Shown here: positions 1 through 64,000 of the stretch, one piece after another
Numbering within the stretch: position 1 is the stretch's first letter
How the letters are laid out: each line of letters starts with the position of its first letter
Assembly (NCBI GenBank): GCA_029432795.1
Contig: JARNMJ010000015.1
Coordinates: 1 to 64,000, forward strand
Source of the DNA: Pontiellaceae bacterium B12219
Lineage (GTDB): Bacteria; Verrucomicrobiota; Kiritimatiellia; Kiritimatiellales; Pontiellaceae
DNA length: 64,000 nucleotides
Reading direction: 5' to 3'
The notes under the pieces: model-generated
Told to the model about the DNA's origin: nothing
Databases searched by the model: none
The model's input: the letters and a program-made list of their open reading frames with translations, nothing else
Translations under genes and position numbers: made by a program

Positions 1-3000
1 TGGGGACAGTTTGCGGTCGGCACGTTTGTGGCTTCGGGCACCACCCAGTTGCTGACTCATAAGGCCAACAGTTTCGGTAATATTCATTTCAACGCCATTT
101 TGGTGGTTGAGGCGACTGTTAGGCCGCCGGGTTCTCCAACGGGGCTGATGGCTGAATCTCTTGATTCCGCTGTTCGTCTCTCCTGGGAGGCAAATACCCA
201 ATATGGTTTTTCGCATTATGTGGTGAAACGCGCTTCTGTATCAGGCGGCCCGTATACGCCGCTGCCCGGCGCAACACCGACGGATAACAGCTATACCGAT
301 TCGTCTGTCTCAAACGGCACGTCCTATTATTATGTGGTTTCGGCGGTGAATATCGAGGATGAGGAATCGGCGGATTCGACCGAAGTTGAAGCCGTTCCGG
401 CGCCTTATGATGCGCCCGAGGTTCCGGTCGGGCTGGAGTCGCGCGCCGGAAACAGGAAGGCTTTTCTCGAGTGGGATGACAATCTGCAGACCGGGTTCAA
501 GGCATTTCAGGTGAAACGCGCCCTGCAGAGTGGCGGACCGTATGCGCTGATTGAAACCGTCACGGACAGTGCTTTCATCGATACATCGCTCACCAATGAA
601 GTTTCGTACTACTATGTGGTCAGTGCGCTGAATCTGTATGACGAAGAATCGGCAAACAGTATTGAAATGGAGGTCATTCCTTCTGCGTCAGCGGCTCCGC
701 CCAACTTTCTTTTTATTATCGCCGATGACATGGATACGTATGCAGTGAATGCCTACCGCAGAACCGAGCCTTCGGAAACCGATGCGAACGGTAATTTTTA
801 CGCCATCGATACGCCCAATATGGACCGCTTGGCTGAAGAGGGCATGATGTTCCACCAGGCGCGTTTGATGGGAGCCAATGTGGGCGCGGTCTGTACGCCC
901 TCGAGAACCACCATTATGACCGGAAAAAATACCTGGGAGCGGGACGTGGACGTTACGGCCGCAACCACCTTCCCGGGGGTGTTCAACCGGGGCGTGCGTT
1001 CCAATGCGATTGATCTTCCGTATGTAACCTATCGCACCTGTAAAAACGGAAACAGCTATCCCACTGCCAATGCGGAATTTCAAACGGTGAACGATGCGAC
1101 CAAACGCGGCAATACCGATGGCGGCGGTTCGGAATGGCACGGGGACCGGGGCGTTGATTATATTGCAGACTGGAATGAAAATTACCGAACGAATGATACG
1201 CCGTTTATGATGTATCTCGGATTTTCCCATCCGCATGACACACGCAATGCGCGTGAAGAGCTGACCGGCCGCTATAACTGTGTCAACACAACCGATCCGT
1301 CCAGCCTTGTGCTGAACACCAATGCGCCGCCACTGCCTTATAACCATCTTTCCTGTACACCCGAAACCTATCCGGCGCACCCGTTTGATCATGGTCATCT
1401 GGGGGTTCGCGATGAAAATACGGCATCGGGCATCGGGCAGTATCGCACCGAAGCCGTGATCCGCAACGAGATCGGGCGTAATTTTGCCTGTGTCGATTGG
1501 ATCGATCAGCAGATTGGGCGTGTACTCGAACGCCTGGATGACCCCAACGGGGACGGGGACACTTCGGACAGTGTGGTGGATAATACCTATATCGTCTTCA
1601 CTTCGGATCACGGCATTGCCATTGGGCGCCATGGATTGCAGGGAAAACAAAACCTCTATGAACACACCTGGCGCGTACCGTATATCGTGCGGGGGCCCGG
1701 CATTGAACCAGGCTCGGAAAGTGATGCGCTGATTTATCTGCACGACACCTTCCCGACCTTCTGCGATCTCGCAGGAATTGATGTGCCGGAAACCATCGAC
1801 AGCAATGACGGCCAGAGTTTCCGCCCCGTGCTGGAAGGCGCCGCCGATGAACATCGGGATGTTCTGTACGGGCTCTATGCCGGAGGCGATAAACCCGGAA
1901 TCCGGGCCGTTACCGACGGACGTTTTAAACTGATGAAGTATGATGTCGGCGAAAATAATACACAGGTCACCCAGCTGTTTGATCTGGAGCAGAATCCGTT
2001 TGAACTGCTGCCGGAACACGGGGTGCCGAATCTGGCACAGGAACCGGCCTATGCGCTGATCCGTCAGCAGCTGGAAGAAAAGCTGATGGAAAAACGCATC
2101 GAGTATGCCGACCCCTATAACTATCTCGGCGATCGCACCCTGTTCCGCTTTGAAGGCGATTTGTCAGACCGCCTGCCCTTCGGGCATACCGGTGCAGCCT
2201 CCAATGGGGCAGCCTTTTCAGCGGCGGTCCCGGACGCCATGGAATATGTGGTGGGGGAAACCAATGCAACCTCGCTCGATTTAGAACAGGACCTTCAGCA
2301 GTATGTGAAAGTCTCCAACGGACCAGGCCTGAACTTCGGGAATAATCCCTTCACGATTGAGGCCTGGGTGAAACTGGAAACCCTGCCGGTTTCGAATGAC
2401 GAAGCGAGCGCCATGCCGCTGGTCCAGAAAAAGGTGATCGGCGCAAATGATTCTGCGCTGGATTATCTGTTCTTAGCGGCGGCCGGAAACTATGGATCCG
2501 CGTCGACCTACAATCGGTTGGCGTTGCACCTCGGCTCCGCATCGATCATCTCCACCCTGGCCATTCCGGATACCGACTGGCATTATATCAGCGTATCGCT
2601 GGACCCCGTTTCAGATACCGTCCGCTTCCGGTTGGACGAGTTGACCGATACGCAATCCACCACAGCGGTCGGCACTGTGAATGACGGCCCATTGATCATC
2701 GGAGCGCACTATACCAGCAGCGGCGAGATCGACAGCACCTTTGACGGGCTGATTGATGAACTCAGCATTACCGATGGGTTCCTGGCCGATGCCGAGCTGC
2801 AGCCATTGCAGAATCTCCCGGAACCGCTTCCGGCTCAACTCTACGCGCCAACCATTACGGCAGAAGGTATCAGCCTGAACTTCGATTCGAATGCCTCCTT
2901 TCTGTACGACATTGAATCGAAAGAGCGACTGACGGACCCGGAATGGATGCTGGAACAAAGTTACGTCTGGGATGCCGGCGACACGATCTCGGTGGATCTG

Positions 3001-3063
3001 GGCGGTGCGGCATCCACAAGCACATTTTATCGGGTAAAGACGAAGTCCCCTTACCGGAATTGA
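1..3063 (+). CDS. Secreted multidomain sulfatase (FN3-FN3-S1 sulfatase-LamG), 5' partial
   Basis: The reading frame is open from base 1, so the true start and any signal peptide lie upstream; a GTG at 28 is internal. From the window edge there are two fibronectin-III-like repeats (about residues 45-130 and 140-225, both with a PYxL and YYYVVSA pattern), then an S1-type sulfatase domain starting at NFLFIIADDMD. The CTPSR signature has its cysteine at residue 298 (codon 892-894), the residue converted to formylglycine in this family. A TSDHG metal-site motif follows. Residues about 715-930 look like a LamG/concanavalin-like jelly roll, and the tail resembles the C-terminal domain of other secreted proteins here. 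Role: probably hydrolyses sulfate esters on a polysaccharide outside the cytoplasm; the substrate cannot be read from the sequence. First of three sulfatases in this cluster. Confidence 0.9.
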   Translation, partial: WGQFAVGTFVASGTTQLLTHKANSFGNIHFNAILVVEATVRPPGSPTGLMAESLDSAVRLSWEANTQYGFSHYVVKRASVSGGPYTPLPGATPTDNSYTDSSVSNGTSYYYVVSAVNIEDEESADSTEVEAVPAPYDAPEVPVGLESRAGNRKAFLEWDDNLQTGFKAFQVKRALQSGGPYALIETVTDSAFIDTSLTNEVSYYYVVSALNLYDEESANSIEMEVIPSASAAPPNFLFIIADDMDTYAVNAYRRTEPSETDANGNFYAIDTPNMDRLAEEGMMFHQARLMGANVGAVCTPSRTTIMTGKNTWERDVDVTAATTFPGVFNRGVRSNAIDLPYVTYRTCKNGNSYPTANAEFQTVNDATKRGNTDGGGSEWHGDRGVDYIADWNENYRTNDTPFMMYLGFSHPHDTRNAREELTGRYNCVNTTDPSSLVLNTNAPPLPYNHLSCTPETYPAHPFDHGHLGVRDENTASGIGQYRTEAVIRNEIGRNFACVDWIDQQIGRVLERLDDPNGDGDTSDSVVDNTYIVFTSDHGIAIGRHGLQGKQNLYEHTWRVPYIVRGPGIEPGSESDALIYLHDTFPTFCDLAGIDVPETIDSNDGQSFRPVLEGAADEHRDVLYGLYAGGDKPGIRAVTDGRFKLMKYDVGENNTQVTQLFDLEQNPFELLPEHGVPNLAQEPAYALIRQQLEEKLMEKRIEYADPYNYLGDRTLFRFEGDLSDRLPFGHTGAASNGAAFSAAVPDAMEYVVGETNATSLDLEQDLQQYVKVSNGPGLNFGNNPFTIEAWVKLETLPVSNDEASAMPLVQKKVIGANDSALDYLFLAAAGNYGSASTYNRLALHLGSASIISTLAIPDTDWHYISVSLDPVSDTVRFRLDELTDTQSTTAVGTVNDGPLIIGAHYTSSGEIDSTFDGLIDELSITDGFLADAELQPLQNLPEPLPAQLYAPTITAEGISLNFDSNASFLYDIESKERLTDPEWMLEQSYVWDAGDTISVDLGGAASTSTFYRVKTKSPYRN

Positions 3064-3102
3064 TCGAAGCGGTTAGATGAATAAATTTGAAAGAAGGATG
3101 GT

Positions 3103-4953
3103 ATGAAGATGAAACGATTAAGAATATCAATGCTTGTCTCGCTGGTGTGTGCTTGCTCAGCAGTGTTTGCTCAGGCGGATACACGACCCAATATTCTCAT
3201 TTTTTACGTGGATGATCTCGGGTGGCAGGGGACCCAGCTGAATGATATTGATGCACCGTGTCCCTACGAAACGCCGAATGTTCTGAAGCTGGCGGAGCAG
3301 GGGATGAATTTTACCCAGGGCTATTCCGCCGCGCCGACGTGTGCGCCTTCGCGGGCCGGAATCATTACGGGTCAGCATCCGGGAAAGCTCCGCTATACCC
3401 ATGTTTTATTCAGCCGGATCCCCAATGGGAAGCCGACGGAGGAATTTGTTGATCCTTATCTGGGGGCGCACCTGCAAATGGATGCGCTTACCTTGGCAAC
3501 GGCTTTGAAGGACAATGGATATCATACCGGCCATGTGGGTAAATGGCACCTCGGGTTGAGTTCCTCGCTGTTCGGTTTTGAATATAGCAATGAGGATCGC
3601 GGGGTGCATCGGAAACCGGCGGATCGGACAAAAGATTTTGCGACTGCCGATGATCCCAAGTATCCGCTGAGCAAGAAAAAATATCCGCCGGTCAGCGCTA
3701 AAAAACCGGATGGCATTTCGTATCCCTACGATGGGGTCACGGAGTCCGCACTGCAATTTATGGCAGAGAGCCAGGACAAACCGTTCTTTCTCTATCTGGC
3801 CCACTGGATGGTCCATTGGCCGGCAATGACCCGCAATGGCGAGTTGCTTGAATATTATTGCGATAAGCTGGGACAACCTTTTCCGCCAAAGGCAGGAGCC
3901 ATGTCCATTCCAGGGCAGAATAATCCCTATTATGCATCCATGGTGACCACGGTGGACTGGAGCCTCGGGCGAATTGTTGACTATCTGGAAAATACGGATG
4001 ATCCGCGCAATCCAGGCAAAAAACTTATCGAAACGACCTATCTCATTTTCACCTCCGACAATGGAGGGTGCATGAACCATGGGCAGGAGGTTCTGGCCGA
4101 TAACTCCCCGTTGAAATACGGAAAGTCACATGGTGAAGAGGGGGGGATTCGTGTCCCGATGATTATTGAGGGGCCTGGAATTCCGAAGGGTTCGCAGTTT
4201 GATGGGTTGGTCAACCAGCTCGACTTCTTTCCGACGATCCTGACTCTGACGCACTCCACGATTGCACCGGAAGCAAAAGCTGAATTGAGCGGTGTGGACA
4301 TCACCCCGGTGCTGTTGGATGGTGCCGAGCAGGTTGTGGATGCGCAGGGGGTGGCGCGGGAAAACCTGTTTTGGCATTTCCCGCACGGTCAGGATTCAAT
4401 GAAATCTGTCCTTCGCGAAGGAGACTTTAAGCTCCTGAAAAATTATCAAACGCGGGATTACAGTCTGTACCGTCTCTACAACAATGGGCAGCGGGAGGAT
4501 CTTGAAGAAATGAATGATCTGGCGGATGATCCCGAATATGCACCGGTCCTTGAAAAACTTTCAGAAAAACTGGAACGTCATCTCGCTGAAAATCAGGTGG
4601 AGGGACCCTATCTTAACCCGGCATTTAAAGGTAAAACGAAGCCGTCTGCAGCGATCAAATCAGTGGTGTTCGACGCGGCCGGCCGGGAGGCCCGTGTACA
4701 GCTTGCAACTTCGAGTCCGGCTGTCGAGACCGCGTACGTGATTTATCGCGAGAAGCCGAGCAAGGGTAAAAAGAAAGCGGCGCACGGCAAGGGAAAGCCC
4801 GATGTCCGGATAGGCATGAAAATGCCTGTGACGATTTCCTCCGCTGGCAAAATGGTCAGCGCCCGGATCCCGAAAGGAATCGAGGCGTATTGCTTCCTGC
4901 TGATCGATGAAAACAACTATCAGACTTTCACCGATATCCAGCTGGTCCAGTAG
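3103..4953 (+). CDS. Secreted S1-family sulfatase
   Basis: 616 aa. An N-terminal signal peptide ending near CSAVFAQA is followed directly by the sulfatase core (RPNILIFYVDDLGW). The activation motif CAPSRAGIITG has its cysteine at residue 80, and GKWHLG and TSDNGG supply the usual metal and substrate-site residues, so it should be active once matured by a formylglycine-generating enzyme; none is encoded in this window. The start ATG has a purine-rich AAGAAGGA ribosome site about 5-10 bases upstream. The C-terminal ~110 residues form a lysine-rich beta domain seen in other secreted sulfatases. It lies 40 bases after the preceding sulfatase and is probably co-transcribed. Substrate unknown. Confidence 0.93.
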   Translation: MKMKRLRISMLVSLVCACSAVFAQADTRPNILIFYVDDLGWQGTQLNDIDAPCPYETPNVLKLAEQGMNFTQGYSAAPTCAPSRAGIITGQHPGKLRYTHVLFSRIPNGKPTEEFVDPYLGAHLQMDALTLATALKDNGYHTGHVGKWHLGLSSSLFGFEYSNEDRGVHRKPADRTKDFATADDPKYPLSKKKYPPVSAKKPDGISYPYDGVTESALQFMAESQDKPFFLYLAHWMVHWPAMTRNGELLEYYCDKLGQPFPPKAGAMSIPGQNNPYYASMVTTVDWSLGRIVDYLENTDDPRNPGKKLIETTYLIFTSDNGGCMNHGQEVLADNSPLKYGKSHGEEGGIRVPMIIEGPGIPKGSQFDGLVNQLDFFPTILTLTHSTIAPEAKAELSGVDITPVLLDGAEQVVDAQGVARENLFWHFPHGQDSMKSVLREGDFKLLKNYQTRDYSLYRLYNNGQREDLEEMNDLADDPEYAPVLEKLSEKLERHLAENQVEGPYLNPAFKGKTKPSAAIKSVVFDAAGREARVQLATSSPAVETAYVIYREKPSKGKKKAAHGKGKPDVRIGMKMPVTISSAGKMVSARIPKGIEAYCFLLIDENNYQTFTDIQLVQ

Positions 4954-5046
4954 TCATACCCGCTAAATGCGGGGGGCATTCGTAATGTTCTGATGCATAG
5001 TGTATGCTGACGGGAATCGGGTGACCGCTTAAAAGAGGAGCATGGA

Positions 5047-8000
5047 ATGAAGAGGATACTATGTTTATTAGGTCTTGTTGCGCTGGCGGCCGGAAATGTG
5101 TGTGCGGCGGTTTATACCTGGACGGGCGGGGCATCCACCGGTGGAGCTAACGGAATCGGAGACTGGAACAACGGAGGAAACTGGGCTGAAGGCTCCGAAG
5201 GGGTGGCTCCTGGTTTTGATCATACGTCTGATGTGAAGATAGCTGGTGCTTTAAATCCGGATCAGTATATCCGGACTCACCAGACGATTCGGTCTCTCAG
5301 GTTTACGAGTTCGAATGCCGGAGATACCGCCATTGGGCTTCGTGCAGCAAATAATGCTGATCGAGATTTAACCTTTGCTGCTGATGCTGGGAATTCTTCG
5401 CTGACGGTCGATGCGGCAGTCATCGGGAATAAGACCATTGGAGCTAATCTCGCCGGTACAGCAACCGACGGAGAAGTCGTACTCGAAAGTGATTTGGACA
5501 TCGTTCATAACGGTAGCGGGGATCTGACTTTCGTCTGTGAAATAAGGGGTAGCGGGGATGTCAGTCTGACGGGTTCAGGCACGACGGTATTTTCCGGTAC
5601 CAACACGTATACAGGCAACACGACGGTAGACGGCGCATTGACCTTATCAGAAAACGCGCAGTTGTTTTTTACCATCGGTACGAATGGCGTGAATAATGTG
5701 TTGTCAGGTTCAGGGAACATTTTGCTGGAGGGCACTTTTCTGCTGGATCTGAGGAGAGCGGGAGTCACGGTAGGCGATTCCTGGCAGATCGTGGAGGTGG
5801 GCACCCTCTCGGAAACCTTCGGCTCGTCCTTTCAGCTGGCGAGCACCGCCGGCTCTTTCACGGAGAGCAACGGAGTATGGAGCATCACCGAGTATGGTGC
5901 TGACTATGAGTTTGATGAGAGCACGGGTCTGCTCACTGTCGTTAGCGCCCTGCCTGCGGCGGACTGGCTGTCGGGGAAATGGGGCATCGGTTGGCGGTTC
6001 AGAGCGGATGAGAAAGACGAGATCGCGAATTGGAACGTTGATACGTTGGTGTCTCAGGTAAAGAGTATTTCCGGCGTTGATTATGTTGTTTTTAATTTAT
6101 CCGATGGAGCTCATGGGGATGCATATATCGCTCCTCATTCAGTGCTGACTGCAATTACACCCTCCGCCACGCCGGACAATGATCGTGACCTGTTTCTGGA
6201 GATGGCGACCGCGTTTCAGGCAGAGGGCATCAAGGTGATGGCCTATATAGCGGCCCAGGGGCCTGCCATGCTCAAGCATGGCGCGGATTCAGCATTTGAT
6301 AAGGTGCTGGTTGACGGGGTGTATACCTCTCAGGCCATGGATAACTGGAGCAACTATGTCTATAGCGTATATAATATTGCCGACTTCGCGGATGAGCGTG
6401 AGATGTATAAGACGGCCTACGGGGAAGTCATTCTTGACGAATATGCTGCACGCTATGGAAGTTTGATTGACGGATGGTGGTTCGATAATGGAGATGAAAA
6501 TTTTGATGCTGAATTAGTGTACGCAATTGTGAAACAGCATAATCCCCATGTCGCGGTTACGACGAGTGAAGAACTTTCGCTACGGAATGATTTCCTGAGC
6601 GGCCATCCCACGCCTCTGGCCAGCTATCCCGCAAATGATCTGATCAATCTGCCTATGCTCACGGCCATTGAAGCAACTCCTGAAGGCTATCTGTATAAAG
6701 ATTCGCAACCAAACCTTGGGCATATGTTTATGGCGCTGGGAGAATTGTGGAACAGCGGAGATATTGTATGGCCATTGGATCAGGCGGCAGACTGGATGAC
6801 GCGCTGTTTGAATGCGGGCGGAGCATGGACCTGGAATGTGGATCTTGCGGATGACGACTCCATGATCAGAGCGGATTCGGCGAGCTTTATATCAGACCTG
6901 ATGGTCGAAATACCCGCAATGCTCGCATCCAATGTTGCTGCTCCGGTCTTTCTGCAGGACCCGGTTGACGGAGGCAATGCGGAGCTTGGTGCAGCCTATT
7001 CCGGGAGTCTCGCGGGATCGGCCACGGATGCCGACGGAGATACGCTGACCTATGCAATAGCCCCTGGCGGGCCGGATTGGCTGGTGGTCTCCACCAACGG
7101 GACACTCTCGGGCACCCCGTATAATACGTGGGAGTTGGGGATGAACCGATTTACAATCGTGGCGGCCGATGGCAAAGGCCGTATCGATTTAGCGGAGTTG
7201 GAAATTTACGTGGCGGATGAATTCGGCAGCGGTATACCCTATCTTCAGGTATCGTTTGATAATCTGCGCGGCAATCTGTCGGATGGGACGATTAATGGCC
7301 TGCCGATCGGTGACTCCAATGTAATCATCACCAAAGCAACGGATGGAAATGACGTTGTTCTTTCGCTCTCCATCACAAATCAAAATTTTGATGGCGGGGA
7401 TGATTCGGATGATTCTCTGTCGTGGGATGTTCGGGTTAGCGGTTTCTCGAATAGAACCTATACCGTGAATGGTAATGATTCGTCAGTTTCCGGAGGAGTC
7501 TCAGGAGTAGCGGTCGGTACGGTTAACAATGAATTCGGTATTTCGGGTACAGACAACCGGTTTCTGAGCGCGGGTGAATCCATTCAGTTCAGTGTTGAAA
7601 ATACAGTGCTGACGGCGGACGCCGGTTTTTCCGCACAGTTTGCAGGATTTGAAGGTATCTGGATGACTGCGGGCACATATATTTTTGGCGAGGGTGGGGG
7701 GGGACTGGAATCGCTGGTTGTTGAGGAGAATGCGAATCAGAGCCTTACCCCGCGGAATGAGCTTCTTATAACGGCAACCGGGAGCAGTGACCGGATTCGG
7801 GATCTCGACGGTTCATTTATAATTACGGCAGCCGAGCCGGGGATCGCAGATACTTCTTTCGCTATTTTTCAAAATGGGGGGCAGAACTATCCGGGCATGA
7901 CCTATAGGCGGGTCATCACTCCGGCGGCCTATCTCATTGAAACCACGACCAATCTTACAACCGCATCATGGATCCCGCGCAGTGTGGGTCCGGGAGAATC

Positions 8001-8124
8001 GGATGTAACGATTGTTGCCGGGCCAATTGATCATGCCGATGGAACGGAAACCCTTTCGTTCAGACTGAATCAGGATTTTGACGGAAATACACAGCTGTTT
8101 ATCAGAGTTAATACATACGAATGA
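5047..8124 (+). CDS. Beta-strand-repeat protein fused to a putative glycoside hydrolase domain
   Basis: 1025 aa with a signal peptide (cleavage near GNVCAA). Residues 20-300 open with YTWTGG and NWNNGGNW-type motifs and a TGNTTVDGALTL stretch, typical of autotransporter-associated beta-strand repeats. Residues about 305-620 resemble a (beta/alpha)8 glycosidase of the GH29 type: WGIGWRF, repeated aromatic-rich strands and the DGWWFDNGD motif, whose Asp could be the nucleophile. That family assignment is tentative. Next come a He_PIG/cadherin-like Ig domain (DADGDTLTYAI, about residues 640-725) and a ~200-residue domain also found at the N-terminus of the next gene's product. The C-terminal YLIETTTNLTTASW module is common in secreted PVC proteins. 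Expected to act outside the cytoplasm on the same glycan as the neighbouring sulfatases. Confidence 0.8.
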   Translation: MKRILCLLGLVALAAGNVCAAVYTWTGGASTGGANGIGDWNNGGNWAEGSEGVAPGFDHTSDVKIAGALNPDQYIRTHQTIRSLRFTSSNAGDTAIGLRAANNADRDLTFAADAGNSSLTVDAAVIGNKTIGANLAGTATDGEVVLESDLDIVHNGSGDLTFVCEIRGSGDVSLTGSGTTVFSGTNTYTGNTTVDGALTLSENAQLFFTIGTNGVNNVLSGSGNILLEGTFLLDLRRAGVTVGDSWQIVEVGTLSETFGSSFQLASTAGSFTESNGVWSITEYGADYEFDESTGLLTVVSALPAADWLSGKWGIGWRFRADEKDEIANWNVDTLVSQVKSISGVDYVVFNLSDGAHGDAYIAPHSVLTAITPSATPDNDRDLFLEMATAFQAEGIKVMAYIAAQGPAMLKHGADSAFDKVLVDGVYTSQAMDNWSNYVYSVYNIADFADEREMYKTAYGEVILDEYAARYGSLIDGWWFDNGDENFDAELVYAIVKQHNPHVAVTTSEELSLRNDFLSGHPTPLASYPANDLINLPMLTAIEATPEGYLYKDSQPNLGHMFMALGELWNSGDIVWPLDQAADWMTRCLNAGGAWTWNVDLADDDSMIRADSASFISDLMVEIPAMLASNVAAPVFLQDPVDGGNAELGAAYSGSLAGSATDADGDTLTYAIAPGGPDWLVVSTNGTLSGTPYNTWELGMNRFTIVAADGKGRIDLAELEIYVADEFGSGIPYLQVSFDNLRGNLSDGTINGLPIGDSNVIITKATDGNDVVLSLSITNQNFDGGDDSDDSLSWDVRVSGFSNRTYTVNGNDSSVSGGVSGVAVGTVNNEFGISGTDNRFLSAGESIQFSVENTVLTADAGFSAQFAGFEGIWMTAGTYIFGEGGGGLESLVVEENANQSLTPRNELLITATGSSDRIRDLDGSFIITAAEPGIADTSFAIFQNGGQNYPGMTYRRVITPAAYLIETTTNLTTASWIPRSVGPGESDVTIVAGPIDHADGTETLSFRLNQDFDGNTQLFIRVNTYE

Positions 8125-8216
8125 TCGATAAAATATGCCGGCGTTGTCTTTCTTCTACGATCCATTGGCAGTTGAGCTGGGATTATTAAACGGTTGAAAA
8201 TAAGAGGGGAAAGAAG

Positions 8217-11042
8217 ATGAAAAAATACATAGCCATTCTTATAGCAATTGGCTGCTCGGCATCGGTTGCTACCGCAAAACGTGTGACGTTCAAAAACCTG
8301 AGAGGAAGCATTGGAAATACGTTTAGTGTTCAGGTTGACGGAGCCGTTCTGACTGCGGCGAACTCAACCGTTACCCAGCTTGCCAACGAAGGCAATGTCG
8401 GAGTCTATTCCTTCTCCATCGTGAATTATGATTTGGATGGAGGTGGTGTCGCCAACGATGCAATGTCATGGAAGGTCAAGGTGGAGGGCTTCACCAATAC
8501 CTTCTGGAATCTGTCTGCTCCTTCGAATTCGTCTGTGACGTTGGGTGATGGAAACCAACAACTCTATCTGGGAGCAAACGAGTTTGGTATTGATCCCGCC
8601 GGTGCCAACGTCAAAACCCTGTCTCAGGGGGAATCCTTGAAATTTACCGTCACAGATCTGTCCCTGACATCGGATCTTGGTTCTGTCAGTTCGCAGGGAT
8701 TCGATGGCCTGTGGGCTACTGACGGAAGCAGTGTCATTTATGGAGAAGGCACGGGACTGCCCTCGGAAATACGCACTGCAAATGGCGGTTTAACTTTTGA
8801 TGTGTCGGGCGATACATTGCTGCTGACTCAGGTGGCGGCTTCTAACGAACGGTTTCGCGATCTCGATGGATACATTACGGTTACATCAGAAACAGCTCCT
8901 GTTCCGCCGTTTGTGAACCCGTTTGTCGATAGCGATGGCGACAGTTATAGCGATGCGGCGGAAATGGCATTCGGCACGGCAACCAATGATCCAGCATCCC
9001 TTCCGGATTTCACTCCGCCGGCCACCCCGCCGAATCTGGTGATTATTTATGCTGATGATATGGGGTTCAGTGATATATCGGCCTATGGAGACTACTGCGG
9101 GGTAACCAGCCCTGTGAATACGCCGCGGGTGGATGGACTGGTGGCGGAGGGCATGATGTTTACTCAGGCTCATTCCAGTAATGGGGTCTGTACGCCCAGT
9201 CGGTATGCGCTGTTGACCGGGAAGTATAACTGGCGGGAATTTGACGGCATCACCACACATTATGGCGGACAGGTCGGCGGGGATGAGTTGCCGAGAGCCT
9301 CCGATGTCACCATCGCCGAGTTTTTAAAGGAAGAGGGGTATGATACCGCGGCATTCGGGAAGTGGCACCTGGGGGGCGCTTTTTACACGACCAACGGAAC
9401 TCGCATTTTATATGGTGAAACGGACGTGGATCTGACGAACCCGGCCACCGTCGATTGGGGCCGTGCGGTTGATTTTCATGCCGTAGCAAATGGATTTGAT
9501 TCTTTCCGCGGTCTGGCGACTTCGATCAATTTTGCACCCTATGTCTATATGGAAGATGATCGTATGCAGATTTGGGATGCCTCATTGAACGGCGGGATCG
9601 GCGGCTACCGGGATGCCGTGCAAGGCGATGCCTTCCATTATTTCACGACCGAAGAACTCGACTCAACGGTAGTCGGCGCTCCCGGCTCCAGCAACGGACT
9701 GGGGGATCCGTCGTACAAACAGGTTGAAGTGGGGCCGCAAATGATTTCGCAAGTGGAAGCATATATGGCTGATCGTGCTCAGTCGCAGGATCCGGATCCG
9801 TTCTTTGCATATGTTTCACTTTATTCTCCTCACAAACCATGGGCGATCACTCCGGCGTTCACGAATGCGGGGAGCTATCATTATGCGAGCTTTTTAGCGG
9901 AAGTGGATGATCGGATCGGGCGGGTTCTGGATGCCATCGACAGCAACGGGTTCGGCAGCAATACCGTTGTCGTTTTTACCAGCGATAACGGGCCGGAAAA
10001 CTCCGCGATGATTGACAGCATCCAGAATGGGCGTGATTCCAACGGTCAGTTCCGCGGTAATAAGCGGGACGTCTGGGAAGGTGGAACGCGGGTTCCCTTT
10101 GTCGTGCGGTGGCCGGGGCAGGCCGCGCCGGGCGTGGCGAATGACGAGCTGATTTGGCAGGGCGACATCTTTGCCACGATAGCGGCTTTTATCGGCGCGG
10201 AGCTGCCGGCCGAGGTTGCCCCGGACGGCGAGTCGTTTTTGAATATTCTGCGCGGGCAGCAAAAGCCTCCGGTCCGCCGTCCATCCATCATTATCAGTTC
10301 CATGTACAGCAATCTGGGCCTTAAAACCATTGACGGTTGGAAGTTTATTGACGCCTCTGGCGGAGGAAATATCAACTCCTGGGATTCGAGCAATGTCAAG
10401 CTGAGCAGTTCCGTTGCCGAGGGGGTGAATCAGGGCGTTCCGAAGCAGCTGTTTAATCTCGCTCTCGATCTCGGCGAAAATACAAACCTTGTTGTTAACC
10501 TGACGGATGAAAATTCCATCCGGAGTAACCTGATTGCCGCGGTTGGAACAGATCTGCTTGGAGAGCTGGATACCTACCGGACCCAGACCACCGCTGCACG
10601 TTATCTGCGTATGGCGGACAACGATGCTGACGGATTACCGAATTATTTCGAAAATGCATACGGGCTGAATCCGGATTCACCGCTGGATGCGCTGGCGGAC
10701 AGCGATGGCGACGGGCTCAATAATCTGCAGGAATACGCATTGGGCAGTAATCCGGAAAATTCAGATAATACGGCATCTCCGGCTTTTGAGATAATTCATG
10801 ACAGTGGAACGAATTGGTTCGAACACATTTATCAACGGCGAACGGATGCGGTCGACCGGCACTTGAACTATCAGTTGGACGCATTGGACAATCTGCTGAC
10901 GAACACCTGGAGCGCGTCGGAAATTATTGAAACGGGAAGCGGTCCGCTGACGACCGGGTTTGAAGCCGTGACCAATCGGATTCCGGCAGATGATGAACAG
11001 AAATTCCTGCGGTTGAACATTTCGGTAGAGGAAGGCTTCTGA
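8217..11042 (+). CDS. Secreted multidomain S1-family sulfatase
   Basis: 941 aa, signal peptide ending near SVATA. The start follows a strong GAGGGGAAAG ribosome site. Residues 20-225 repeat the domain found at residues about 731-930 of the preceding protein. A short calcium-binding-like DSDGDSYSD segment follows, then a sulfatase domain from about residue 270 (NLVIIYADDMG) with CTPSR at Cys325, GKWHLGG and TSDNGPE. After the sulfatase come two further D-x-D-x-D-G calcium-type repeats (DNDADGLPNYFE, DSDGDGLNNLQE) and a C-terminal Ig-like module. All recognisable sulfatase active-site motifs are intact. The shared accessory domain and 92-base spacing suggest it works with the upstream glycosidase-like protein on one sulfated glycan. 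Confidence 0.9.
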   Translation: MKKYIAILIAIGCSASVATAKRVTFKNLRGSIGNTFSVQVDGAVLTAANSTVTQLANEGNVGVYSFSIVNYDLDGGGVANDAMSWKVKVEGFTNTFWNLSAPSNSSVTLGDGNQQLYLGANEFGIDPAGANVKTLSQGESLKFTVTDLSLTSDLGSVSSQGFDGLWATDGSSVIYGEGTGLPSEIRTANGGLTFDVSGDTLLLTQVAASNERFRDLDGYITVTSETAPVPPFVNPFVDSDGDSYSDAAEMAFGTATNDPASLPDFTPPATPPNLVIIYADDMGFSDISAYGDYCGVTSPVNTPRVDGLVAEGMMFTQAHSSNGVCTPSRYALLTGKYNWREFDGITTHYGGQVGGDELPRASDVTIAEFLKEEGYDTAAFGKWHLGGAFYTTNGTRILYGETDVDLTNPATVDWGRAVDFHAVANGFDSFRGLATSINFAPYVYMEDDRMQIWDASLNGGIGGYRDAVQGDAFHYFTTEELDSTVVGAPGSSNGLGDPSYKQVEVGPQMISQVEAYMADRAQSQDPDPFFAYVSLYSPHKPWAITPAFTNAGSYHYASFLAEVDDRIGRVLDAIDSNGFGSNTVVVFTSDNGPENSAMIDSIQNGRDSNGQFRGNKRDVWEGGTRVPFVVRWPGQAAPGVANDELIWQGDIFATIAAFIGAELPAEVAPDGESFLNILRGQQKPPVRRPSIIISSMYSNLGLKTIDGWKFIDASGGGNINSWDSSNVKLSSSVAEGVNQGVPKQLFNLALDLGENTNLVVNLTDENSIRSNLIAAVGTDLLGELDTYRTQTTAARYLRMADNDADGLPNYFENAYGLNPDSPLDALADSDGDGLNNLQEYALGSNPENSDNTASPAFEIIHDSGTNWFEHIYQRRTDAVDRHLNYQLDALDNLLTNTWSASEIIETGSGPLTTGFEAVTNRIPADDEQKFLRLNISVEEGF

Positions 11043-11113
11043 ATAATGTGCCGGTTCGGCAAATCGTTTCCGGCAATGAAAGGGATGCCGGACGGCCTTC
11101 TGTTTAAAGGGGC

Positions 11114-11476
11114 CTAATCGGAGAGTTTATGGGCTTCCATAAATTCTTCTTCGTGCCAGCGGGTGGCGATGCGCTGTTGAGCAAGGAAAACATCAAACAG
11201 ACTGACAAGATAGGCGATGAACGCAATCAACAGCGGTTCAATAAAAGCCGTCAGCGGAAAGGGCGTGGGCTCATAGAGCAGATCGGAACTGAAGGCCATT
11301 GAATAGAGCTCAATTATATTCCGGATGGCTAAAATGAGGATCCAGATAAAACCGATCATGAAAGTCGTGGTGAACAGAATGCCCGCAAGCCATCGCTTTT
11401 GCACAAATTGTCCAAGCCCTGGAAAACCGAAGGCGGAGAGATAGATGGGCATTCGCGATGACGACGATTTCTTCAT
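11114..11476 (-). CDS. Small membrane protein of unknown function
   Basis: 120 aa. Two clear hydrophobic segments (about residues 30-55, LAGILFTTTFMIGFIWILILA, quoted in part, and 75-98) and a glycine-rich FGFPGLGQF entry resemble TM2-like or small inner-membrane proteins; an acidic tail follows. No enzyme motif is visible. It starts 4 bases after the stop of the small lysine-rich gene upstream, so the two are one transcription unit, convergent with the sulfatase gene. I do not recognise a specific function. Confidence 0.7.
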   Translation of the reverse strand: MKKSSSSRMPIYLSAFGFPGLGQFVQKRWLAGILFTTTFMIGFIWILILAIRNIIELYSMAFSSDLLYEPTPFPLTAFIEPLLIAFIAYLVSLFDVFLAQQRIATRWHEEEFMEAHKLSD

Positions 11477-11480
11477 GGCA

Positions 11481-11615
11481 CTATTCGGGCTGCTTCGGTG
11501 TTTCCTGTTCTGAGGAATCGGTGCCGCCCTGTTTACGCAGGCGTTTTGCTTCTTTCTTCTTTTTCTTTGCGATCTCTTTCTGACGTTTCTCGTATGAATA
11601 GTTCGGTTTAGCCAT
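11481..11615 (-). CDS. Small lysine-rich cytosolic protein
   Basis: 44 aa, MAKPNYSYEKRQKEIAKKKK and onward: a short, highly charged Lys/Arg helix with a Gln/Glu/Pro tail. The frame is open a further 24 codons upstream, but the ATG at 11615 has an AGGAG ribosome site 6 bases away, so the short form is chosen. Small proteins with this opening occur in many Gram-negatives without a known role; nucleic-acid or ribosome association would fit the charge but is only a guess. First gene of a two-gene unit with the membrane protein downstream. Confidence 0.65.
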   Translation of the reverse strand: MAKPNYSYEKRQKEIAKKKKKEAKRLRKQGGTDSSEQETPKQPE

Positions 11616-11767
11616 TATTGCTCCTGTAGAATGAATTCTGTTTATAGCGCATTCCGACGGAAACTCTGACTCCGAAACTGCATTCAATTTTGTCGGGAGG
11701 CAGATAAAGGAGCATCAAAGCCGATGGTATCTGTTTAAAACACGCTCGTTGAAGACGCTGTCTGCGG

Positions 11768-13096
11768 TTACAGGATCAGTTTTTGAATGGCGGCCATGTA
11801 TTCCAGAACGGCAGGTTGCGGGTCGATCCGGTTGGCACGTTCAAGCGTGGCAATGGCCTCCTCATATAAACCGAGCTCAACCTGCACCTGACCGAGCTGA
11901 AGAAGAGCCTTGAATCTGGTCTCTGGAACGAGGGCGGCCTGTTCCAGAATCAGGGCGGCTTCGGGAAGCTGTTTTTTGGTGCGGTAGGCTTTGGCCAGCA
12001 TCAGGAGCGCTTCAGTATCCAATGGGTCTGTCTTCGTCAGTTCTTCCAACGTCTGGATGGCGGCTTCGGTCTGACCCTGTTCGAGCGAAAGAAAGGCCTG
12101 TGCCCGGACCAGATTCCGGGAACGGTTGGTCGATGCTGATTGAAGGGCATCAATCAGCAGTTGTGCTTCATCCCAATATTCCCCGGAGAGCAAGGGGTCA
12201 ACCGCACGCGAAATGAGTTCGATATCAGCGGAGTTGCTGATCGCGGCGAGATAGCAATCGGTTGCGAGTCCGGGCAGTCCGGATTGGAGATAAAGATGCC
12301 CCAGAGCGAGGAGCGATTCCGCTGAAAGCCGGCTGCTGCGCCGGACATATTCCAAATCGACGATAGCCTGCTCGTATTCGCCCAGCATCGTCCAGGCATC
12401 GGCCCGGGCCTGCCAGAGCGAAGCATTTTCCGGGGCTTCCTGAATTAATTCATTCAGAGCATTTATGGCGGGGCGGGCCTGCTCAAGGGCCAGCAATGCA
12501 AACGCTTCGCCCTGTTTCCACTGGATTTCCTGCGGGGCGGTGAGCCGAGCCTGCCGGTAGGCCTGCAGCGCAGAGCTGTGCCGTCCGGCTTCGGTATGGC
12601 ACCAGCCCAATAATCCATAGGTTAAGCCATCGTTTGCTCCCAGTTCAATACTGCGCGCCAGCAGCGGAAAGGCTTCTGTGGCGCGGTCTTCCTGAACCAG
12701 CACAAAAGCCAGATTCCGATAGGCATCGCGATAGGTCGGTAAAAGTGAAATGGCCTGCTGATAATGGGGGATGGCTTCGGAATTCCGGGCTTCTTCCACC
12801 AGAAAGTTTGCGAGCGTAAACTGCAGTGCAGGACTGTTTTTAAGCCAGATACTTTCCTGCAGTTTAATCACGGCACCCTCGCGATTCTGATCCTTCATTT
12901 TTTCGGAAACCGATTGAAGCACTTTTTGGGCTTCGGGACTGATCCGCGGTTCAATGGAGGCATCAATGCCATAGCTGGCGGTGAAGGCCTTCTGGAAATG
13001 GGCGGTTTTCCAATGATTGGAAACCGGCCATTTATTTTGCGCACACACCTGAAGGGCAAGGAGTGAAAGGCTGAATATTTGTTTTAGATAGGGCAT
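11768..13096 (-). CDS. Exported TPR protein of the TonB2-type operon
   Basis: 442 aa with a signal peptide ending near LALQVCA, followed by about ten tetratricopeptide repeats (A..A...Y..A....P pattern) from residue 50 to the end, so it is a periplasmic scaffold. It is the last gene of the DUF3450-TtpC-ExbB-ExbD-TonB-TPR operon. In Vibrio TonB2 clusters a TPR protein occupies the same position and is needed for function. Here it probably bridges TonB and outer-membrane receptors. An exact TTCCARNNNYTGGAA palindrome lies within its signal-proximal codons (13008-13022). Confidence 0.85.
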   Translation of the reverse strand: MPYLKQIFSLSLLALQVCAQNKWPVSNHWKTAHFQKAFTASYGIDASIEPRISPEAQKVLQSVSEKMKDQNREGAVIKLQESIWLKNSPALQFTLANFLVEEARNSEAIPHYQQAISLLPTYRDAYRNLAFVLVQEDRATEAFPLLARSIELGANDGLTYGLLGWCHTEAGRHSSALQAYRQARLTAPQEIQWKQGEAFALLALEQARPAINALNELIQEAPENASLWQARADAWTMLGEYEQAIVDLEYVRRSSRLSAESLLALGHLYLQSGLPGLATDCYLAAISNSADIELISRAVDPLLSGEYWDEAQLLIDALQSASTNRSRNLVRAQAFLSLEQGQTEAAIQTLEELTKTDPLDTEALLMLAKAYRTKKQLPEAALILEQAALVPETRFKALLQLGQVQVELGLYEEAIATLERANRIDPQPAVLEYMAAIQKLIL

Positions 13097-13109
13097 CGGG
13101 GAATTATCC

Positions 13110-13811
13110 TTAGCGGGTAAGCTTTAGCGGCCAGTGATAGGTTGCGGTGACCGGACGTCCATCTTTTTGGGGCGAAGTGAAACGCGCCCGTTCAGCAAAG
13201 CGCCGGGCCATGCGTTCGAGGTCGGGGTGAGAACATTCTTTAAGGGTTAGAATATGCACGCGCCCTTGCGGATTGATAGAGACTTCCATGACGACCATAC
13301 CCGATAGAATGCCCTGCCGGGCGAGCGAAGCGGGGTAGGCCACCGTGGGGCGATTGATCAGCATCGGCATGGCATCGAGTTCGTTCACATCGTAGGATGT
13401 TTTTACGGGCGGGGCGGAAAGGTTGAGCGCCGGTGCATCGGTGCGGACCGGGATTTTAAAATCAAGTTCCAGACGTTGGAAGTCGGGTTTGAGCATTGGC
13501 TGGATTCGGGCGTTCAATGGCGGTGCTGTCTTGGGTGCATCAAAGCTCAGTTCCGGAAGTTCCGGTGCTTTCGGGGGCGGCGGTTCTGCCGGCGGTGCCG
13601 TTGAACGGGCCGGAAGCTGAACGGGAGCCAGATGTTCGACAGAGCGAAAGGTATGCATGGGAACCCGATCGTTTTCTTTCCACCGCAGCCAGCCGAGAAA
13701 GAGCAACAGCAGGGCAGTTAGTGCGAGTGCTCCCAAAACCTGAAAGCTAAAGGCGGTGATGCGGCTCGGAGAAACCGGGCTGTGAAATTCGGATGGTTGG
13801 AAACGCGCCAT
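13110..13811 (-). CDS. tonB: TonB-family energy transducer
   Basis: 233 aa. One membrane anchor (about residues 20-42), a proline-rich periplasmic spacer (PPAEPPPPKAPELPE) and a TonB C-terminal domain (about residues 155-233: YPASLARQGILSGMVVMEV, then FTSPQKDGRPVTATYHWPL). It transmits the proton-motive force harvested by ExbB/ExbD to TonB-dependent outer-membrane receptors, plausibly the heme receptor at 22.6 kb. The start lies 2 bases after the exbD stop; the upstream gene order supports the assignment. Confidence 0.92.
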   Translation of the reverse strand: MARFQPSEFHSPVSPSRITAFSFQVLGALALTALLLLFLGWLRWKENDRVPMHTFRSVEHLAPVQLPARSTAPPAEPPPPKAPELPELSFDAPKTAPPLNARIQPMLKPDFQRLELDFKIPVRTDAPALNLSAPPVKTSYDVNELDAMPMLINRPTVAYPASLARQGILSGMVVMEVSINPQGRVHILTLKECSHPDLERMARRFAERARFTSPQKDGRPVTATYHWPLKLTR

Positions 13812-13813
13812 AT

Positions 13814-14227
13814 TTAATTTTCCACCGTTGAAACAAAAACCTTTCGGGCTCCGGCACTGCGTGCTTCATCCAGCACGGCGATGGTCCGATCCGTCGGAGT
13901 GCGGCGATCGGCCTGAATGATCACCGGCATGGTGTCGTTTTGCAGCAGGCGGTGAACCACCGCGCGAACTCCGCCAAGACCAATTTCGCGCTGGTTGTGA
14001 AAAATGGCCCCCTGCGGGTTGATTCCAATGAGAATGCTGTTGCGCTCAATATCCTGCTGAGTGGCGGCCCGCGGTTTATCAATCTCCAATCCGGTTTCAT
14101 CCACAAAGACGGTAGTGACAATGAAAAAGATGAGCAGGATGAAAACAATATCAATCAGCGGGGAGATATTAATGTCTCCGTCTGCACAGGAACGACGTTC
14201 GTGAAAGCGTGGAAATTTTCGGGCCAT
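13814..14227 (-). CDS. exbD: ExbD-type biopolymer transport protein
   Basis: 137 aa. The N-terminus DINISPLIDIVFILLIFFIV contains the single transmembrane helix with the essential Asp of the ExbD/TolR family, followed by a periplasmic domain (ADRRTPTDRTIAVLDEARSAG). With the two ExbB-like proteins encoded upstream it forms the proton channel that powers TonB. Spaced 5 bases from exbB. Confidence 0.95.
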   Translation of the reverse strand: MARKFPRFHERRSCADGDINISPLIDIVFILLIFFIVTTVFVDETGLEIDKPRAATQQDIERNSILIGINPQGAIFHNQREIGLGGVRAVVHRLLQNDTMPVIIQADRRTPTDRTIAVLDEARSAGARKVFVSTVEN

Positions 14228-14232
14228 GGCGA

Positions 14233-14805
14233 TTAGTCTTTCAGTTGTTTAATGGAGGCTTCAACCCGAAGGAAGCCCATCCGGAGTTGTTCGAACCGAT
14301 AGCGCATCAGCGAACAGGCCAGCAGCGATGCGATCCCGATCACGAGTCCGGCCTGTGTGGTGATCAACGCTTCGGAAACACCTTGCGAAACCGCATCGAC
14401 GGCAACGGCATTGGCCGACCCAATCCCGGAGAAGGTGGTCAGCATGCCGGATACGGTCCCGAGCAGACCCATCAGAGGCGCGGCCCCGATCAGTACAAAG
14501 GTAAACGAAAAACGCCGGTCGAGATTGGAAAAGAGGAGGTGATCGATCTGGTGAAAAGGATCGTCGGGATATTTTTCCGTCAGCGCATTATGCAGTTTAT
14601 GCAGCAGCTGCGGCGGTATATCACGACGGGTGAGGATGTATTTCCAATGGCGCTGCGAAAGAATCGGCGCGCAGGGCAATCGCAGCGCCTGCGAAATAGA
14701 CAGCAGCGAAAATGCAATGCCGAAAGCCAGCAGGGTCAACGCCCAGAAACCGATGCCGCCTTCGATGGCCAGGCGATGCAGTTCATGAATAAGCTCATGC
14801 ATCAT
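14233..14805 (-). CDS. exbB: ExbB/TolQ-type proton channel subunit
   Basis: 190 aa, MotA/TolQ/ExbB family. Three hydrophobic helices are visible, the last two bearing the conserved APLMGLLGTVSGMLTTF and SEALITTQAGLVIGIASLLA motifs that line the proton path. The ATG overlaps the stop of the long TtpC-like gene by 4 bases. As the short partner of that protein it corresponds to ExbB2 of the Vibrio TonB2 system. Confidence 0.94.
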   Translation of the reverse strand: MMHELIHELHRLAIEGGIGFWALTLLAFGIAFSLLSISQALRLPCAPILSQRHWKYILTRRDIPPQLLHKLHNALTEKYPDDPFHQIDHLLFSNLDRRFSFTFVLIGAAPLMGLLGTVSGMLTTFSGIGSANAVAVDAVSQGVSEALITTQAGLVIGIASLLACSLMRYRFEQLRMGFLRVEASIKQLKD

Positions 14806-16121
14806 GACTGTATCTCCTTTTTCGGGAGTCCGTTTACAAAGGCGAGGCTGGCCAGTTCCATCGAGGAGCGGATTGCCTGCACCCGGCGTGAAAGCAGGGC
14901 ATGGAGAATGAGTGAAGGAATGGCCACCACCAGCCCCATTTCGGTGGTGACGAGGGCTTCCGAAATGCCGGAGGCCAGCGATTTTGCATCGCCGGTTCCG
15001 AACACATTGATGAGGCGGAAGGTGTAGATCATACCGGTAACCGTGCCAAGCAATCCCAGAAGTGGAGCGGTGGCGGATGCGATGGCAATAAAGGACAGGC
15101 CGCGTTGCAACGGCGGTTCGGCTTCAAGAAATTTTTCATAGAGGGCCTCTTCCACTTCAGCGGCGGGACGATTACTCATTTCAATGCCGCGCTGCAGAAT
15201 TGCTTTGGCCGGATGCCGAATGGATTCCAACGCGGTTTCGGCCTCCAGCCGGTTTTGCTTTTTAACGGCGTCCAATACGGTGCGCATGGTGCCGGGCCGC
15301 AGATCGCGGATACGTGAAAGCTGCATCCATTTTCCAACGGCTGCCAGTGTGGCAATGAGTGCGAGTGCGAGAATCGGATAGACCCAGAATCCACCTTTCT
15401 GCACATGTTCAATCAGCGACCCCCTGGCCTGATCAAGTGCAATGGCGGAGCCGAGTGTGGGATCAAAGCGAGGTGCGGCCGATTGCCGGTCGAGTAGGCG
15501 TTTCAGCGCGTGCAGATCGTCTGTCCCCGCCACGAGTTCAGGCATAAGGTTGCGGTTTTCAATAATCAGTCCGCCCTGTTTCCAATCCTTGGAAAGAAAC
15601 CATTGCACGGGGCCGGTACACAGAAATTGACCTTCAATAAGCGTGCCGCCTGCATCCAATGCTTCGCCGGGAAGGGAATGAATGCCGAATCCGTTTTCGA
15701 GATAACGCATGCTCTCCTCCAGAAATTCAAGCCGCGCCGGAAGCGATTGATCGGCAGCCAGTAAAAGCGGGCGGAGGGGGCCGGCTTCGGCGACAGGGAG
15801 AAGCACTTCGAATTGTTTACGATAATCGAACATCAAACTGTCGATTGTCTTCAGTTCCGTTTCCAGCTGTTGGATCTGCTCCTCCAGCTTTTCATTTTCG
15901 GTCTGATATTCCGCCCGGTCTAAACGCTGCAGCTGAACGGCCTGACGTTTTACGGAAAGCTCGGATGCAATCCGGCTGGTTTCGCGGGAAAGGGCGGGCT
16001 TTTCAGCGGCAATGCGCTCGCGTTGCGCGGCGAGTTCCTGCAGCGCCGCTTTTAAATCGCGATCGATGGTCTGGGCCTGTACGCAGGTTAATAGAGAAAA
16101 AAGGAGAAGGAAATGTTTCAT
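14802..16121 (-). CDS. TtpC-like long MotA/TolQ/ExbB protein with periplasmic coiled coil
   Basis: 439 aa. A signal peptide (ends near CVQAQ) is followed by a long alpha-helical coiled coil (about residues 20-110) and a periplasmic domain. The C-terminal half (from about residue 240) is a MotA/TolQ/ExbB channel domain with LLGLLGTVTGMIYTF and SEALVTTEMGLVVAIPSLI. This layout matches TtpC, the extra component of the Vibrio TonB2 complex. Start and upstream stop overlap as TAATG. Two TTCCARNNNYTGGAA-type elements lie within it (15580 exact; about 15855 with one mismatch). Confidence 0.88.
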   Translation of the reverse strand: MKHFLLLFSLLTCVQAQTIDRDLKAALQELAAQRERIAAEKPALSRETSRIASELSVKRQAVQLQRLDRAEYQTENEKLEEQIQQLETELKTIDSLMFDYRKQFEVLLPVAEAGPLRPLLLAADQSLPARLEFLEESMRYLENGFGIHSLPGEALDAGGTLIEGQFLCTGPVQWFLSKDWKQGGLIIENRNLMPELVAGTDDLHALKRLLDRQSAAPRFDPTLGSAIALDQARGSLIEHVQKGGFWVYPILALALIATLAAVGKWMQLSRIRDLRPGTMRTVLDAVKKQNRLEAETALESIRHPAKAILQRGIEMSNRPAAEVEEALYEKFLEAEPPLQRGLSFIAIASATAPLLGLLGTVTGMIYTFRLINVFGTGDAKSLASGISEALVTTEMGLVVAIPSLILHALLSRRVQAIRSSMELASLAFVNGLPKKEIQS

Positions 16122-16885
16122 TATTCAGCGTCCAAAGGGTGGAGGGTGAGCGCGGCAAAATCGGGAGCAACCTGTTTTTCTGCAATTTGAAGGGCGGCAC
16201 GTATGGCGGGAGCACTGGAGGGGTCGGGAATCCAGTTCCAACCCTTGGAAGCGGGAAAGGCATAACCGGCATGCGTTCCGTTTCGGTTCAGATACCAGGC
16301 CTGCGATAATCCCAGATAAAGCACATCAACCTCAACGCGTTGATTCTCCAATTCCAGTATATGCTGATCGAGCGTGATGGTCTGATTAAATTCGCCGATT
16401 TCAGTGAGCAGCAGGAGGAGTTCCCGGTAGCGGTCCGACAGGGGGATTTCCGTGTTGCGCTGTTCGAGCCGGGCGATTTCTGCAGCCCGTTTTTTCTGCA
16501 GAGGCGGGGGGAGCCGATTGAGCAGGGGCCGCAGTTGTTTTTCCAGCGTTGCGATGGCGAGCCGGAGTTCCTCTTGTTGTGCTTTGAGCATCGTGAAGCT
16601 GCGGTTCAGTTGTTCGTGTTTTTCAGTTTGAAGCGTGCGGGCCGATTCGGAGCGGGCGAGCAATTCATCCAGTTTGCCGATCTCCTGTAAGCGGATGGAA
16701 TTGAGGTCGGAAAGGCGCATTTTTTCAGTCTGCCATTCCGCGGATTCTGCACTGATTATTTTTTTGATCTGCACCCATTCATACAGTTTTTCGCGGGCTT
16801 CTTCGGGCGGGACCGACGGGCTGGAAAAGGAGGGTCCTGCACAGAGAAACAGGAGGGCAGTGGTTGAATTTTTTTTTTTTGTCAT
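16121..16885 (-). CDS. DUF3450 periplasmic coiled-coil protein
   Basis: 254 aa from the ATG at 16885, which gives a normal signal peptide (MTKKKNSTTALLFLCAGPSF). The frame is open to 16972, but upstream starts would put a charged segment before the signal. A helical coiled coil covers residues 30-150 and a conserved C-terminal segment ends ...ALTLHPLDA. DUF3450 proteins head TonB2-type operons in Gammaproteobacteria, as here. Codons 2-6 include a run of 12 A bases, which could slip. Transcribed divergently from the AraC regulator. Confidence 0.82.
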   Translation of the reverse strand: MTKKKNSTTALLFLCAGPSFSSPSVPPEEAREKLYEWVQIKKIISAESAEWQTEKMRLSDLNSIRLQEIGKLDELLARSESARTLQTEKHEQLNRSFTMLKAQQEELRLAIATLEKQLRPLLNRLPPPLQKKRAAEIARLEQRNTEIPLSDRYRELLLLLTEIGEFNQTITLDQHILELENQRVEVDVLYLGLSQAWYLNRNGTHAGYAFPASKGWNWIPDPSSAPAIRAALQIAEKQVAPDFAALTLHPLDAE

Positions 16886-17367
16886 GAATGTCGAAGCTTC
16901 ATAAAGACAGCGCATTATTGCGCGGCTTGGTTTGCAATTTCCGTTTACTCGCAAAACCGGAATGAATTGCATGGCAATGGGATATGAGGCTTCAGGCTCG
17001 TCCTGACAGCTGGGTTTTCAGGCCTTCCAATGGTTGGAAAACCGGCGGAAATATTGCGAAGGAGGGGGATTAAATCAAATGAAAAAATCGGCTTATTTAG
17101 ATTCGGTCTCAAATTTAGGCTTTACAAACTTTTTGAGGTTTGTAGGTTTTGCGGCAGTAAAAGTTCATTGCGCCTAACTTTTCCGGAAGGTTGGAAAAGA
17201 GGCCGTTGAGCAGGTCCTATCAGGGTGGTCCTGAAGGTGTTCTGGTTTATAGACCGTTGCAGCGGGTTTCGCGAGGAAACAGCACAACGGAGACCGCGTC
17301 GCCGGGCCATGAAATGATGGGATCATTCCGTTCCTTCCTGTTCCGGTGATACACCTGAGTATAAAAA
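16886..17367. promoter_or_regulatory. Divergent intergenic region between TonB2 operon and AraC-type regulator
   Basis: About 480 bases with no credible gene. It must hold the promoters of both the minus-strand TonB operon and the plus-strand araC-flavodoxin unit. Visible elements are an exact TTCCARNNNYTGGAA palindrome (17025-17039), a related TTTTCC...TTGGAAAAG element at 17178-17195, and a small ACAAAC/GTTTGT hairpin near 17122-17142. I could not identify a convincing Fur box or a clear -35/-10 pair. Confidence 0.5.
17025..17039. repeat. TTCCARNNNYTGGAA palindrome, intergenic copy
   Basis: Sequence TTCCAATGGTTGGAA. One of at least 15 exact copies. The others start at 13008, 13467, 15580, 16236, 19505, 40220, 40237, 40324, 45187, 50347, 56643, 56948, 59811 and 63598. 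Spacer letters 1 and 5 are complementary purine/pyrimidine classes in all of them. Confidence 0.85.
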
Positions 17368-18339
17368 ATGAATGAACAGGAAATAAAAAATAATCGTGAC
17401 GCGCTTCCGTTTGAGAAGCCGCATAACTATGACCTTAAAATTGCAACTGCGCGATTGCGTGGAAGCGCTTTGCGGGTTCGGGCAGGCATTCGCCTGCATG
17501 AAGTTGAACTGCTGCCGGATTCGGCGTGCCGGATCCCGGTATCCTATGCCCACGATGCTGTCTGGTTCGGGTATATTCGGCGGGGGGAGCAATCCATCCA
17601 TCTTCCGGACCTTGGAAGAAAAACCGTAGGTTCGGGAGGCTGGTTCATCGGTCGAATGGATGAAATGGTGGTGCTGACGGAAAAGGAAGGCGATGTTGCC
17701 TTGATGGCCTTTTCGTTTTGTCCGCACATCATGAAATCGTTGCTGTCGATGTGTGCGGTGGATGTGGCCGATGCCTTGCACTGTTTTGCCTGCAGGAATC
17801 AGCAAAAACCGACGTTGATACATGGAGACGCTTCGCCGCGTTTGCAGTGGCTTTCCGATCAGATTTCCATTGCAACCGGAAGTGAGCCGGGTAATCGGCT
17901 CGATCTGGAAGCGCGGTGTCTGGAATGGATCAGCGAGTTGTTTAAACAGCCTTCGCTGCTTTCGATCGACGCAAAGGAGTTCGGCTGCTCGAATTATGAT
18001 GTGCAGACGCTGCGCGATGTGGCCCGCTATCTGGAAGAACATTTGGCGGAAGAGCATTCGCTGGCGGATCTGTGCCGCCGTTTTTTCATCAACGAATTCA
18101 AGCTGAAGCGTAACTTTAAAGCGCTGTTCGGCAAAACTGTTTTCGGCTATTTGCGGGATCTGCGTTTTCAACACGCGGAGCAGCTGCTGAAGACCGCCGA
18201 CCTGTCAGTGCTCGAAATTGCAAATGAAGTGGGCTACAGCAATCCCAGCCATTTTTCACGCGGATTTCAGGAACGGTACGGTGTTCTTCCGAAAGCATTC
18301 AGACGGATGCACCAGGAACAATTAAAACAACTTAAATAG
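17368..18339 (+). CDS. PchR-like AraC-family regulator
   Basis: 323 aa. The C-terminal ~100 residues are a double helix-turn-helix AraC domain, with INEFKLKRNFKALFGKTVFG and YSNPSHFSRGFQERYGVLPKAF. The NEFKLK...LFG.TVFGYL pattern is typical of PchR/YbtA-type regulators that sense iron chelates. The N-terminal ~200 residues are the less conserved ligand-binding part. It stands at the head of the flavodoxin-DUF2023-radical SAM genes (15-base gap to flavodoxin) and opposite the TonB operon. It is therefore a good candidate for controlling both in response to heme or iron; that link is inferred from position. Confidence 0.88.
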   Translation: MNEQEIKNNRDALPFEKPHNYDLKIATARLRGSALRVRAGIRLHEVELLPDSACRIPVSYAHDAVWFGYIRRGEQSIHLPDLGRKTVGSGGWFIGRMDEMVVLTEKEGDVALMAFSFCPHIMKSLLSMCAVDVADALHCFACRNQQKPTLIHGDASPRLQWLSDQISIATGSEPGNRLDLEARCLEWISELFKQPSLLSIDAKEFGCSNYDVQTLRDVARYLEEHLAEEHSLADLCRRFFINEFKLKRNFKALFGKTVFGYLRDLRFQHAEQLLKTADLSVLEIANEVGYSNPSHFSRGFQERYGVLPKAFRRMHQEQLKQLK

Positions 18340-18354
18340 GGTAGGGGAACGAAG

Positions 18355-18861
18355 ATGAAGGAAATGAAAACAGTCGTTATTTACGGAAGTACAACAGGAA
18401 CAACGGAAGCGGTGGCGCAGGATGTGGCTGGAGAATTAGGGGCTGTTGCGATCGCTGCAGCGGATGCCGATGCGATGGCGCTTGATGGATGCAACTTCCT
18501 GGTGCTGGGTGCATCAATGTGGGGGATGGGTGATTTGCAGGATGATATGGCGGATTTTATTTCCCGTTTTGAATCGATGGATGTGACGGCGACCTGCGGT
18601 GCCGTTTTCGGTCTGGGCGATCAGGTTGGATTCAGTGACAGCTTTGTGGACGGCATCGCAGATATGGCTGGCGCGCTGGCAGGCAAAGGGCTCAACCTTG
18701 TGGGGGACTGGCCGGCGGATGGCTATGCCTTTTCAGCATCACGTGCGCAGGACGGAACACACTTTTCGGGGCTGGCGCTGGATCAGGATAACGAACCGGA
18801 AAAAACGGCTGACCGGATTGTTGCGTGGGTTCTGCAATTAAAGAAAGAGGTGCAATGGTGA
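18355..18861 (+). CDS. fldA: Long-chain flavodoxin
   Basis: 168 aa. The FMN phosphate loop YGSTTGTTEAVA lies at residues 10-21. ASMWGMGDLQDD and FGLGDQVGFSDSF supply the isoalloxazine loops, with Trp in the first and Asp/Ser in place of the usual Tyr in the second. The HFSGLALDQDNEPEKT segment is the insertion that marks long-chain flavodoxins. Role: low-potential one-electron carrier, here probably the donor for the radical SAM heme-degrading enzyme two genes downstream. The DUF2023 start codon overlaps its 3' end. Confidence 0.93.
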   Translation: MKEMKTVVIYGSTTGTTEAVAQDVAGELGAVAIAAADADAMALDGCNFLVLGASMWGMGDLQDDMADFISRFESMDVTATCGAVFGLGDQVGFSDSFVDGIADMAGALAGKGLNLVGDWPADGYAFSASRAQDGTHFSGLALDQDNEPEKTADRIVAWVLQLKKEVQW

Positions 18862-19217
18862 GCATGCAGGTTTTTGGTCATCACGTTTATGAATACCGCA
18901 AAGGGCTGCGTAATCTGGTGCTGCACACGATCGCCGGAGAAGAGCTCGATGCGGCCATCAATCGCCTGAAGATTGCGGAAATTGATTACGAAATCTATCC
19001 GGTTAAAGCGAGTGGCCGGATGAATATTTTTTTCGGAGCAAAAGAGAGCGTGAATTGTATCCGTGCGATTGGGAAAGACGATCTGAATGCATATACACCG
19101 GAAGAGGATTTTATGCTGGGTACGATGCTGGGCTACGACCGGCGTCAGCAGTGTGAACGGTATTTGGAGCAACGTGTCCGCTGGGAAAAACGGCAGGCTG
19201 TGCTTAAGGAAGGTTGA
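18855..19217 (+). CDS. DUF2023 protein, flavodoxin-linked
   Basis: 120 aa from the ATG at 18855, which overlaps the flavodoxin stop and has a GAGG ribosome site just upstream. Features: MQVFGHHVYEYRKGLRNLVL, then INRLKIAEIDYEIYPV, FFGAKESVN and EEDFMLGTMLGYDRRQQCERY. This is the small DUF2023 family that frequently sits beside flavodoxin genes; its biochemical role is unknown. Here it is coupled by overlap both to flavodoxin and to the radical SAM gene (TGATG), so the three proteins are probably made in fixed ratio and may form one electron-transfer unit (inference). Confidence 0.85.
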   Translation: MVSMQVFGHHVYEYRKGLRNLVLHTIAGEELDAAINRLKIAEIDYEIYPVKASGRMNIFFGAKESVNCIRAIGKDDLNAYTPEEDFMLGTMLGYDRRQQCERYLEQRVRWEKRQAVLKEG

Positions 19218-20704
19218 TGATGCTCTGGACTGACGAAGCGGAAGAATTGCTCGGTGCGGCTCCGGCATTTGTTCGTAAGCAAATACGGGAAAAAGCAGAA
19301 ATCCGGGCCCGGCAGGAACGGCGTAAGGAAATCGACGCGGGATTAATTAAGTCGATGCAAACCGGCGGCGGGCATCCGGGAAAACGCGATCCGGATCCCC
19401 GAATTACATCGGATCCCATTCATGAAGCCTTCGACCGAAAGTATGGGGTGCATGCCAATATGACGGGGGGCGATGCTTTGGCGGGCGATCCTGAAAAACA
19501 CTTTTTCCAGACCTTGGAAAAAACGATTCGTCCGGATGTCTCGACCATGGCGTATTTTCATATTCCGTTTTGCTGCACCCGTTGTTTGTTCTGCGGCTTT
19601 TATTCAGAAACAACGGAGCCGGGAGCGATTGCGAGTTATTCGGAAGCTTTGGCAAAGGATATTGTTCTCACCGGTTCCAGGCTTCGGGAAACGGGGCGGA
19701 AACTGGGTGCTGTTTATTTCGGGGGCGGCACTCCGACGGATCTTAAAGCCGAAGAATTGGAACTGCTGGTTCAAACGGTACGGCGCGAGTTCCCGCTGGA
19801 GCCGGATTGTGAGATTACCGTGGAAGGCCGGCTTTTTGATTTTGATGATGAAAAGGTGAAGGCGGTTTTAAATGCCGGAGCCAATCGCTTTTCATTCGGG
19901 GTCCAGAGTTTTGACACCAAAATCCGCCGGAGCATGGGGCGGATATTGAGCCGTGAAGATTTGATTGAACGCCTTAACCGGATTGTCATGCTAGGCGATT
20001 CCTATGATGCCGCCGTGGTGATTGACCTGATTTACGGTCTGCCGGGGCAGAGCGCACAGGAATGGATTGAAAGTATTGATTGCGGAGTGAATGAAACGGA
20101 AATTCATGGGTTGGACCTTTATCAAATCAATCTGCTGCCCGCCACGCCGCTGGCTGAAAAACTGGACTTTCTTCCTCCGATGGCTGACCTGAAACAGCAG
20201 GCCGATCTTTTTATGGCAGGGCGCCAGCGTATGATGAAACATGGGTTTGATCGCCTGTCGATTGCGCATTGGGGCCGCGATGCCCGCGAACGAAACCGGT
20301 ACAACCTTTGGAATAAGCTGAATGTTGATTGTGTTCCGATGGGGGCCGGCGCGGGAGGGCGGTGGGGTGGAACCCGATTTTTCCAGCAGAGCGATGTGCA
20401 CCGTTTCGGCCAGGTGATTTCGGAGGGTGGAAAGCCCCTGGTTTCGGCTGCTTCCGAGCCCTTCTGTGCCGCCTTGATTGCGGCGGCGGTCGGGCAGATT
20501 GAACAAGGTGAAATTGATGTGGAAGCCTTGGAGCGTGTTGCCGAAAAACCAGTACGGGATCATTTAAGGCCGATGCTCAGTCTTTGGGAGTCTGCCGGTC
20601 TGCTTCAGGCCGGAAAACCCTGTCGCCTGACGCCGGCCGGTGAATTCTGGAGCGTGAATCTTCAATATTTATTCAGTCATAAACTGAAAGAGATCTGCGC
20701 CTGA
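19217..20704 (+). CDS. HutW/ChuW-like radical SAM heme-degradation enzyme with N-terminal PCP_red-like segment
   Basis: 495 aa, HemN-like radical SAM family. The cluster motif HIPFCCTRCLFCGFY has the CxxxCxxC cysteines at 119, 123 and 126, and YFGGGTPTDL is the SAM-binding glycine motif. The C-terminal half has the HemN-type winged-helix tail. Family members (ChuW, HutW, HmuW) open heme anaerobically by methyl transfer to give anaerobilin and free iron; the heme locus around it supports that role rather than coproporphyrinogen oxidation. Residues 1-45 (WTDEAEELLGAAPAFVRKQI, then R.KAEIRARQE) resemble the PCP_red domain of dark-operative protochlorophyllide reductase subunits, an unusual addition. 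Start chosen at the TGATG overlap, with AAGGA 6 bases upstream; ATG 19220 is possible. Confidence 0.87.
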   Translation: MMLWTDEAEELLGAAPAFVRKQIREKAEIRARQERRKEIDAGLIKSMQTGGGHPGKRDPDPRITSDPIHEAFDRKYGVHANMTGGDALAGDPEKHFFQTLEKTIRPDVSTMAYFHIPFCCTRCLFCGFYSETTEPGAIASYSEALAKDIVLTGSRLRETGRKLGAVYFGGGTPTDLKAEELELLVQTVRREFPLEPDCEITVEGRLFDFDDEKVKAVLNAGANRFSFGVQSFDTKIRRSMGRILSREDLIERLNRIVMLGDSYDAAVVIDLIYGLPGQSAQEWIESIDCGVNETEIHGLDLYQINLLPATPLAEKLDFLPPMADLKQQADLFMAGRQRMMKHGFDRLSIAHWGRDARERNRYNLWNKLNVDCVPMGAGAGGRWGGTRFFQQSDVHRFGQVISEGGKPLVSAASEPFCAALIAAAVGQIEQGEIDVEALERVAEKPVRDHLRPMLSLWESAGLLQAGKPCRLTPAGEFWSVNLQYLFSHKLKEICA

Positions 20705-21050
20705 TCCGGAGCGCTTGAAATTACAATCTTCGGAATCCATTGCGACGTTACTCCGTTAGGGGGCTTTTTCACTCCGTGGTCGGGTGGAACGGGAGTCCTT
20801 CAAAGCGTATAACTGAATCCATGATCAATGAGCGGGATCGATTTCCTGCGAAACTGATTACGGTTAGTTAATGAGTCAGTACGTCGCGTTGAGCCTGTTC
20901 AGCCCTCGCGGATCGGCCGGATGGGGTGGTTCCCATTCGGCCTTTTTATAGACCACTCCGCGGCAGGCTATTCTTGCTCCCGCATGGGGTGGAACCAAAT
21001 TTACCGAATATCCTATCAATGTTGCATCACGATTAAACAAGGAGAAGTAA
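20705..21050. other. Intergenic region between radical SAM gene and PEP-CTERM gene
   Basis: 346 bases without a credible gene. It contains a strong terminator hairpin (20916-20948) and, just before the PEP-CTERM start, an AAGGAGAAGT ribosome site. A promoter for the receptor genes is expected between 20950 and 21030, but no clear -35/-10 pair stands out. The word ATGGGGTGG occurs twice (about 20922 and 20983). Confidence 0.5.
20916..20948 (+). terminator. Rho-independent terminator
   Basis: Stem GGCCGGATGGG pairs with CCCATTCGGCC (one G-U pair) around a short loop, followed by TTTTT. It would end the araC-flavodoxin-DUF2023-radical SAM transcript and separate it from the receptor-transport genes. 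Confidence 0.8.
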
Positions 21051-21740
21051 ATGAAAGTGAAAATGACGATTGCGAGTGCAGCTCTTCTGATTGCGGCGGG
21101 TACACAGGCATCCATAACAGATTTCGGACTGGGTGGAAATGTGAGTTACGACGGTTGGGATAATCTCACGGGAACTGAAAATCCAGGCGTTGGAAGTTAT
21201 CCGGGGGCGGCGGCCTGGCCTTTTGCTATCGGCTCAATGGAGACGGGCTCGGGCGATGCGGCATTAATGAAGGAGTCCGGAACGGGATATCCGGGAAGTG
21301 CGGGCATTTATTCCTCTGCCGGCGGAGTGTTCTCTATTTCCGATTCGACCGCGCTGGCCAATGTTCAAACCATTGTTTTGGCATTCGATTACGGGGCTGG
21401 AAGTACTCCCAGTTTTACCAGTGGGCCGTCGCTGACCCTTAATGGATCCACTGTGTTGGGGGCTGCGGACCGTACGCTGTCGCTGGGTTCGCGCGAGGAT
21501 ACCATTGCCGGAAATGAGGTGACCATTTTCACAGAAATCTACCAATGGGATCTTCAGGCGGAAGGCACCGTGAATTCATTTTCGGTGGAGTATGACGTGG
21601 GCGAGCACGCGCAGCAATATGCCATTCAGCTGGAGCAGAGCGATGTGTATTCCGCCGCAATTCCGGAACCGGCCACCATGGCACTGTTCGGTGGAGCCGG
21701 GCTGGCCCTGGCGTTTCTGCGCCGGATGAAAATGTATTAA
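21051..21740 (+). CDS. PEP-CTERM-anchored secreted protein
   Basis: 229 aa. Signal peptide (MKVKMTIASAALLIAAGTQA), a Gly/Ser/Thr-rich beta-type ectodomain without recognised motifs, and a C-terminal IPEPATMALFGGAGLALAFL followed by RRMK: the PEP motif, hydrophobic helix and basic tail of exosortase sorting signals. No exosortase is encoded here. The position directly before another secreted protein and the TonB receptor, between a heme-degradation unit and heme transport genes, makes a surface role in heme capture possible. That is inference; no heme-binding motif is evident. Confidence 0.85.
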   Translation: MKVKMTIASAALLIAAGTQASITDFGLGGNVSYDGWDNLTGTENPGVGSYPGAAAWPFAIGSMETGSGDAALMKESGTGYPGSAGIYSSAGGVFSISDSTALANVQTIVLAFDYGAGSTPSFTSGPSLTLNGSTVLGAADRTLSLGSREDTIAGNEVTIFTEIYQWDLQAEGTVNSFSVEYDVGEHAQQYAIQLEQSDVYSAAIPEPATMALFGGAGLALAFLRRMKMY

Positions 21741-21776
21741 TTTTTCTGCGCCGAAACGAATGAAGGGAGAAGCTAA

Positions 21777-22607
21777 ATGAAATCATTAATGACCTTATGC
21801 ATCATGCTGGCCGGCGTTTCGTCCTCGCTGTTACCGGCAGGCGTTTCGGCGCAGTCTTTTATGGAGCCTGGGTATAGCGGGATCACCCAGTTTGCCCAGT
21901 GGTCCACATTTGTTTATGCCACGACAAATTCGGGAATCAATACACCGCAGTGGGAGCTGGGTGCTCCTCAGTTGGAATTAAAACAGTTTAATCCGGCGAT
22001 TATTTCGGGCGGTGGAAATATCTACAGTTATTCTTCGGATATGTCGTTTGAATTGACGGGCTCATCGACCACGAATCTCAGCAGGATTTGTCTGCAGCTG
22101 TTCACGTGGGGCGAAGCCGAGGCGTTGTCGAATGAAACGGTTCGGTTGGTTCTGGACAGCGGTGTTGAACTGGCTCCGACCATTTCAACGAACTTCTACC
22201 ATTGGGTTGATGATCAGGGTGCATACGGGGCGTATCACACCTTGGGGTATAAACTGGAATGGGAGCTGGGCGGCAACGTCGTAACCAACTACGCCATCCG
22301 TTTTGAAACACGTATTCATTCCAGTTTGAATGAGCTGCGGCTGGATACCGAAGCGGGGCCGGTTGGATTACCAGCACCCGAGGCTCCGGTGGTATCGCTG
22401 GACTTCAGCGGGACGGATCCCGTCGTATGTTTCTCCGGCGAACCCGGTGTGTTTTATCAGCTTCGCAGTTCGGAATCGCTCACCAATGCCCTTTCGAACT
22501 GGTCGATTGTTGCCGGCCCTGTTCCGGGAGATGGCAGCGATTGCATGATGACGAATGTTACGGTGAAACCGGCGGCATTCTATGTTGTCGAGGCCTGGCG
22601 GGAGTAA
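21777..22607 (+). CDS. Secreted protein of unknown function beside the heme receptor
   Basis: 276 aa. Signal peptide ending near PAGVSAQ, then a beta-rich ectodomain (aromatic and Asn/Thr-rich). The C-terminal module (PVVCFSGEPGVFYQLRSSES, then LTNALSNWSIVAGPVPGD) is related to the verrucomicrobial-type YxLExSTNLxxxxW modules at the ends of the glycosidase and sulfatases of this window. It lacks the PEP-CTERM anchor of the gene upstream (36-base gap). Its stop lies 4 bases before the preferred TTG start of the receptor, so it is very probably in the receptor operon. I do not recognise a specific family. Confidence 0.75.
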   Translation: MKSLMTLCIMLAGVSSSLLPAGVSAQSFMEPGYSGITQFAQWSTFVYATTNSGINTPQWELGAPQLELKQFNPAIISGGGNIYSYSSDMSFELTGSSTTNLSRICLQLFTWGEAEALSNETVRLVLDSGVELAPTISTNFYHWVDDQGAYGAYHTLGYKLEWELGGNVVTNYAIRFETRIHSSLNELRLDTEAGPVGLPAPEAPVVSLDFSGTDPVVCFSGEPGVFYQLRSSESLTNALSNWSIVAGPVPGDGSDCMMTNVTVKPAAFYVVEAWRE

Positions 22608-22611
22608 ACTG

Positions 22612-24840
22612 TTGGGGCGACCGTATTCCATACTAATGTATTTAATCTGGGGCAGCTGTTTTGCGGGATATGCGCAGCAGTCCGCTGATGAGGTTCAGAC
22701 GGAGAAAAATGCTCCGCCTGAACTCGGTGTTACGGAAGTGACGGGTTCCGGTCAGCAGGATCGGAATGTTTCGCGCGTCCCGGCATCGCTGGTCAGCATG
22801 GATTTTGATGGAATGAAAGGCGATCAGGTAACCGATGCCGCTGATGTGGTGCGTTATGAACCGGGGGTGTCGATCCCGTTTGATATTGCGGGTGCCGATC
22901 CGTTTGTGCCGTATGGTAATAATGGGTTTTCCAGCTATCGGATTCGCGGTGTGGGCGGCAATCGACTGCTGTTGACGGTGGATGGAATTCGGCAACCGCC
23001 GGAGTTTGACCAAGCCGGAGGAATGGGCCGCACTTTTTTTGATCCGCGGGTTTACGGCGGAGTTGAAATTCTGAAAGGAACGGGGTCGGCCCGGTTCGGC
23101 AGTGAAGCAATCGGAGGGGCAATCGGGTTCCGGAGCAAGTCGCTGACCGACGAGCTGGAATATTCGCCGCGCCCCTGGCTGTTGAAGGGAAGCTCGACCT
23201 ACAAAACCGCGGACCAAAGTGTGAATGGTCTTGTGAATGCGGGTATTCGGGCGGGTAACTTTTATCTGACCGCCACCGATTCCTACACAACCGGGCACGA
23301 AATTGAAAATGCCAAAGGGGAGGTGGATGCCAATCCGCTGGATTTTACGCAGAACCATTTTCTGACGACGCTGTCCTGGATTCCAAGCGAGGAAAATCGG
23401 CTGTGGATGACCGGGGAACATTTTGTTTATGACGGGGCATCGCGACTTAAAAGTTCCGAAATTAATGATATCTATTTTGTGGGAACCGCAAACACGAATG
23501 AACGCTCCCGGATCAGTCTGGACTATTTAAACACACCGGATGCCGGTTGGTGGGAAAGCCTTTCAGGCAAGGTATATGTCCAGCATTCGGAAAACAACAG
23601 TCGGAACCAACGCAACGCATCCTGGATTGATCCGCCTCCGCTGCCGGTTTTTGATCCGGTCACGAACACGTTGGACCGGACGGACCGCATTGGCTTTGAG
23701 TACGCCTCCGTTGGAGGCATTCTTGCTGTTCAGCATTGGTTTGATACGGGGGCCTTCGAACATAATCTGAATTACGGGTTGGAACTTGGATATGAGCATG
23801 GCGAAAATTCATTTGATCGTGAGATCATTCAGAATGGAAGTTCAATTCCAACCGCTGCACCAACGGCTTTTGATGCGTCCGGGTTATACCGGATAGAACC
23901 CTATATTGAAGATTTCATCACACGTGGACGATGGAATGTCATCGGCGGGGTTCGGATTACGGATTATTCGATCCTGCCGGGCAACGATCCCGATTATCTG
24001 GCTTCGACCGGAGGCGATGTTAAACCGGATTATCATAACCTGTCATTTTCACCCAGCGCATCGGTGGATTATCAGTTGCTGACCAGCCTGCTGCTGTGGG
24101 GACGGTATGCACATGGTGTACGAAATCCTTCGCTGGAAGATTATGTGGGTTATTTCGATCATGGTCTCGGATTTTACCGGGTGCCGAACCCGGATCTGGA
24201 AGCGGAATCCAGTGATGCGTTTGAATTGGGCGTGCGGGTGGATCAACCGAAATTTTCGGTGAACGCATCGGCTTTTTATACCTTTTACAGTGGTTTTATT
24301 GAGGTGCGCGAAACCGGAAAAACGGATGCGACCGGACAGCTGGAAACCATGCTGCAGAATGTAGGCGATGTAGACATTTACGGCACAGAGCTGGGATTGG
24401 ATTTCCGGTTCGGCTCCTGGTGGGATGTACTGGATGGTTTTTCGGCCGGCACCAAGCTGATTTATTATGAAGGTGTAAACCGGACGGAAGACGATGTGGT
24501 CGATTCGGTGGATCCGTTTGAAGCGGTGGTTTATCTGGGCTACGACCATGTGTCCGGAAAATGGGGAACACGGATCACGGGCATTTACCGCGCTAAAAAA
24601 GAAGAGGTTTCCATGGATTGGAATGCCTTCATTCCGCCCGCCTCGTTTGTGCTCGACTGGACCGGCTACTGGAACCTCACAAAACGCATTTCGCTGGAAG
24701 CAACCGTACGTAATTTAACCGATCGGAAATATTGGCTGTGGCCGAATGCGGGACGCGGCGACCATAATTTTAATGAAAATCCGGAGCTGGCGGTTCAGCC
24801 CGGGATTAACGGGATGATCTCGCTGAATATTTCGCTTTAA
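22612..24840 (+). CDS. TonB-dependent heme/hemoglobin receptor
   Basis: 742 aa outer-membrane receptor. The plug domain is at residues about 45-170 (YRIRGVGGNRLLLTVDGIRQ, then GVEILKGTGSARFGSEAIGG); a 22-strand barrel follows to the C-terminus, which ends in ISL. NPDLEAESSDAFELGV and the nearby VRNPS and FDH resemble the NPNL/FRAP/His region of heme receptors. A TTG start at 22612 is preferred: GGGAG lies 7 bases upstream and it yields a clean signal peptide (MGRPYSILMYLIWGSCFAGYA). The ATG at 22582 would overlap the previous gene and add a charged leader. It would bring heme into the periplasm using the TonB2-type system; an Rrf2 regulator and heme transporter genes follow. Confidence 0.88.
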   Translation: MGRPYSILMYLIWGSCFAGYAQQSADEVQTEKNAPPELGVTEVTGSGQQDRNVSRVPASLVSMDFDGMKGDQVTDAADVVRYEPGVSIPFDIAGADPFVPYGNNGFSSYRIRGVGGNRLLLTVDGIRQPPEFDQAGGMGRTFFDPRVYGGVEILKGTGSARFGSEAIGGAIGFRSKSLTDELEYSPRPWLLKGSSTYKTADQSVNGLVNAGIRAGNFYLTATDSYTTGHEIENAKGEVDANPLDFTQNHFLTTLSWIPSEENRLWMTGEHFVYDGASRLKSSEINDIYFVGTANTNERSRISLDYLNTPDAGWWESLSGKVYVQHSENNSRNQRNASWIDPPPLPVFDPVTNTLDRTDRIGFEYASVGGILAVQHWFDTGAFEHNLNYGLELGYEHGENSFDREIIQNGSSIPTAAPTAFDASGLYRIEPYIEDFITRGRWNVIGGVRITDYSILPGNDPDYLASTGGDVKPDYHNLSFSPSASVDYQLLTSLLLWGRYAHGVRNPSLEDYVGYFDHGLGFYRVPNPDLEAESSDAFELGVRVDQPKFSVNASAFYTFYSGFIEVRETGKTDATGQLETMLQNVGDVDIYGTELGLDFRFGSWWDVLDGFSAGTKLIYYEGVNRTEDDVVDSVDPFEAVVYLGYDHVSGKWGTRITGIYRAKKEEVSMDWNAFIPPASFVLDWTGYWNLTKRISLEATVRNLTDRKYWLWPNAGRGDHNFNENPELAVQPGINGMISLNISL

Positions 24841-24850
24841 GGAACGTGCA

Positions 24851-25288
24851 ATGATGGTGTCAAAAAAAGGATTCTACGCCGGACGGGTCATGCTGTGCAT
24901 TGCCCGGCGGCCGTCTTCGGAACTGATCTCAAAAACAGAGATTGCAAAAGAGGCGGAAATTACATCGACCTATATCTGCCGGATTCTCTCTTTGCTTAAA
25001 AATGCCGGGCTCGTGCTGGGCCAAAGAGGAATTTACGGAGGGTATCGACTCGCCCGTCTTGCCGGGGATATCACGATGTATGACATTATTATTGCCGCAG
25101 AAGGAAAACTCGATGTGGTGGGGCCTCTCGATCACTGCAGCCGCTGTGCCCAGCCATGCATGAGGAAACTGTGGTGTGGAGCCAGTAGAATCTTACGGGA
25201 TTATTATTCGAGCATAACGCTCGATCAGCTCCTTCAGGAGCAGAGCGTCTTAAGAGACGAAGAATACCCTTCATTTAAAACACTGTAA
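24851..25288 (+). CDS. Rrf2-family regulator with a cysteine cluster
   Basis: 145 aa. Winged-helix N-terminus (TEIAKEAEITSTYICRILSL, then GLVLGQRGIYGGYRLAR) typical of Rrf2/IscR/NsrR. Cysteines at 96, 99, 103 and 109 (HCSRCAQPCMRKLWC) sit where these proteins bind a [2Fe-2S] or [4Fe-4S] cluster. AAGGA 6 bases before the ATG overlaps the receptor stop region, so it is in the receptor operon. It likely adjusts the heme genes to Fe-S status, redox or NO; the exact signal cannot be read from sequence. Confidence 0.9.
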   Translation: MMVSKKGFYAGRVMLCIARRPSSELISKTEIAKEAEITSTYICRILSLLKNAGLVLGQRGIYGGYRLARLAGDITMYDIIIAAEGKLDVVGPLDHCSRCAQPCMRKLWCGASRILRDYYSSITLDQLLQEQSVLRDEEYPSFKTL

Positions 25289-25308
25289 TAAAAAACAAGG
25301 AAATCATC

Positions 25309-26385
25309 ATGAACCAGATAAAAACAAACGAAGCCGCAGTTGCATTGCGGGAAAAATACAGGCAGTTGATCAAAGAAAATCCCATGCGTATTCGTAACGC
25401 TGCGGATGTACTCGGCGTATCCGAAGGTCAGATCGTGGCGAGCCGGGTGGGCGAAGGTGTGGTACGCCTGAAGGATGAACCGCAGGAGATTCTCGAACAG
25501 ATTGAAGGCTTGGGCGAGGTGATGGCGCTGACCCGGAATGAGGATTGTGTGCACGAACGCAAGGGGGTGTATTCAAATCACTCTTTCTCAAAACACGGCC
25601 CGATGGCCATGGGGCTGTTTGTGAATCCGGATATTGATCTGCGTCTTTTTATGAACCATTGGAAAAGCTGTTTTGCCGTACAGGAAGAGTCGCACGGGCA
25701 TGTGCGGAAAAGCATTCAGTTTTTTGACCCGACCGGGACGGCGATTCATAAAATTTATCTGACCGGAAACTCGAACGAATTGGCATATACCCGGTTGCTG
25801 GCAGACTATGCAGCGGAGGAACAGCCGCTGTTTATTGAAGTGGAAGCGCCAAAACCGCCGTTGCCCTCGGTGGAAGATGACGCCGTGGATTGGGCTGAAT
25901 TCCGCGCCGCTTGGGAAGGGATGAAGGATACACACGACTTTTATCCGATGCTCCGGAAGTTTAAAGTGGATCGGCAGCAGGCCTTCCGCCATATCGGTGC
26001 CGACTACGCCTTTCCGGTCAGCAATGAAACCTCACGTAAAATTCTTGAGCTGGCTCGCGATCGGAAATGCGAAATCATGGTTTTTGTCGGCAATAAAGGC
26101 TGCATTCAGATTCACACCGGACCGGTTGAAAATCTGATGGAAAGAGACGGCTGGTTTAATGTGCTCGATCCCGTTTTTAATCTGCACCTGAAAGTGGGAT
26201 CCATTGCGAACACCTGGATTACCAAAAAGCCGACAACTGACGGGGTGGTGACGGCAGTGGAAGTATTTGATGCCGATGGCGAAATCATTGCGACGTTCTT
26301 CGGGAAGCGCAAACCGGGCATTCCGGAGCTGGAACTCTGGCGCGAAATTGTGGCGGAAATTCCGGCTGAAGGAGTGCACGCATGA
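25309..26385 (+). CDS. hemS: HemS/ChuS-type cytoplasmic heme-binding protein
   Basis: 358 aa, the duplicated two-lobe fold of HemS/ChuS/PhuS. The N-terminal NPMRIRNAADVLGVSEGQIV motif is characteristic. The second lobe contains DTHDFYPMLRKF, with His209 matching the axial heme ligand, and the C-terminal half has FVGNKGCIQIHTGPV. Members bind imported heme and deliver or degrade it; with a radical SAM degradase in the locus a trafficking role is likely. The last codons overlap hmuT by 4 bases. Confidence 0.92.
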   Translation: MNQIKTNEAAVALREKYRQLIKENPMRIRNAADVLGVSEGQIVASRVGEGVVRLKDEPQEILEQIEGLGEVMALTRNEDCVHERKGVYSNHSFSKHGPMAMGLFVNPDIDLRLFMNHWKSCFAVQEESHGHVRKSIQFFDPTGTAIHKIYLTGNSNELAYTRLLADYAAEEQPLFIEVEAPKPPLPSVEDDAVDWAEFRAAWEGMKDTHDFYPMLRKFKVDRQQAFRHIGADYAFPVSNETSRKILELARDRKCEIMVFVGNKGCIQIHTGPVENLMERDGWFNVLDPVFNLHLKVGSIANTWITKKPTTDGVVTAVEVFDADGEIIATFFGKRKPGIPELELWREIVAEIPAEGVHA

Positions 26386-27203
26386 AACGGCTGTTTCTAG
26401 GTGCGCTGGCACTGGCTGCCGGTGCGGCTCATGCTGCTCCAGAGCGGCTGGTGGCGGTTGGCGGTGCGGTGAATGAAATCATATATGCGCTGGGGGCGGA
26501 AGAGCTGCTCGTGGGCAATTGTGTGTCGAGCTATTATCCGCCGGAAGCGCTGAAACTTCCAAAGGTTGGATATCAGCGCATGCTGCCGGCCGAAGGCATA
26601 CTTTCGCTGAATCCGGATCTCGTGATTCTGACGGATAAAGCCGGTCCGCCGGCGGTGATCCAACAATTGGAATGTACAGGGGTGGACGTGCTCAAGGTGC
26701 CGGCGGCTGAATCGTTTGAGGGCGTTCTTGAAACCGTTCAGGTGATTGGGTCGCAGCTGGAGCGTACGGAGCAGGCGGAAGAATTGATCGCCCGCCTGAA
26801 AACTGAAAAAGCGATTTTGGATGCAGAACTGGAGCAGCAGGAGTCTGCTCCGAAAGTACTGTTCATTCTGACGCACGGCGGCGCGCCGAGTGTGGGCGGG
26901 GCCGGAACGGCAGCGGATGCCATGATTGCATTGTCCGGTGGCGAAAATGTGGCTACGGCTTTTAATGGATATAAACCGCTTTCGCCGGAAGAGCTGATTG
27001 AGCTGGCGCCGGAGTATGTGCTGAGTTCAAAAAGCGGAGTCGGCCCCGGAGGAAGTACAGAAGCCATTCTGAAAATTCCAGGGGTTGCGCTGACGCCGGC
27101 GGGTAAAAAGAATCAGATTATCATGATGGATTCATTGCTGTTGCTGGGTTTTGGACCGCGCACGGTAGAGGCTGCACTGCAGTTGCATAATGCTTATGAC
27201 TAA
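26382..27203 (+). CDS. hmuT: Heme ABC transporter periplasmic binding protein
   Basis: 273 aa, signal peptide (cleavage near AHA-APE), class III substrate-binding fold. Tyr64 in KVGYQRMLPAEGILSL corresponds to the heme-ligating tyrosine of ShuT/PhuT. Translationally coupled to hemS (ATGA) and overlapping hmuU. It captures heme released by the outer-membrane receptor for the HmuUV permease. Confidence 0.93.
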   Translation: MKRLFLGALALAAGAAHAAPERLVAVGGAVNEIIYALGAEELLVGNCVSSYYPPEALKLPKVGYQRMLPAEGILSLNPDLVILTDKAGPPAVIQQLECTGVDVLKVPAAESFEGVLETVQVIGSQLERTEQAEELIARLKTEKAILDAELEQQESAPKVLFILTHGGAPSVGGAGTAADAMIALSGGENVATAFNGYKPLSPEELIELAPEYVLSSKSGVGPGGSTEAILKIPGVALTPAGKKNQIIMMDSLLLLGFGPRTVEAALQLHNAYD

Positions 27204-28203
27204 ATCGGGCTCCAATATCCGATACCTGTTCGGTCTTGGCATCGTTCTGTTGGTGATGATGGGGATGGCGGTTTCAATTGGCGCCGTCTCCATTTCTCCA
27301 GCAGAATTTCTGAAGGGGAATCTCAGTGATGTGCAGCAGGCGGTGCTCTGGTCCATTCGGATTCCGCGTATGCTGCTGGGTGTGATTGTGGGTTCTGCAC
27401 TCGCCGTTTCCGGTGCGGCCATGCAGGGGCTGTTTCGTAATCCGCTGGCTGATCCCGGGCTGATTGGCATCACCAGCGGGGCGGCTCTGGCGGTCGGGAT
27501 TATGATTGTGCTGGTGAACCCCTCTTCCGGATTTCTGGGGACGTACGGATTAAGTGTGGCCGCTTTTGTCGGAGCGATTCTGACCTGTTTTGTCATCATG
27601 CGGTTTGCACGCGCATCGCAGTCGCTCTCTATCATGTATATGCTGCTCGCCGGTATTGCCGTGAATGCCATTGCGGCGGCGGCCACAGGATTCCTCACCT
27701 ATATCAGCGACGATCAGCAGTTGCGTACGCTGACCTTCTGGACGATGGGCAGTCTGGCCAGTGCACTTTGGCCGACGGTTTTGGTTGCGGCGAGCTGCGT
27801 GCTGCCCGGATTGGTTCTCATGATGCGCAATGCCCGGAACCTGAATATGCTGTTGCTCGGTGAGGAGGATGCCGGGCATCTCGGTGTGGACTGCGATAAA
27901 CTGAAAAATCGATTGGTTGTGGCCATTGCTTTGGCGGTGGGCGCAGGCGTGGCGGTGAGTGGATTTATTGGTTTTGTAGGATTGGTGGTGCCGCATCTGA
28001 TCCGTCTGTTCATCGGGCCGGATCACCGTATTCTTTTACCGGCATCGGCACTGCTCGGTGCCGCACTGCTTCTGGTGGCCGACACCATTTCCCGAACGGT
28101 GGTGGCTCCGGCGGAAATACCCGTGGGCATCATCACCAGTCTGATCGGCGGTCCGTTTTTCCTATGGCTGCTGATTCGACAGTATTCCGGGAGAGCCCAA
28201 TGA
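27190..28203 (+). CDS. hmuU: Heme ABC transporter permease (FecCD family)
   Basis: 337 aa with about nine to ten membrane helices. Family motifs: RIPRMLLGVIVGSALAVSGA, MQGLFRNPLADPGLIGITSG, and the cytoplasmic coupling helix region near GFVGLVVPHLIRLFIGPDHR. The ATG at 27190 overlaps hmuT by 14 bases; ATG 27196 is an alternative. It forms the inner-membrane channel with HmuV, whose start overlaps its stop by 4 bases. Confidence 0.94.
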   Translation: MLMTKSGSNIRYLFGLGIVLLVMMGMAVSIGAVSISPAEFLKGNLSDVQQAVLWSIRIPRMLLGVIVGSALAVSGAAMQGLFRNPLADPGLIGITSGAALAVGIMIVLVNPSSGFLGTYGLSVAAFVGAILTCFVIMRFARASQSLSIMYMLLAGIAVNAIAAAATGFLTYISDDQQLRTLTFWTMGSLASALWPTVLVAASCVLPGLVLMMRNARNLNMLLLGEEDAGHLGVDCDKLKNRLVVAIALAVGAGVAVSGFIGFVGLVVPHLIRLFIGPDHRILLPASALLGAALLLVADTISRTVVAPAEIPVGIITSLIGGPFFLWLLIRQYSGRAQ

Positions 28204-28967
28204 TTGAAGCGATTGATCTCGAGTTTTCGGTTCGAACTGAATTGATTTTAAAACCAACGAATCTGACGTTGCAGGGGGCCGGGATTACGGCCATTCTCGG
28301 GCCGAACGGTGCCGCAAAATCGACCTTGTTAAAGTGCCTCAGCGGAGCAAACAAGCCGACGGGCGGAACGGTTCGGTTCGATCAAAAAGAACTGTCGGCC
28401 TATTCTGCAAAAGCGTTGGCGCAACGGCGCGCCGTACTTTCGCAATCCACCGAAATTTCCTTTCCGTTCAAAGTGCATGAAGTAGTGATTATGGGCCGGA
28501 ATCCGCATTTGATCGGCCGGGAGTCGGAAGCGGATCATCGGATTGTCGAGCAGGCGCTGCAGTGTGTGGATGCATTGAATTTGATGAACCGCGAATTTTC
28601 AACGCTTTCCGGCGGGGAAAAACAGCGGGTCCAGTTGGCCCGTGTTTTTGCGCAGGTCTGGGAGCAGTCCGAATCGTTGGTCTTGTTGGATGAGCCCACT
28701 TCTGCGCTGGACCTACGCCATCAGAGTCAGATTCTGGGGTATGTGCAGCAACAGGTTGAACGGTTTCAAATGACCGTGCTGTGCATTCTGCACGATATCA
28801 ATTTGGCGGCGATGTATGCCGATCGAATTATCCTGATGAAAAACGGGGCAATTCAGTATCAGGGTTCAAAAGAGCGCGTGCTGACGGCCGAGCGGCTTGA
28901 GGACGTGTTTGAAACAAAAATCATGCACCACCGGCGTGAAAACCAGTCGCGTTTTTTTCTGGGTTAG
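28200..28967 (+). CDS. hmuV: Heme ABC transporter ATP-binding protein
   Basis: 255 aa from ATG 28200, which overlaps the hmuU stop (ATGA) and has GGGAGAG upstream; the frame is open 12 codons further. Walker A reads GPNGAAKST, with Ala instead of the usual Gly before Lys. The signature is LSGGEKQRVQLARVF, Walker B LVLLDEPTSALD, and the H-loop His lies in ILHDINLA. ATPase of the heme importer. Confidence 0.94.
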   Translation: MIEAIDLEFSVRTELILKPTNLTLQGAGITAILGPNGAAKSTLLKCLSGANKPTGGTVRFDQKELSAYSAKALAQRRAVLSQSTEISFPFKVHEVVIMGRNPHLIGRESEADHRIVEQALQCVDALNLMNREFSTLSGGEKQRVQLARVFAQVWEQSESLVLLDEPTSALDLRHQSQILGYVQQQVERFQMTVLCILHDINLAAMYADRIILMKNGAIQYQGSKERVLTAERLEDVFETKIMHHRRENQSRFFLG

Positions 28968-28999
28968 TTTCCAGCCCCTGGAGATATAAGGAGTAAACG

Positions 29000-29053
29000 A
29001 TGTTGAAGATGAATCGGATTGAAGATCCGTGTGGATTGCATGAAACAGAATAA
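29000..29053 (+). CDS. Possible 17-residue leader peptide ahead of the ABC exporter
   Basis: ATG at 29000 has a near-ideal AAGGAG site 6 bases upstream and encodes MLKMNRIEDPCGLHETE, ending at a TAA that overlaps the first codons of the exporter gene (ATG 29040) in another frame. The exporter's own start lacks a good ribosome site, so translation may be coupled through this leader. Functional status is unproven. Confidence 0.45.
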   Translation: MLKMNRIEDPCGLHETE

Positions 29054-30764
29054 TGCATTGAAGGAACTCGTCCCGTATTACCGCACGTACCGTCGGAAAT
29101 TTCTGACAAATATCGCGTTGATTATTCTGCGCATCGGATGCGTTACACTGATCCCTTTACTGACCCGTCAGCTGTTTAATTTCCAGCCGGACCGGATGTG
29201 GGAATACATGGGATGGATCGGCGGCATTGTTCTGTCCATTATTGGAATGGTTTGGTGCAGTTATGAAATCATTCGGGTGGGTAAAGAAATCGGGGCGTCG
29301 ATTGAAACCGACCTGCGCAGGGATCTGTTTGCCCATTTGCAGAAACTGAACTTTTCGTATTACGACACCCATAAAACCGGCCATTTAATGGCTCGGATGA
29401 CGAATGATTTGGGCACGCTTTCCGGAACACTCCATCAGCTGCCGGAAGATCTGCTGAATACACTGCTCACCTTGCTCGGTGCGTTAGCAGTGATGTTCTG
29501 GATGAACGCTCCGTTGGCCTTGATTGCGGTTGTTCCTTTGCCGGTGGCAGTTTGGATGGGCATTCGGAGTAAAAAAAAGTTCAAGATGCACTCCCATCGG
29601 ATTCGCGCCGATATCGGGTGGATCAACAGCACCATGGAAAACTCGATTATGGGAATCCGGGAGGTGCAGTCATTTGCGAATGAAGAATTGCAAATGGCGG
29701 AGTTTGAAAAGATCAATCAACGGTTTTGCACGGCAAAGTTCGATCTGGCCAAAACCGCCGCGCATTATGCCGCCTTCATGCTGGGGTTTATGCGGGTGCA
29801 CGGACTCATGATTACAGTGGCCGGCAGTTTGATGTGTGTATTTTTCGACCTGCCCATTGCGGACTTGATTGCTTTCATGATGTACACGCGTTTCATGATT
29901 ATGCCTATTGAACGGCTGGTCAGTTTTTCGGATCAATATGCACAGGGTCTGGCGGCCTTTGAACGGTTTACGGAGATTCTCGACACAAAACCTGAAATTG
30001 AAAATGATCCGAAGGCAATGCTTCCCGAACGGGTCTGTGGTTCGCTGCAATTTGATGAGGTATCTTTTGCCTATAATGGTACAGAGCGAATGGTCTTGAA
30101 TCAGGTGAATCTGAACGTGGAGCCGGGGTCGGTCATTGCTTTGGTGGGAGAATCCGGTGCTGGTAAATCAACCCTGGCGAATCTGGTGTGCCGCTTTTAT
30201 GAAGCCACCAGCGGACGCGTTTTACTGGATGGAGCCGATGTTAAAACATGGCCGCTTCACGGGTTGCGGCGGCAGATTGGTGTGGTACAGCAGGTTCCTT
30301 TTCTCTTTGATTCGAGTATTCGCCATAACATTGCTTTCGGCCGGCCGGAGGCCTCCGAGGCAGAACTGCGCGAAGCCGCGAGGCAGGCGAACATTCTTGA
30401 ATTCATCGATTCGCTTCCGGATGGCCTGGACACGATGGTCGGCGAGCAGGGGGTTATGCTTTCCGGCGGGCAGCGTCAGCGAATTTCCATTGCGCGGGTT
30501 TTTCTTAAAAATCCACCGATCATCATCTTTGATGAAGCGACGTCTTCGTTGGATAATGAGTCGGAACGGCTCATGCAGGAAGCGATGCAGCATCTGTTTA
30601 ACGGCCGGACCACGCTGATTATTGCGCATCGGCTTTCCACTGTTAAATATGCGGATTACACCTACGTCTTCCGGGAGGGGCGGATCGAAGAAGCGGGCAC
30701 GCACGAAGCGCTGATGGCCGCCGAAGGCTATTACCACCAACTTTATACGCAGGGGTTGGGCTGA
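29040..30764 (+). CDS. ABC exporter, MsbA-like half-transporter
   Basis: 574 aa. Six membrane helices (about residues 20-300) are fused to a nucleotide-binding domain: Walker A GESGAGKST, Q-loop VVQQVPFLFD, signature LSGGQRQRISIARVF, Walker B IIIFDEATSSLD, H-loop AHRLS. ATG 29040 is chosen; a TTG 21 bases upstream is in frame, but neither has a strong ribosome site, and a short ORF with one overlaps the start. As last gene of the heme operon it may export a heme product or excess tetrapyrrole (inference); lipid or drug export is equally possible on sequence alone. Confidence 0.85.
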   Translation: MKQNNALKELVPYYRTYRRKFLTNIALIILRIGCVTLIPLLTRQLFNFQPDRMWEYMGWIGGIVLSIIGMVWCSYEIIRVGKEIGASIETDLRRDLFAHLQKLNFSYYDTHKTGHLMARMTNDLGTLSGTLHQLPEDLLNTLLTLLGALAVMFWMNAPLALIAVVPLPVAVWMGIRSKKKFKMHSHRIRADIGWINSTMENSIMGIREVQSFANEELQMAEFEKINQRFCTAKFDLAKTAAHYAAFMLGFMRVHGLMITVAGSLMCVFFDLPIADLIAFMMYTRFMIMPIERLVSFSDQYAQGLAAFERFTEILDTKPEIENDPKAMLPERVCGSLQFDEVSFAYNGTERMVLNQVNLNVEPGSVIALVGESGAGKSTLANLVCRFYEATSGRVLLDGADVKTWPLHGLRRQIGVVQQVPFLFDSSIRHNIAFGRPEASEAELREAARQANILEFIDSLPDGLDTMVGEQGVMLSGGQRQRISIARVFLKNPPIIIFDEATSSLDNESERLMQEAMQHLFNGRTTLIIAHRLSTVKYADYTYVFREGRIEEAGTHEALMAAEGYYHQLYTQGLG

Positions 30765-30772
30765 TATTTTGA

Positions 30773-30847
30773 GACCGATGAGCTCATTTGGTTAGCACAC
30801 TGCCTTGACAGGACAGGGCGGAAGTTCGAATCTTCCATCACTCGGCA
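30773..30847 (+). pseudogene. Degenerate tRNA-Val(GAC)-like sequence
   Basis: The stretch reads like a tRNA: D-arm start GCTCATTTGGTTA, anticodon arm CTGCCTTGACAGGACAG with GAC anticodon, T-arm GGAAGTTCGAATCTTCC with perfect stem. But the D-stem is broken (GCTC against GCAC), the anticodon stem has a C-A mismatch, and the acceptor strands (CCGATGA and TCACTCGG) pair only with a bulge. No CCA is encoded. It is best read as a decayed or partial tRNA gene 8 bases after the ABC exporter, at the edge of the heme island. Confidence 0.6.
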
Positions 30848-30992
30848 CTTTGAAAATTATGCTTCGAATTATTCTTAAACTTCAGATTGATCTCTTTCTG
30901 GCATATTTTTCCATGTGATACGAATTAGATGGATTTGCTAAGCACATTAGCAGACAGGATTGATATACAAGGGGAAACGGGGGTTTCTGAAA

Positions 30993-31343
30993 ATGATTAT
31001 TGATTATGAAATACGCGGAGATTACACGGTGGGGGTTGTTACAGTTCGGGGGGATCTGACAGCAACTTCAGTTGATAAATTTCGAAATAAAGTGGCTGTT
31101 CTAATCGCTCCGAATAAAAACATTCGACACTTCGTTATTGATTTCGCTCAGGTTAATTTTATGGACAGTGCAGGTTTGGGATCTCTGATCTCGATCGTGA
31201 AACGCATTCGCGATATGAAGGGAGACGTGAAGCTGGCCCGATTAAACGAGGCCCCCAAAAAACTGTTGAATATCGTTCATGCCTATAAGCACTTCGAGAT
31301 ATTCGACTCCCTTGAAGAGGCAATCGACAGTTACCATGTGTAG
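30993..31343 (+). CDS. STAS-domain anti-sigma factor antagonist
   Basis: 116 aa, the whole protein is one STAS domain. The NFMDSAGLGSLISI motif carries the serine that is phosphorylated by HPK/RsbW-type kinases in SpoIIAA-like proteins. ATG 30993 is chosen over an in-frame TTG 33 bases upstream, because it begins right at the domain. No partner kinase or sigma factor adjoins it; the downstream gene is convergent. Confidence 0.87.
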   Translation: MIIDYEIRGDYTVGVVTVRGDLTATSVDKFRNKVAVLIAPNKNIRHFVIDFAQVNFMDSAGLGSLISIVKRIRDMKGDVKLARLNEAPKKLLNIVHAYKHFEIFDSLEEAIDSYHV

Positions 31344-32039
31344 CTATCGGGGCGAGCTCTGAGAGGCTTTCACGAGGGCGAAGAAACGATCCTCATTTTT
31401 CTCCCAAAGGCCGTTTTTTTTGAGCATGTCGGCAAGAGCATTTATTTTGGATGGGTCGCGGGACGCATCAAGAAAGGCTTTGTCGATAGTGTTGGTGAGT
31501 CGTTTTTTCAGATCAAGGGAGTGCTGCTGAAAGTCCTGCATATTACCTTGGGCCGAATGCTGAACGAGCTCGACCATCAGCTTCATCAGGCAGACCTGCC
31601 ACGGATCATCGACGCCGATTAAAATCGAGCTGAGCGGATCATCTTTTCCGGATACCTCATCCTTGACGCGCTGGAGCACATTATCGATGTGGTCGGTGAC
31701 GATATATTCTTTCAGCTCCTGTTTCTGCAGGGTGAAACCGTATTGCATAATGCGCAGCTCGTGGGCGTGTTTGGCCAGCCAATCGGCATACTGTTTTGCG
31801 TCTTCGCCCAAATCGCCGACATCCATCTGCCCCAGTGCACCGGGGGTGATGATAGCCGGTTTAAGTGCTTTCATCTGGCCTTCACGGACAACCACTTTAT
31901 CAATGCTGTCCATGTGCTGGCAGACCATATAGTAATTCACGACGGTGTCGCCGAAGGTTTCCAATCGGTTGATCGGCACCGTGATCAGTTCGGTGTTGTT
32001 GACGGCATACCAGAAATCAAATTGTTTATTATTGCTCAT
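31344..32039 (-). CDS. Conserved-looking protein of unknown function
   Basis: 231 aa, soluble, no signal peptide or membrane segment. Begins MSNNKQFDFWYAVNNTELIT; the C-terminal half is helical and charged. I do not recognise a family. It lies downstream of smc on the same strand, separated by an 82-base hairpin repeat, and abuts the STAS gene end to end (convergent, no spacer). Confidence 0.7.
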   Translation of the reverse strand: MSNNKQFDFWYAVNNTELITVPINRLETFGDTVVNYYMVCQHMDSIDKVVVREGQMKALKPAIITPGALGQMDVGDLGEDAKQYADWLAKHAHELRIMQYGFTLQKQELKEYIVTDHIDNVLQRVKDEVSGKDDPLSSILIGVDDPWQVCLMKLMVELVQHSAQGNMQDFQQHSLDLKKRLTNTIDKAFLDASRDPSKINALADMLKKNGLWEKNEDRFFALVKASQSSPR

Positions 32040-32050
32040 AGGTTTAATGA

Positions 32051-32125
32051 GTAATTCGTAATGCGTAATGCGTAATTTGTAAAGAAGTGAAGCCCTACGA
32101 TTACCTTTTACGAATTACGCCTTAC
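32051..32125. repeat. Inverted-repeat element of the GTAATTCGTAATGCGTAAT type
   Basis: Left arm GTAATTCGTAATGCGTAA (32051-32068) pairs imperfectly with TTACGAATTACGCCTTAC (32108-32125), which includes the smc stop codon. The first 19 bases are identical to the left arm of the element at 38345, so this is a dispersed repeat at gene ends. Confidence 0.75.
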
Positions 32126-35100
32126 TTCATTGTTTTTTCGTTAGCCTGATAGTCGGCGAATTTCATAGAGACCACTTTTGAGATACCGCGGGTTTGCATG
32201 GTGACGCCGTAGATGACGTCGGCTGCGGCAATGGTCTGACGACTGTGGGTGATGATGATAAACTGTGATGAGGTCAGGAAGCCTTTCAGCGCTTCCACGA
32301 AGCGGTTGATGTTGGCGTCGTCGAGGGCGGCATCGAGCTCGTCGAGCACACAGAAGGGGCTGGGCTTAACCTTGAAAAGCGAGAAGAGCAGGGCGACCGC
32401 GGTCATGGTTCTTTCGCCCCCGGAGAGCAGGGAAATGGTCTGCAGTTTTTTGCCGGGCGGCCGGGCGATGATTTCAATACCGGCTTCCAGCACATCTTCG
32501 TCGTCGGTAAGGACCAGCTTTGCGGAGCCTCCGCCGAACAGTTGTTTGAACATTTCCTGAAACTCGGTATTCACTTTGTCAAAGGTGGCTTTGAACAGTT
32601 CCGTGGTGGTGCTGTTGATGGTTTTAATCATATCCAGCAACTGGCCTTTGGCGGCAATCAGGTCTTCCTGCTGCTGAACGAGGAAGGCATAGCGCTCCTC
32701 GTGCTCGGCATGTTCTTCAATGGCAACGAGATTCACGGGGCCCATCGAATCGATTTTGGCCTGCAGTTCCGCTACACGGGTTTCAATCACCTCGCGCTCC
32801 GGAATTTCATCATTTTCCCAGATCGGTGCATCGACTTCCGCCAGCTCCTCTTTGGTCATGTGGTAGGTTCCGGTGATCCGTTCGAGTGCGTTATCGTGCC
32901 GCATGACAAATTCAGCTTTCTGAACGTCGAATTTGGATTTTTTATTCAGTTCAAATTCGAGTTCATTCCGCAGGCCGCGCAACCGGTTTTCGGCTGTGGT
33001 TAAAATCTGGATTGTTTCTTCGCGCCGAGCACGTTCGGCTTCCAGCACCTGCGTGGTTTCATCCAACCGGATTTCGAGCGGCTCAATTTTATTCTGCTCG
33101 TCTTCGATTGCCTCGCGGAGTCCTTCGATACGGGTGTTGTAGGAATTGACTCCGTTGGACCGGTCGTTGATCAGATCTTCCAATTCCTGGATACGCGCGG
33201 CGGTCGGCTCCCGGCGGCTGTTCAAATGTTCCAGCGCGGAGGTTTTATGCGAATAGATGATCCGGTGTTCGGACGTAACCTGCAGGGCGTCGTTGCGTTT
33301 TTCTTCAATTTCGTTGAGTACCTTGGTCAGGTCTGCACTTTTGGAACGGACTTCGGTCTGCCGGTCACGAACATTCTGAAGCTGCGTTGCCAGGTTTTTG
33401 CGGAGTTCAGTGCCTTCGCTCTCGTTTTCAGTCAGGCTGGTAAATTCGAAGGAAACCGTTTCAAAGCGATCTTTAGCCCGTTTGGTTTCGCGGACAATGA
33501 CCTGACGTTCACCTTCCTGCAAGGCGAGCTCGCGGCGGAATTCTTCGAGCATCTGCCGGGCATTTTCGATGCTGGCGGCAATGCCGGATTCTTCGCCGCG
33601 CAACGATTCCAGCGCTTCTTCCAGGGTTTGGATTTCTTTTTCCTGCGCTTCAATTTCCCCTTGCAGCCGCTCCCGCATCTGGTGGCGGGCGAGCGGACTT
33701 TTATCTGCTGTATTCGGCATCCAGAGTTCGGAAGATCCGCAACCGGAAATCACGGTTCCGCTCAGAGTGACCACCACAGTGTCGGCCGAAAGGACGGCCG
33801 GAATGTCGGATTCGGAATGCACCACGCGGATGTTCCAGAACAGGCGGTGTATGAGCGGGGCAACCGCAGAATCGAATTGAATGCAGTCGAGCAGGGCTTT
33901 GCCGATGGCCGACGAATCCAGTTCTGCTTCTTCTTTGGCGGAACGCACACTCAGCAGCCGGACGCTGCCTGCTTCCTGATCCCGCAGCCAGTTGAGGGCA
34001 TCCCGGGCATACGCTTCGTCGCGCACCACAATGGCATCGATGCAGGGGCGCAGAATGGCTTCGAGCGCGGTCTGATAGTCGGGAGATGTGGTCATCTGCT
34101 CAGCCAGCGGCCCCAGAATTCCGGCGGGATCGAGGGAGAAGTCAGCCGGCGGATCGAGCAGCGTCTGTGCGCCGGGCGGAAAGCCTTCGGTACGGGCTTC
34201 GCCGCCGGACAGCATTTCGAGCTGCGCCCGTTTGGCGGCTGCCGTTTTCTGGGCATCGTTCAAAGCACGGTCTTTTTCCACGATTAAATCTTTGCGGGTC
34301 GACCGGTCTGCATTCAGGCTGTTCAGGGTGTCGGCCTGTTCGGCGACCTTACTTTGGAGCATGTCCACCTTGGCGGTCATTTCCTCTTCGCGTTCGATGT
34401 AGGAACCCAATGCCCGTTCGAGTTCCGCTTTTTCCGTGGCCAGCCGTTCCTTTTTCAGCATGGCTTCGCGGTCGCGGGCATCCATGGCATTCAGCTCGTT
34501 CTGCATCGAGGAAGCCTTCGAATCGAGAGCTACCGATTCGTTGCGCAGATTATTTAAATCCATGCGGGCGGCATTCATCTGATCTTCAACTTCTTTTTGT
34601 GCCAGTGTAACGCGTTCCAGTCCTTCGGCTGCCTGTTGTTTGGCAATCTGGGCTTCGGCGATTTCGGTGATGATTTTTTCGAGCTCGGCGCGGTGGGTTT
34701 CGAGTCGAACGCGTGCTTCTTCGGTTTCCTGCGTATTGCGCTGTGCGAGCGTGGTGAGCTCTGCAATCCGGTCGGTATTCATCAGAATCAGGTTGCGGGT
34801 CCGTTCGAGTTCGCTCCGTGAAGCGGAGGCCTGTTCCATGGCGGTGGAAATGGTCTGTTCCAGTTGGGACAGGGCTTTGCGGGAGGATTCGGCTTCCGTT
34901 TCCGCCTGTTCCACCCCGCGGTGAAGCTCCGCCACTTTGCGTTCCAATATCTGGAGCTCGCCGGTCAGTTCGTTGATCTTCTGCGCGTATTCTTTCAGCT
35001 TCTGGTTGGTTATATAGATGTCCAGCCCGCGCATTTCTTCGGTCAGTTCTTTAAAGCGCTTGGCTTTCCCGGCCTGGCGCTGGAGGGAAATGATCTGCCG

Positions 35101-35697
35101 TTTCACTTCGCGGATCACATCTTCGAGGCGCAGGAGGTTGGCTTCGGTATGTTCGAGTTTACGCAGGGCTTCTTTTTTGTCGGCCTTGTATTTGGTGATG
35201 CCGCTGGCCTCTTCAAAAACGGTGCGCCGGTCTTCGGGGCGGGCGGATAAAATCTGGTCGATTTTTCCCTGTTCCAATACGGAATACGAGTCGGTGCCGA
35301 CGCCGGTATCCATGAAAAGGCGGTGAATGTCCTTCAGGCGACAGGCTTTGCGGTTGAGGAAATAGCCGCTTTCACCGGACCGGAACACGCGGCGGGTAAT
35401 GCAGACTTCGGAATATTCAATGCCGAGAGCGTCGGTGCAGTCAGCAAGCGTGATGCTGACTTCGGCCATGCCCAGCGGTTTGGCGGTGTCGGTGCCGTTA
35501 AAAATGACGTCTTCCATTTTAGCGCCGCGCAGCGCCCGGGCGCGCTGTTCCCCCAAAACCCAGCGAACGGAATCCGAAACATTGCTCTTTCCACAGCCGT
35601 TCGGGCCCACAATCGCCGTCATGCCGGGTTCAAATTCCAGTTTGGTTTTATTCGCGAAGCTTTTAAATCCAACTATTTCGAGGGTTTTCAGATACAC
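32122..35697 (-). CDS. smc: Chromosome segregation ATPase SMC
   Basis: 1191 aa. The N-terminal ATPase half has Walker A GPNGCGKSN at residues 31-39; long coiled coils flank a hinge near the middle. The C-terminal half carries the LSGGERTMTAVALLFSLF signature and CVLDELDAALDD Walker B. The GTG at 35697 is chosen: GGAGG lies 8 bases upstream and the protein then begins VYLKTLEIVGFKSFA, the usual SMC opening. The open frame extends 13 codons further without a ribosome site. It organises and condenses the chromosome with ScpA/ScpB, which are not in this window. Confidence 0.96.
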   Translation of the reverse strand: MYLKTLEIVGFKSFANKTKLEFEPGMTAIVGPNGCGKSNVSDSVRWVLGEQRARALRGAKMEDVIFNGTDTAKPLGMAEVSITLADCTDALGIEYSEVCITRRVFRSGESGYFLNRKACRLKDIHRLFMDTGVGTDSYSVLEQGKIDQILSARPEDRRTVFEEASGITKYKADKKEALRKLEHTEANLLRLEDVIREVKRQIISLQRQAGKAKRFKELTEEMRGLDIYITNQKLKEYAQKINELTGELQILERKVAELHRGVEQAETEAESSRKALSQLEQTISTAMEQASASRSELERTRNLILMNTDRIAELTTLAQRNTQETEEARVRLETHRAELEKIITEIAEAQIAKQQAAEGLERVTLAQKEVEDQMNAARMDLNNLRNESVALDSKASSMQNELNAMDARDREAMLKKERLATEKAELERALGSYIEREEEMTAKVDMLQSKVAEQADTLNSLNADRSTRKDLIVEKDRALNDAQKTAAAKRAQLEMLSGGEARTEGFPPGAQTLLDPPADFSLDPAGILGPLAEQMTTSPDYQTALEAILRPCIDAIVVRDEAYARDALNWLRDQEAGSVRLLSVRSAKEEAELDSSAIGKALLDCIQFDSAVAPLIHRLFWNIRVVHSESDIPAVLSADTVVVTLSGTVISGCGSSELWMPNTADKSPLARHQMRERLQGEIEAQEKEIQTLEEALESLRGEESGIAASIENARQMLEEFRRELALQEGERQVIVRETKRAKDRFETVSFEFTSLTENESEGTELRKNLATQLQNVRDRQTEVRSKSADLTKVLNEIEEKRNDALQVTSEHRIIYSHKTSALEHLNSRREPTAARIQELEDLINDRSNGVNSYNTRIEGLREAIEDEQNKIEPLEIRLDETTQVLEAERARREETIQILTTAENRLRGLRNELEFELNKKSKFDVQKAEFVMRHDNALERITGTYHMTKEELAEVDAPIWENDEIPEREVIETRVAELQAKIDSMGPVNLVAIEEHAEHEERYAFLVQQQEDLIAAKGQLLDMIKTINSTTTELFKATFDKVNTEFQEMFKQLFGGGSAKLVLTDDEDVLEAGIEIIARPPGKKLQTISLLSGGERTMTAVALLFSLFKVKPSPFCVLDELDAALDDANINRFVEALKGFLTSSQFIIITHSRQTIAAADVIYGVTMQTRGISKVVSMKFADYQANEKTMK

Positions 35698-35890
35698 TAA
35701 GGTTTCCTCCAGAAAAACGATCGACCAAATTACCATAAACCGTGCAAGGCAGGGAATCCGAATTTAAGGCGGAATTCGGGGGTTCCAATGGGTGCGTTCC
35801 CCCGGTTTGGAGGGCGTTAAAAAGGTTTTCGGGGTAGACAAGCCGGAATTGGTTTGTAAACCTATATCTTTGAATTTGGGAGAGTTCTAC

Positions 35891-36532
35891 ATGCCGGCAA
35901 AACGAAGTTATAATATTAAAGGAACAAACGATTTTCTTGTTCTGGGAGTCATCTTTTTCTTTCTCTGTATCTGGGCGATAAAAGATGCCTGGTTTCCTTC
36001 CGATAAAGTTTTGAAAAAGCATCCGCTGGAAATGGCGGTCTCGTTTGAAACGGCCGGCTCGATTGATAAGATTTTTGTGGATGAAGGCGATTCTGTTACT
36101 GAAGAACAGGTGATTGCCAAGCTGCGCAGCGACCGTATGGCGGTTGAATATGAAGCGGCAAAAGACGCCTACACGAAAGCCAAAAACAAGTATACGATGA
36201 TGACCGTGGCGATGAAAAATGCCAAAGAAGGAGCGTCGGAGCAGGGGCTTGCGGAGATTCAGGAGCGTGCGGCGGTTGCAAAAAAAACGATGGATGAGTC
36301 GCTGGCCAAAGTGACCGAATTGCGGGTGGCCATGGATTCCACGGAATTAAAATCGCCTACGAAAGGCAAAGTGATGGAAGTGATGGTGGGCGCGCATACC
36401 CTGGTGGAACCGGGCGATGTGGTGCTGAAGATCGACCCGAAGGACCATTTCTATCTCTTTAATAAGAGTTTGGCCATTTTCAGTTTCTTTGCATTCTGGA
36501 TCTTCCTGGCCATCCATATCCTCGCCAGATAA
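35891..36532 (+). CDS. Membrane-anchored lipoyl/HlyD-like protein
   Basis: 213 aa from ATG 35891 (GGGAGAG 6 bases upstream). Topology: one helix near residues 17-35, a biotin/lipoyl-like beta hammerhead split by a coiled coil (GSIDKIFVDEGDSVTEEQVI, then about 60 helical residues, then ELKSPTKGKVMEVMVGAHTLVEPGD), and a second helix near the C-terminus. This resembles the periplasmic adaptor part of HlyD-type secretion proteins, but both ends are membrane-embedded and no pump is adjacent. Function unknown. Confidence 0.75.
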   Translation: MPAKRSYNIKGTNDFLVLGVIFFFLCIWAIKDAWFPSDKVLKKHPLEMAVSFETAGSIDKIFVDEGDSVTEEQVIAKLRSDRMAVEYEAAKDAYTKAKNKYTMMTVAMKNAKEGASEQGLAEIQERAAVAKKTMDESLAKVTELRVAMDSTELKSPTKGKVMEVMVGAHTLVEPGDVVLKIDPKDHFYLFNKSLAIFSFFAFWIFLAIHILAR

Positions 36533-36569
36533 TAAACCGATCTAATTTATTAAATATCCTCGGAATAGC

Positions 36570-36597
36570 TTGACCGTAAAACGCGTCGGACTATTAT
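36570..36597 (+). promoter_or_regulatory. Putative sigma70-type promoter of the HU gene
   Basis: TTGACC and TATTAT hexamers 16 bases apart, about 70 bases upstream of the HU start codon. Confidence 0.55.
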
Positions 36598-36668
36598 CCG
36601 TGATTCATTTTTTGAAAAACGGGTTTTTCCCCTATTGAAACGTCTAGAAATCAAGGAGATACATCAAA

Positions 36669-36947
36669 ATGACGAAAAGAGATTTGGTAATGCGCATCGC
36701 AGACGAAACCGGACTGATTCAGCAGGATGTCTATGCAGTGATTCAGAAAAGTCTGGATTATATCGTAGAAGCGCTTGAGAACGAAGATACCGTTGAATTT
36801 CGTAATTTCGGTGTATTTGAAGTCCGTGAACGCAAGCAGCGTATCGGCCGCAACCCGAACCGTCCGGAAAATGTGGTTACCATTCCGGCCCGTAAAGTGG
36901 TTAAGTTCAAGCCGGGCAAAATCATGCGTGAGCGTATTACCGGCTGA
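36669..36947 (+). CDS. hup: HU-family DNA-binding protein
   Basis: 92 aa. MTKRDLVMRIADETGLIQQD opens the helical dimerisation half. The beta-arm contains GRNPNRPENVVTIPARKVV, with the RNP intercalation tip of HU/IHF. CAAGGAGAT ribosome site upstream. Architectural nucleoid protein that bends DNA; monocistronic by position. Confidence 0.95.
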   Translation: MTKRDLVMRIADETGLIQQDVYAVIQKSLDYIVEALENEDTVEFRNFGVFEVRERKQRIGRNPNRPENVVTIPARKVVKFKPGKIMRERITG

Positions 36948-36980
36948 TAACCTGATTTGGCGAAGCCAAACAGAAATTGC

Positions 36981-37101
36981 GAATTTCTAAACTCTAAATT
37001 CTAAACAGATATTAAATATCGAATATTCCAATTTTAAAACACGTCTGTTTTGACATTGGAGGGTTTATTTAAGTTGGAATTTGTTTAGGATTTAGAAATT
37101 C
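36981..37101. repeat. AT-rich imperfect inverted repeat upstream of hisS
   Basis: GAATTTCTAAA (36981-36991) is the exact complement of TTTAGAAATTC (37091-37101), and ATTCCAA (37025-37031) of TTGGAAT (37074-37080). The 121-base element is markedly more AT-rich than its surroundings and could fold as one long hairpin. It looks like a small mobile or structural element rather than a gene. Confidence 0.6.
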
Positions 37102-37120
37102 GAATGTAGGATTTTATTTA

Positions 37121-38362
37121 ATGGCTAGTAACGAGTTTCAACCCCTTCAGGGCATGTCCGACATCCAGGCACCGGAAATTTATCTCTGGCGCATGATGGA
37201 GGAACGGGCCCGTGCCGTTTTCACCTCGTATGGATACGATGAGCTGCGCACGCCGGTGCTTGAAAAGCTTTCTGTTTTTCAGCGTTCGCTCGGCGACACG
37301 ACCGATGTGGTGAAAAAAGAAATGTATTCCTTTAAGCCGAGCAAGCACGAGCTTGCCATGCGGCCGGAAGGAACAGCGGGAACGATGCGTCATCTGGCGG
37401 GGCGCGGTGAAGAGGGGCTGAGTGCCCGCGTTTTTTATATTGCCCCGATGTTTCGTTACGAACGTCCGCAGGCCGGTCGAAAACGTCAATTCCATCAGGT
37501 GGGGGTTGAAGCAACGGGTGAGCCGAATCCGCTGGCCGATGCTGAAACGATTGCCATGCAGAAAAGTCTGCTCGATGCCTGGGGACTGACCGGATCGAAA
37601 ATCCAGATCAGTACCCGCGGAGAGCCGTCCGACCGGAAACCGGTGGCCGACGGCCTGCGTGCCGCATTGCAACCTCATTTGAACGACCTGTGCGCTGACT
37701 GTCAGCGGCGGATCGATGAAAATGTATTGCGCGTCATCGATTGTAAAAACGAAGGGTGTCAGACGATTGTTGATCAGATTCCTTCCGCCATTGAATTCAT
37801 GAGCGAAGCTTCCCGGACATATCTCGATCAGGTTATCCAGACGCTGGAAACCATGGGGGTTGAGGTGACCGTGAACCCGAAATTAATTCGGGGATTGGAC
37901 TATTATGTTCACACCGTTTGGGAGATCAGTCATTCCGCACTCGGTGCGCAGGATGCGCTGGCCGGCGGTGGCCGCTATGAAATTGCACTCGGCAGAAAAG
38001 CGATTCCCGGTGTTGGTTTCGCAATTGGATTCGAGCGCGCAATTATGGCGCTGGAAGCGTGCGGTATTTCCGGCGAACAGTTTGCGCCGGTGAATGGTGT
38101 TTGGCTGGTATCGCTTGGCGAAACCGCGCTGGTTGAAAATATGAAGCTGGCGGCTGAACTTCGTGCCAAAGGCATTCGCTGCGGCATGGAACTGGAAACC
38201 AAAAGTATGAAAGCGCAGATGCGCAAAGCCAATCGTTCCGGAGCAACCAAGGTTATTATCCGCGGGGATGACGAAATTGAAAAAGGAACCGCCATCGTCA
38301 AGAACATGGTGGAAGGATCGCAGGAAGAACTGAATTTTGAAGAAGTAATTCGTAATGCGTAA
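37121..38362 (+). CDS. hisS: Histidyl-tRNA synthetase
   Basis: 413 aa class II synthetase. Motif 1 region near PVLEKLSVFQRSLGDTTDVV, motif 2 MFRYERPQAGRKRQFHQVGVE, histidine motifs RGLDYYVHTVWEI and AGGGRYEIALG, motif 3 GVGFAIGFERAIMAL, and a C-terminal anticodon-binding domain (LRAKGIRCGMELETKSMKAQ). Charges tRNA-His in the cytosol. Followed 57 bases later by aspS, the common hisS-aspS pairing, with a hairpin repeat between. Confidence 0.96.
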   Translation: MASNEFQPLQGMSDIQAPEIYLWRMMEERARAVFTSYGYDELRTPVLEKLSVFQRSLGDTTDVVKKEMYSFKPSKHELAMRPEGTAGTMRHLAGRGEEGLSARVFYIAPMFRYERPQAGRKRQFHQVGVEATGEPNPLADAETIAMQKSLLDAWGLTGSKIQISTRGEPSDRKPVADGLRAALQPHLNDLCADCQRRIDENVLRVIDCKNEGCQTIVDQIPSAIEFMSEASRTYLDQVIQTLETMGVEVTVNPKLIRGLDYYVHTVWEISHSALGAQDALAGGGRYEIALGRKAIPGVGFAIGFERAIMALEACGISGEQFAPVNGVWLVSLGETALVENMKLAAELRAKGIRCGMELETKSMKAQMRKANRSGATKVIIRGDDEIEKGTAIVKNMVEGSQEELNFEEVIRNA

Positions 38363-38409
38363 TCCGTGAAGGAACGTGTTATTAGTTACGCATTACCGAT
38401 TACGAATTA
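38345..38409. repeat. Inverted-repeat element of the GTAATTCGTAATGCGTAAT type
   Basis: Left arm GTAATTCGTAATGCGTAAT (38345-38363, containing the hisS stop) is identical over 19 bases to the element at 32051. The right arm (38385-38409) starts GTTACGCATTACC and ends ACGAATTA, giving an imperfect hairpin between hisS and aspS. Confidence 0.75.
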
Positions 38410-38419
38410 GGAGACAACA

Positions 38420-40219
38420 ATGCACAGATACAGAACACATAATTGCGGCCAGCTGAGAAAAGAAAACATCGATGAAACCGTTAAAGTTTCCGGTTGGGTG
38501 CACAGTGTGCGCGATCACGGCGGCATCATTTTCATCGACCTGCGCGATCACTACGGTCTGACACAGATCGTGATTGATCCATCGCAATCCTTCTATAAAG
38601 GCATTGAACACTGGCGTGTCGAATCCACCATTTCCTTCACCGGAAAAGTTGTTGCCCGTATTCCGGAAGCGGTTAATCCGCGTTTGGCAACCGGCGACAT
38701 TGAAGTGGTGGCTGAGGAAATGGAAACGCTTGGCGAAGCGAAAGTTATTCCGTTCCAGGTTTCCAAAGAAGAAGAGTGCAACGAAACCCTTCGTCTGGAA
38801 TACCGTTTTCTCGATCTGCGTCGCGAAAGCCTGCACAAAAACATTGTGCTGCGCTCCAAAGTTATTTCCCGCATGCGTGAGCTGATGACCGGCGAAGGTT
38901 TCATGGAAATTCAGACTCCGATTCTGACCAACAGTTCGCCGGAAGGCGCGCGCGACTATCTGGTTCCGAGCCGCGTTCATCCCGGCAAGTTTTATGCGTT
39001 GCCGCAGGCGCCGCAGCAGTTCAAGCAGCTCTTGATGACCTCCGGTTTTGACCGCTATTTCCAGATTGCGCCGTGCTTTCGCGATGAAGATGCCCGCGCC
39101 GACCGCTCGCCGGGCGAATTCTATCAGCTCGATATGGAAATGGCCTTCGCCACGCAGGAAGATGTTTTTGAAGTAAACGAAAAGGTCCTGCATAAAATCT
39201 TCTCTGAATTTTCCGACAAGAAGATCGACGACATTCCGTTCAAGCGCATTCCTTATCTGGAAGCGATGGATAAATACGGTTCCGACAAGCCGGATCTGCG
39301 TAACCCGCTGATCATTCAGGATGCTTCCGAGCTGTTCCGCGGCTGCGATTTTAAAGCCTTTGCGGGCGTTGTTGCTTCCGGCGGCGTGGTTAAAACCATT
39401 GCAGCGAAGGGCTGTGCCGGGCGCTCACGTAAATTCTTCGACGATCTGATCAAATTTGCACAGGGCGTCGGTTCCAAGGGCCTCGGTTACCTGCGCTGGA
39501 TCGACGGCGAAGTACAGAGCCCGATTGCAAAATTCCTTTCGGAAGAAACCATCAATAAGCTCAAGAAACTGGGCGGCGCGGAAGATGGCGATGTCATGTT
39601 CTTCATTGCCGACAAAAAGAAAGAGGCCACCAGTATTGCAGCTGCGGTTCGCGACGAACTCGGCAAACAGCTCGAACTCATCGATCCCGACGTTTTCAAA
39701 TTCTGCTGGATTGTGGACTTCCCGATGTATGAACTCGACGACGAGGGCAAGGTTGAGTTTTCACACAATCCGTTCTCGATGCCGCAGGGCGGAAAAGATG
39801 ATCTGGAAAACAAAGATCCGCTCGAAATTCTGGCCTATCAGTACGACATCGTCTGCAACGGCACCGAACTCTCTTCCGGTGCGGTTCGTAACCACAGCCC
39901 GGAAATGATGATCAAGGCCTTTGATATTGCCGGCTACGACAAGTCCGTCGTGGAATCCAAATTCCCGGCGCTCTACAAAGCCTTCCAGTATGGCGCACCT
40001 CCTCACGCCGGCATTGCCCCGGGCGTGGACCGCATCATCATGCTGCTGGCCGACGAACCGAACATTCGCGAAGTGATTGCCTTCCCGATGAACCAGAAAG
40101 CGCAGGATCTGCTGATGGGTGCACCGGGCGAGGTTGAATTCAATCAGATCCGCGATCTGCACCTGCAGATCAAGCTTCCGAAGAAAGTTGAAAAGGAAGC
40201 CGAAGCCACCGAAGAATAG
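38420..40219 (+). CDS. aspS: Aspartyl-tRNA synthetase, bacterial type
   Basis: 599 aa with an N-terminal OB anticodon-binding domain (SGWVHSVRDHGGIIFIDLRD), class II catalytic core (PQAPQQFKQLLMTSGFDRYF; FRDEDARADRSPGEFYQLD), the bacterial GAD insertion (about residues 290-415) and motif 3 (GIAPGVDRIIMLL). The RDHGG histidine is the residue associated with non-discriminating enzymes that also charge tRNA-Asn when a GatCAB amidotransferase is present. That reading is an inference from one position. GGAG ribosome site precedes the ATG; a terminator follows. Confidence 0.96.
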   Translation: MHRYRTHNCGQLRKENIDETVKVSGWVHSVRDHGGIIFIDLRDHYGLTQIVIDPSQSFYKGIEHWRVESTISFTGKVVARIPEAVNPRLATGDIEVVAEEMETLGEAKVIPFQVSKEEECNETLRLEYRFLDLRRESLHKNIVLRSKVISRMRELMTGEGFMEIQTPILTNSSPEGARDYLVPSRVHPGKFYALPQAPQQFKQLLMTSGFDRYFQIAPCFRDEDARADRSPGEFYQLDMEMAFATQEDVFEVNEKVLHKIFSEFSDKKIDDIPFKRIPYLEAMDKYGSDKPDLRNPLIIQDASELFRGCDFKAFAGVVASGGVVKTIAAKGCAGRSRKFFDDLIKFAQGVGSKGLGYLRWIDGEVQSPIAKFLSEETINKLKKLGGAEDGDVMFFIADKKKEATSIAAAVRDELGKQLELIDPDVFKFCWIVDFPMYELDDEGKVEFSHNPFSMPQGGKDDLENKDPLEILAYQYDIVCNGTELSSGAVRNHSPEMMIKAFDIAGYDKSVVESKFPALYKAFQYGAPPHAGIAPGVDRIIMLLADEPNIREVIAFPMNQKAQDLLMGAPGEVEFNQIRDLHLQIKLPKKVEKEAEATEE

Positions 40220-40251
40220 TTCCAGCCATTGGAACATTCCAACGTCTGGAA
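40220..40251. repeat. Two back-to-back TTCCARNNNYTGGAA palindromes
   Basis: TTCCAGCCATTGGAA (40220-40234) and TTCCAACGTCTGGAA (40237-40251), separated by two bases, directly after the aspS stop and abutting the terminator stem. Confidence 0.85.
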
Positions 40252-40278
40252 GCCGCCCCGTAAACCGGGCGGCTTTTT
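40251..40278 (+). terminator. Rho-independent terminator after aspS
   Basis: GCCGCCC pairs with GGGCGGC around an 8-base loop, followed by TTTTT. Ends the hisS-aspS transcript before the restriction operon. Confidence 0.88.
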
Positions 40279-40323
40279 GTTTGGTGCGGGTCTCTTTCTT
40301 GGATATTCTGAACTTCAATTTAT

Positions 40324-40338
40324 TTCCAATGATTGGAA
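40324..40338. repeat. TTCCARNNNYTGGAA palindrome ahead of hsdR
   Basis: TTCCAATGATTGGAA, ending 9 bases before the hsdR ATG and partly overlapping its ribosome-binding region (GGAAAGGGGCAGG). Confidence 0.85.
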
Positions 40339-40347
40339 AGGGGCAGG

Positions 40348-43128
40348 ATGAATCAGAATCCGGAACAGATCGCGCGCGATAAAATTGATAAACTGCTTAG
40401 AGCGGCGGGTTGGCAGGTGCAGGCGAAGGGGGCCGAGAATCCGGCCGCCGCGCTGGGCGTTGCAGTTCGGGAATATCAGACCGATGTCGGCCCGGCCGAT
40501 TATGTGCTGTTTGTGGATCGCAAGCCGGTCGGTGTAATTGAGGCCAAACGGGAAGAGGATGGCCATCGGTTGACGGTTGTGGAAGAACAGTCCGTTGGCT
40601 ACGCCGCCTCAAAACTGAAGTACCTGAATAACGATCCGCTGCCGTTTGTCTATGAAAGCACCGGAACGCTCACCCGCTTTACCGACTACCGCGATCCCAA
40701 GCCGCGCGGTCGAACCGTGTTCAGTTTCCTGAAACCGGAAACGCTGGCTGACCATCTCAAAAAAGGAACCACGCTGCGGGAACGGTTGCTGGCGATGTCT
40801 CAGCTGGATTCAACGGGCCTGCGCCCGGCTCAGATTGTGGCGATTGAAAATCTCGAACGCTCCTTCAAAAAGAACCGGCCCAAAGCGCTGATTCAAATGG
40901 CCACCGGTGCGGGAAAAACCTTCACCGCCGCCACCTTTGTGTATCGCCTGCTCAAACACGCTGATGCCAAACGCATCCTGTTTCTGGTCGATACCAAAAA
41001 TCTGGGAGAGCAGGCCGAACAGGAATTCATGACGTTCCAGCCCAACGACGATAACCGAAAGTTTACCGAGCTCTATAATGTGCAGCGGCTCACCTCCGGC
41101 TATATCGCTTCGGATGCGCAGGTTTGCATTTCCACCATCCAGCGGCTGTACTCCATTCTTAAAGGAGAAGAGCTTGATGAAAGCGCTGAGCTGGCAAACC
41201 CTGCCGAAAGTTCGTGGATGGAGCAGCAGCGCAAAAAGGCGGCCACCTTTGTGGACTACACCCCGAACGTGCCGATTGAGCAATTCGACTTTATCGTGAT
41301 CGATGAATGCCACCGCTCCATTTACAACCTTTGGAAACAGGTGCTCGATTATTTCGATGCCTTTTTGATCGGCCTTACGGCCACGCCCGACAAACGTACC
41401 TTCGGCTTTTTCAATGAAAACGTCGTCAGCGAATATACCTATGAGGAATCGGTGATCGACGGCGTGAATGTGCCGCAGGAGGTCTATCATATCGAAACCG
41501 AGGTTTCCACCAAAGGGGCAGTGGTGAAGTCGGGCTGGTTTGTGGATCGGCGCGATAAACTGACCCGTAAAAAACGCTGGCAGCAGGAAGACGAAACCAC
41601 GGAATATAAAAAGAGCCAGCTCGATAAAAAAGTGGTCAACCCCAGCCAGATCCGCAACGTCATCCGTGAATTTAAACACGCGCTGAAAACCAAAATTTAT
41701 CCCGGACGGGTTGATGAAAACGGCGACTATGAAGTTCCCAAAACACTCGTCTTTGCCAAGACCGACAGTCATGCCGACGACATCATCAAAATCATTCGCG
41801 AGGAGTTTGATGAAGGCAACGCATTTTGCAAAAAGGTGACGTATAAAATTGATGAAGATCCGAAGTCGGTGCTCAACCGTTTTCGCAATGCCTACTATCC
41901 TCGTATCGCCGTTACGGTGGATATGATTGCCACGGGCACCGATGTGAAACCGCTCGAAGTGCTGCTGTTTATGCGCGATGTTCGCAGCACCAACTATTTT
42001 GAGCAGATGAAAGGGCGCGGCACGCGTACCATTCCAACCGATTCTCTGCAGGCGGTTTCGCGCACCGCACCGGGCAAAACGCATTTTGTGATTGTTGATG
42101 CGGTCGGCGTCACAAAATCCAAAAAGACCGACAGTCGTCCGCTCGAACGCAAACCGACCATTCCGCTCAAAGATCTGCTCGGCGCGGTAACGATGGGCGC
42201 GGCCGATGAAGATCTGTTTCTTTCGCTCGCCAACCGCCTGATCCGGCTGGATCAGCAGCTTACTGAAAAAGAGCAGACCGAACTGCTTCGTCAGACCGGC
42301 GGAAAAAGTCTGAAACAAATCACCAAAGCATTGATCCGTGCCTACGATCCCGATGCCGTTATTGCCCGGTCGACTGCCGAACCGAACGATCCGCCCGGTG
42401 TGGTTGAAACCAAAAATAAAGAAGCGCAGGAGGAGCTGATTTCGGAAGCCGCCACCGTTTTTCATGGCGAGCTGAATACCTATCTGGAAAACGTCCGCAA
42501 AGAACACGAACAGATTATCGACCATATCAATATCGATCGCGTCACGCATTCCGATTGGGAAACGAGCTCGGTTGAAAAGGCGCAGGCGCTGATTGGTGAA
42601 TTCCGCGACTATCTGGAAATGCACAAAGATGAAATTCAGGCGCTCAGCATTTTTTATAATCAGCCCTATAACCGCCGCGAAATCACGTTCCGGATGATTA
42701 AAGAGGTGCTTGAAAAGCTGCGCCTTGAAAAACCGACACTCGCGCCCGTTGCTGTTTGGAATGCCTACACTGCCATTGAAACGGTGAAAGGCGACCGGCC
42801 GAAGGAAGAGCTGGCCACGCTGATTTCGCTGATCCGACGCGCCTGCGGAATTGATTCGGAGCTCAAAGCGTTCGATAAAACGATTGATGAAAATTTCCGC
42901 AGCTGGATGTTTAAGCAGAATGCCGGGCAGCACAATCGCTTCAGCCCTGAACAAATGGACTGGCTGCGCATGATTAAAGATCATGTGATTACCAGCTACC
43001 ACATGGATCTTGACGATCTGGATTACACCCCGTTCGATGCCGAGGGCGGCCGCGGAAAAATGTATCAGCTCTTCGGCGATTCCATGAATGAACTGATCAA
43101 CGAGCTCAACGAAGTGCTGGCCGCTTAA
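40348..43128 (+). CDS. hsdR: Type I restriction enzyme, restriction/translocase subunit
   Basis: 926 aa. The N-terminal PD-(D/E)xK nuclease has Asp51 and the E-A-K of VGVIEAKRE at residues 66-68. A superfamily-2 DNA translocase follows: Walker A MATGAGKTF from residue 184, DECH box from residue 319, LTATP, and motif VI QMKGRGTRTI. The C-terminus is the helical assembly region. ATG 40348 follows an AAAGGGG site; an in-frame TTG 15 bases upstream is less likely. First gene of the operon hsdR - transposase-like - hsdS - hsdM. It cuts unmodified DNA at a distance after ATP-driven translocation. Confidence 0.95.
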   Translation: MNQNPEQIARDKIDKLLRAAGWQVQAKGAENPAAALGVAVREYQTDVGPADYVLFVDRKPVGVIEAKREEDGHRLTVVEEQSVGYAASKLKYLNNDPLPFVYESTGTLTRFTDYRDPKPRGRTVFSFLKPETLADHLKKGTTLRERLLAMSQLDSTGLRPAQIVAIENLERSFKKNRPKALIQMATGAGKTFTAATFVYRLLKHADAKRILFLVDTKNLGEQAEQEFMTFQPNDDNRKFTELYNVQRLTSGYIASDAQVCISTIQRLYSILKGEELDESAELANPAESSWMEQQRKKAATFVDYTPNVPIEQFDFIVIDECHRSIYNLWKQVLDYFDAFLIGLTATPDKRTFGFFNENVVSEYTYEESVIDGVNVPQEVYHIETEVSTKGAVVKSGWFVDRRDKLTRKKRWQQEDETTEYKKSQLDKKVVNPSQIRNVIREFKHALKTKIYPGRVDENGDYEVPKTLVFAKTDSHADDIIKIIREEFDEGNAFCKKVTYKIDEDPKSVLNRFRNAYYPRIAVTVDMIATGTDVKPLEVLLFMRDVRSTNYFEQMKGRGTRTIPTDSLQAVSRTAPGKTHFVIVDAVGVTKSKKTDSRPLERKPTIPLKDLLGAVTMGAADEDLFLSLANRLIRLDQQLTEKEQTELLRQTGGKSLKQITKALIRAYDPDAVIARSTAEPNDPPGVVETKNKEAQEELISEAATVFHGELNTYLENVRKEHEQIIDHINIDRVTHSDWETSSVEKAQALIGEFRDYLEMHKDEIQALSIFYNQPYNRREITFRMIKEVLEKLRLEKPTLAPVAVWNAYTAIETVKGDRPKEELATLISLIRRACGIDSELKAFDKTIDENFRSWMFKQNAGQHNRFSPEQMDWLRMIKDHVITSYHMDLDDLDYTPFDAEGGRGKMYQLFGDSMNELINELNEVLAA

Positions 43129-43129
43129 T

Positions 43130-44074
43130 ATGCCCTACGATCCCGCAAAGCATCATAGGCAAAGCATTCGGCTGAAAGGGCACGACTATGCCAGCGGCGG
43201 TACGTATTTTGTGACGATCTGCGCGCATCGGGAGGCAGGCAATATCTTTGCGGATGCGGCGGCGAAGGAAGTGGTGCAGCAATGCTGGCAGGAAATCCCG
43301 GCGCATTTCCCGCAGGTCGAGTTGGGTGAGTTTGTGGTGATGCCCGATCATGTGCACGGCATTTTGAGCATGGCACCTGTAGCGGCGAAAAATCTTTCGC
43401 CGGACAGGGCGAAAAATGTTTCGCCCATACGGGAAAAGGGCAGCCGCCCGTGCGGCACCTCCAGAACCCTGGGTTCCGTGGTGCGCGGGTTCAAGGTGGG
43501 AGTCACGAAACAGTTGCGCCCGAAGGGGAGCGAAAAGAAAATCTGGCACCGCAATTATTATGAAATGATTGTGCGCTCGGCGGAGGCGGAGGAAAAGATT
43601 GCGACATATATCCGGATGAATCCGTGGAAGTGTGTGCAGAATCTGGGCAGCGGATTGCGGGGCATCGGCAATCCGGCGCTTTGGCATGCGGAAAAGCTCG
43701 GCGTGCTGTGCAGCCGCAATGCGCCGCCTGTCGGGGCGAAAGATTTTTCGCCCATACCACTTCCCGAGGCCGCCGTTTATTTGGGCGGCTGGCATTCTCC
43801 GAAGGAAAAAGAAATCCTCGACTGGCTCCTCGAAAAAGGAAAATCCATTATTGCCTGCCCGGCCTGGGGCATCGGGGCGGGTGAAGTGAGGGCGAAATAT
43901 CTTTCTCCCCTACAAGAAAACCGCCTATTGATTCTCGAAATGCATAATCGCGATGGCGATCTCGCCGCGGCGGAGCAACGGAACCGATTTGTCATTGAAC
44001 AGGCCGACGCCCTTTTCACCCCCCACGTCACCCCCGGCGGCATGCTCGACCGGCTTTTGAAGGAAAATAAATGA
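43130..44074 (+). CDS. RAYT-type HUH transposase fused to a SLOG/DprA-like domain
   Basis: 314 aa. Residues 1-190 are a Y1/REP-associated tyrosine transposase: FVVMPDHVHGIL with the HUH histidines at 74 and 76, and WHRNYYEMIVRSAEAEEKIA and YIRMNPWKC with candidate catalytic Tyr143/144. Residues about 190-314 resemble the Rossmann-like SLOG/DprA family: GVLCSRNAPP, GGWHSPKEKEIL, IIACPAWGI, RNRFVIEQADALFTPHVTPGG. The fusion starts 1 base after the hsdR stop and overlaps hsdS by 4 bases (ATGA), so it is a built-in operon member rather than a fresh insertion. Four copies of a palindrome lie in the coding sequence and add [A]K-x-x-S-P peptides at residues 85-100, 203-209 and 255-261. Function unknown; DNA hairpin handling or defence signalling are possibilities. 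Confidence 0.82.
   Translation: MPYDPAKHHRQSIRLKGHDYASGGTYFVTICAHREAGNIFADAAAKEVVQQCWQEIPAHFPQVELGEFVVMPDHVHGILSMAPVAAKNLSPDRAKNVSPIREKGSRPCGTSRTLGSVVRGFKVGVTKQLRPKGSEKKIWHRNYYEMIVRSAEAEEKIATYIRMNPWKCVQNLGSGLRGIGNPALWHAEKLGVLCSRNAPPVGAKDFSPIPLPEAAVYLGGWHSPKEKEILDWLLEKGKSIIACPAWGIGAGEVRAKYLSPLQENRLLILEMHNRDGDLAAAEQRNRFVIEQADALFTPHVTPGGMLDRLLKENK
43384..43426. repeat. Two REP-like palindromes inside the RAYT-SLOG gene
   Basis: GGCGAAAAATCTTTCGCC (43384-43401) and GGGCGAAAAATGTTTCGCCC (43407-43426), near-perfect hairpins five bases apart. Both are read in the same frame as AKNLSP and AKNVSP, inserted between the HUH strand and the helix of the transposase domain. Confidence 0.85.
43734..43753. 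repeat. REP-like palindrome, third copy
   Basis: GGGCGAAAGATTTTTCGCCC, same frame (AKDFSPI). The bases CATAC following it also follow the second copy. It interrupts the start of the SLOG-like domain. Confidence 0.85.
43890..43909. repeat. REP-like palindrome, fourth degenerate copy
   Basis: GGGCGAAATATCTTTCTCCC, again read as AKYLSP in the same frame; the right arm has one change relative to the other copies. Confidence 0.7.
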
Positions 44075-45333
44075 AGAATGCACAAATGAAAAATGATTGG
44101 GTGGAAACAACGCTGGGTGAACTTTTTTTTACAACTTCTGGAGGAACACCTTCTAGAAAATACAAAGCATATTATGAGGGAACGATTCCTTGGGTGAAAT
44201 CGGGAGAGCTAGACAAGGGCCTCATTCTCGACACAGAAGAAAAAATAACCGAAGAAGCCATCAAAAATTCCAGTGCTAAAAAATTCCCGGAAGGCACATT
44301 ATTAATTGCTTTATATGGAGCAACAATTGGGAAGTTGGCTTTCCTTGGAGTTGAAGCAGCAACCAACCAAGCAATTTGCGGAATCTTTGAAAATGACAAT
44401 TTCAATTCAAAATTTCTCTACAACTATTTGCTGTTTAGGAAGCCCAAATTAATTTCTCAAGGCTCAGGTGGAGCCCAGCCCAACATTAGTCAGACGATTT
44501 TAAAGAAGCTGAAAATCCCCCTCGCGCCGTTGCCGGAGCAGCGGGCGATTGTGGCGAAGATTGAGGCGCTTTTCAGCGATCTGGATTCCGGCGTCGCGGA
44601 TTTGAAAACCGCGCAGGCCCAATTAAAAATCTACCGCCAGGCCGTCCTCAAAAAAGCCTTTGAGGGGGGACGGAAAGTTGTTTCTGCTCAGGAAGTGACA
44701 AGGGTGATTTCTGATGGAGATCATCAAGCTCCTCCAAAAGCAACGACAGGAATTCCTTTCATTGTTATTTCAAATATTAAGAAAAATAAAATTGATTTCA
44801 CCCATACAAAATTTGTTCCAACGGAATATTTTGAATCCCTCAAGGAAACAAGGCGCCCGCAAAAAGGAGATGTGCTTTATACGGTGACTGGAAGCTTTGG
44901 GATTCCAGCTATAGTCTCATCGGACAAGGATTTTTGCTTCCAACGCCATATTGGCTTGCTTCGGCCAAATGAAAGAATTTCATCTGAATACCTTTTTTAC
45001 GTATTGCAGTCTCCTGATTTATTTAAGCAAGCAAACGAAGGAGCAACAGGGACGGCACAAAAAACTGTGTCTTTGAAAAACCTTAGAAATTTTAAAATTC
45101 CCCTCTGCTCCCTCGAAGAGCAGCGGCAGATTGTGAAGGAGATTGAGGCGCGGTTGTCGGTGTGTGATGAGGTGGAGGAGACGATTTTCCAGGCCTTGGA
45201 AAAAGCGGAGGCGCTGCGTCAGAGTATTCTGAAAAAGGCGTTTGAGGGGCGGCTGCTGTCGGACGAAGAGTTGGCGGCGTGCCGGGCGGAGCCGGACTGG
45301 GTGTCAGCAGCAGAGCTGCTGGAGAAGAATTAG
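44071..45333 (+). CDS. hsdS: Type I restriction enzyme specificity subunit
   Basis: 420 aa with two target-recognition domains (about residues 8-150 and 205-345). Each is followed by a conserved helical spacer: PLPEQRAIVAKIEALFSDLD to KKAFEGG, and SLEEQRQIVKEIEARLSVCD to KKAFEGRLL. This pairs with HsdM and HsdR and sets the bipartite DNA target. The recognition domains are visibly AT-rich compared with the GC-rich spacers, as expected when they are exchanged between strains. The start overlaps the upstream transposase-like gene (ATGA). Confidence 0.94.
   Translation: MKNAQMKNDWVETTLGELFFTTSGGTPSRKYKAYYEGTIPWVKSGELDKGLILDTEEKITEEAIKNSSAKKFPEGTLLIALYGATIGKLAFLGVEAATNQAICGIFENDNFNSKFLYNYLLFRKPKLISQGSGGAQPNISQTILKKLKIPLAPLPEQRAIVAKIEALFSDLDSGVADLKTAQAQLKIYRQAVLKKAFEGGRKVVSAQEVTRVISDGDHQAPPKATTGIPFIVISNIKKNKIDFTHTKFVPTEYFESLKETRRPQKGDVLYTVTGSFGIPAIVSSDKDFCFQRHIGLLRPNERISSEYLFYVLQSPDLFKQANEGATGTAQKTVSLKNLRNFKIPLCSLEEQRQIVKEIEARLSVCDEVEETIFQALEKAEALRQSILKKAFEGRLLSDEELAACRAEPDWVSAAELLEKN
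45187..45201. repeat. TTCCARNNNYTGGAA palindrome inside hsdS
   Basis: TTCCAGGCCTTGGAA, read as part of the helix FQALEKA. An example of the coding copies; the central GGCC also makes it fully palindromic over 14 of 15 bases. Confidence 0.8.
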
Positions 45334-45365
45334 GAATTCATAATTTAAAATTTGGAATTAAAAAC

Positions 45366-46886
45366 ATGACGGATTCAACGATTATTTCGAAGATTTGGAA
45401 TTTGGCGAGTGTGCTGCGGGATGATGGCGTGGGCTATGGCGATTATCTGGAGCAGATTACGTATCTGCTGTTTTTGAAGATGGCGGAGGAGCTGAATAAA
45501 CCGCCGTATTCCAAGGGCTTAACGTTTCCGCGCTTGAAGGATGTGGAGGGGAAAGAACTTCCGGACGGCGAAGTGTGCGACTGGGAAACGCTTTCAAGCA
45601 AACGCGGCGCGGAGCTGGAGGCCTTTTACAGTCAGCTGCTGCGGAGCCTTTCGACGGAAAAGGGGATGCTGGGTCAGATTTTCACGAAGAGCCAGAATAA
45701 GATTCAGGATCCATCGAAACTGCTGAAGGTGATTGATCTGATTAATCAGGAAAACTGGAACCTGATGGGCGCGGATATTAAGGGCCGGATTTATGAGGGG
45801 CTGCTGGAAAAGAATGCGATGGACAGCTCGGGGAGTTCGGGCGCGGGGCAGTATTTTACGCCGCGTGCGCTGATCCGGACGATGGTGGATTGTGTGCAAC
45901 CGAAGCCGATGAAAACGATTGCGGATCCGGCATGCGGTACGGGCGGCTTTTTTCTGGCAGCGTATGACTGGATTGCGGCGCACCATTCGCTGGATCCCGA
46001 GGCGAAGGCGTTTTTGAAAAACAGGACGTTTTACGGCAATGAGATTGTGGCGAATACGCGGCGCATGTGTTTGATGAATATGTTTCTGCATAATATCGGC
46101 GAGATGGAGGGGGAGCCGCCGATTAAGTCGGCGGATGCGCTGATTGCGGATGACGGGCTTCGGGTGGATTATGTGCTGGCGAATCCGCCGTTCGGTAAAA
46201 AGAGCAGCATGACGATTACGAACGAGGCCGGGGAAGCGGAAAAGCAGGACATGAGCTATAACCGCCAGGATTTCTGGGAGTCGACCTCGAATAAACAGCT
46301 CAACTTTCTGCAGCATATTAAAAGTATGCTGAAGGTGACGGGCGAGGCGGCGGTGGTGCTGCCGGATAATGTGCTGTTCGAGGACGGTGCGGGCGAAGAG
46401 ATTCGCAAGCAGCTGATGCAGACCACGGAACTGCATACAATTCTGCGCCTGCCGACGGGCATTTTTTATGCGCAGGGCGTGAAGGCGAATGTGCTCTTTT
46501 TCAGGAATAAACCGGCGAGCAAAACGGCGTGGACGAAGGACGTCTGGTTTTATGATTATCGCACCAATATACACCACACCCCGAAAAAGAGCCCGATGAC
46601 GCGTGCGCATCTGGATGAATTCGTGGCGCTTTATCAGCCGGGCCATCCTGAAAAGCGGCGGGAAACCTGGAGCGAGGAGAATCCAGAAGGGCGTTGGCGG
46701 AAGTTTACGTATGATGAAATCAGGGCGAGGGATAAGACCAGTCTGGATATTTTCTGGCTGAAAGACCAAAGCCTGACGGATCTGGATAATCTGCCGGACC
46801 CGGATGTGCTGGCGAATGAGATTGTTGAAAATCTGGAAGCGGGGCTGGCGAGCTTCCGCGACGTGGCCGGCGTGCTGGAAGCGTAA
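45366..46886 (+). CDS. hsdM: Type I restriction enzyme methyltransferase subunit
   Basis: 506 aa from ATG 45366; the frame is open upstream through the end of hsdS. An N-terminal helical HsdM domain (TDSTIISKIWNLASVLRDDG) precedes an N6-adenine methyltransferase: SAM motif ADPACGTGGFFLAA and catalytic NPPF in VLANPPFGKKSS, preceded by GAGQYFTPRALI. It methylates adenines in the sequence selected by HsdS and protects the host. No strong ribosome site; a 32-base AT-rich gap separates it from hsdS. Last gene of the operon. Confidence 0.95.
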   Translation: MTDSTIISKIWNLASVLRDDGVGYGDYLEQITYLLFLKMAEELNKPPYSKGLTFPRLKDVEGKELPDGEVCDWETLSSKRGAELEAFYSQLLRSLSTEKGMLGQIFTKSQNKIQDPSKLLKVIDLINQENWNLMGADIKGRIYEGLLEKNAMDSSGSSGAGQYFTPRALIRTMVDCVQPKPMKTIADPACGTGGFFLAAYDWIAAHHSLDPEAKAFLKNRTFYGNEIVANTRRMCLMNMFLHNIGEMEGEPPIKSADALIADDGLRVDYVLANPPFGKKSSMTITNEAGEAEKQDMSYNRQDFWESTSNKQLNFLQHIKSMLKVTGEAAVVLPDNVLFEDGAGEEIRKQLMQTTELHTILRLPTGIFYAQGVKANVLFFRNKPASKTAWTKDVWFYDYRTNIHHTPKKSPMTRAHLDEFVALYQPGHPEKRRETWSEENPEGRWRKFTYDEIRARDKTSLDIFWLKDQSLTDLDNLPDPDVLANEIVENLEAGLASFRDVAGVLEA

Positions 46887-46973
46887 TGGGTTGGGGATTG
46901 TCATTTCCCGCTAATCGATTCATGGTCATTCGTTCACGCGGTTAATGTGCATTTTATAAAAAGGGGATACTAA

Positions 46974-48395
46974 ATGATAATCTGGTCGGCCATTATACTC
47001 TTATTTCATGTGATGGGTGTGATCTCTGCGATTGTTGCCATTATGACGGCGCGGACGTCGCAGGGATCGATTGCCTGGGCGATTTCGTTGGTAATGTGCC
47101 CGTATGTGGCGGTTCCGGCGTATTGGATTCTGGGGCGCAGCCGTTTTGCGGGCTATGTGAATTTGCGGACCACGACGGAAGATACGGTTCATGAAAAACT
47201 CGATGAGCTGGTTGCAAGTTTGGAGGCCTACCGTTTGCCGATCTCTGATTTATCGCATGCGGCGATGGCCGCCGAGCATCTGGCGGATTTGCCGATCACG
47301 AGCGGAAACGATGTGAAACTGCTGATCGACGGTGATGCGACCTTTGATGACATAGTGAGAGGGATTGATGCGGCAAAGGACTATATTCTTTTTCAGTTTT
47401 TTATTGTGAAAGACGACGGGCTCGGGCGGCGTGTTAAAACACATCTGCTGAAAAAGTGTGCGGAAGGGGTTCGGGTCTACTTTCTGTATGATGAAGTCGG
47501 CAGCAATAAACTGCCGAAGAGCTATGTGCAGGAATTGCAGGCGGCCGGATGTGAGATTCATCCGTTTAATACGCGGAAAGGGCGGGGCAACCGCTTTCAG
47601 CTGAATTTCAGAAATCACCGTAAAATTGTGGTGGTGGATGGGCAGGTCTCCTGGATCGGCGGGCATAATGTGGGGGATGAATATCTGGGGCTGGATCCGA
47701 AGTTCGGACATTGGCGCGATACGCATACCCGGATTACCGGGCCTGCCGCGCTGGCAGCGCAGCTGTCTTTTTCGGAAGACTGGTACTGGGCAACGGATCA
47801 GCGTTTGAGTCCGCTGAATTGGGCGCCGGTGGCGGCTGCGAGTGGAAACAGGCAGGTGTTGGTGGTTCCGTCGGGGCCGGCGGATGAACTGGAAACGGCA
47901 TCGCTGATGTTTTTACATGCCATTAATTTTGCAAAAAAGCGGATCTGGATTTCCAGCCCCTATTTTGTGCCGGATGATGCCATTATTTCGGCTCTTCAGC
48001 TGGCCGGTTTACGTGGAGTGGATGTGCGTATTCTGATTCCGGATATGCCGGATCATCTGGCGGTTTATCTTGCGGCCTATTCTTATTTTGACGATGCCGG
48101 AAAGACCGGCGTACGGTTTTACCGGTATTCCGACGGGTTCCTGCATGAAAAATCGATGCTGATTGATGATCATCTGGCGACGGTTGGAACGGCCAATTTC
48201 GATAATCGCTCATTCCGCCTTAATTTTGAAATTACGGGGGTGGTGCTTGATGAGGACTTTGCTAAAGAGATTGAGCAGATGTTTCTGGCTGATTTTGAAA
48301 AGGCCCGTGAAATGGAAGTCGGTGAATACGGCCGGAAATCGTTCTGGTTCCGGTTGGCAGTTCGCTTTGCCCGGCTGACCTCGCCGATTCAGTAA
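46974..48395 (+). CDS. cls: Cardiolipin synthase (phospholipase D superfamily)
   Basis: 473 aa. Two N-terminal membrane helices (residues 1-60) and two HKD motifs: NHRKIVVVDGQVSWIGGHN and FLHEKSMLIDDHLATVGTAN, each with His-x-Lys and downstream Asp/Asn, as needed for phosphatidyl transfer. Makes cardiolipin at the inner membrane. ATG follows an AAAAGGGGATA site. Not obviously linked to the neighbouring restriction genes. Confidence 0.93.
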   Translation: MIIWSAIILLFHVMGVISAIVAIMTARTSQGSIAWAISLVMCPYVAVPAYWILGRSRFAGYVNLRTTTEDTVHEKLDELVASLEAYRLPISDLSHAAMAAEHLADLPITSGNDVKLLIDGDATFDDIVRGIDAAKDYILFQFFIVKDDGLGRRVKTHLLKKCAEGVRVYFLYDEVGSNKLPKSYVQELQAAGCEIHPFNTRKGRGNRFQLNFRNHRKIVVVDGQVSWIGGHNVGDEYLGLDPKFGHWRDTHTRITGPAALAAQLSFSEDWYWATDQRLSPLNWAPVAAASGNRQVLVVPSGPADELETASLMFLHAINFAKKRIWISSPYFVPDDAIISALQLAGLRGVDVRILIPDMPDHLAVYLAAYSYFDDAGKTGVRFYRYSDGFLHEKSMLIDDHLATVGTANFDNRSFRLNFEITGVVLDEDFAKEIEQMFLADFEKAREMEVGEYGRKSFWFRLAVRFARLTSPIQ

Positions 48396-48523
48396 GCTGA
48401 GCGAAGCCGGCCTATTGCGGAAAGAAGGAAAATCCACACGCGTATTTTTTTGCCAATGGAGACCGGGGAGGGCATATTTCCGGGACTTTTTTCAAACATT
48501 GGAAACTTCAGGAGACATATAAA

Positions 48524-50173
48524 ATGGAACAGTTGAAGAAAAATGAAGCTTTTGGCGGTCCGGAAGGGCCCGTTGTGCTGGTGATTATGGATGGCGTCGG
48601 AATCGGTAAAAATCCGGAAAGCGACTGCGTTGCGCTTGCAAATACGCCGAATCTGGACTGGCTGAAGGAAAATGCGGTTTATACGGAACTGGCGGCGCAC
48701 GGCGTTGCGGTGGGACTGCCGGACGACGGCGATATGGGCAATTCCGAAGTGGGTCATAATGCCATCGGATGCGGTCGTGTTTTTGCTCAGGGCGCGGCTT
48801 TGGTTGGCGATGCCATCCGAACCGGTTCCATGTATGAAGGCGATGTCTGGAAAGAAGTGATTGCCAATGTAAACGATAAAGAGTCAACCCTGCATTTCAT
48901 CGGCCTGTTTTCCGATGGCAACGTGCATTCCAATATCAACCACCTGGAAGCAATGCTGCGGAAAGCCAAAGAACGGGGCGTTAAAAAAGTCCGCGTTCAC
49001 CCGTTGATCGACGGGCGCGATGTGCCGCCGACATCGGTGCTCGAATATGTTGAACGTTTCGACAAGTTCCTGGCGGAGATCAATGCCGACGGTTCGGTGG
49101 ATTATTGTGTGGCTTCCGGTGGCGGCCGTATGAACATTACGATGGATCGCTATGATGCGGATTGGAGCATGGTGGAACGCGGTTGGAAAGCCCATGTGAA
49201 AGCAGAAGCCACTCCGTTTGCTTCCATGAAAGAAGCGATTGAACAGTTCCGCTTGAATAAGCCGGGTATTCTGGATCAGGACCTGCCTGCTTTCGTGATT
49301 GAGCGCGACGGAAAACCCGTTGGCCCGATTGTGGATGGCGACAGTGTGATCTTCTTTAACTTCCGCGGCGACCGCTCGTTGGAAATTACCAAGGCGTTTG
49401 AGGCCGATGAAATTTCCGAATTCGATCGCGGTCCGAAGCCCGACGTTGTTTACGCCGGAATGATGCAGTATGACGGCGATCTGGGGGTTCCGGAAAAGTA
49501 TCTTGTGACTCCGCCGGCAATTGACCGCACGATGAGCGAATATCTCTCCAATGCCGGCGTGAAGCAGTTTGCCATTTCGGAAACGCAGAAATTCGGGCAT
49601 GTGACCTATTTCTTCAACGGCAATAACTCCGGTAAATTTGAAACCGAAACCTGGAAGGAAATTCCGTCTGATGTCTGCCCGTTCGAGGATGCACCGCGCA
49701 TGAAAGCGGATGAGGTGACGGAAGAAGTGCTGAAAGCCATTGAAAGCGGTGAGTATAAATTTATCCGGTTGAACTACCCGAACGGCGACATGGTCGGCCA
49801 CACCGGCGACTTTGAAGCGGTTAAGATTTCGGTGCAGGCTGTGGATGAAGGACTGGGCCGTATTCTGGAAGCATTGAAAGCCAAAAACGGGATTCTGGTT
49901 TGTTCCGCCGACCACGGAAATTCAGATGATATGTGCGAGCTGGATAAAAAGACCGGCGAAGTGAAGCACGATGCTTCCGGAAAAACGTTCCCGAAAACAT
50001 CGCACTCGCTCAATCCGGTTCCGGCGTATGTGTATGACGCATCGGGCGCTTCCAAGGTTCGGAAGGCGGATGTTGAAAAACCGGGCATTGCCAACCTGGC
50101 GGCCACCTGCATCACGCTGCTGGGTTATGTTCCGCCTGCGGATTACACTCCGAGCATTGTTGAAGTTGGTTAA
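48524..50173 (+). CDS. gpmI: Cofactor-independent phosphoglycerate mutase
   Basis: 549 aa, alkaline-phosphatase superfamily. Metal Asp23 in VLVIMDGVGIGKN, the catalytic Ser74 in DMGNSEVGHNAIG, and C-terminal metal motifs NYPNGDMVGHTGD and CSADHGNSD. Interconverts 3- and 2-phosphoglycerate in glycolysis. CAGGAGA ribosome site; a TTCAAACATTGGAAA sequence just upstream resembles the dispersed palindrome imperfectly. A terminator follows, so it is a single-gene unit. Confidence 0.95.
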   Translation: MEQLKKNEAFGGPEGPVVLVIMDGVGIGKNPESDCVALANTPNLDWLKENAVYTELAAHGVAVGLPDDGDMGNSEVGHNAIGCGRVFAQGAALVGDAIRTGSMYEGDVWKEVIANVNDKESTLHFIGLFSDGNVHSNINHLEAMLRKAKERGVKKVRVHPLIDGRDVPPTSVLEYVERFDKFLAEINADGSVDYCVASGGGRMNITMDRYDADWSMVERGWKAHVKAEATPFASMKEAIEQFRLNKPGILDQDLPAFVIERDGKPVGPIVDGDSVIFFNFRGDRSLEITKAFEADEISEFDRGPKPDVVYAGMMQYDGDLGVPEKYLVTPPAIDRTMSEYLSNAGVKQFAISETQKFGHVTYFFNGNNSGKFETETWKEIPSDVCPFEDAPRMKADEVTEEVLKAIESGEYKFIRLNYPNGDMVGHTGDFEAVKISVQAVDEGLGRILEALKAKNGILVCSADHGNSDDMCELDKKTGEVKHDASGKTFPKTSHSLNPVPAYVYDASGASKVRKADVEKPGIANLAATCITLLGYVPPADYTPSIVEVG

Positions 50174-50200
50174 AGGAAGCATCCTTTAAACGCGTCAGGA

Positions 50201-50253
50201 AGGCTGCGAAGATGCGAGGCATGATTGCTTTGCGCTCTTCGCGGCCTTTGTTT
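50201..50253 (+). terminator. Rho-independent terminator after gpmI
   Basis: GGCTGCGAAGA pairs with TCTTCGCGGCC (one G-U) around a 23-base loop and runs into TTTGTTT. It separates gpmI from the Lpt genes. Confidence 0.7.
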
Positions 50254-50270
50254 ATTATGGGTCACAAATC

Positions 50271-50762
50271 ATGAAAACGGTACTCCATTCACTTATAGCA
50301 CTACTCATCGGTCTCGGGGCCGTGCAGGCCCAGGAAGCGGCACATGTTCCAGAGGTTGGAAAGTTCGATGAATATCTCGAATCCGGCATGGAGGTGGCGG
50401 GGGTCCGCGCTCCCTATTATGATGATGAGGGGGAGCTGCGGGCTCAGCTCTATGGGGGAAAAGCCAAGGTGCTGGCCGGCGGCGTTGCCGATGTTTCCAA
50501 CCTCCGGATCGATGTGTATCAGGATGGCGTTTTGATGATGACGGTTTTTGCGCCGCAATGTTTCACTAAAATCGAAGACGTCGATGGAAATAACGTGTTG
50601 ATGGTTTATTCCGAGGGGGACGTGCTGATTGATATGGATCAGATGACCGTAACCGGCCGGGGGTTTAATTTTTCATCGGAAAAAAATCAGTTTGAGATTC
50701 TGCACAATTCCAAAGTTCTGGTGAAGGAATCCGCGCGGGGCATGCAGGGGGTTGAATTATGA
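50271..50762 (+). CDS. LptC-like LPS export protein
   Basis: 163 aa with a signal peptide ending near GAVQAQE and a beta-jellyroll ectodomain of the LptC/OstA type (GELRAQLYGGKAKVLAGGVA; NVLMVYSEGDVLIDMDQMTV; NSKVLVKESARGMQG). Probably part of the periplasmic bridge carrying LPS from LptB2FG to the outer membrane. Its stop overlaps the start of the LptA-like gene by 4 bases and lptB follows. Confidence 0.7.
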   Translation: MKTVLHSLIALLIGLGAVQAQEAAHVPEVGKFDEYLESGMEVAGVRAPYYDDEGELRAQLYGGKAKVLAGGVADVSNLRIDVYQDGVLMMTVFAPQCFTKIEDVDGNNVLMVYSEGDVLIDMDQMTVTGRGFNFSSEKNQFEILHNSKVLVKESARGMQGVEL

Positions 50763-51829
50763 AGCATGCCGTTACGTTATTCCTGCTGAGTACGGTGCTG
50801 TTGGTGTCGTGTTCCAAACGGGAGCGCTCGGACGCCGAGGAAGCAGAGTGGGCTGAAATTGAAGCCTTGGCAGCGGATGCGGCCGAGGTTCCGGCGTCTG
50901 GAAACAAAATGCCGAATGCGGAGCCAACCATTGGAACCGTGGCGGACAGCGAATTCGAGCCGTATTTAAAACGGTTGGCCGAAATGAAAACCATTCAAAG
51001 GGCGGCCGGCGAAACGCTGCTTACCAGCGAACGTCTGGTGCTGGACGATGAGAAGCGTTTTGTGCAAATGGAAGAAAATGTGGTGGTTGTGGATGATCAG
51101 GGCACGTTGATGACCGATCGTTTGGTCGGCCGGTTTTCGGTTTCGAACGAAGTGGAATTTATTGAGGCGCATGGGAATGTCGGTCTGGTGAGCAGCAACC
51201 GGTCGGCTTCGGCCGAACACGCCATATACAACTATCGAAGCGGATATGTGCAGATGGAGGGGAAGGCCTCCGCTTCGGACGGCAGTAACCGGCTGAGCGG
51301 AGAACGCATTAAACTCTGGATTCGGGGAAATCGGAAAATGATTTGTGAACCGAATGTGCTGCTGGAAATCAGCCCCGACTCGGGGGTTAAAATTGAAGGA
51401 ATGTCCGGTCAGACGAACGCATTGACCGAAGTACGTGCCGATCTGGCAGAATATAATGAAGAAGAGGGCTGGGCCGAGCTCGTTGGCCGCGTACGGATTC
51501 GCGATTCCCGGGCGGCTATGAATTGTGAAAAAATACGCATTTACTTAAAAGAGGATAACGAAATTGATTGGATCGAAGCGGTAGGCGAGGTAATAATTCA
51601 ATCTGACGATAGGAAAGCGCTGGCCGATCGGGCGACGTACCATGCGGATGAAGGAAAATTCGTGTTGGAAGGTGATCCGAAGGTTAAGCAGGGACTGAAT
51701 GTGATGACCGGCGATCGGATAGTATTCTGGCATGAGAATCGGCGAATGGTTTGCGAACCGAATGCCCGGGTCCTGCTCTATCTGGACGAAGAGACGAAAG
51801 CAAAATTTCTGAAAGATATAGACGACTAA
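50759..51829 (+). CDS. LptA/OstA-like lipoprotein
   Basis: 356 aa, about twice the usual LptA length. The signal peptide ends in a lipobox (VLLVSCSK), so it is probably lipidated. OstA-type beta repeats span residues 75-350: ETLLTSERLVLDDEKRFVQM, AEYNEEEGWAELVGRVRIRD, ALADRATYHADEGKFVLEGD. Each repeat pairs a de-protected segment with a G/A-V strand as in LptA. Periplasmic LPS transport is the likely role; coupled to the LptC-like gene and abutting lptB. Confidence 0.75.
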   Translation: MKHAVTLFLLSTVLLVSCSKRERSDAEEAEWAEIEALAADAAEVPASGNKMPNAEPTIGTVADSEFEPYLKRLAEMKTIQRAAGETLLTSERLVLDDEKRFVQMEENVVVVDDQGTLMTDRLVGRFSVSNEVEFIEAHGNVGLVSSNRSASAEHAIYNYRSGYVQMEGKASASDGSNRLSGERIKLWIRGNRKMICEPNVLLEISPDSGVKIEGMSGQTNALTEVRADLAEYNEEEGWAELVGRVRIRDSRAAMNCEKIRIYLKEDNEIDWIEAVGEVIIQSDDRKALADRATYHADEGKFVLEGDPKVKQGLNVMTGDRIVFWHENRRMVCEPNARVLLYLDEETKAKFLKDIDD

Positions 51830-52567
51830 ATGGCTGCTGAAGAAACGTATCTCATCAAGACGGAAAAGCTGGTAAAGGCCTATAAGGGCCGGAAGGTCGT
51901 TCGTGAAGTGGACATCAATGTAAAGGCTGGTGAAATTGTCGGTCTGCTCGGTCCGAACGGTGCCGGAAAAACGACCAGCTTTTATATGATTGTCGGATTG
52001 GTTAAACCCACAACCGGGAAGGTCTTTTTCAATGGAAAAGATGTCACCAAAACGCCGATGTTCAAGCGCGCCAGAATGGGTATGGGATATCTTTCTCAGG
52101 AACCCTCGATTTTCAGAAAGCTCACCGTGCAGGATAATGTGATGGCAATTCTGGAAACACTGCCGCTTTCGCATAAAGCGCGTAAAGAGCGCATGGAGCA
52201 ATTGCTCGAAGATCTGAAAATCAGCAAACTGGCTAAGCAGAAAGCTTTTACGCTTTCGGGCGGGGAGCGGCGCCGGTTGGAAATTGCCCGTTCGCTGGTT
52301 TCGCAGCCTGATATTATCCTGTTGGATGAACCGTTTGCCGGGGTTGATCCGCTGGCCGTGAACGATGTTCAGGAAATTGTCAAAACGCTGAAAAAGCGCG
52401 GGCTGGGTGTTTTGATTACCGACCACAGCGTACGCGATACACTTGAAGTGGTGGATCGGGCGTATCTGCTTTGCGACGGCCAGGTGCTCCGTGAGGGCAA
52501 CAGTGAATTTTTAGTAAATGACGAGATGAGTCGCGAACTTTATCTGGGACCGCGATTCAGTATGTAA
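51830..52567 (+). CDS. lptB: LPS export ABC transporter ATPase
   Basis: 245 aa. Walker A GPNGAGKTT, signature LSGGERRRLEIARSLVSQPD, Walker B IILLDEPFAGVDPLAV and switch His in ITDHSVRDTL: the LptB pattern, including the PFAGVDP motif. Powers LPS extraction from the inner membrane with LptFG (not here). Starts immediately after the LptA-like stop. Confidence 0.96.
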   Translation: MAAEETYLIKTEKLVKAYKGRKVVREVDINVKAGEIVGLLGPNGAGKTTSFYMIVGLVKPTTGKVFFNGKDVTKTPMFKRARMGMGYLSQEPSIFRKLTVQDNVMAILETLPLSHKARKERMEQLLEDLKISKLAKQKAFTLSGGERRRLEIARSLVSQPDIILLDEPFAGVDPLAVNDVQEIVKTLKKRGLGVLITDHSVRDTLEVVDRAYLLCDGQVLREGNSEFLVNDEMSRELYLGPRFSM

Positions 52568-52588
52568 CACAACCGAAAGGAGCAAGCC

Positions 52589-52885
52589 ATGCAAGTAAGT
52601 ATCACAGGACGGCATGTTAATGTAACCAGCAATGTAAAAGAGCATGTCATGGATAAGCTCGAACGTTGCTTAGGACTGTTCCCTCGAATAGAAAGTGTGA
52701 AGGTCATTCTGGATACAGAAAAGCGGGATCAAGTGGCTGAGATCGTCATTCAGGGAGCCGATCATATTCGGGTAACCGCAAAAGAAGAATCAGAAAACCT
52801 GTATGATGCAATTGATCGGGCGATTGAGCATGCCGAGCGGCAAATGCGCAAAAACCGTGATAAAGTACAGGATCATCATAAGTAA
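52589..52885 (+). CDS. hpf: Short ribosome hibernation-promoting factor
   Basis: 98 aa, the short HPF/YfiA type: MQVSITGRHVNVTSNVKEHV, then a basic ribosome-contact region ending in RQMRKNRDKVQ. Binds the 30S decoding site to silence ribosomes in slow growth. AAAGGAGC ribosome site; it lies between lptB and hprK where rpoN-linked loci also carry it. Confidence 0.93.
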   Translation: MQVSITGRHVNVTSNVKEHVMDKLERCLGLFPRIESVKVILDTEKRDQVAEIVIQGADHIRVTAKEESENLYDAIDRAIEHAERQMRKNRDKVQDHHK

Positions 52886-52912
52886 TTTTTTAATCATTTC
52901 AGGAGGTAAATT

Positions 52913-53851
52913 GTGGCCATAACCGTTAAAACGCTGTGGGAAGAAGGGGCAGATATTCTGTCATTGAGCATTATTGCCGGTGAGCAGTATCTGGATCGGA
53001 AACTTCCGGAAACCACGATGAATCGCCCGGGTTTGGCGTTAACCGGTTTTTTCCAGTATTTCGCCAACCAGCGATTGCAGATTTTCGGTTTGGCTGAATT
53101 TACCTATCTGAAAAGTCTTCCCCAGGAAGAAAAGATGAAACGGCTCGTCGAGCTGTTTGAACAGCAGATTCCCGGCATCGTGATCACGCGGAACCGGAAG
53201 GCTCCGAGGGAAATTCTGGATCTGGCTGAAGAATATAAAGTGCCGGTCATGCGTACGCCGATGGTTACCATGAATTTTGTGAACGAATGCACGGTCATTC
53301 TTGAAAAACTGACGGCACCGCAGGAGCGGATTCAGGGGACCTGCATGGAGCTGATGGGAATCGGCGTTTTGCTGCGCGGGGCTCCCGGGATTGGAAAAAG
53401 TGAAACGGCACTTTCGCTGGTTGAACGCGGATACAGTCTGGTTTCCGATGATGTGACGGAAGTGCGCAGAACCACCCGGGGACGTTTGGTCTGCTGGGCG
53501 AATGAAGTGACCCGGTATCATATGGAAATCCGCGGGTTGGGGATCATTCATGTTCCAAGTCTTTTTGGCGTGGCCGCAATCCGCCGTCAAACGGAGCTGG
53601 ATCTGGTGATCGATCTGAAGCCGCCGACAGGCGACGAAGACCGTACCGGTGTTCACCCTGATGTCATAGAATTAATGGGGGTCAAGGTCCCGTGTATTAC
53701 TCTTCCGGTTCGTTCCGGCCGCGATATGGCGAATATCGTTGAGGTGGCGGCTCTGAATCAGAAGCTCAAAGAACTGGGGCATGATGCGGCGAAAGAACTC
53801 GACGATAAAATTATTAACCGGCTGACCAGAGGACGGGTGCGCAATGGCTGA
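52913..53851 (+). CDS. hprK: HPr kinase/phosphorylase
   Basis: 312 aa. GTG start with an excellent AGGAGG site. N-terminal regulatory domain; P-loop LLRGAPGIGKSETALSL at about residues 150-166; HprK signature EIRGLGIIHVPSLFGVAAIR; C-terminal LPVRSGRDMANIVEVAA. It phosphorylates and dephosphorylates Ser50 of the adjacent HPr, linking metabolic state to PTS or regulatory output. Overlaps ptsH by 8 bases. Confidence 0.95.
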   Translation: MAITVKTLWEEGADILSLSIIAGEQYLDRKLPETTMNRPGLALTGFFQYFANQRLQIFGLAEFTYLKSLPQEEKMKRLVELFEQQIPGIVITRNRKAPREILDLAEEYKVPVMRTPMVTMNFVNECTVILEKLTAPQERIQGTCMELMGIGVLLRGAPGIGKSETALSLVERGYSLVSDDVTEVRRTTRGRLVCWANEVTRYHMEIRGLGIIHVPSLFGVAAIRRQTELDLVIDLKPPTGDEDRTGVHPDVIELMGVKVPCITLPVRSGRDMANIVEVAALNQKLKELGHDAAKELDDKIINRLTRGRVRNG

Positions 53852-54122
53852 AGAGACTATTGTTAAAGATTTCAAAGTCATGAATGAATATGGCATTCAT
53901 GCCCGCCCGGCCGCGCTTCTGGTTAAGGCGGCGGGGAAGTATGAATGCGATATCTTCATCGAAAAGGATGGAAATAAGGTTTCGTGCAAGAGCATCATGG
54001 GATTGATGACGATCGAAGGATATCCGGGCAGCATTATGAAGGTTTCGGCCTCGGGATGCGATGCGGCCGATGCGATGAACGAGATCGGAGAATTGTTCAA
54101 TTCCAAATTTGGAGAGGATTAA
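53844..54122 (+). CDS. ptsH: Phosphocarrier protein HPr
   Basis: 92 aa. Active His19 in YGIHARPAALLV (His15 of the family) and regulatory Ser50 in CKSIMGLM (Ser46), offset by a four-residue N-terminal extension. Both phosphorylation sites are intact. Between hprK and the EI gene. Confidence 0.95.
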   Translation: MAEETIVKDFKVMNEYGIHARPAALLVKAAGKYECDIFIEKDGNKVSCKSIMGLMTIEGYPGSIMKVSASGCDAADAMNEIGELFNSKFGED

Positions 54123-54127
54123 TTCCT

Positions 54128-55897
54128 GTGACCGGAAAACAGGTGAAAACAGAGATTGCCCTGAAGGGGATCGGCGTATCCCCGGGCATTGCTGTGTTTT
54201 CATCTCAGCTGCTGACTCCGCACACGGATAAAGCCGTTCGACGCCCCATTTCCGAAGAGGAGGTTCCTTCCGAAATTTTGCGGTTCGAAGACGCATTAAT
54301 TGCGACGCACGACCAGATTAAGCATATTCAAAAGCAGGTGTCGCAGGTGCTTGGCGATGAGCATGCCAGCATTTTTGATGCGCATATGCTGGTGGTGGAC
54401 GACCGCACGTTTATTGAGGACGTCATCCGAACCATCAAAAAGGATTTAATTAATGTGGAGCCGGTGCTGCAGTCGGTCGCCAACCGATATGCCGACATGC
54501 TGTCCAAGGTGGAGGACTCCTATCTGGCTGAACGGGCAGCTGATATCCGGGATGTCACCAAACGAATACTGGCCAATCTGGCCGGTGAAACGCTGGATCA
54601 GATGAAGCAGATCAAGGAGCCCTGCATTGTTGTGGCTCACGATTTATCGCCATCCGATACGGCGAGCATCAATAAGACGCTGGTGAAAGCCTTCGTTACA
54701 GACCTTGGAAGTTCCACCTCTCATACGGCCATCATGGCCAAAGCGCTTGAAGTTCCGGCTGTGGTCGGGCTGCATAATATCACTGCTGTTGTGAATTCCG
54801 GAGAAACGGTTCTGATTGACGGAGGAAAGGGGCTTGTTTTTGTAAACCCTACCGAAGAAAGGTTAGAGGAATATCGGAAGCGTGCCGAAGATCAGGAACA
54901 GATTTTATTGGAGCTGGCCTCCTTGCGCGATAAAGCGCCGGAAACAATGGATGGTTATCTGGTTCCCATTACAGCCAATATTGAGCTGCTTGAAGAGCTC
55001 GAAGGCGTGGATGCCCGCGGAGCTAAGGGAATCGGTCTGTTTCGTACTGAGTTTCTGTTTCTCGGGAAAAATTCTCTGCCCGGCGAAGAGCAGCAATACG
55101 AAGCCTATGTTCGGGCAGCTAAAAGCCAGTACCCTTCGCCGGTGGTGATCCGGACGCTGGATCTTGGTGCTGATAAACTGCCCAGCGGCTTTGAAAATCC
55201 GGATGAAATGAACCCGTTTCTCGGCGACCGTGCCATTCGGTTGTGTTTGTCTCATCCGGAACTGTTCAAAACGCAGCTGCGGGCCATTCTGCGGGCCAGT
55301 GTGCACGACAATATCCGCATGATGTATCCCATGGTTTCCTGTGTGCAGGAAGTGATGGACGCGAATACCTTGTTGCGCCAATGCATGATGGAATTGAGCA
55401 AAGAAGGAATCGGCTTTAACCAGGATATCCAGATCGGAACCATGATCGAGGTTCCTTCCGCCGCGTTGATTGCCGACCTGATTGCGCCGCATGTCAGTTT
55501 TTTCAGTCTGGGAACCAATGATCTGATTCAGTACACCATGGCGGTGGACCGCGGAAATGAAAATGTGGCGCATCTTTATAAGCCGACACATATGGCTATT
55601 ATTCGCCTGATTGACCACGTGGTGAAAGTCAGCCGTAAATATGGGCTATGGACCTGCGTTTGCGGGCAGATGGCCGCATCGCCGCATCTGGTGCCTTTGC
55701 TGATTGGTCTGGGAGTGGATGAACTTTCGGTCAGCCCGTCGCAGGCGCCGGTGATTAAGGATGTCATTCGAAAACTCTATTATTCCAGTGCAGTCGAGCT
55801 GGCTCAGAAGGCGCTCAATTCAGCTTCCGCTGAACATGTGGAGCATTTGTGTCGCGAGCTGATTGAAGAGATTGCTCCGGAAGTGCTTGAGCTATAG
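54128..55897 (+). CDS. ptsI: PTS enzyme I
   Basis: 589 aa from GTG 54128, just after HPr; the frame is open further but upstream codons overlap ptsH out of frame, and GTG 54143 is possible. The phospho-histidine is His199 in SSTSHTAIMAKALEVPAVVG. The TIM-barrel half has GIGLFRTEFLFLG, DLGADKL, GTMIEVPSAALIADL and FFSLGTNDLIQYTM. It transfers phosphate from PEP to HPr. No sugar-specific EII genes lie nearby, so it may serve regulation. Its 3' end overlaps the convergent membrane gene by 6 bases. Confidence 0.94.
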   Translation: MTGKQVKTEIALKGIGVSPGIAVFSSQLLTPHTDKAVRRPISEEEVPSEILRFEDALIATHDQIKHIQKQVSQVLGDEHASIFDAHMLVVDDRTFIEDVIRTIKKDLINVEPVLQSVANRYADMLSKVEDSYLAERAADIRDVTKRILANLAGETLDQMKQIKEPCIVVAHDLSPSDTASINKTLVKAFVTDLGSSTSHTAIMAKALEVPAVVGLHNITAVVNSGETVLIDGGKGLVFVNPTEERLEEYRKRAEDQEQILLELASLRDKAPETMDGYLVPITANIELLEELEGVDARGAKGIGLFRTEFLFLGKNSLPGEEQQYEAYVRAAKSQYPSPVVIRTLDLGADKLPSGFENPDEMNPFLGDRAIRLCLSHPELFKTQLRAILRASVHDNIRMMYPMVSCVQEVMDANTLLRQCMMELSKEGIGFNQDIQIGTMIEVPSAALIADLIAPHVSFFSLGTNDLIQYTMAVDRGNENVAHLYKPTHMAIIRLIDHVVKVSRKYGLWTCVCGQMAASPHLVPLLIGLGVDELSVSPSQAPVIKDVIRKLYYSSAVELAQKALNSASAEHVEHLCRELIEEIAPEVLEL

Positions 55898-56626
55898 TTC
55901 AGCATTTCTGCTGGTGCCGGACTGAGTTGACTGCACGAATTCCATGACGTAATTTACCGCGATTAAAATCATGTTCCAGCTATAGGAATAAGCCGAGCTG
56001 ATTTCATGCCCGAGCATCTTTCCGTAGGTTGCCCATTGGGGCGAACCGATCATGACCATCCAGCAGCCGATCAATAGAACATTGCTGATGAAGATGACGG
56101 CATAGGAAAAAATACGGCCGTGTTCCTGTATATCCGGCTGATGTTCCGCGAGCATGCTGACGGTGAAGGTGATGTGGAACGCCCACGTCAGCCCCACCGC
56201 CGCCAGCCACCAGATTCGATAGGGCTCAAGATTCAGTTTGAGGCCGAGCAGGTAATACAGCGCGATTACGATGAAGGTATAGAACGGAAAGAAATACGGC
56301 GCGAGGGTGATCAGAAAATTGGTTTTCGAAAGTTCAACATGTCCGCCTTCTTTTCCGACTTTAATTTTTCCGATGCGCCCGCCCATCATCAGTGCCCAGA
56401 GCGCATGGGTTAATTCATGAGCCAGCACATAGGTTCGAACGGGGCGGGGCAGCAGAAAGTAGATGAATACCCAGGTGACAAATCCGATCGGAAGTGCCCA
56501 CGATTCCCACGAGCTGCTAACGGCTGATTCGCTGGTGTGCAGATAGAGCTGATAGGTGGCGATGGAAACCGACCAGCACATCGGGATCAGGCCGATCCCG
56601 ATCAGCATTTTAATGAATTTCCACAT
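55892..56626 (-). CDS. Membrane protein with HExxH motif, M50-like
   Basis: 244 aa, five to six membrane helices. HELTH at residues 70-74 (YVLAHELTHALWALMMGG) resembles the zinc site of M50 site-2-type peptidases, and the following GRIGKIKVGKEGGHVELSKT looks like the family's post-motif strand. A second metal motif (N/LDG) is not obvious, so activity is uncertain. Downstream of the cytochrome gene on the same strand. Confidence 0.7.
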   Translation of the reverse strand: MWKFIKMLIGIGLIPMCWSVSIATYQLYLHTSESAVSSSWESWALPIGFVTWVFIYFLLPRPVRTYVLAHELTHALWALMMGGRIGKIKVGKEGGHVELSKTNFLITLAPYFFPFYTFIVIALYYLLGLKLNLEPYRIWWLAAVGLTWAFHITFTVSMLAEHQPDIQEHGRIFSYAVIFISNVLLIGCWMVMIGSPQWATYGKMLGHEISSAYSYSWNMILIAVNYVMEFVQSTQSGTSRNAEL

Positions 56627-56642
56627 CGCCGTTATGTAGCCG

Positions 56643-56657
56643 TTCCAACGATTGGAA
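56643..56657. repeat. TTCCARNNNYTGGAA palindrome between two minus-strand genes
   Basis: TTCCAACGATTGGAA in the 33-base gap between the cytochrome gene and the HExxH membrane gene; a related copy (56948-56962) lies inside the cytochrome gene. Confidence 0.85.
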
Positions 56658-56659
56658 AC

Positions 56660-59038
56660 TTAGAGTGCAGAACGCAGCCGCTGTTCCTGGTTGGAAGCAT
56701 AGCGTTTGGCTTCCATCGGAAGGCGGGGATCGAGTTTTGCCTTCTTATAGATGGCCATGGCTTCGGAAATCCGGCCGGCACGTTCCATATTTCCGGCCAG
56801 TGTGAAGTACGCTTCCGGGGAGGCCCGGCCGGTATCAATAATCCGTATTAACAGCGGTTCCGCTTCTTCTGCCCGACCATCCTGATCCAGGAAATAGAGG
56901 TAGGATGAGGTATAGGTCCAGTTTTCGGGAATGAGCAACGCGGCGGTTTCCAACCATTGGAAACCTTCTTTGTTGTTCCGGCGCGCGAGAAGAATGCCGA
57001 GATTGTACGCCGCCTGCGCCATTTCCGGTTCCGCTGCCAGCGCAGCCTTCAGGTGTTCTTCCGCAGCTTCATTGTTGCCAAACTCCGCATCGAGCAGGGC
57101 GATATTAAAATTGACCATCGGATTGTTCGGTTCAATCGCAAGCGCTTTCTCCAGCATGGCATAGGCATTGGTGCTGTTGCCGGTCCGGGCGTGAACCATG
57201 GAGGCGTTGATGAGCGGTTGGATGACATCGTTCCGAAGTTCCATCGATTTTTCGTAGGCCGCCAATGATTTTTCAGGGTCTCCAATCCGATCAAAATAGA
57301 TGCCTTGGTTATAATGGGAGGACCAGCGGTCGGGCCAGATGATAAGCGAGTTCCAGTATTCATCATGAGCGGCCTCGTAGGCGGCACGTTCTTCGGCGGT
57401 ATAACCCGCCAGGTTCCGGGCGAGCAATGCTCCCGCCGCCCGAATACGAACCGTGCGGAATTCATCGGAGCAGGCCTTCAGCAGTCCCTGTGTGGATTCT
57501 GCGGAATTGTCGTATTGAAGCGATGCGGCAGCCGTGGCACGAACCCATTCGCTTTCGCTGTTCTGTTGCGCACGGATCGCCGGCCATTTCGCAGGAAGCG
57601 GACAGTTGTTGAGCATGCGCAGAATGGCAACTGTGGCGGCTGGATCGCAATCGGGGTTTTCGAGATAAGCCAGAATTTCCGGAAGTCGGTCCCAGTCGCC
57701 TTCACGGCAGAGTTCGATAATGCGGCCCTGTTCCAGAATGGATTTTCCGGAATCCTGTCCGTACCACTCTTTTACATATTTATCGGCCCATTCAGCATCC
57801 TCTTTCTTGTGGCCGGCATAGTTGCCCATGATGGCTTCCGGGTTGTTGTGGCAAAGGTTGCAGGCATTCGGGGACCCGAATTCCAGCGTTGCTTCCGGAG
57901 AGGGCGGGCGGAAGGTGTGGTCCGAACGCGACATAAACGCCTGGGCGGTGGTCGGCATGTGGCAGTCGATGCAGGTTACGCCGGCTTCCGCCGTGTGGTG
58001 CGAATGCGCCAGAATATCGTCGACCCGTTCTTCATGACACGGCAGGCAGGAGTTGTTCGGGTTGTCTTTGAAGCGGAAGCGCCCGCTGGAGGTGTGGCAG
58101 TGAATGCATTCCAATTGACCGCTCATTGCGCATGGATTGGCTTCCCAGGCGGTTTGGGTATAATTTTCGCCGAGGTCGCGCCCGTCGGGCCAGAAGTCGC
58201 GGTCTTCATAGGAGGTCAGGTCGTAGTGATTGAAGAACAGTTCGCCCGGGGTGAAATCGCGGGTCAGCACCTGGCCCTTGGCGTGGCAGGGGCCGCAGGT
58301 GGCATCGCGCTGTTCCCGATTTAAATCCCCGTGAAACGTCAGCAGTTTGAGATCGGTCAGCTCTTCGCCCTTGGCCGCGGCTTCTTCCGCGGCTTTCACA
58401 TGGGCTTCCGCCGGACCGTGGCATACCTCGCAGTTAATGCCGGGTTCTTTCCAGGTGGTGGTATAGGAGTCGTCTTCCGGATTGTAGTTTTTCTCGAGCT
58501 GGCTCACGTGGCAGTCATGGCAGGAGGTGTTGAAGGTGAGGGCGCGGTCGGTCCAGTGCAGCGCCACATCTTCCGGGCCGCCATCCTGAAAGTCGCGGAC
58601 CATGCTGCCGGCGGAGTCGTACCATTTCCCCTGATGGACGTAGTAGGCAACCGGAGCAACCTGCAGTTTTCCTTTATCCATGGGAATCAGAAAGTAGCGC
58701 ACGTTGCGCCCGCCGAAGGAGAAGCGGATGCGCCAGGTGGTTTCTTCTCCGCAGGGCGACGTGCCCCGGAGAATGCCGCCGTGTTCATCGAATTCCACAA
58801 TAAACGTTTCGCCGCCGACTTCGATCGGTTCTTTCATCGGCTGCATTGTTTTTGTGAGAGAAACGCTGAAGGCTTCCATGGCTTTCCCGTGGTGCGATGT
58901 GCTCCAGAGTTCATAAAACCGTTCGTGGCACGCAATGCAGTCGGACGACCCGATATATTCGCCTTGATCCGTGAAGTCGATGGCATGGCTCCGGACCGCA
59001 ATGAGAAGGAGCGAGATGATTAAAATTGATTTTTTCAT
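56660..59038 (-). CDS. Octaheme c-type cytochrome with C-terminal TPR domain
   Basis: 792 aa, exported (signal ends near RSHA). Eight CxxCH heme sites: CIACH (34-38), CHDCH, CEVCH, CGPCH, CIHCH, CLPCH, CIDCH and CNLCH, all within residues 30-400. A HEAT-like segment (about 450-560) and five or so TPRs (about 575-785) follow. Periplasmic electron transfer is expected, in anaerobic respiration or as a redox enzyme; the multiheme part resembles doubled cytochrome c554/NrfA-like cores without a recognisable catalytic heme (no CxxCK). The TPRs suggest a scaffold for partners. Confidence 0.9.
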   Translation of the reverse strand: MKKSILIISLLLIAVRSHAIDFTDQGEYIGSSDCIACHERFYELWSTSHHGKAMEAFSVSLTKTMQPMKEPIEVGGETFIVEFDEHGGILRGTSPCGEETTWRIRFSFGGRNVRYFLIPMDKGKLQVAPVAYYVHQGKWYDSAGSMVRDFQDGGPEDVALHWTDRALTFNTSCHDCHVSQLEKNYNPEDDSYTTTWKEPGINCEVCHGPAEAHVKAAEEAAAKGEELTDLKLLTFHGDLNREQRDATCGPCHAKGQVLTRDFTPGELFFNHYDLTSYEDRDFWPDGRDLGENYTQTAWEANPCAMSGQLECIHCHTSSGRFRFKDNPNNSCLPCHEERVDDILAHSHHTAEAGVTCIDCHMPTTAQAFMSRSDHTFRPPSPEATLEFGSPNACNLCHNNPEAIMGNYAGHKKEDAEWADKYVKEWYGQDSGKSILEQGRIIELCREGDWDRLPEILAYLENPDCDPAATVAILRMLNNCPLPAKWPAIRAQQNSESEWVRATAAASLQYDNSAESTQGLLKACSDEFRTVRIRAAGALLARNLAGYTAEERAAYEAAHDEYWNSLIIWPDRWSSHYNQGIYFDRIGDPEKSLAAYEKSMELRNDVIQPLINASMVHARTGNSTNAYAMLEKALAIEPNNPMVNFNIALLDAEFGNNEAAEEHLKAALAAEPEMAQAAYNLGILLARRNNKEGFQWLETAALLIPENWTYTSSYLYFLDQDGRAEEAEPLLIRIIDTGRASPEAYFTLAGNMERAGRISEAMAIYKKAKLDPRLPMEAKRYASNQEQRLRSAL

Positions 59039-59148
59039 AGTGGTATCATTTAACGATTTGACCGGCGCGATGTACAGCCCATTCCGTTGTCTGCACAGGA
59101 TCTAAATAGACACGTGTTTTCGTCTGGTTTTAACGGCGTAATCCAATT

Positions 59149-59805
59149 ATGTTCTTCAGCCAGATGACGGACTCAAAAACTACCATTCTATTCGATTTTG
59201 ACGGAACGCTGGCCGAAACCATGATGTTGATTCATGATGTATTCAACCGATTGTCGCGCGTGTATCGCTATAAACGTATGCCGGAGGAGGAAATTGAGGA
59301 GCTTCGGCATTTGAGTATGCTGGAGTTTATTGAGCATTCAGAGATATCGCTTTGGAAGATTCCGTTCATTGCCATTCATGCCCGCCGTCTGATGCACGAT
59401 GAAATGGATCAGGTTCATCCGCCGGAGGGATTGGTCGATTCGCTGACCCGCATTCATGAAAGCGGGAAATATCTGATGGATATTCTGACGTCGAACCGCC
59501 GGAAAAATGTGCATCGTTTTCTGGCGCAGCATCAGATCAACTGGTTCGATAAAGTTGAATCCACTCACGCGATCCTGAGCAAAAAAAAGCGGGTTGAAAA
59601 ATATATTCTCGAAAACGGGCTGAATGCCGAGACGTTGTATTATGTGGGCGATACCACTGTGGATGTTGAGAGCGCCCGGCATGCCGGTGCAAAAACGATT
59701 GCGGTGGCCTGGGGCCTGAACACCCGCGAAGCGCTGGCAAAATCGAATCCGGACTATCTGCTGGATCATCCGCGTCAGCTGCTGGATATTTTTCCTGTCG
59801 TTTAA
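59149..59805 (+). CDS. HAD-superfamily phosphatase, phosphoglycolate phosphatase-like
   Basis: 218 aa. Motif I DFDGTLAET, helical cap (residues 25-95), motif II LTSNRRKN, motif III Lys in KKKRVEKYI and motif IV YVGDTTVDVESARHAGAKTI. Hydrolyses a small phosphate ester; substrate unknown. The start may be 59149 or the ATG at 59164 (MTDSKTT); neither has a clear ribosome site. Confidence 0.88.
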   Translation: MFFSQMTDSKTTILFDFDGTLAETMMLIHDVFNRLSRVYRYKRMPEEEIEELRHLSMLEFIEHSEISLWKIPFIAIHARRLMHDEMDQVHPPEGLVDSLTRIHESGKYLMDILTSNRRKNVHRFLAQHQINWFDKVESTHAILSKKKRVEKYILENGLNAETLYYVGDTTVDVESARHAGAKTIAVAWGLNTREALAKSNPDYLLDHPRQLLDIFPVV

Positions 59806-59810
59806 CAGTT

Positions 59811-59858
59811 TTCCAGTGCCTGGAAACGGGATACACTTTGCCCTTCCTATGATTGGAA
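59811..59858. repeat. Two TTCCARNNNYTGGAA-type palindromes ahead of the kinase gene
   Basis: Exact copy TTCCAGTGCCTGGAA (59811-59825) and a one-mismatch copy TTCCTATGATTGGAA (59844-59858), the latter ending 7 bases before the kinase start codon and within its ribosome-binding region (GGAAGGGCGG). Confidence 0.8.
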
Positions 59859-59865
59859 GGGCGGT

Positions 59866-62010
59866 ATGGCGACAGAGGATACTAAAGAACTTGAAGAGGA
59901 TTTCAGCCGGCGCGAGGAAACGCTGCGCGGTTTTTACGATTCCGAAGCGGTTGAACTGACCGAAGAGGAAAAAAGCTCCCTCACCCCGATTCTCAATTCG
60001 CTGAAAGATAATGAATACCGGTATCGGGAAATCGGAGCCATTGCGGTAGGCGGCGAAAAACGCATCAGTCTTGTTCACGATCATCGTCTCGACCGTCGGG
60101 TTGCCATGGCCCGGGCTGTACGGAATCAGGTTCCTCAGGATATTGAACAGTTTCTGCGCGAAGCCCGGCTGACGGCCAATCTTGCGCACCCTAATATTAT
60201 GCCCGTTTATAATATGGGGCTCGATAAAGATGGCGATGCTTTCTTTTCCATGGAGCTGATCCCGGGCGACAGCCTTAAATCCATTATCCGGAAACTGCGC
60301 GATGGGGAAGATGCCTATCGGCAGAAATATCCGATCGGAACGCTGCTGAACATTTTTACAAAAATCTGCGATGCCATTGCCTATGCGCATTCCCGCAAGG
60401 TGCTGCATCTGGACATCAAGCCCGATAATATCCGCGTAGGTGAGTTTGGCGAAGTGCTGGTTTGTGACTGGGGGCTGGCGCGGGTGATTTCGTCCGAAGC
60501 GCCTGCCGGATATAGCGAAGTTGTTGAGCTGGACGGTGACATTTTAAATGATATGACGCTCTCGGGAACGATGAAGGGGACGCCCGGTTTCATGGCTCCG
60601 GAACAGACGCAGGCCTATGGCGAGAAAACCATGCAGACCGATATTTATGCGCTGGGAGCTTTGCTTTATATGCTGCTCACGTTTGAGCGTCCGGTTGAGG
60701 GGCAATCGGCGAATGAAATGATTCAGAATACCCGGGCCGGAAAAATTATTTCTCCGCGCCGCCGCCGTCCCGACCGCCGGGTTCCCAAGGGGTTGGTTGC
60801 GGTCATTATGAAGGCGCTGGCGCTGGACCCGAAGGATCGCTACGAAAGTGTGCTGGAACTGCGGAAAGAAATTCAGCTGTTTCAGAGCGGACATCCAACT
60901 CAGGCGGAGCATGCCGGCTGGATCACAAAGACATCATTGCTGCTGCAACGTCATAACCGGGTGGCCTTTATCCTTATTTTTTTTCTGATCCTGCTGGCAT
61001 TTGTGATTAGCGGAAATCTGATTGCGATCAGTCAGGAAAAGGCTGAGGCGGTGATGCAGCGTAAAAATGCGGAAGCGAACTTTATGCTCTATAAAAAGGA
61101 GCAGCAGGTTACGCAGGCGTTGGGCGAGGGGCTGGGCGAAGCGGTTTCCTACACCGTTCGGAGTCGTGACTTTGTGAATGCGTATCCGATGATCCAATTG
61201 TTGGAAACCGGGCTAAAGGAAAATATTGATACCGTCAAACGCAAGAATCTGTATGAGCAGAAGGGGATCCTCCATTTTGTGCTTCAGCAGTTTAATGCCG
61301 CGAATGCGTGTTTTGAAGAGGCCGGGCAGTCGCAGCGCATCGGACAGTTGCGCGCACTGAGTCTGAAATACGCTGAACTGAAACCGTCGGATGGCAAGCT
61401 GTTGTCCGATCAGCAGCTGGCGGAAATGTTTAATGAATCCCGCACCGCAAATCAGATGACGCTGTATTACGTATATTATCATCATATGCGCCGCCGGCCG
61501 GCATCGGCAAAGCCTGAGGATTACGTTGTTCTTGCGGGAGCGGTGCTGGATAAACTGAATTATACAAAGTATGCGCAGAATCAACCGCTTCGGTTCAAGC
61601 AGGGTAAGCAAGGGAATGAGCTGGATCTTTCACGGGCGCCCTACACCGCGTATTCAATTAACATTATCGGAGTCTATCGCAGCAATATACTGGAACCGCT
61701 GGAGCTGACGTCACTGAATATCAGCAATACGCGGCTGGAAAATTTATATGAACTTAAGGGCATAAAATTGAACGAGCTCAACATGGCCGGCCTGCCGATT
61801 GCCAACCGGAGGAAGGGTTCTGTTCTTCATCAGCTCGCACCGTTTAAACTGAAAAAAGTGGTGCTGGATGTGGAGGACTTTCCGAAAGATACAATCGAGG
61901 CACTCAGGCAGGAAATGGAAGTGATCGATGCCAAGGCTGCGGAGGAACCGGTAAAGAAAAGTCCCGGGAAAGAAGCTGAGACGGTGAAGAAAAAAGAGAA
62001 AGATTCGTAG
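59866..62010 (+). CDS. Membrane Ser/Thr protein kinase with atypical ATP site
   Basis: 714 aa. Kinase domain about residues 50-345: catalytic loop HLDIKPDN (Asp183, Lys185, Asn188), DWG at 201-203 in place of DFG, alpha-C Glu99 and an APE-like MAPEQTQAYG. The usual VAIK lysine is missing (VAMARAV at 79-85) and the glycine loop reads AVGGEKRISL. Lys65 in that loop may substitute, as in WNK kinases (inference). One membrane helix (365-386) precedes a helical, TPR-like and leucine-rich extracytoplasmic region and a lysine-rich tail. Convergent with an ECF sigma gene. Confidence 0.85.
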   Translation: MATEDTKELEEDFSRREETLRGFYDSEAVELTEEEKSSLTPILNSLKDNEYRYREIGAIAVGGEKRISLVHDHRLDRRVAMARAVRNQVPQDIEQFLREARLTANLAHPNIMPVYNMGLDKDGDAFFSMELIPGDSLKSIIRKLRDGEDAYRQKYPIGTLLNIFTKICDAIAYAHSRKVLHLDIKPDNIRVGEFGEVLVCDWGLARVISSEAPAGYSEVVELDGDILNDMTLSGTMKGTPGFMAPEQTQAYGEKTMQTDIYALGALLYMLLTFERPVEGQSANEMIQNTRAGKIISPRRRRPDRRVPKGLVAVIMKALALDPKDRYESVLELRKEIQLFQSGHPTQAEHAGWITKTSLLLQRHNRVAFILIFFLILLAFVISGNLIAISQEKAEAVMQRKNAEANFMLYKKEQQVTQALGEGLGEAVSYTVRSRDFVNAYPMIQLLETGLKENIDTVKRKNLYEQKGILHFVLQQFNAANACFEEAGQSQRIGQLRALSLKYAELKPSDGKLLSDQQLAEMFNESRTANQMTLYYVYYHHMRRRPASAKPEDYVVLAGAVLDKLNYTKYAQNQPLRFKQGKQGNELDLSRAPYTAYSINIIGVYRSNILEPLELTSLNISNTRLENLYELKGIKLNELNMAGLPIANRRKGSVLHQLAPFKLKKVVLDVEDFPKDTIEALRQEMEVIDAKAAEEPVKKSPGKEAETVKKKEKDS

Positions 62011-62302
62011 CTTATTGGTTCTGCGCAGCATTTCATGGAAGGGGCAACGGATTAATAGAAGCAACGGATGATATTTTGAAAGAACGCCCCTTCGCAGGGT
62101 TGCTTTTTTGCTGTCAAAAAAATGATTTCATGAGCTGTGTGTGAATGTAACGAACTGTTCAGTATAGGTTTATGCCGCTTGTATTCATCCGTTGGTACCT
62201 GAGAACATACGCGCCGCGATCCGTTGCAAATAAATTTTCGGAGTACGAGATAGAGGCTCTTGAAATCACAGCCTTCACCACAGAAATCTACGTAGAACCA
62301 GC
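62011..62302. other. Intergenic region, no credible gene
   Basis: 292 bases between the convergent kinase and sigma genes. A weak hairpin followed by TTTTTT (62084-62109) could end the kinase transcript. Short open frames here lack ribosome sites and family-like sequence. Confidence 0.4.
62084..62109 (+). terminator. Possible weak terminator after kinase gene
   Basis: CCCT/AGGG with a few flanking pairs around TCGC, then a run of six T. Stem is short and imperfect. Confidence 0.35.
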
Positions 62303-62908
62303 TTATTCCAGTTCTTCGCGCAGATGTCTGATTTCCTGGATCAATCGATCTTTAACGCGGTTTTTCAGGCGGTAGACCGAGTTTTCTTTAAGATCCAGCT
62401 CTTTTGCAATTTCCTCAACGCTTTTTCCTTTCAGTGTGAGCCGGAAGGCCTGAACTGCTTTCCCGGAAAAAAGCGGTTCAATATTTTCCAGCGCCAGATT
62501 GGTTAAATGAATTTCCCATTCGCGCTCGGCAATAGCATTAATTTCCGGCAGGCGGATGGCGCTGAGGTAGGTGAGCGTGTCATCTTTTCCGGCTTTTTCC
62601 AGCCGGTTTGCATCACGGGTGCGCTTGCGGATAAAATCGGTGACACAGTTTTTGGTGACGGTGCTGAGCCAGCTGCGGAACCGGTTGATTTTGTCATAAT
62701 CCATTTTCGGCAGGCTGTTCCATAGATTGATCAGCACCTGCTGAAGAATATCCTCCGTGTCATGCTCGGAAATATTCATGCTTCGGATAATGGCGTAAAT
62801 GTATCGACGGTAGACGCGTACAAATTCTTCCCACGACTGGTTGTCCTGCTGATTCTGTACCCGTTGAATCAGCGTTGCTCTGGTTTGATACTGGTCTTCT
62901 TCTGACAA
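62303..62908 (-). CDS. ECF-type RNA polymerase sigma factor
   Basis: 201 aa from a TTG at 62908 with GGAG 7 bases upstream; the frame is open 23 codons further, but that extension (FTLLFKRPALACVFTRVW) looks non-coding. Region 2 is EHDTEDILQQVLINLWNSLP and FRSWLSTVTKNCVTDFIRKR; region 4 is LKGKSVEEIAKELDLKENSV followed by YRLKNRVKDRL. Resembles the ECF factors with Ser/Thr-kinase neighbours in PVC bacteria. No anti-sigma gene adjoins it. Confidence 0.88.
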   Translation of the reverse strand: MSEEDQYQTRATLIQRVQNQQDNQSWEEFVRVYRRYIYAIIRSMNISEHDTEDILQQVLINLWNSLPKMDYDKINRFRSWLSTVTKNCVTDFIRKRTRDANRLEKAGKDDTLTYLSAIRLPEINAIAEREWEIHLTNLALENIEPLFSGKAVQAFRLTLKGKSVEEIAKELDLKENSVYRLKNRVKDRLIQEIRHLREELE

Positions 62909-63053
62909 AGGATTTCTCCATACTCTAGTGAACACACACGCTAGGGCAGGCCTTTTGAAAAGCAAAGTAAAAAGCACGCCGTTCGTTCGCTTTCCGGAAG
63001 CCGGAGCTGATTCGCGCCCTGTGCTTTATTTGTGAATTCAGCAGTGCTGCGGG

Positions 63054-63082
63054 TTGACAATTTTTATAAATCACCCTAAAAA
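63054..63082 (+). promoter_or_regulatory. Putative sigma70-type promoter of coaE
   Basis: TTGACA and TAAAAA separated by 17 bases, about 78 bases ahead of the coaE start, in an AT-rich patch. Confidence 0.55.
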
Positions 63083-63159
63083 GGTCACAGTTTTTCGGAG
63101 AGAAACGTCTTCTCTTTCATTCGGGGATTCCTAGCATACCACTCCAATTCCAACTTTTC

Positions 63160-63777
63160 ATGTCAGATTCCAATCGCAACCCACTTGTACTCGCTATCAC
63201 GGGTGGAATTGCATGCGGCAAATCGGAAGTTGGAAGAATGCTTGGTGAGTTGGGTTTCGCTGTGTGCGATGCAGATCACGTGGCACATGCTCTGATGAAC
63301 AGGGGAACCTCCGTTTTTCGCAAGGTGGTTGATCATTTCGGTGAGCAGATTCTTACGGAAGAAGGCGAAATATCCCGTTCGATTCTTGGACAGCTGGTAT
63401 TTCAGAATACGGAGCAACTCAAAAAACTGAATGCCATCGTTCATCCGGCAGTGCGGAATAAACTGGAAGAATGGATTTGTGAAATACGGGCCGGAGAAAA
63501 ACAGGGCGCAGTATTGTTGCCTTTGTTGTTTGAAAGCCGGATGCAGGATTTGAAATGGGATGCCGTAATTTGTGTTTCCAGTCCGGAAAAACAAGTTTTC
63601 CAACGATTGGAAAAACGTGGACTCAGCCGAAAAGAGGCTGAGCTTCGAATGAACTCCCAGATGCCGCTCGCTGAAAAAGAACAGCGTTCGGATTATGTGC
63701 TTCCAAATATAGGAACGTTGGGAGCGTTAGAGTTGGCCGTGCGGAAAACCGTGGAAGCCATCATGCTTGAAAGGTGA
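63160..63777 (+). CDS. coaE: Dephospho-CoA kinase
   Basis: 205 aa. P-loop ITGGIACGKSEVG at residues 13-25, DADHVAH with the acceptor-site Asp, and HPAVRNKL plus PLLFES of the CoaE fold; lid-region arginines near RLEKRGLSRKEAELR. Last step of coenzyme A synthesis. An exact TTCCARNNNYTGGAA copy (63598-63612) encodes part of FQRLEK. The next gene begins 2 bases after the stop. Confidence 0.96.
   Translation: MSDSNRNPLVLAITGGIACGKSEVGRMLGELGFAVCDADHVAHALMNRGTSVFRKVVDHFGEQILTEEGEISRSILGQLVFQNTEQLKKLNAIVHPAVRNKLEEWICEIRAGEKQGAVLLPLLFESRMQDLKWDAVICVSSPEKQVFQRLEKRGLSRKEAELRMNSQMPLAEKEQRSDYVLPNIGTLGALELAVRKTVEAIMLER
63598..63612. repeat. TTCCARNNNYTGGAA palindrome inside coaE
   Basis: TTCCAACGATTGGAA, identical to the intergenic copy at 56643. 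Confidence 0.8.
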
Positions 63778-63779
63778 AT

Positions 63780-64000
63780 ATGAGCGAAGAAAATGAAGTG
63801 ATGAATGACAGTCCTCAGCCTGCGGAAGTTTCTGCCGCACCTGCGAAGAAAAAAGCAACCAAGAAAAAGGCTTCTAAAAAGAAGGCGGCTGCCAAAAAAA
63901 AGGAAGCTGTGATTCCTGCAGATGCTGCGAGCCAGAATACTGAACCAACGGAGAATGCCGCGAAACCCGACGTGGTCCCTCCGGAAAATGAAGCTCAGAA
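63780..64000 (+). CDS. Lysine-rich N-terminus, probably transcription terminator Rho, 3' partial
   Basis: The frame starts MSEENEVMNDSPQPAEVSAA, continues with repeated AKKKATKKKASKKK segments and an acidic Pro/Glu stretch, and runs off the window after 73 codons. No Rho domain is visible yet. The coaE-rho gene pair and long lysine-rich Rho N-termini are common in Bacteroidetes and PVC genomes, which is the basis for the call. A histone H1-like or other K-rich protein is the alternative. Start overlaps the coaE region with 2-base spacing. Confidence 0.5.
   Translation, partial: MSEENEVMNDSPQPAEVSAAPAKKKATKKKASKKKAAAKKKEAVIPADAASQNTEPTENAAKPDVVPPENEAQ

Follow-up and report, generated by a model that had tools for sequence, protein, structure and literature searches.

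The two adjacent genes at 5,047 to 11,042, coding for a GH107-like protein and a sulfatase, share a domain of about 200 residues. The domain recurs in Pontiella-type Kiritimatiellota and other Verrucomicrobiota: across 11 genomes or records, 50 proteins contain 58 copies of it between them. In our judgement there is about an even chance that these domains form a CBM-like family of accessory modules, probably binding sulfated fucans. A glycan-binding function is plausible given the predicted activities of the partner domains, the genomic setting and the all-β sandwich model of one copy.

The window analysed here is a stretch of 64,000 nucleotides at the start of one of the contigs of a 4.75 Mb genome. 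Its first 11,042 positions hold four genes arranged head to tail, three for sulfatases and one for a larger enzyme (Table 1). A profile of the module finds matches in two open reading frames (ORFs) of the window only; the other two sulfatases are without the module, which counts against a glycan-binding role.

Table 1. Genes and domains in positions 1 to 11,042 of the window.
Feature	Positions	Strand	Remarks
Sulfatase with Laminin_G_3	1..3063	+	PF00884 E 1.5e-27, PF13385 E 4.4e-14; open at contig start
Sulfatase, 616 aa	3103..4953	+	Pfam PF00884 E 6.7e-40
ORF of 1025 aa (GH107-like protein)	5047..8124	+	carries module copy 1
GH107-like endo-fucoidanase barrel (candidate)	5950..6950	+	phmmer against PDB sequences
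Putative Ig domain He_PIG, residues 643-711	6973..7179	+	PF05345 E 1.1e-7; between barrel and copy 1
Module copy 1, residues 731-930 of the 1025-aa protein	7237..7836	+	C-terminal side, after the Ig-like domain
ORF of 941 aa (sulfatase)	8217..11042	+	carries module copy 2
Module copy 2, residues 20-225 of the sulfatase	8274..8891	+	directly behind the signal peptide (by eye)
Sulfatase domain, residues 272-660	9030..10196	+	PF00884 E 1.3e-47; C-T-P-S-R inside (by eye)

Two neighbouring proteins and their common domain

BLASTP aligns copy 1 with copy 2 (7228-7854 and 8274-8892) with 74 identities in 205 columns (36%; 94.7 bits, E 6e-29 for this single comparison). The Smith-Waterman score of the pair is 277, compared with 46 ± 8.5 and a maximum of 80 in 1000 shuffles of one partner. 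The two stretches are thus homologous. The sequence-only reading, which had proposed a stretch of this length common to both proteins, is borne out, and so are the limits it gave: the copy 1 model has its outermost strands at protein residues 733 and 928. The motifs it listed are all there in the order claimed, with minor slips of spelling, the true spacings being D-x-x-x-W (not D-x-x-W) and GF-x-G-x-W (not GF-x-G-W). The DxDGG segment reads DLDGG in the sulfatase and NFDGG in the 1025-residue protein, and the end motif is RIRDLDGSFIIT in one copy and RFRDLDGYITVT in the other. Many family members have an acidic loop between two strands, D-x-D-G-D-x-x-N-D, which from its sequence probably binds a structural calcium ion. 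The strict form of this pattern occurs in 25 of the 58 domains and a relaxed form in 42, against shuffle expectations of 0.03 and 0.93 that are too flattering because the pattern was written after inspection of the alignment.

The 1025-residue protein consists of a signal peptide (by eye), a PATR-like N-terminal part, the GH107-like barrel, the Ig-like domain, copy 1 and a C-terminal tail. It had been called glycosidase-like; its phmmer matches make it a candidate GH107-like endo-fucoidanase, which is the better name. The barrel matches P5AFcnA (6m8n, E 6e-12), 6dns (E 2.4e-11), MfFcnA (6dlh) and 6dms (these last three 2.4e-11 to 4.5e-11) and 8bpd (2e-6). With the roles of the catalytic residues taken from the account in PMC11943901, the candidate nucleophile is Asp480 (codon 6484-6486), aligned with the Asp of WLDN in 6m8n, and the candidate acid/base is His520 (codon 6604-6606), aligned with the His of NGHVTPL. 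The stretch around His520 is not significant on its own (i-Evalue 0.77 for 6m8n and 0.69 for 8bpd), and the MfFcnA alignments do not cover it. In 6m8n the WLDN Asp and the NGHVTPL His are 75 residues apart by hand count, as are Asp201 and His276 in PMC11943901, whereas the spacing here is 40 residues. The barrel resembles GH107 enzymes (P5AFcnA 6m8n, MfFcnA 6dlh, 8bpd) in its aligned Asp and His, and it differs in its weak overall similarity and in having the new module behind it. Among the works cited in PMC11943901 is a 2024 study of fucanases related to GH107 from the PVC superphylum. Two Pontiella type strains are reported in PMC7356697 to grow on several fucoidans and to have GH107 in their genomes, and the description of a third species, P. 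agarivorans, gives no growth on one fucoidan (PMC10880615).

The 941-residue protein begins with a signal peptide (by eye), directly followed by copy 2, a TSP3-like linker (by eye), an S1-type sulfatase and a C-terminal part. The closest solved relatives of its catalytic domain are sulfatases (6s20, E 1.8e-52).

Predicted fold and library searches

AlphaFold2, given five input sequences, predicts an all-β sandwich for copy 1 (pLDDT 79.3, pTM 0.81; 47.7 to 79.3 over the five models). The model for copy 2 is poor (pLDDT 60.7), and its VIA-align list (best Z 5.0, an envelope protein; not CBM-like) was set aside as uninformative. A discrete fold is indicated by the copy 1 model, together with the occurrence of the module in short proteins, the poor copy 2 model notwithstanding. 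Foldseek finds nothing for the copy 1 model at E <= 1e-3 in the PDB, and a viral fold library likewise gives nothing at E <= 1e-3. The best VIA-align scores for copy 1 are Z 6.2 for an esterase and 6.1 for a CBM29 (3.3 Å over 115 residues), in a method where Z < 8 may mean a common arrangement only and models without a clear match typically get 7-8. Among the 50 VIA-align matches listed, 18 have titles that name a CBM (a CBM29 in six cases) or a carbohydrate-binding domain, nine are Eph-receptor ligand-binding domains and five are phage tail or virion proteins. The CBM structures among the nearest folds represent CBM29, CBM6, CBM35, CBM22, CBM86 and CBM61 (1wcu, 2cdo, 2vzp, 1h6y, 6sgf and 2xon). 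They align to the module model with Z 4.7-6.1, too low to tell a relative from a common arrangement, and with r.m.s. deviations of 3.1-4.1 Å over 97-115 residues at 6-13% identity; the module, at about 190 residues, is larger. The predicted fold class is thus a β sandwich, and the model suggests a jelly roll of the CBM type.

The domain had been described as unnamed, and this description stands: no confident match to a CBM or Pfam family turned up, and no convincing match was found in Pfam, NCBIfam, PHROGs, PADLOC or the PDB sequences. Copy 1 alone has no match at E <= 1 in Pfam, NCBIfam, PADLOC or PHROGs and none among PDB sequences. For copy 2 there are IceA2 in Pfam (E 0.44) and DGQHR (0.027) and a pilin repeat (0.081) in NCBIfam. 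PADLOC and PHROGs give zero matches at E <= 1, and no CBM model of Pfam matches either window copy at E <= 1. When 54 members are scanned singly against Pfam, scattered weak matches to 19 families appear, none of them a CBM model; the best, at 6.3e-5, is to MtrF-like domain III and concerns three members. We take the weak matches to IceA2, to DGQHR and to the SMK β subunit (six members, best 0.0068) as chance. The 54-row module profile has four matches among PDB sequences, the best at E 0.069. Viral contigs hold no relative of copy 2, and neither copy 1 nor one of the short PEP-CTERM-type copies has a match at E <= 0.1 in plasmid records. A text search of open-licence PMC articles, which is blind to sequence, found no description of such a module; an earlier description is possible.

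The module could instead be a far-diverged branch of something already described, too distant for HMM scans with single sequences to pick up: a CBM family, an NCBI PEP-CTERM protein family or an NCBI 'choice-of-anchor' domain. The all-β sandwich, with CBM-type folds among its nearest solved structures, fits this explanation, as do weak matches of several short copies to NCBIfam PEP-CTERM protein families. These matches span the tail and extend into the C-terminal portion of the module. The best is to NF038124 (E 8.8e-5; 22.2 bits, cut-off 100), and NF038129, NF038125 and NF038126 are matched too, all far below their cut-offs; because the matches reach into the module they leave room for a remote kinship with those families. 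Scans of the proteins at full length gave further NCBIfam matches, which may lie inside or outside the module. Against such a descent stand the searches with 54 members and with the 54-row profile, which gave no convincing match, and the NCBIfam results for the two window copies. We regard a diverged branch as doubtful, though a serious alternative.

Partner domains and genomic setting

A search of the source genome recovers both window copies and further copies elsewhere, the closest being in a short protein on another contig (C251). The module is rare in the genomes sampled. Of 345 genomes of the class, a profile search at E <= 1e-3 finds it in 8, with marginal matches in two (G032 and G269); a draw from the phylum finds it in 6 of 387, with one genome, G460, new; and the order of G460 has it in 5 of 273 genomes at E <= 1e-5, one of these partial. 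Scanning named genomes brought up one Akkermansiaceae metagenome-assembled genome besides two already known Pontiellaceae. Because these searches of the class, the phylum and the order of G460 scored 8-11 candidates per genome, the copy numbers are minimum values and a missing match is no firm sign of absence. The count of 58 domains covers the stretches fetched around matches and leaves aside a duplicate locus (L061, duplicating L045), two partial ones above the 1e-20 cut (L106 and L108) and the two marginal genomes.

The 50 proteins carry the module in N-terminal, internal and C-terminal positions, seven of them with two or three copies. By partner there are 21 GHL15 barrels (local profile), four GH107-like barrels, one sulfatase, 11 short PEP-CTERM-type proteins and 13 others, which include Big_9/cadherin-type proteins; Pfam reports GHL15 in 19 and Big_9 in 20 of 46 proteins scanned. 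The module precedes the GHL15 barrels and the one sulfatase and follows the GH107-like barrels. The sequence-only reading had called the domain a movable module, which agrees with this range of positions and partners and with its presence in proteins that lack a catalytic domain. It had also proposed to check the distribution of the module next to sulfatases, a setting that proved too narrow, with a sulfatase in one protein of 50 and GHL15 as the main partner. GHL15 (PF14885, hypothetical glycosyl hydrolase family 15) is the commonest catalytic partner; according to PMC5765458, GHL1 to GHL15 are families of likely glycoside hydrolases.

As a CBM does, the module forms a contiguous stretch in proteins of predicted carbohydrate-active function (GH107-like, GHL15 and sulfatase). 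A CBM-like module would hold its enzyme (endo-fucoidanase, GHL15 hydrolase or sulfatase) on an algal polysaccharide that is sulfated and probably contains fucose, or alternatively on the cell's own sulfated matrix, and would thereby bring catalytic domain and substrate together at higher local concentration. In the window GH107-like protein and sulfatase it is attached through the Ig-like domain or the TSP3-like linker, whereas in the GHL15 enzymes, 9-14 residues before the barrel, it may contribute to the substrate cleft. In the short PEP-CTERM-type proteins, the module would do the same binding on the surface of the cell. WfCBM47 and the Fun174A module, compared by their description in PMC11943901, are likewise non-catalytic parts of exported enzymes acting on sulfated fucans, and the Fun174A module is a β sandwich; the present family differs in also having short PEP-CTERM-type and GHL15-fixed forms. 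Characterised fucanase modules are few, two by the account in that paper.

The genomic setting in G460 points in the same direction, with reservations. Nine of its 11 module matches lie on contig C2 (884,666 bases, 18% of the assembly; binomial 8e-6), which also holds 30 of the 38 Alpha_L_fucos matches, six of these 30 being weak and short. The other two module copies, on the chromosome, have a fucosidase match 0.7 and 3.4 kb away. Both contigs are rich in sulfatases, with at least 57 on the 3.99-Mb contig C1 among the matches listed and others on C2. The nearness of modules to fucosidases is strong against random placement over the whole genome (0 of 5000 trials). Within the same contigs it is modest and counts against glycan binding when measured as six of 11 modules within 10 kb, a value reached by 876 of 5000 placements; the observed median distance was reached by 25 of 5000. 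Isolates of the Lentimonas group are described in PMC8857213 as having much of their fucoidan potential on megaplasmids.

Further observations weigh against the glycan-binding reading: P. sulfatireligans shows one copy (9 of 29 candidates scored) despite its growth on several fucoidans, and two partners in G460 are histidine-phosphatase-like proteins, not glycan enzymes. The low Z scores with their Eph-receptor and phage matches, the empty Foldseek result, the poor copy 2 model and the weak alignment around His520 count on the same side. The phosphatase-like partners, together with the fixed gap to the GHL15 barrel, keep both packing and matrix-docking roles under consideration.

In a packing role the module would be a structural companion that binds no glycan, packs on the barrel and stabilises or completes the active-site cleft. 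The gap between the end of the module and the GHL15 barrel is indeed 9-14 residues in 21 of 21 proteins, exactly 12 in 14 of them, and the GHL15-borne copies adjoining a barrel form one clade (support 100/98). Yet 13 of the 47 GHL15 matches in the family's genomes lie in ORFs of 379-428 aa, too short for barrel and module together, and 11 of the 50 module proteins have no catalytic domain. Moreover, an Ig-like domain intervenes in the window GH107-like protein and in a second locus (L044), and the TSP3-like linker (by eye) in the window sulfatase. These observations make a purely structural role unlikely.

The short proteins bear on a different alternative, in which the copies would attach to one another, to a protein of the surface or to exopolymer made by the cell rather than to an algal substrate, and so keep the enzymes at the cell. 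These 11 proteins of 193-349 aa have a PEP-CTERM-type tail and no catalytic domain. A PEP motif, a hydrophobic stretch and a basic end are found by pattern in ten, the tail of the eleventh being cut by the end of its locus. In a scan of eight of the 11 with TIGR02595, four pass the 16-bit cut-off, two fall below it and two have no reported match. A signal peptide is not visible in every short ORF, as L049 and L059:10346-10948 start within or near the module; for the module proteins in general, export is predicted from signal peptides read by eye and from the PEP-CTERM tails. The source genome encodes an exosortase (PF09721, E 9.8e-53), as belongs to the PEP-CTERM/exosortase sorting system (TIGR02595, PF09721). 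The tail, however, is a separate signal and the module is not an anchor, being mostly tail-free. The suggestion that the domain attaches proteins to the surface is therefore not borne out for the domain itself.

Docking or matrix attachment of this kind draws on the short tailed copies, with a sorting signal that PMC1569441 ties to exopolysaccharide producers, on the sulfated glycosaminoglycan-like exopolymers that Pontiella is reported to make (PMC7356697), and on the phosphatase-like partners. It is also consistent with neighbouring module genes in three genomes of the Pontiella group (G000, G003 and G021), where a Big_9/cadherin-type protein and a GHL15 enzyme are encoded side by side, in G000 and G003 with a short PEP-CTERM-type copy between them. 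A pairing partner family, looked for in no systematic way, was not seen. The module is also rare in the sampled genomes, though PEP-CTERM systems are expected to be commoner than it. We consider docking quite improbable.

A broader idea, which we put forward as speculation with little chance of being right, is that the module is the element common to a surface system that depends on an exosortase and degrades fucan, giving a polysaccharide-bound layer of enzymes on the cell. The short copies, the cadherin-like filament proteins and the module-bearing hydrolases and sulfatases would then recognise the same polymer or each other. The role would be comparable to that of a cellulosome, with one new β-sandwich family providing the cohesion.

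As a kind of protein part, a new accessory module family, likely CBM-like, is familiar, so that we regard the module as useful and testable and not as a new principle. Fucoidan is a slowly degraded marine carbon store. The module may serve as a marker for further candidate fucan-active enzymes and is a candidate binding reagent, and its association with GHL15 makes that hypothetical glycosidase family a likely part of sulfated-polysaccharide degradation.

Tree of the copies

In the free tree, copy 1 falls into a group (99/83) with the GH107-borne copies from two other Pontiellaceae, and copy 2 joins the GH107-borne copy of an Akkermansiaceae genome (98/80; long branches). A tree with the window copies as sisters is not rejected by the AU test (p 0.229); independent acquisition of the two copies is favoured by the free tree and not established. 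Mere local duplication between the two adjacent genes, with no wider meaning, accords with their adjacency and with this test, but the free tree places the copies apart and the distribution of 58 copies over 11 genomes or records refutes it as the full explanation, which makes it by far the least credible account.

The closest relative of the window sulfatase outside its own genome is a sulfatase of P. sulfatireligans, with 57% identity over 659 columns. The alignment begins at window residue 225, which is the end of the module, and in the slot of the module the P. sulfatireligans protein has a different front segment, which scores -2.9 bits with the module profile. Aligned directly with the module it scores 72, a value reached by none of 500 residue shuffles (42.6 ± 7.1); an unrelated Gly/Ser-rich segment of the other module protein in the window scores 63 too. 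This front end can thus not be called clearly unrelated to the module. By sequence it is not recognisable as a module, and it may share a distant common origin with it.

The constant gap and the single clade of the GHL15-borne copies suggest one fusion with GHL15, retained since. The short PEP-CTERM-type copies, in contrast, are scattered among the enzyme-borne ones: the label for copies standing alone with such a tail changes seven times on the tree, against a mean of 10.2 for shuffled labels, and the module has therefore moved between short and enzyme-borne forms.

Gene order and partners of the module

The arrangement kept in three Pontiella-group genomes consists of a Big_9/cadherin-type protein with the module, followed by an enzyme of the hypothetical glycosyl hydrolase family GHL15 that also carries it; in two of the three, a short PEP-CTERM-type module protein lies between them. 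A secreted-looking protein of L003, encoded between the short module protein and the GHL15 enzyme there, gave no match to the module profile at 1e-3; it could be a distant relative of the module. The two histidine-phosphatase-like proteins are an unusual partner for a module that is read, putatively, as glycan-binding.

The candidate endo-fucoidanase (GH107-like) protein of the window starts with a β-repeat segment (5047-5950) showing weak PATR/autotransporter-repeat matches. By eye, the Trp/Asn-rich start of GHL15 proteins (e.g. L064:5046-8996) seems similar to this segment.

Possibly broken short module genes

The short module ORF beside the transposase-like ORF of L007 encodes 201 residues and starts without an evident signal peptide, and the gene may therefore be interrupted. 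The profile match of the short copy in L049 spans one TGA, which may reflect either a disrupted gene or a miscalled base.

Other genes of the window

The 229-residue PEP-CTERM-type protein may be an exosortase substrate encoded close to genes for metal uptake. Downstream of it and the second secreted protein lie a TonB-type receptor and iron/haem-type ABC transport genes (names assigned by eye). The 792-residue protein is apparently a multihaem cytochrome, as judged by eye.

Features in the window and in stretches of relatives' genomes (L-numbers, own coordinates; G003, Pontiella-group; G460, Verrucomicrobiota; C2, 885-kb contig of G460)
Location	Strand	Feature	Detail
L053:5841-12612		Kept gene order
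L059:6479-14763		Kept gene order
L066:5684-10129		Kept gene order
L003:2115-2843		Secreted-looking protein, 242 aa	Between short module protein and GHL15 enzyme
L071:6787-8214 (G460)		Histidine-phosphatase-like protein	C-terminal module; Pfam PF00300, E 1.6e-4
L072:6981-8507 (G460)		Histidine-phosphatase-like protein	C-terminal module; Pfam PF00300, E 7.9e-8
L007:2101-3342 (G003)	minus	Transposase-like ORF (by eye)	Directly upstream of short module gene
L049:7783-8361 (G460:C2:241773-242279)		Short PEP-CTERM-type module copy
Window 21051-21740		PEP-CTERM-type protein, 229 aa	Tail IPEPATMALFGGAGLALAFLRRMKMY
Window 21777-22607		Second secreted protein	After 229-aa protein
Window 40333-46886		Genes for type I restriction-modification (R, S and M, by eye)
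Window 43130-44074		REP-associated transposase-like ORF (by eye)	Between R and S
Window 56660-59038	minus	792-aa protein	Several CxxCH motifs, TPR-like repeats (by eye)

What the first reader, a model, noticed from the sequence alone, without database searches (positions are those of the whole stretch)
19217..19360. PCP_red-like segment fused to a heme-degrading radical SAM enzyme
Residues 1-45 match the WTxEAExxLxxxPxFVRxxxR pattern of the small helical domain found at the C-terminus of BchB/ChlB, which acts on a chlorophyll precursor. Its presence ahead of a HutW/ChuW-type enzyme suggests a shared tetrapyrrole- or partner-binding use.
Basis: partly seen in the sequence, partly recalled or inferred. 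Interest (0 to 1): 0.6.

Follow-up and report, generated by a model that had tools for sequence, protein, structure and literature searches.

The report
Chlorophyll-enzyme domain on heme-degrading enzyme
A bacterium that does not make chlorophyll carries, at the front of its oxygen-free heme-breaking enzyme, a small helical domain best known from the tail of a chlorophyll-making enzyme, and the same pairing recurs in unrelated bacteria, which suggests a reusable module whose job is still untested.

Summary
Residues 4-45 of the enzyme encoded at 19217-20704 match Pfam PF08369 (PCP_red) at E 2.6e-10, 40.6 bits against a cut-off of 32.5. The rest of the protein passes the NCBIfam HutW/ChuW cut-off. 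The domain folds confidently as three helices and superposes on the solved PCP_red domains 2KRU, 2L09 and ChlB residues 479-528 of 2YNM. The gene sits in a heme-uptake locus conserved in the genus. The genome has no other PF08369 match.

The fusion recurs in Desulfuromusa, three other genomes of its phylum and another family of the window's phylum; most HutW proteins lack it.

PCP_red turns out to be a mobile module: on BchB-like proteins, siroheme-type NIR_SIR proteins, AhbD/NirJ-like radical SAM enzymes and a heme-oxygenase-like protein, but also on CGGC, USP, MFS, DUF169 and flavin-reductase proteins. No column is conserved as His or Cys, so iron ligation is unlikely. Best reading: a tethered docking module, often but not only in tetrapyrrole chemistry. 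Function is inferred, not shown.

The parts
19217..20704 (+). HutW/ChuW-type radical SAM enzyme (anaerobic heme degradation) with an N-terminal PCP_red domain, 495 aa
   Evidence: TIGR04107 424.3 bits over cut-off 400; Radical_SAM PF04055; residues 66-492 align to HemN 1OLT at Z 33.8
19226..19351 (+). PCP_red domain, residues 4-45; three helices 6-13/14, 17-33, 41-49
   Evidence: PF08369 E 2.6e-10; AlphaFold2 domain model pLDDT 88.1; fold match 2KRU Z 8.7, 2L09 Z 8.3, 2YNM chain D residues 479-528 Z 6.7
19361..19396 (+). flexible linker between PCP_red and the HutW core, about residues 49-60
   Evidence: lowest pLDDT of the model: 49-56 below 50, block 51-60 mean 52
19451..19453 (+). His79, invariant in 35 HutW proteins with or without PCP_red
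   Evidence: alignment A2; role as heme contact is inference
19571..19594 (+). radical SAM cluster motif C119-x3-C123-x2-C126
   Evidence: invariant in alignment A2
18855..19217 (+). DUF2023 protein, overlaps HutW start (TGATG)
   Evidence: PF09633 E 1.5e-38; sequence
18355..18861 (+). long-chain flavodoxin
   Evidence: TIGR01752 148.8 bits over cut-off 146.75
17368..18339 (+). AraC-family regulator
   Evidence: PF12833 E 8.1e-23
21051..21740 (+). secreted PEP-CTERM protein, conserved in the locus
   Evidence: PF07589 E 2.6e-5; same position in three other genomes of the genus
21777..22607 (+). secreted-looking protein without Pfam match, conserved in the locus
22582..24840 (+). TonB-dependent receptor of the heme/hemoglobin kind
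   Evidence: Pfam Plug and barrel; best NCBIfam TIGR01786 302 bits, below its cut-off 323.75
24851..25288 (+). Rrf2 regulator
   Evidence: PF02082 E 3.1e-27
25309..26385 (+). HemS/ChuS-type heme-handling protein
   Evidence: PF05171 E 1.1e-78

Best explanation
The gene encodes an oxygen-independent heme-opening enzyme of the HutW/ChuW family that has gained, at its N-terminus and on a flexible linker, a PCP_red domain: a three-helix, non-catalytic module. Shown: the domain, its predicted fold, its conservation in frame under selection, its recurrence on HutW in several lineages, and its spread over many other proteins. Inferred: it works as a docking module that brings the enzyme to a partner, most likely the heme carrier or the flavodoxin encoded beside it, so that heme is handed over or electrons delivered without release. 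BchB would use the same module in a comparable way in its complex. It is not part of the radical chemistry itself, because most HutW proteins lack it.
For: PF08369 and HutW both over curated cut-offs. The domain model superposes on solved PCP_red domains; the HemN-like enzyme part starts only at residue 66, with a low-confidence linker between. HutW with and without the domain share the same core and invariant residues. The module sits on unrelated proteins, at the N- or C-terminus, sometimes in two or three copies, and on two different proteins encoded side by side (USP and radical SAM in L061, L099, L100), which is what an interaction module would show. Arg20 (92%) and Glu28 (97%) of helix 2 are conserved, with no column conserved as His or Cys. 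A flavodoxin lies near HutW in the window and in L038 and L132; in Fusobacterium a flavodoxin-family protein hands heme to HmuW (PMC10404700).
Against: No interaction was tested. Flavodoxin genes also stand next to HutW proteins without PCP_red (L040, L042, L043, L046, L047), so the domain is not needed for that partnership. No solved HutW/ChuW structure was found by sequence. What the domain touches in the DPOR complex could not be read here.
Confidence: 0.5

Rival explanations
1. PCP_red binds the tetrapyrrole itself, as a mobile lid or transfer site, through hydrophobic and arginine-propionate contacts rather than through an iron ligand.
For: The domain recurs on BchB and BchB-like nitrogenase-type proteins, NIR_SIR proteins (siroheme-type fold), AhbD/NirJ2-like radical SAM enzymes, HutW and a heme-oxygenase-like protein. 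Conserved basic residues Arg20 and Lys/Arg24.
Against: Also on CGGC (22 of the loci read), USP, MFS, DUF169 and flavin-reductase proteins without known tetrapyrrole roles. The AhbD/NirJ2-like proteins stay below the NCBIfam cut-offs, so their substrate is unknown. No conserved His or Cys.
Confidence: 0.27
2. PCP_red is a generic structural or oligomerisation add-on, recruited to many proteins, with no role in heme handling.
For: Most HutW proteins lack it; the fold is simple and shared at Z about 7 with the small lid domain of AAA+ proteins; in one Desulfuromusa MAG an in-frame TAA interrupts the domain region.
Against: Retained under purifying selection in Pontiellaceae; recurs on HutW in several separate places of the tree; residues conserved across contexts.
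Confidence: 0.2
3. Chance resemblance or a wrongly called start.
For: Short segment; the Desulfuromusa kysingii copy falls below the Pfam cut-off (27.5 bits).
Against: Over cut-off, 41.8 bits against at most 13.6 in 20,000 shuffles, conserved in frame, matching fold.
Confidence: 0.01

Closest known systems
PCP_red domain (PF08369) at the C-terminus of BchB/ChlB of dark-operative protochlorophyllide reductase
   Same: Same family over the curated cut-off, same fold (2KRU, 2YNM chain D)
   Different: N-terminal, on a radical SAM heme-degrading enzyme; no nitrogenase-type part; the genome's four PF00148 proteins carry no PCP_red
HutW/ChuW/HmuW anaerobilin synthase (TIGR04107)
   Same: Core over cut-off, C-x3-C-x2-C motif, heme-uptake locus
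   Different: Carries an extra N-terminal domain and linker of about 60 residues that the Bacillota and Thauera HutW and most Desulfobacterota HutW read here do not have
HmuF/FldH of Fusobacterium nucleatum (flavodoxin family with helical heme-binding cap, PMC10404700)
   Same: A flavodoxin-family protein beside the heme-degrading enzyme; a helical add-on used in heme handling
   Different: There the helices are on the flavodoxin and supply a His ligand; here they are on HutW and no His is conserved. The window flavodoxin is an ordinary long-chain type by TIGR01752.

Membership tests
PCP_red (PF08369) | score over Pfam gathering cut-off | tested here: met
   40.6 bits against 32.5
PCP_red (PF08369) | three-helix fold of the solved members | tested here: met
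   predicted model: 2KRU Z 8.7, rmsd 1.5, 52 residues; 2L09 Z 8.3
HutW/ChuW (TIGR04107) | score over curated cut-off | tested here: met
   424.3 bits against 400
HutW/ChuW (TIGR04107) | radical SAM CxxxCxxC motif | tested here: met
   C119, C123, C126 invariant
HutW/ChuW (TIGR04107) | opens heme without oxygen to give anaerobilin and iron | not testable with these tools
   needs an enzyme assay
BchB/ChlB subunit of DPOR | nitrogenase-type Oxidored_nitro part and BchB equivalog score | tested here: not met
   no PF00148 in the protein; NF002789 23 bits against 509
HmuF-type heme-binding flavodoxin (for the neighbour 18355-18861) | helical cap domain with heme-ligating His | not tested
   only family profiles run: TIGR01752 flavodoxin 148.8 bits over 146.75

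The most novel reading that the evidence does not exclude
PCP_red is a general docking or hand-over module of anaerobic tetrapyrrole metabolism, reused on heme-degrading (HutW), heme-making-like (AhbD/NirJ-like), siroheme-type and nitrogenase-like proteins, including BchNB-like systems in genomes outside the known phototrophs, so that carrying PCP_red would predict unknown tetrapyrrole enzymes and their transporters.
Probability: 0.27. Interest if true: 0.72.

Novelty: new variant of a known kind. Interest (0 to 1): 0.47.

Why it matters
The role of the PCP_red domain is not described in any paper found here, although solved structures exist since 2010. A fusion to a soluble, assayable enzyme with a coloured substrate gives a direct way to test what the domain does. 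If it hands over heme or docks a partner, that would also guide work on the BchB tail and on the many unstudied PCP_red proteins of Desulfobacterota and Bacillota.

Tried and rejected
Heme ligation by the domain: rejected as the main idea, because no column is conserved as His or Cys in 87 distinct domains (the W and A columns there are partly fixed by how the segments were picked). A tie between PCP_red and the presence of a flavodoxin gene: rejected, as flavodoxins also adjoin HutW without PCP_red. Single origin of the fusion: not decided; the HutW tree needs at least five changes but well-supported branches force only one, and the closest relatives of the G170, G443 and G529 domains are not HutW domains, weak evidence because the domain is 45 residues. 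The fold match to AAA+ lid domains (Z about 7) is treated as a common arrangement. Papers: PF08369 and PCP_red gave nothing relevant; the DPOR structure paper is not held. Eight HutW loci of the window's phylum (L166, L168, L170, L171, L174-L177) were not read by the motif script. A first version of that script used a wrong motif and missed most loci.

Full report
What is there. The open frame 19217-20704 encodes 495 residues. Residues 4-45 match PF08369 PCP_red at E 2.6e-10, over the gathering cut-off, and residues 114-288 match Radical_SAM. The protein from residue 70 on passes the NCBIfam cut-off for the anaerobic heme-degrading methyltransferase ChuW/HutW. The match is not chance: a profile made only from PCP_red domains of other protein kinds scores 41.8 bits, and 20,000 shuffles reach 13.6 at most. 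The segment is kept in frame: between the window and its sister genome dN is 0.074 and dS 0.49.

Structure. With 35 HutW sequences AlphaFold2 gives mean pLDDT 91.8 and pTM 0.86; the domain is three helices, followed by a low-confidence linker at about 49-60. The domain folded alone (pLDDT 88.1) superposes on 2KRU (Chlorobium BchB PCP_red, Z 8.7), 2L09 (Nostoc Asr4154, Z 8.3) and ChlB residues 479-528 of the DPOR complex 2YNM (Z 6.7). The enzyme part aligns to HemN 1OLT over residues 66-492, Z 33.8, so PCP_red lies outside the HemN-like fold.

Locus. The order AraC, flavodoxin, DUF2023, HutW, two secreted-looking proteins, TonB receptor, HemS is conserved in three further genomes of the genus; the relatives with named records are Pontiellaceae. 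The Rrf2 gene between receptor and HemS was found in two of the three. Flavodoxin, DUF2023 and HutW genes overlap by a few bases. In Bacteroidetes, flavodoxin and DUF2023 genes are induced up to several hundred-fold by iron starvation (PMC10434189). A periplasmic binding protein, permease and ATPase follow at 26382-28967, judged from sequence only. The genome has no other PF08369 match, and its four Oxidored_nitro proteins therefore carry none, so there is no sign of a BchB.

Distribution on HutW. All five HutW over the cut-off in families f1 and f2 carry the domain, while a HutW of the same class does not. A genome-contig scan found the fusion in Desulfuromusa kysingii at 51% identity; HutW of Acidaminococcus, Megasphaera, a Selenomonadaceae MAG and Thauera lack it. 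Of 297 sampled genomes of the Desulfuromusa phylum, 15 have HutW at E 1e-90, and four carry the domain (G369, G443, G529, G591); in the window's own phylum a further family (G170) has it. The copy of D. kysingii is weak (27.5 bits), and in a second Desulfuromusa MAG the region holds an in-frame TAA. In a tree of 47 HutW cores and outgroups the Pontiellaceae and Desulfuromusa proteins form one clade (100/100); the label needs five changes in all, with one origin not excluded.

Distribution elsewhere. In the Desulfuromusa phylum 90 of 297 genomes have PCP_red, up to seven copies; in the Acidaminococcus phylum (Bacillota) 33 of 249. Reading the best-scoring and some chosen places (a biased sample) gave these partners: NIR_SIR 23, CGGC 22, radical SAM/SPASM of AhbD/NirJ2 likeness 13, HutW 9, BchB and nitrogenase-like six proteins, MFS 4, USP 4, a small Cys-rich protein 3, DUF169 2, flavin reductase 2, one protein with three PCP_red copies, a rubredoxin-like motif and a heme-oxygenase-like part, and three that stand alone or nearly so. 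Several of these kinds act on tetrapyrroles or are close relatives of enzymes that do; the CGGC, USP, MFS, DUF169 and flavin-reductase proteins have no known tetrapyrrole role. Whether tetrapyrrole enzymes are enriched was not tested statistically.

How it most likely works. The conserved residues are Trp4, Ala8, Pro16, Phe18, Arg20 and Glu28; no column is conserved as His or Cys. A non-catalytic helical module on a tether, on either end of unrelated proteins, on neighbouring genes, and absent from most HutW proteins, is most simply a docking module. For HutW the likely partners are the heme carrier and the electron or hydride donor of the locus. In Fusobacterium a flavodoxin-family protein hands heme to HmuW and then reduces the product (PMC10404700), and V. 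cholerae HutW can take electrons from NADPH through heme (PMC10035031), so hand-over and electron supply are real needs of this enzyme. That PCP_red meets them is inference. Direct tetrapyrrole binding remains the chief rival.

Verdict. The idea of a shared use is plausible but unproven, and the domain is much more widespread than a chlorophyll-linked reading suggests. The architecture is not described in the papers held here; public domain-architecture tables could not be consulted, so it may already be listed there.

Noticed in passing
L082 56-1786, 3541-4800, 4745-6511; L084 1904-3670; L088 3-1736: Nitrogenase-like proteins (PF00148) with one or two C-terminal PCP_red domains, in L082 beside a second PF00148 protein without it, in genomes of the Desulfuromusa phylum; PCP_red also occurs there on MFS, DUF169 and flavin-reductase proteins. 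Possibly an undescribed BchNB-like reductase system.
   Followed up: partly
L061, L099, L100: USP-PCP_red and radical SAM/SPASM-PCP_red proteins encoded side by side.
   Followed up: partly
L087 262-1812: One protein with three PCP_red domains, a rubredoxin-like motif and a heme-oxygenase-like (Haem_oxygenas_2) part.
   Followed up: no
L102-L130 (Bacillota): 22 PCP_red-CGGC proteins of about 170-200 residues in the sampled genomes; function unknown.
   Followed up: no
window 21051-22607: Two secreted-looking proteins (one PEP-CTERM) kept between HutW and the TonB receptor in four genomes; candidate hemophores.
   Followed up: partly
window 18855-19217: DUF2023 gene overlapping flavodoxin and HutW genes; the flavodoxin-DUF2023 pair is induced by iron starvation in Bacteroidetes (PMC10434189).
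   Followed up: partly
L038 8076-10267, L132 9935-12005, L133 2545-4640: CbiQ-type permease and double ABC ATPase (ECF-like transporter) near PCP_red-HutW in three genomes; a possible heme transporter.
   Followed up: no
window 19451-19453: His79 upstream of the radical SAM core is invariant in all 35 HutW proteins aligned; a candidate heme contact of the whole family.
   Followed up: partly
L039 6001-6103: In-frame TAA within the PCP_red region of a Desulfuromusa MAG HutW; decay or assembly error.
   Followed up: partly
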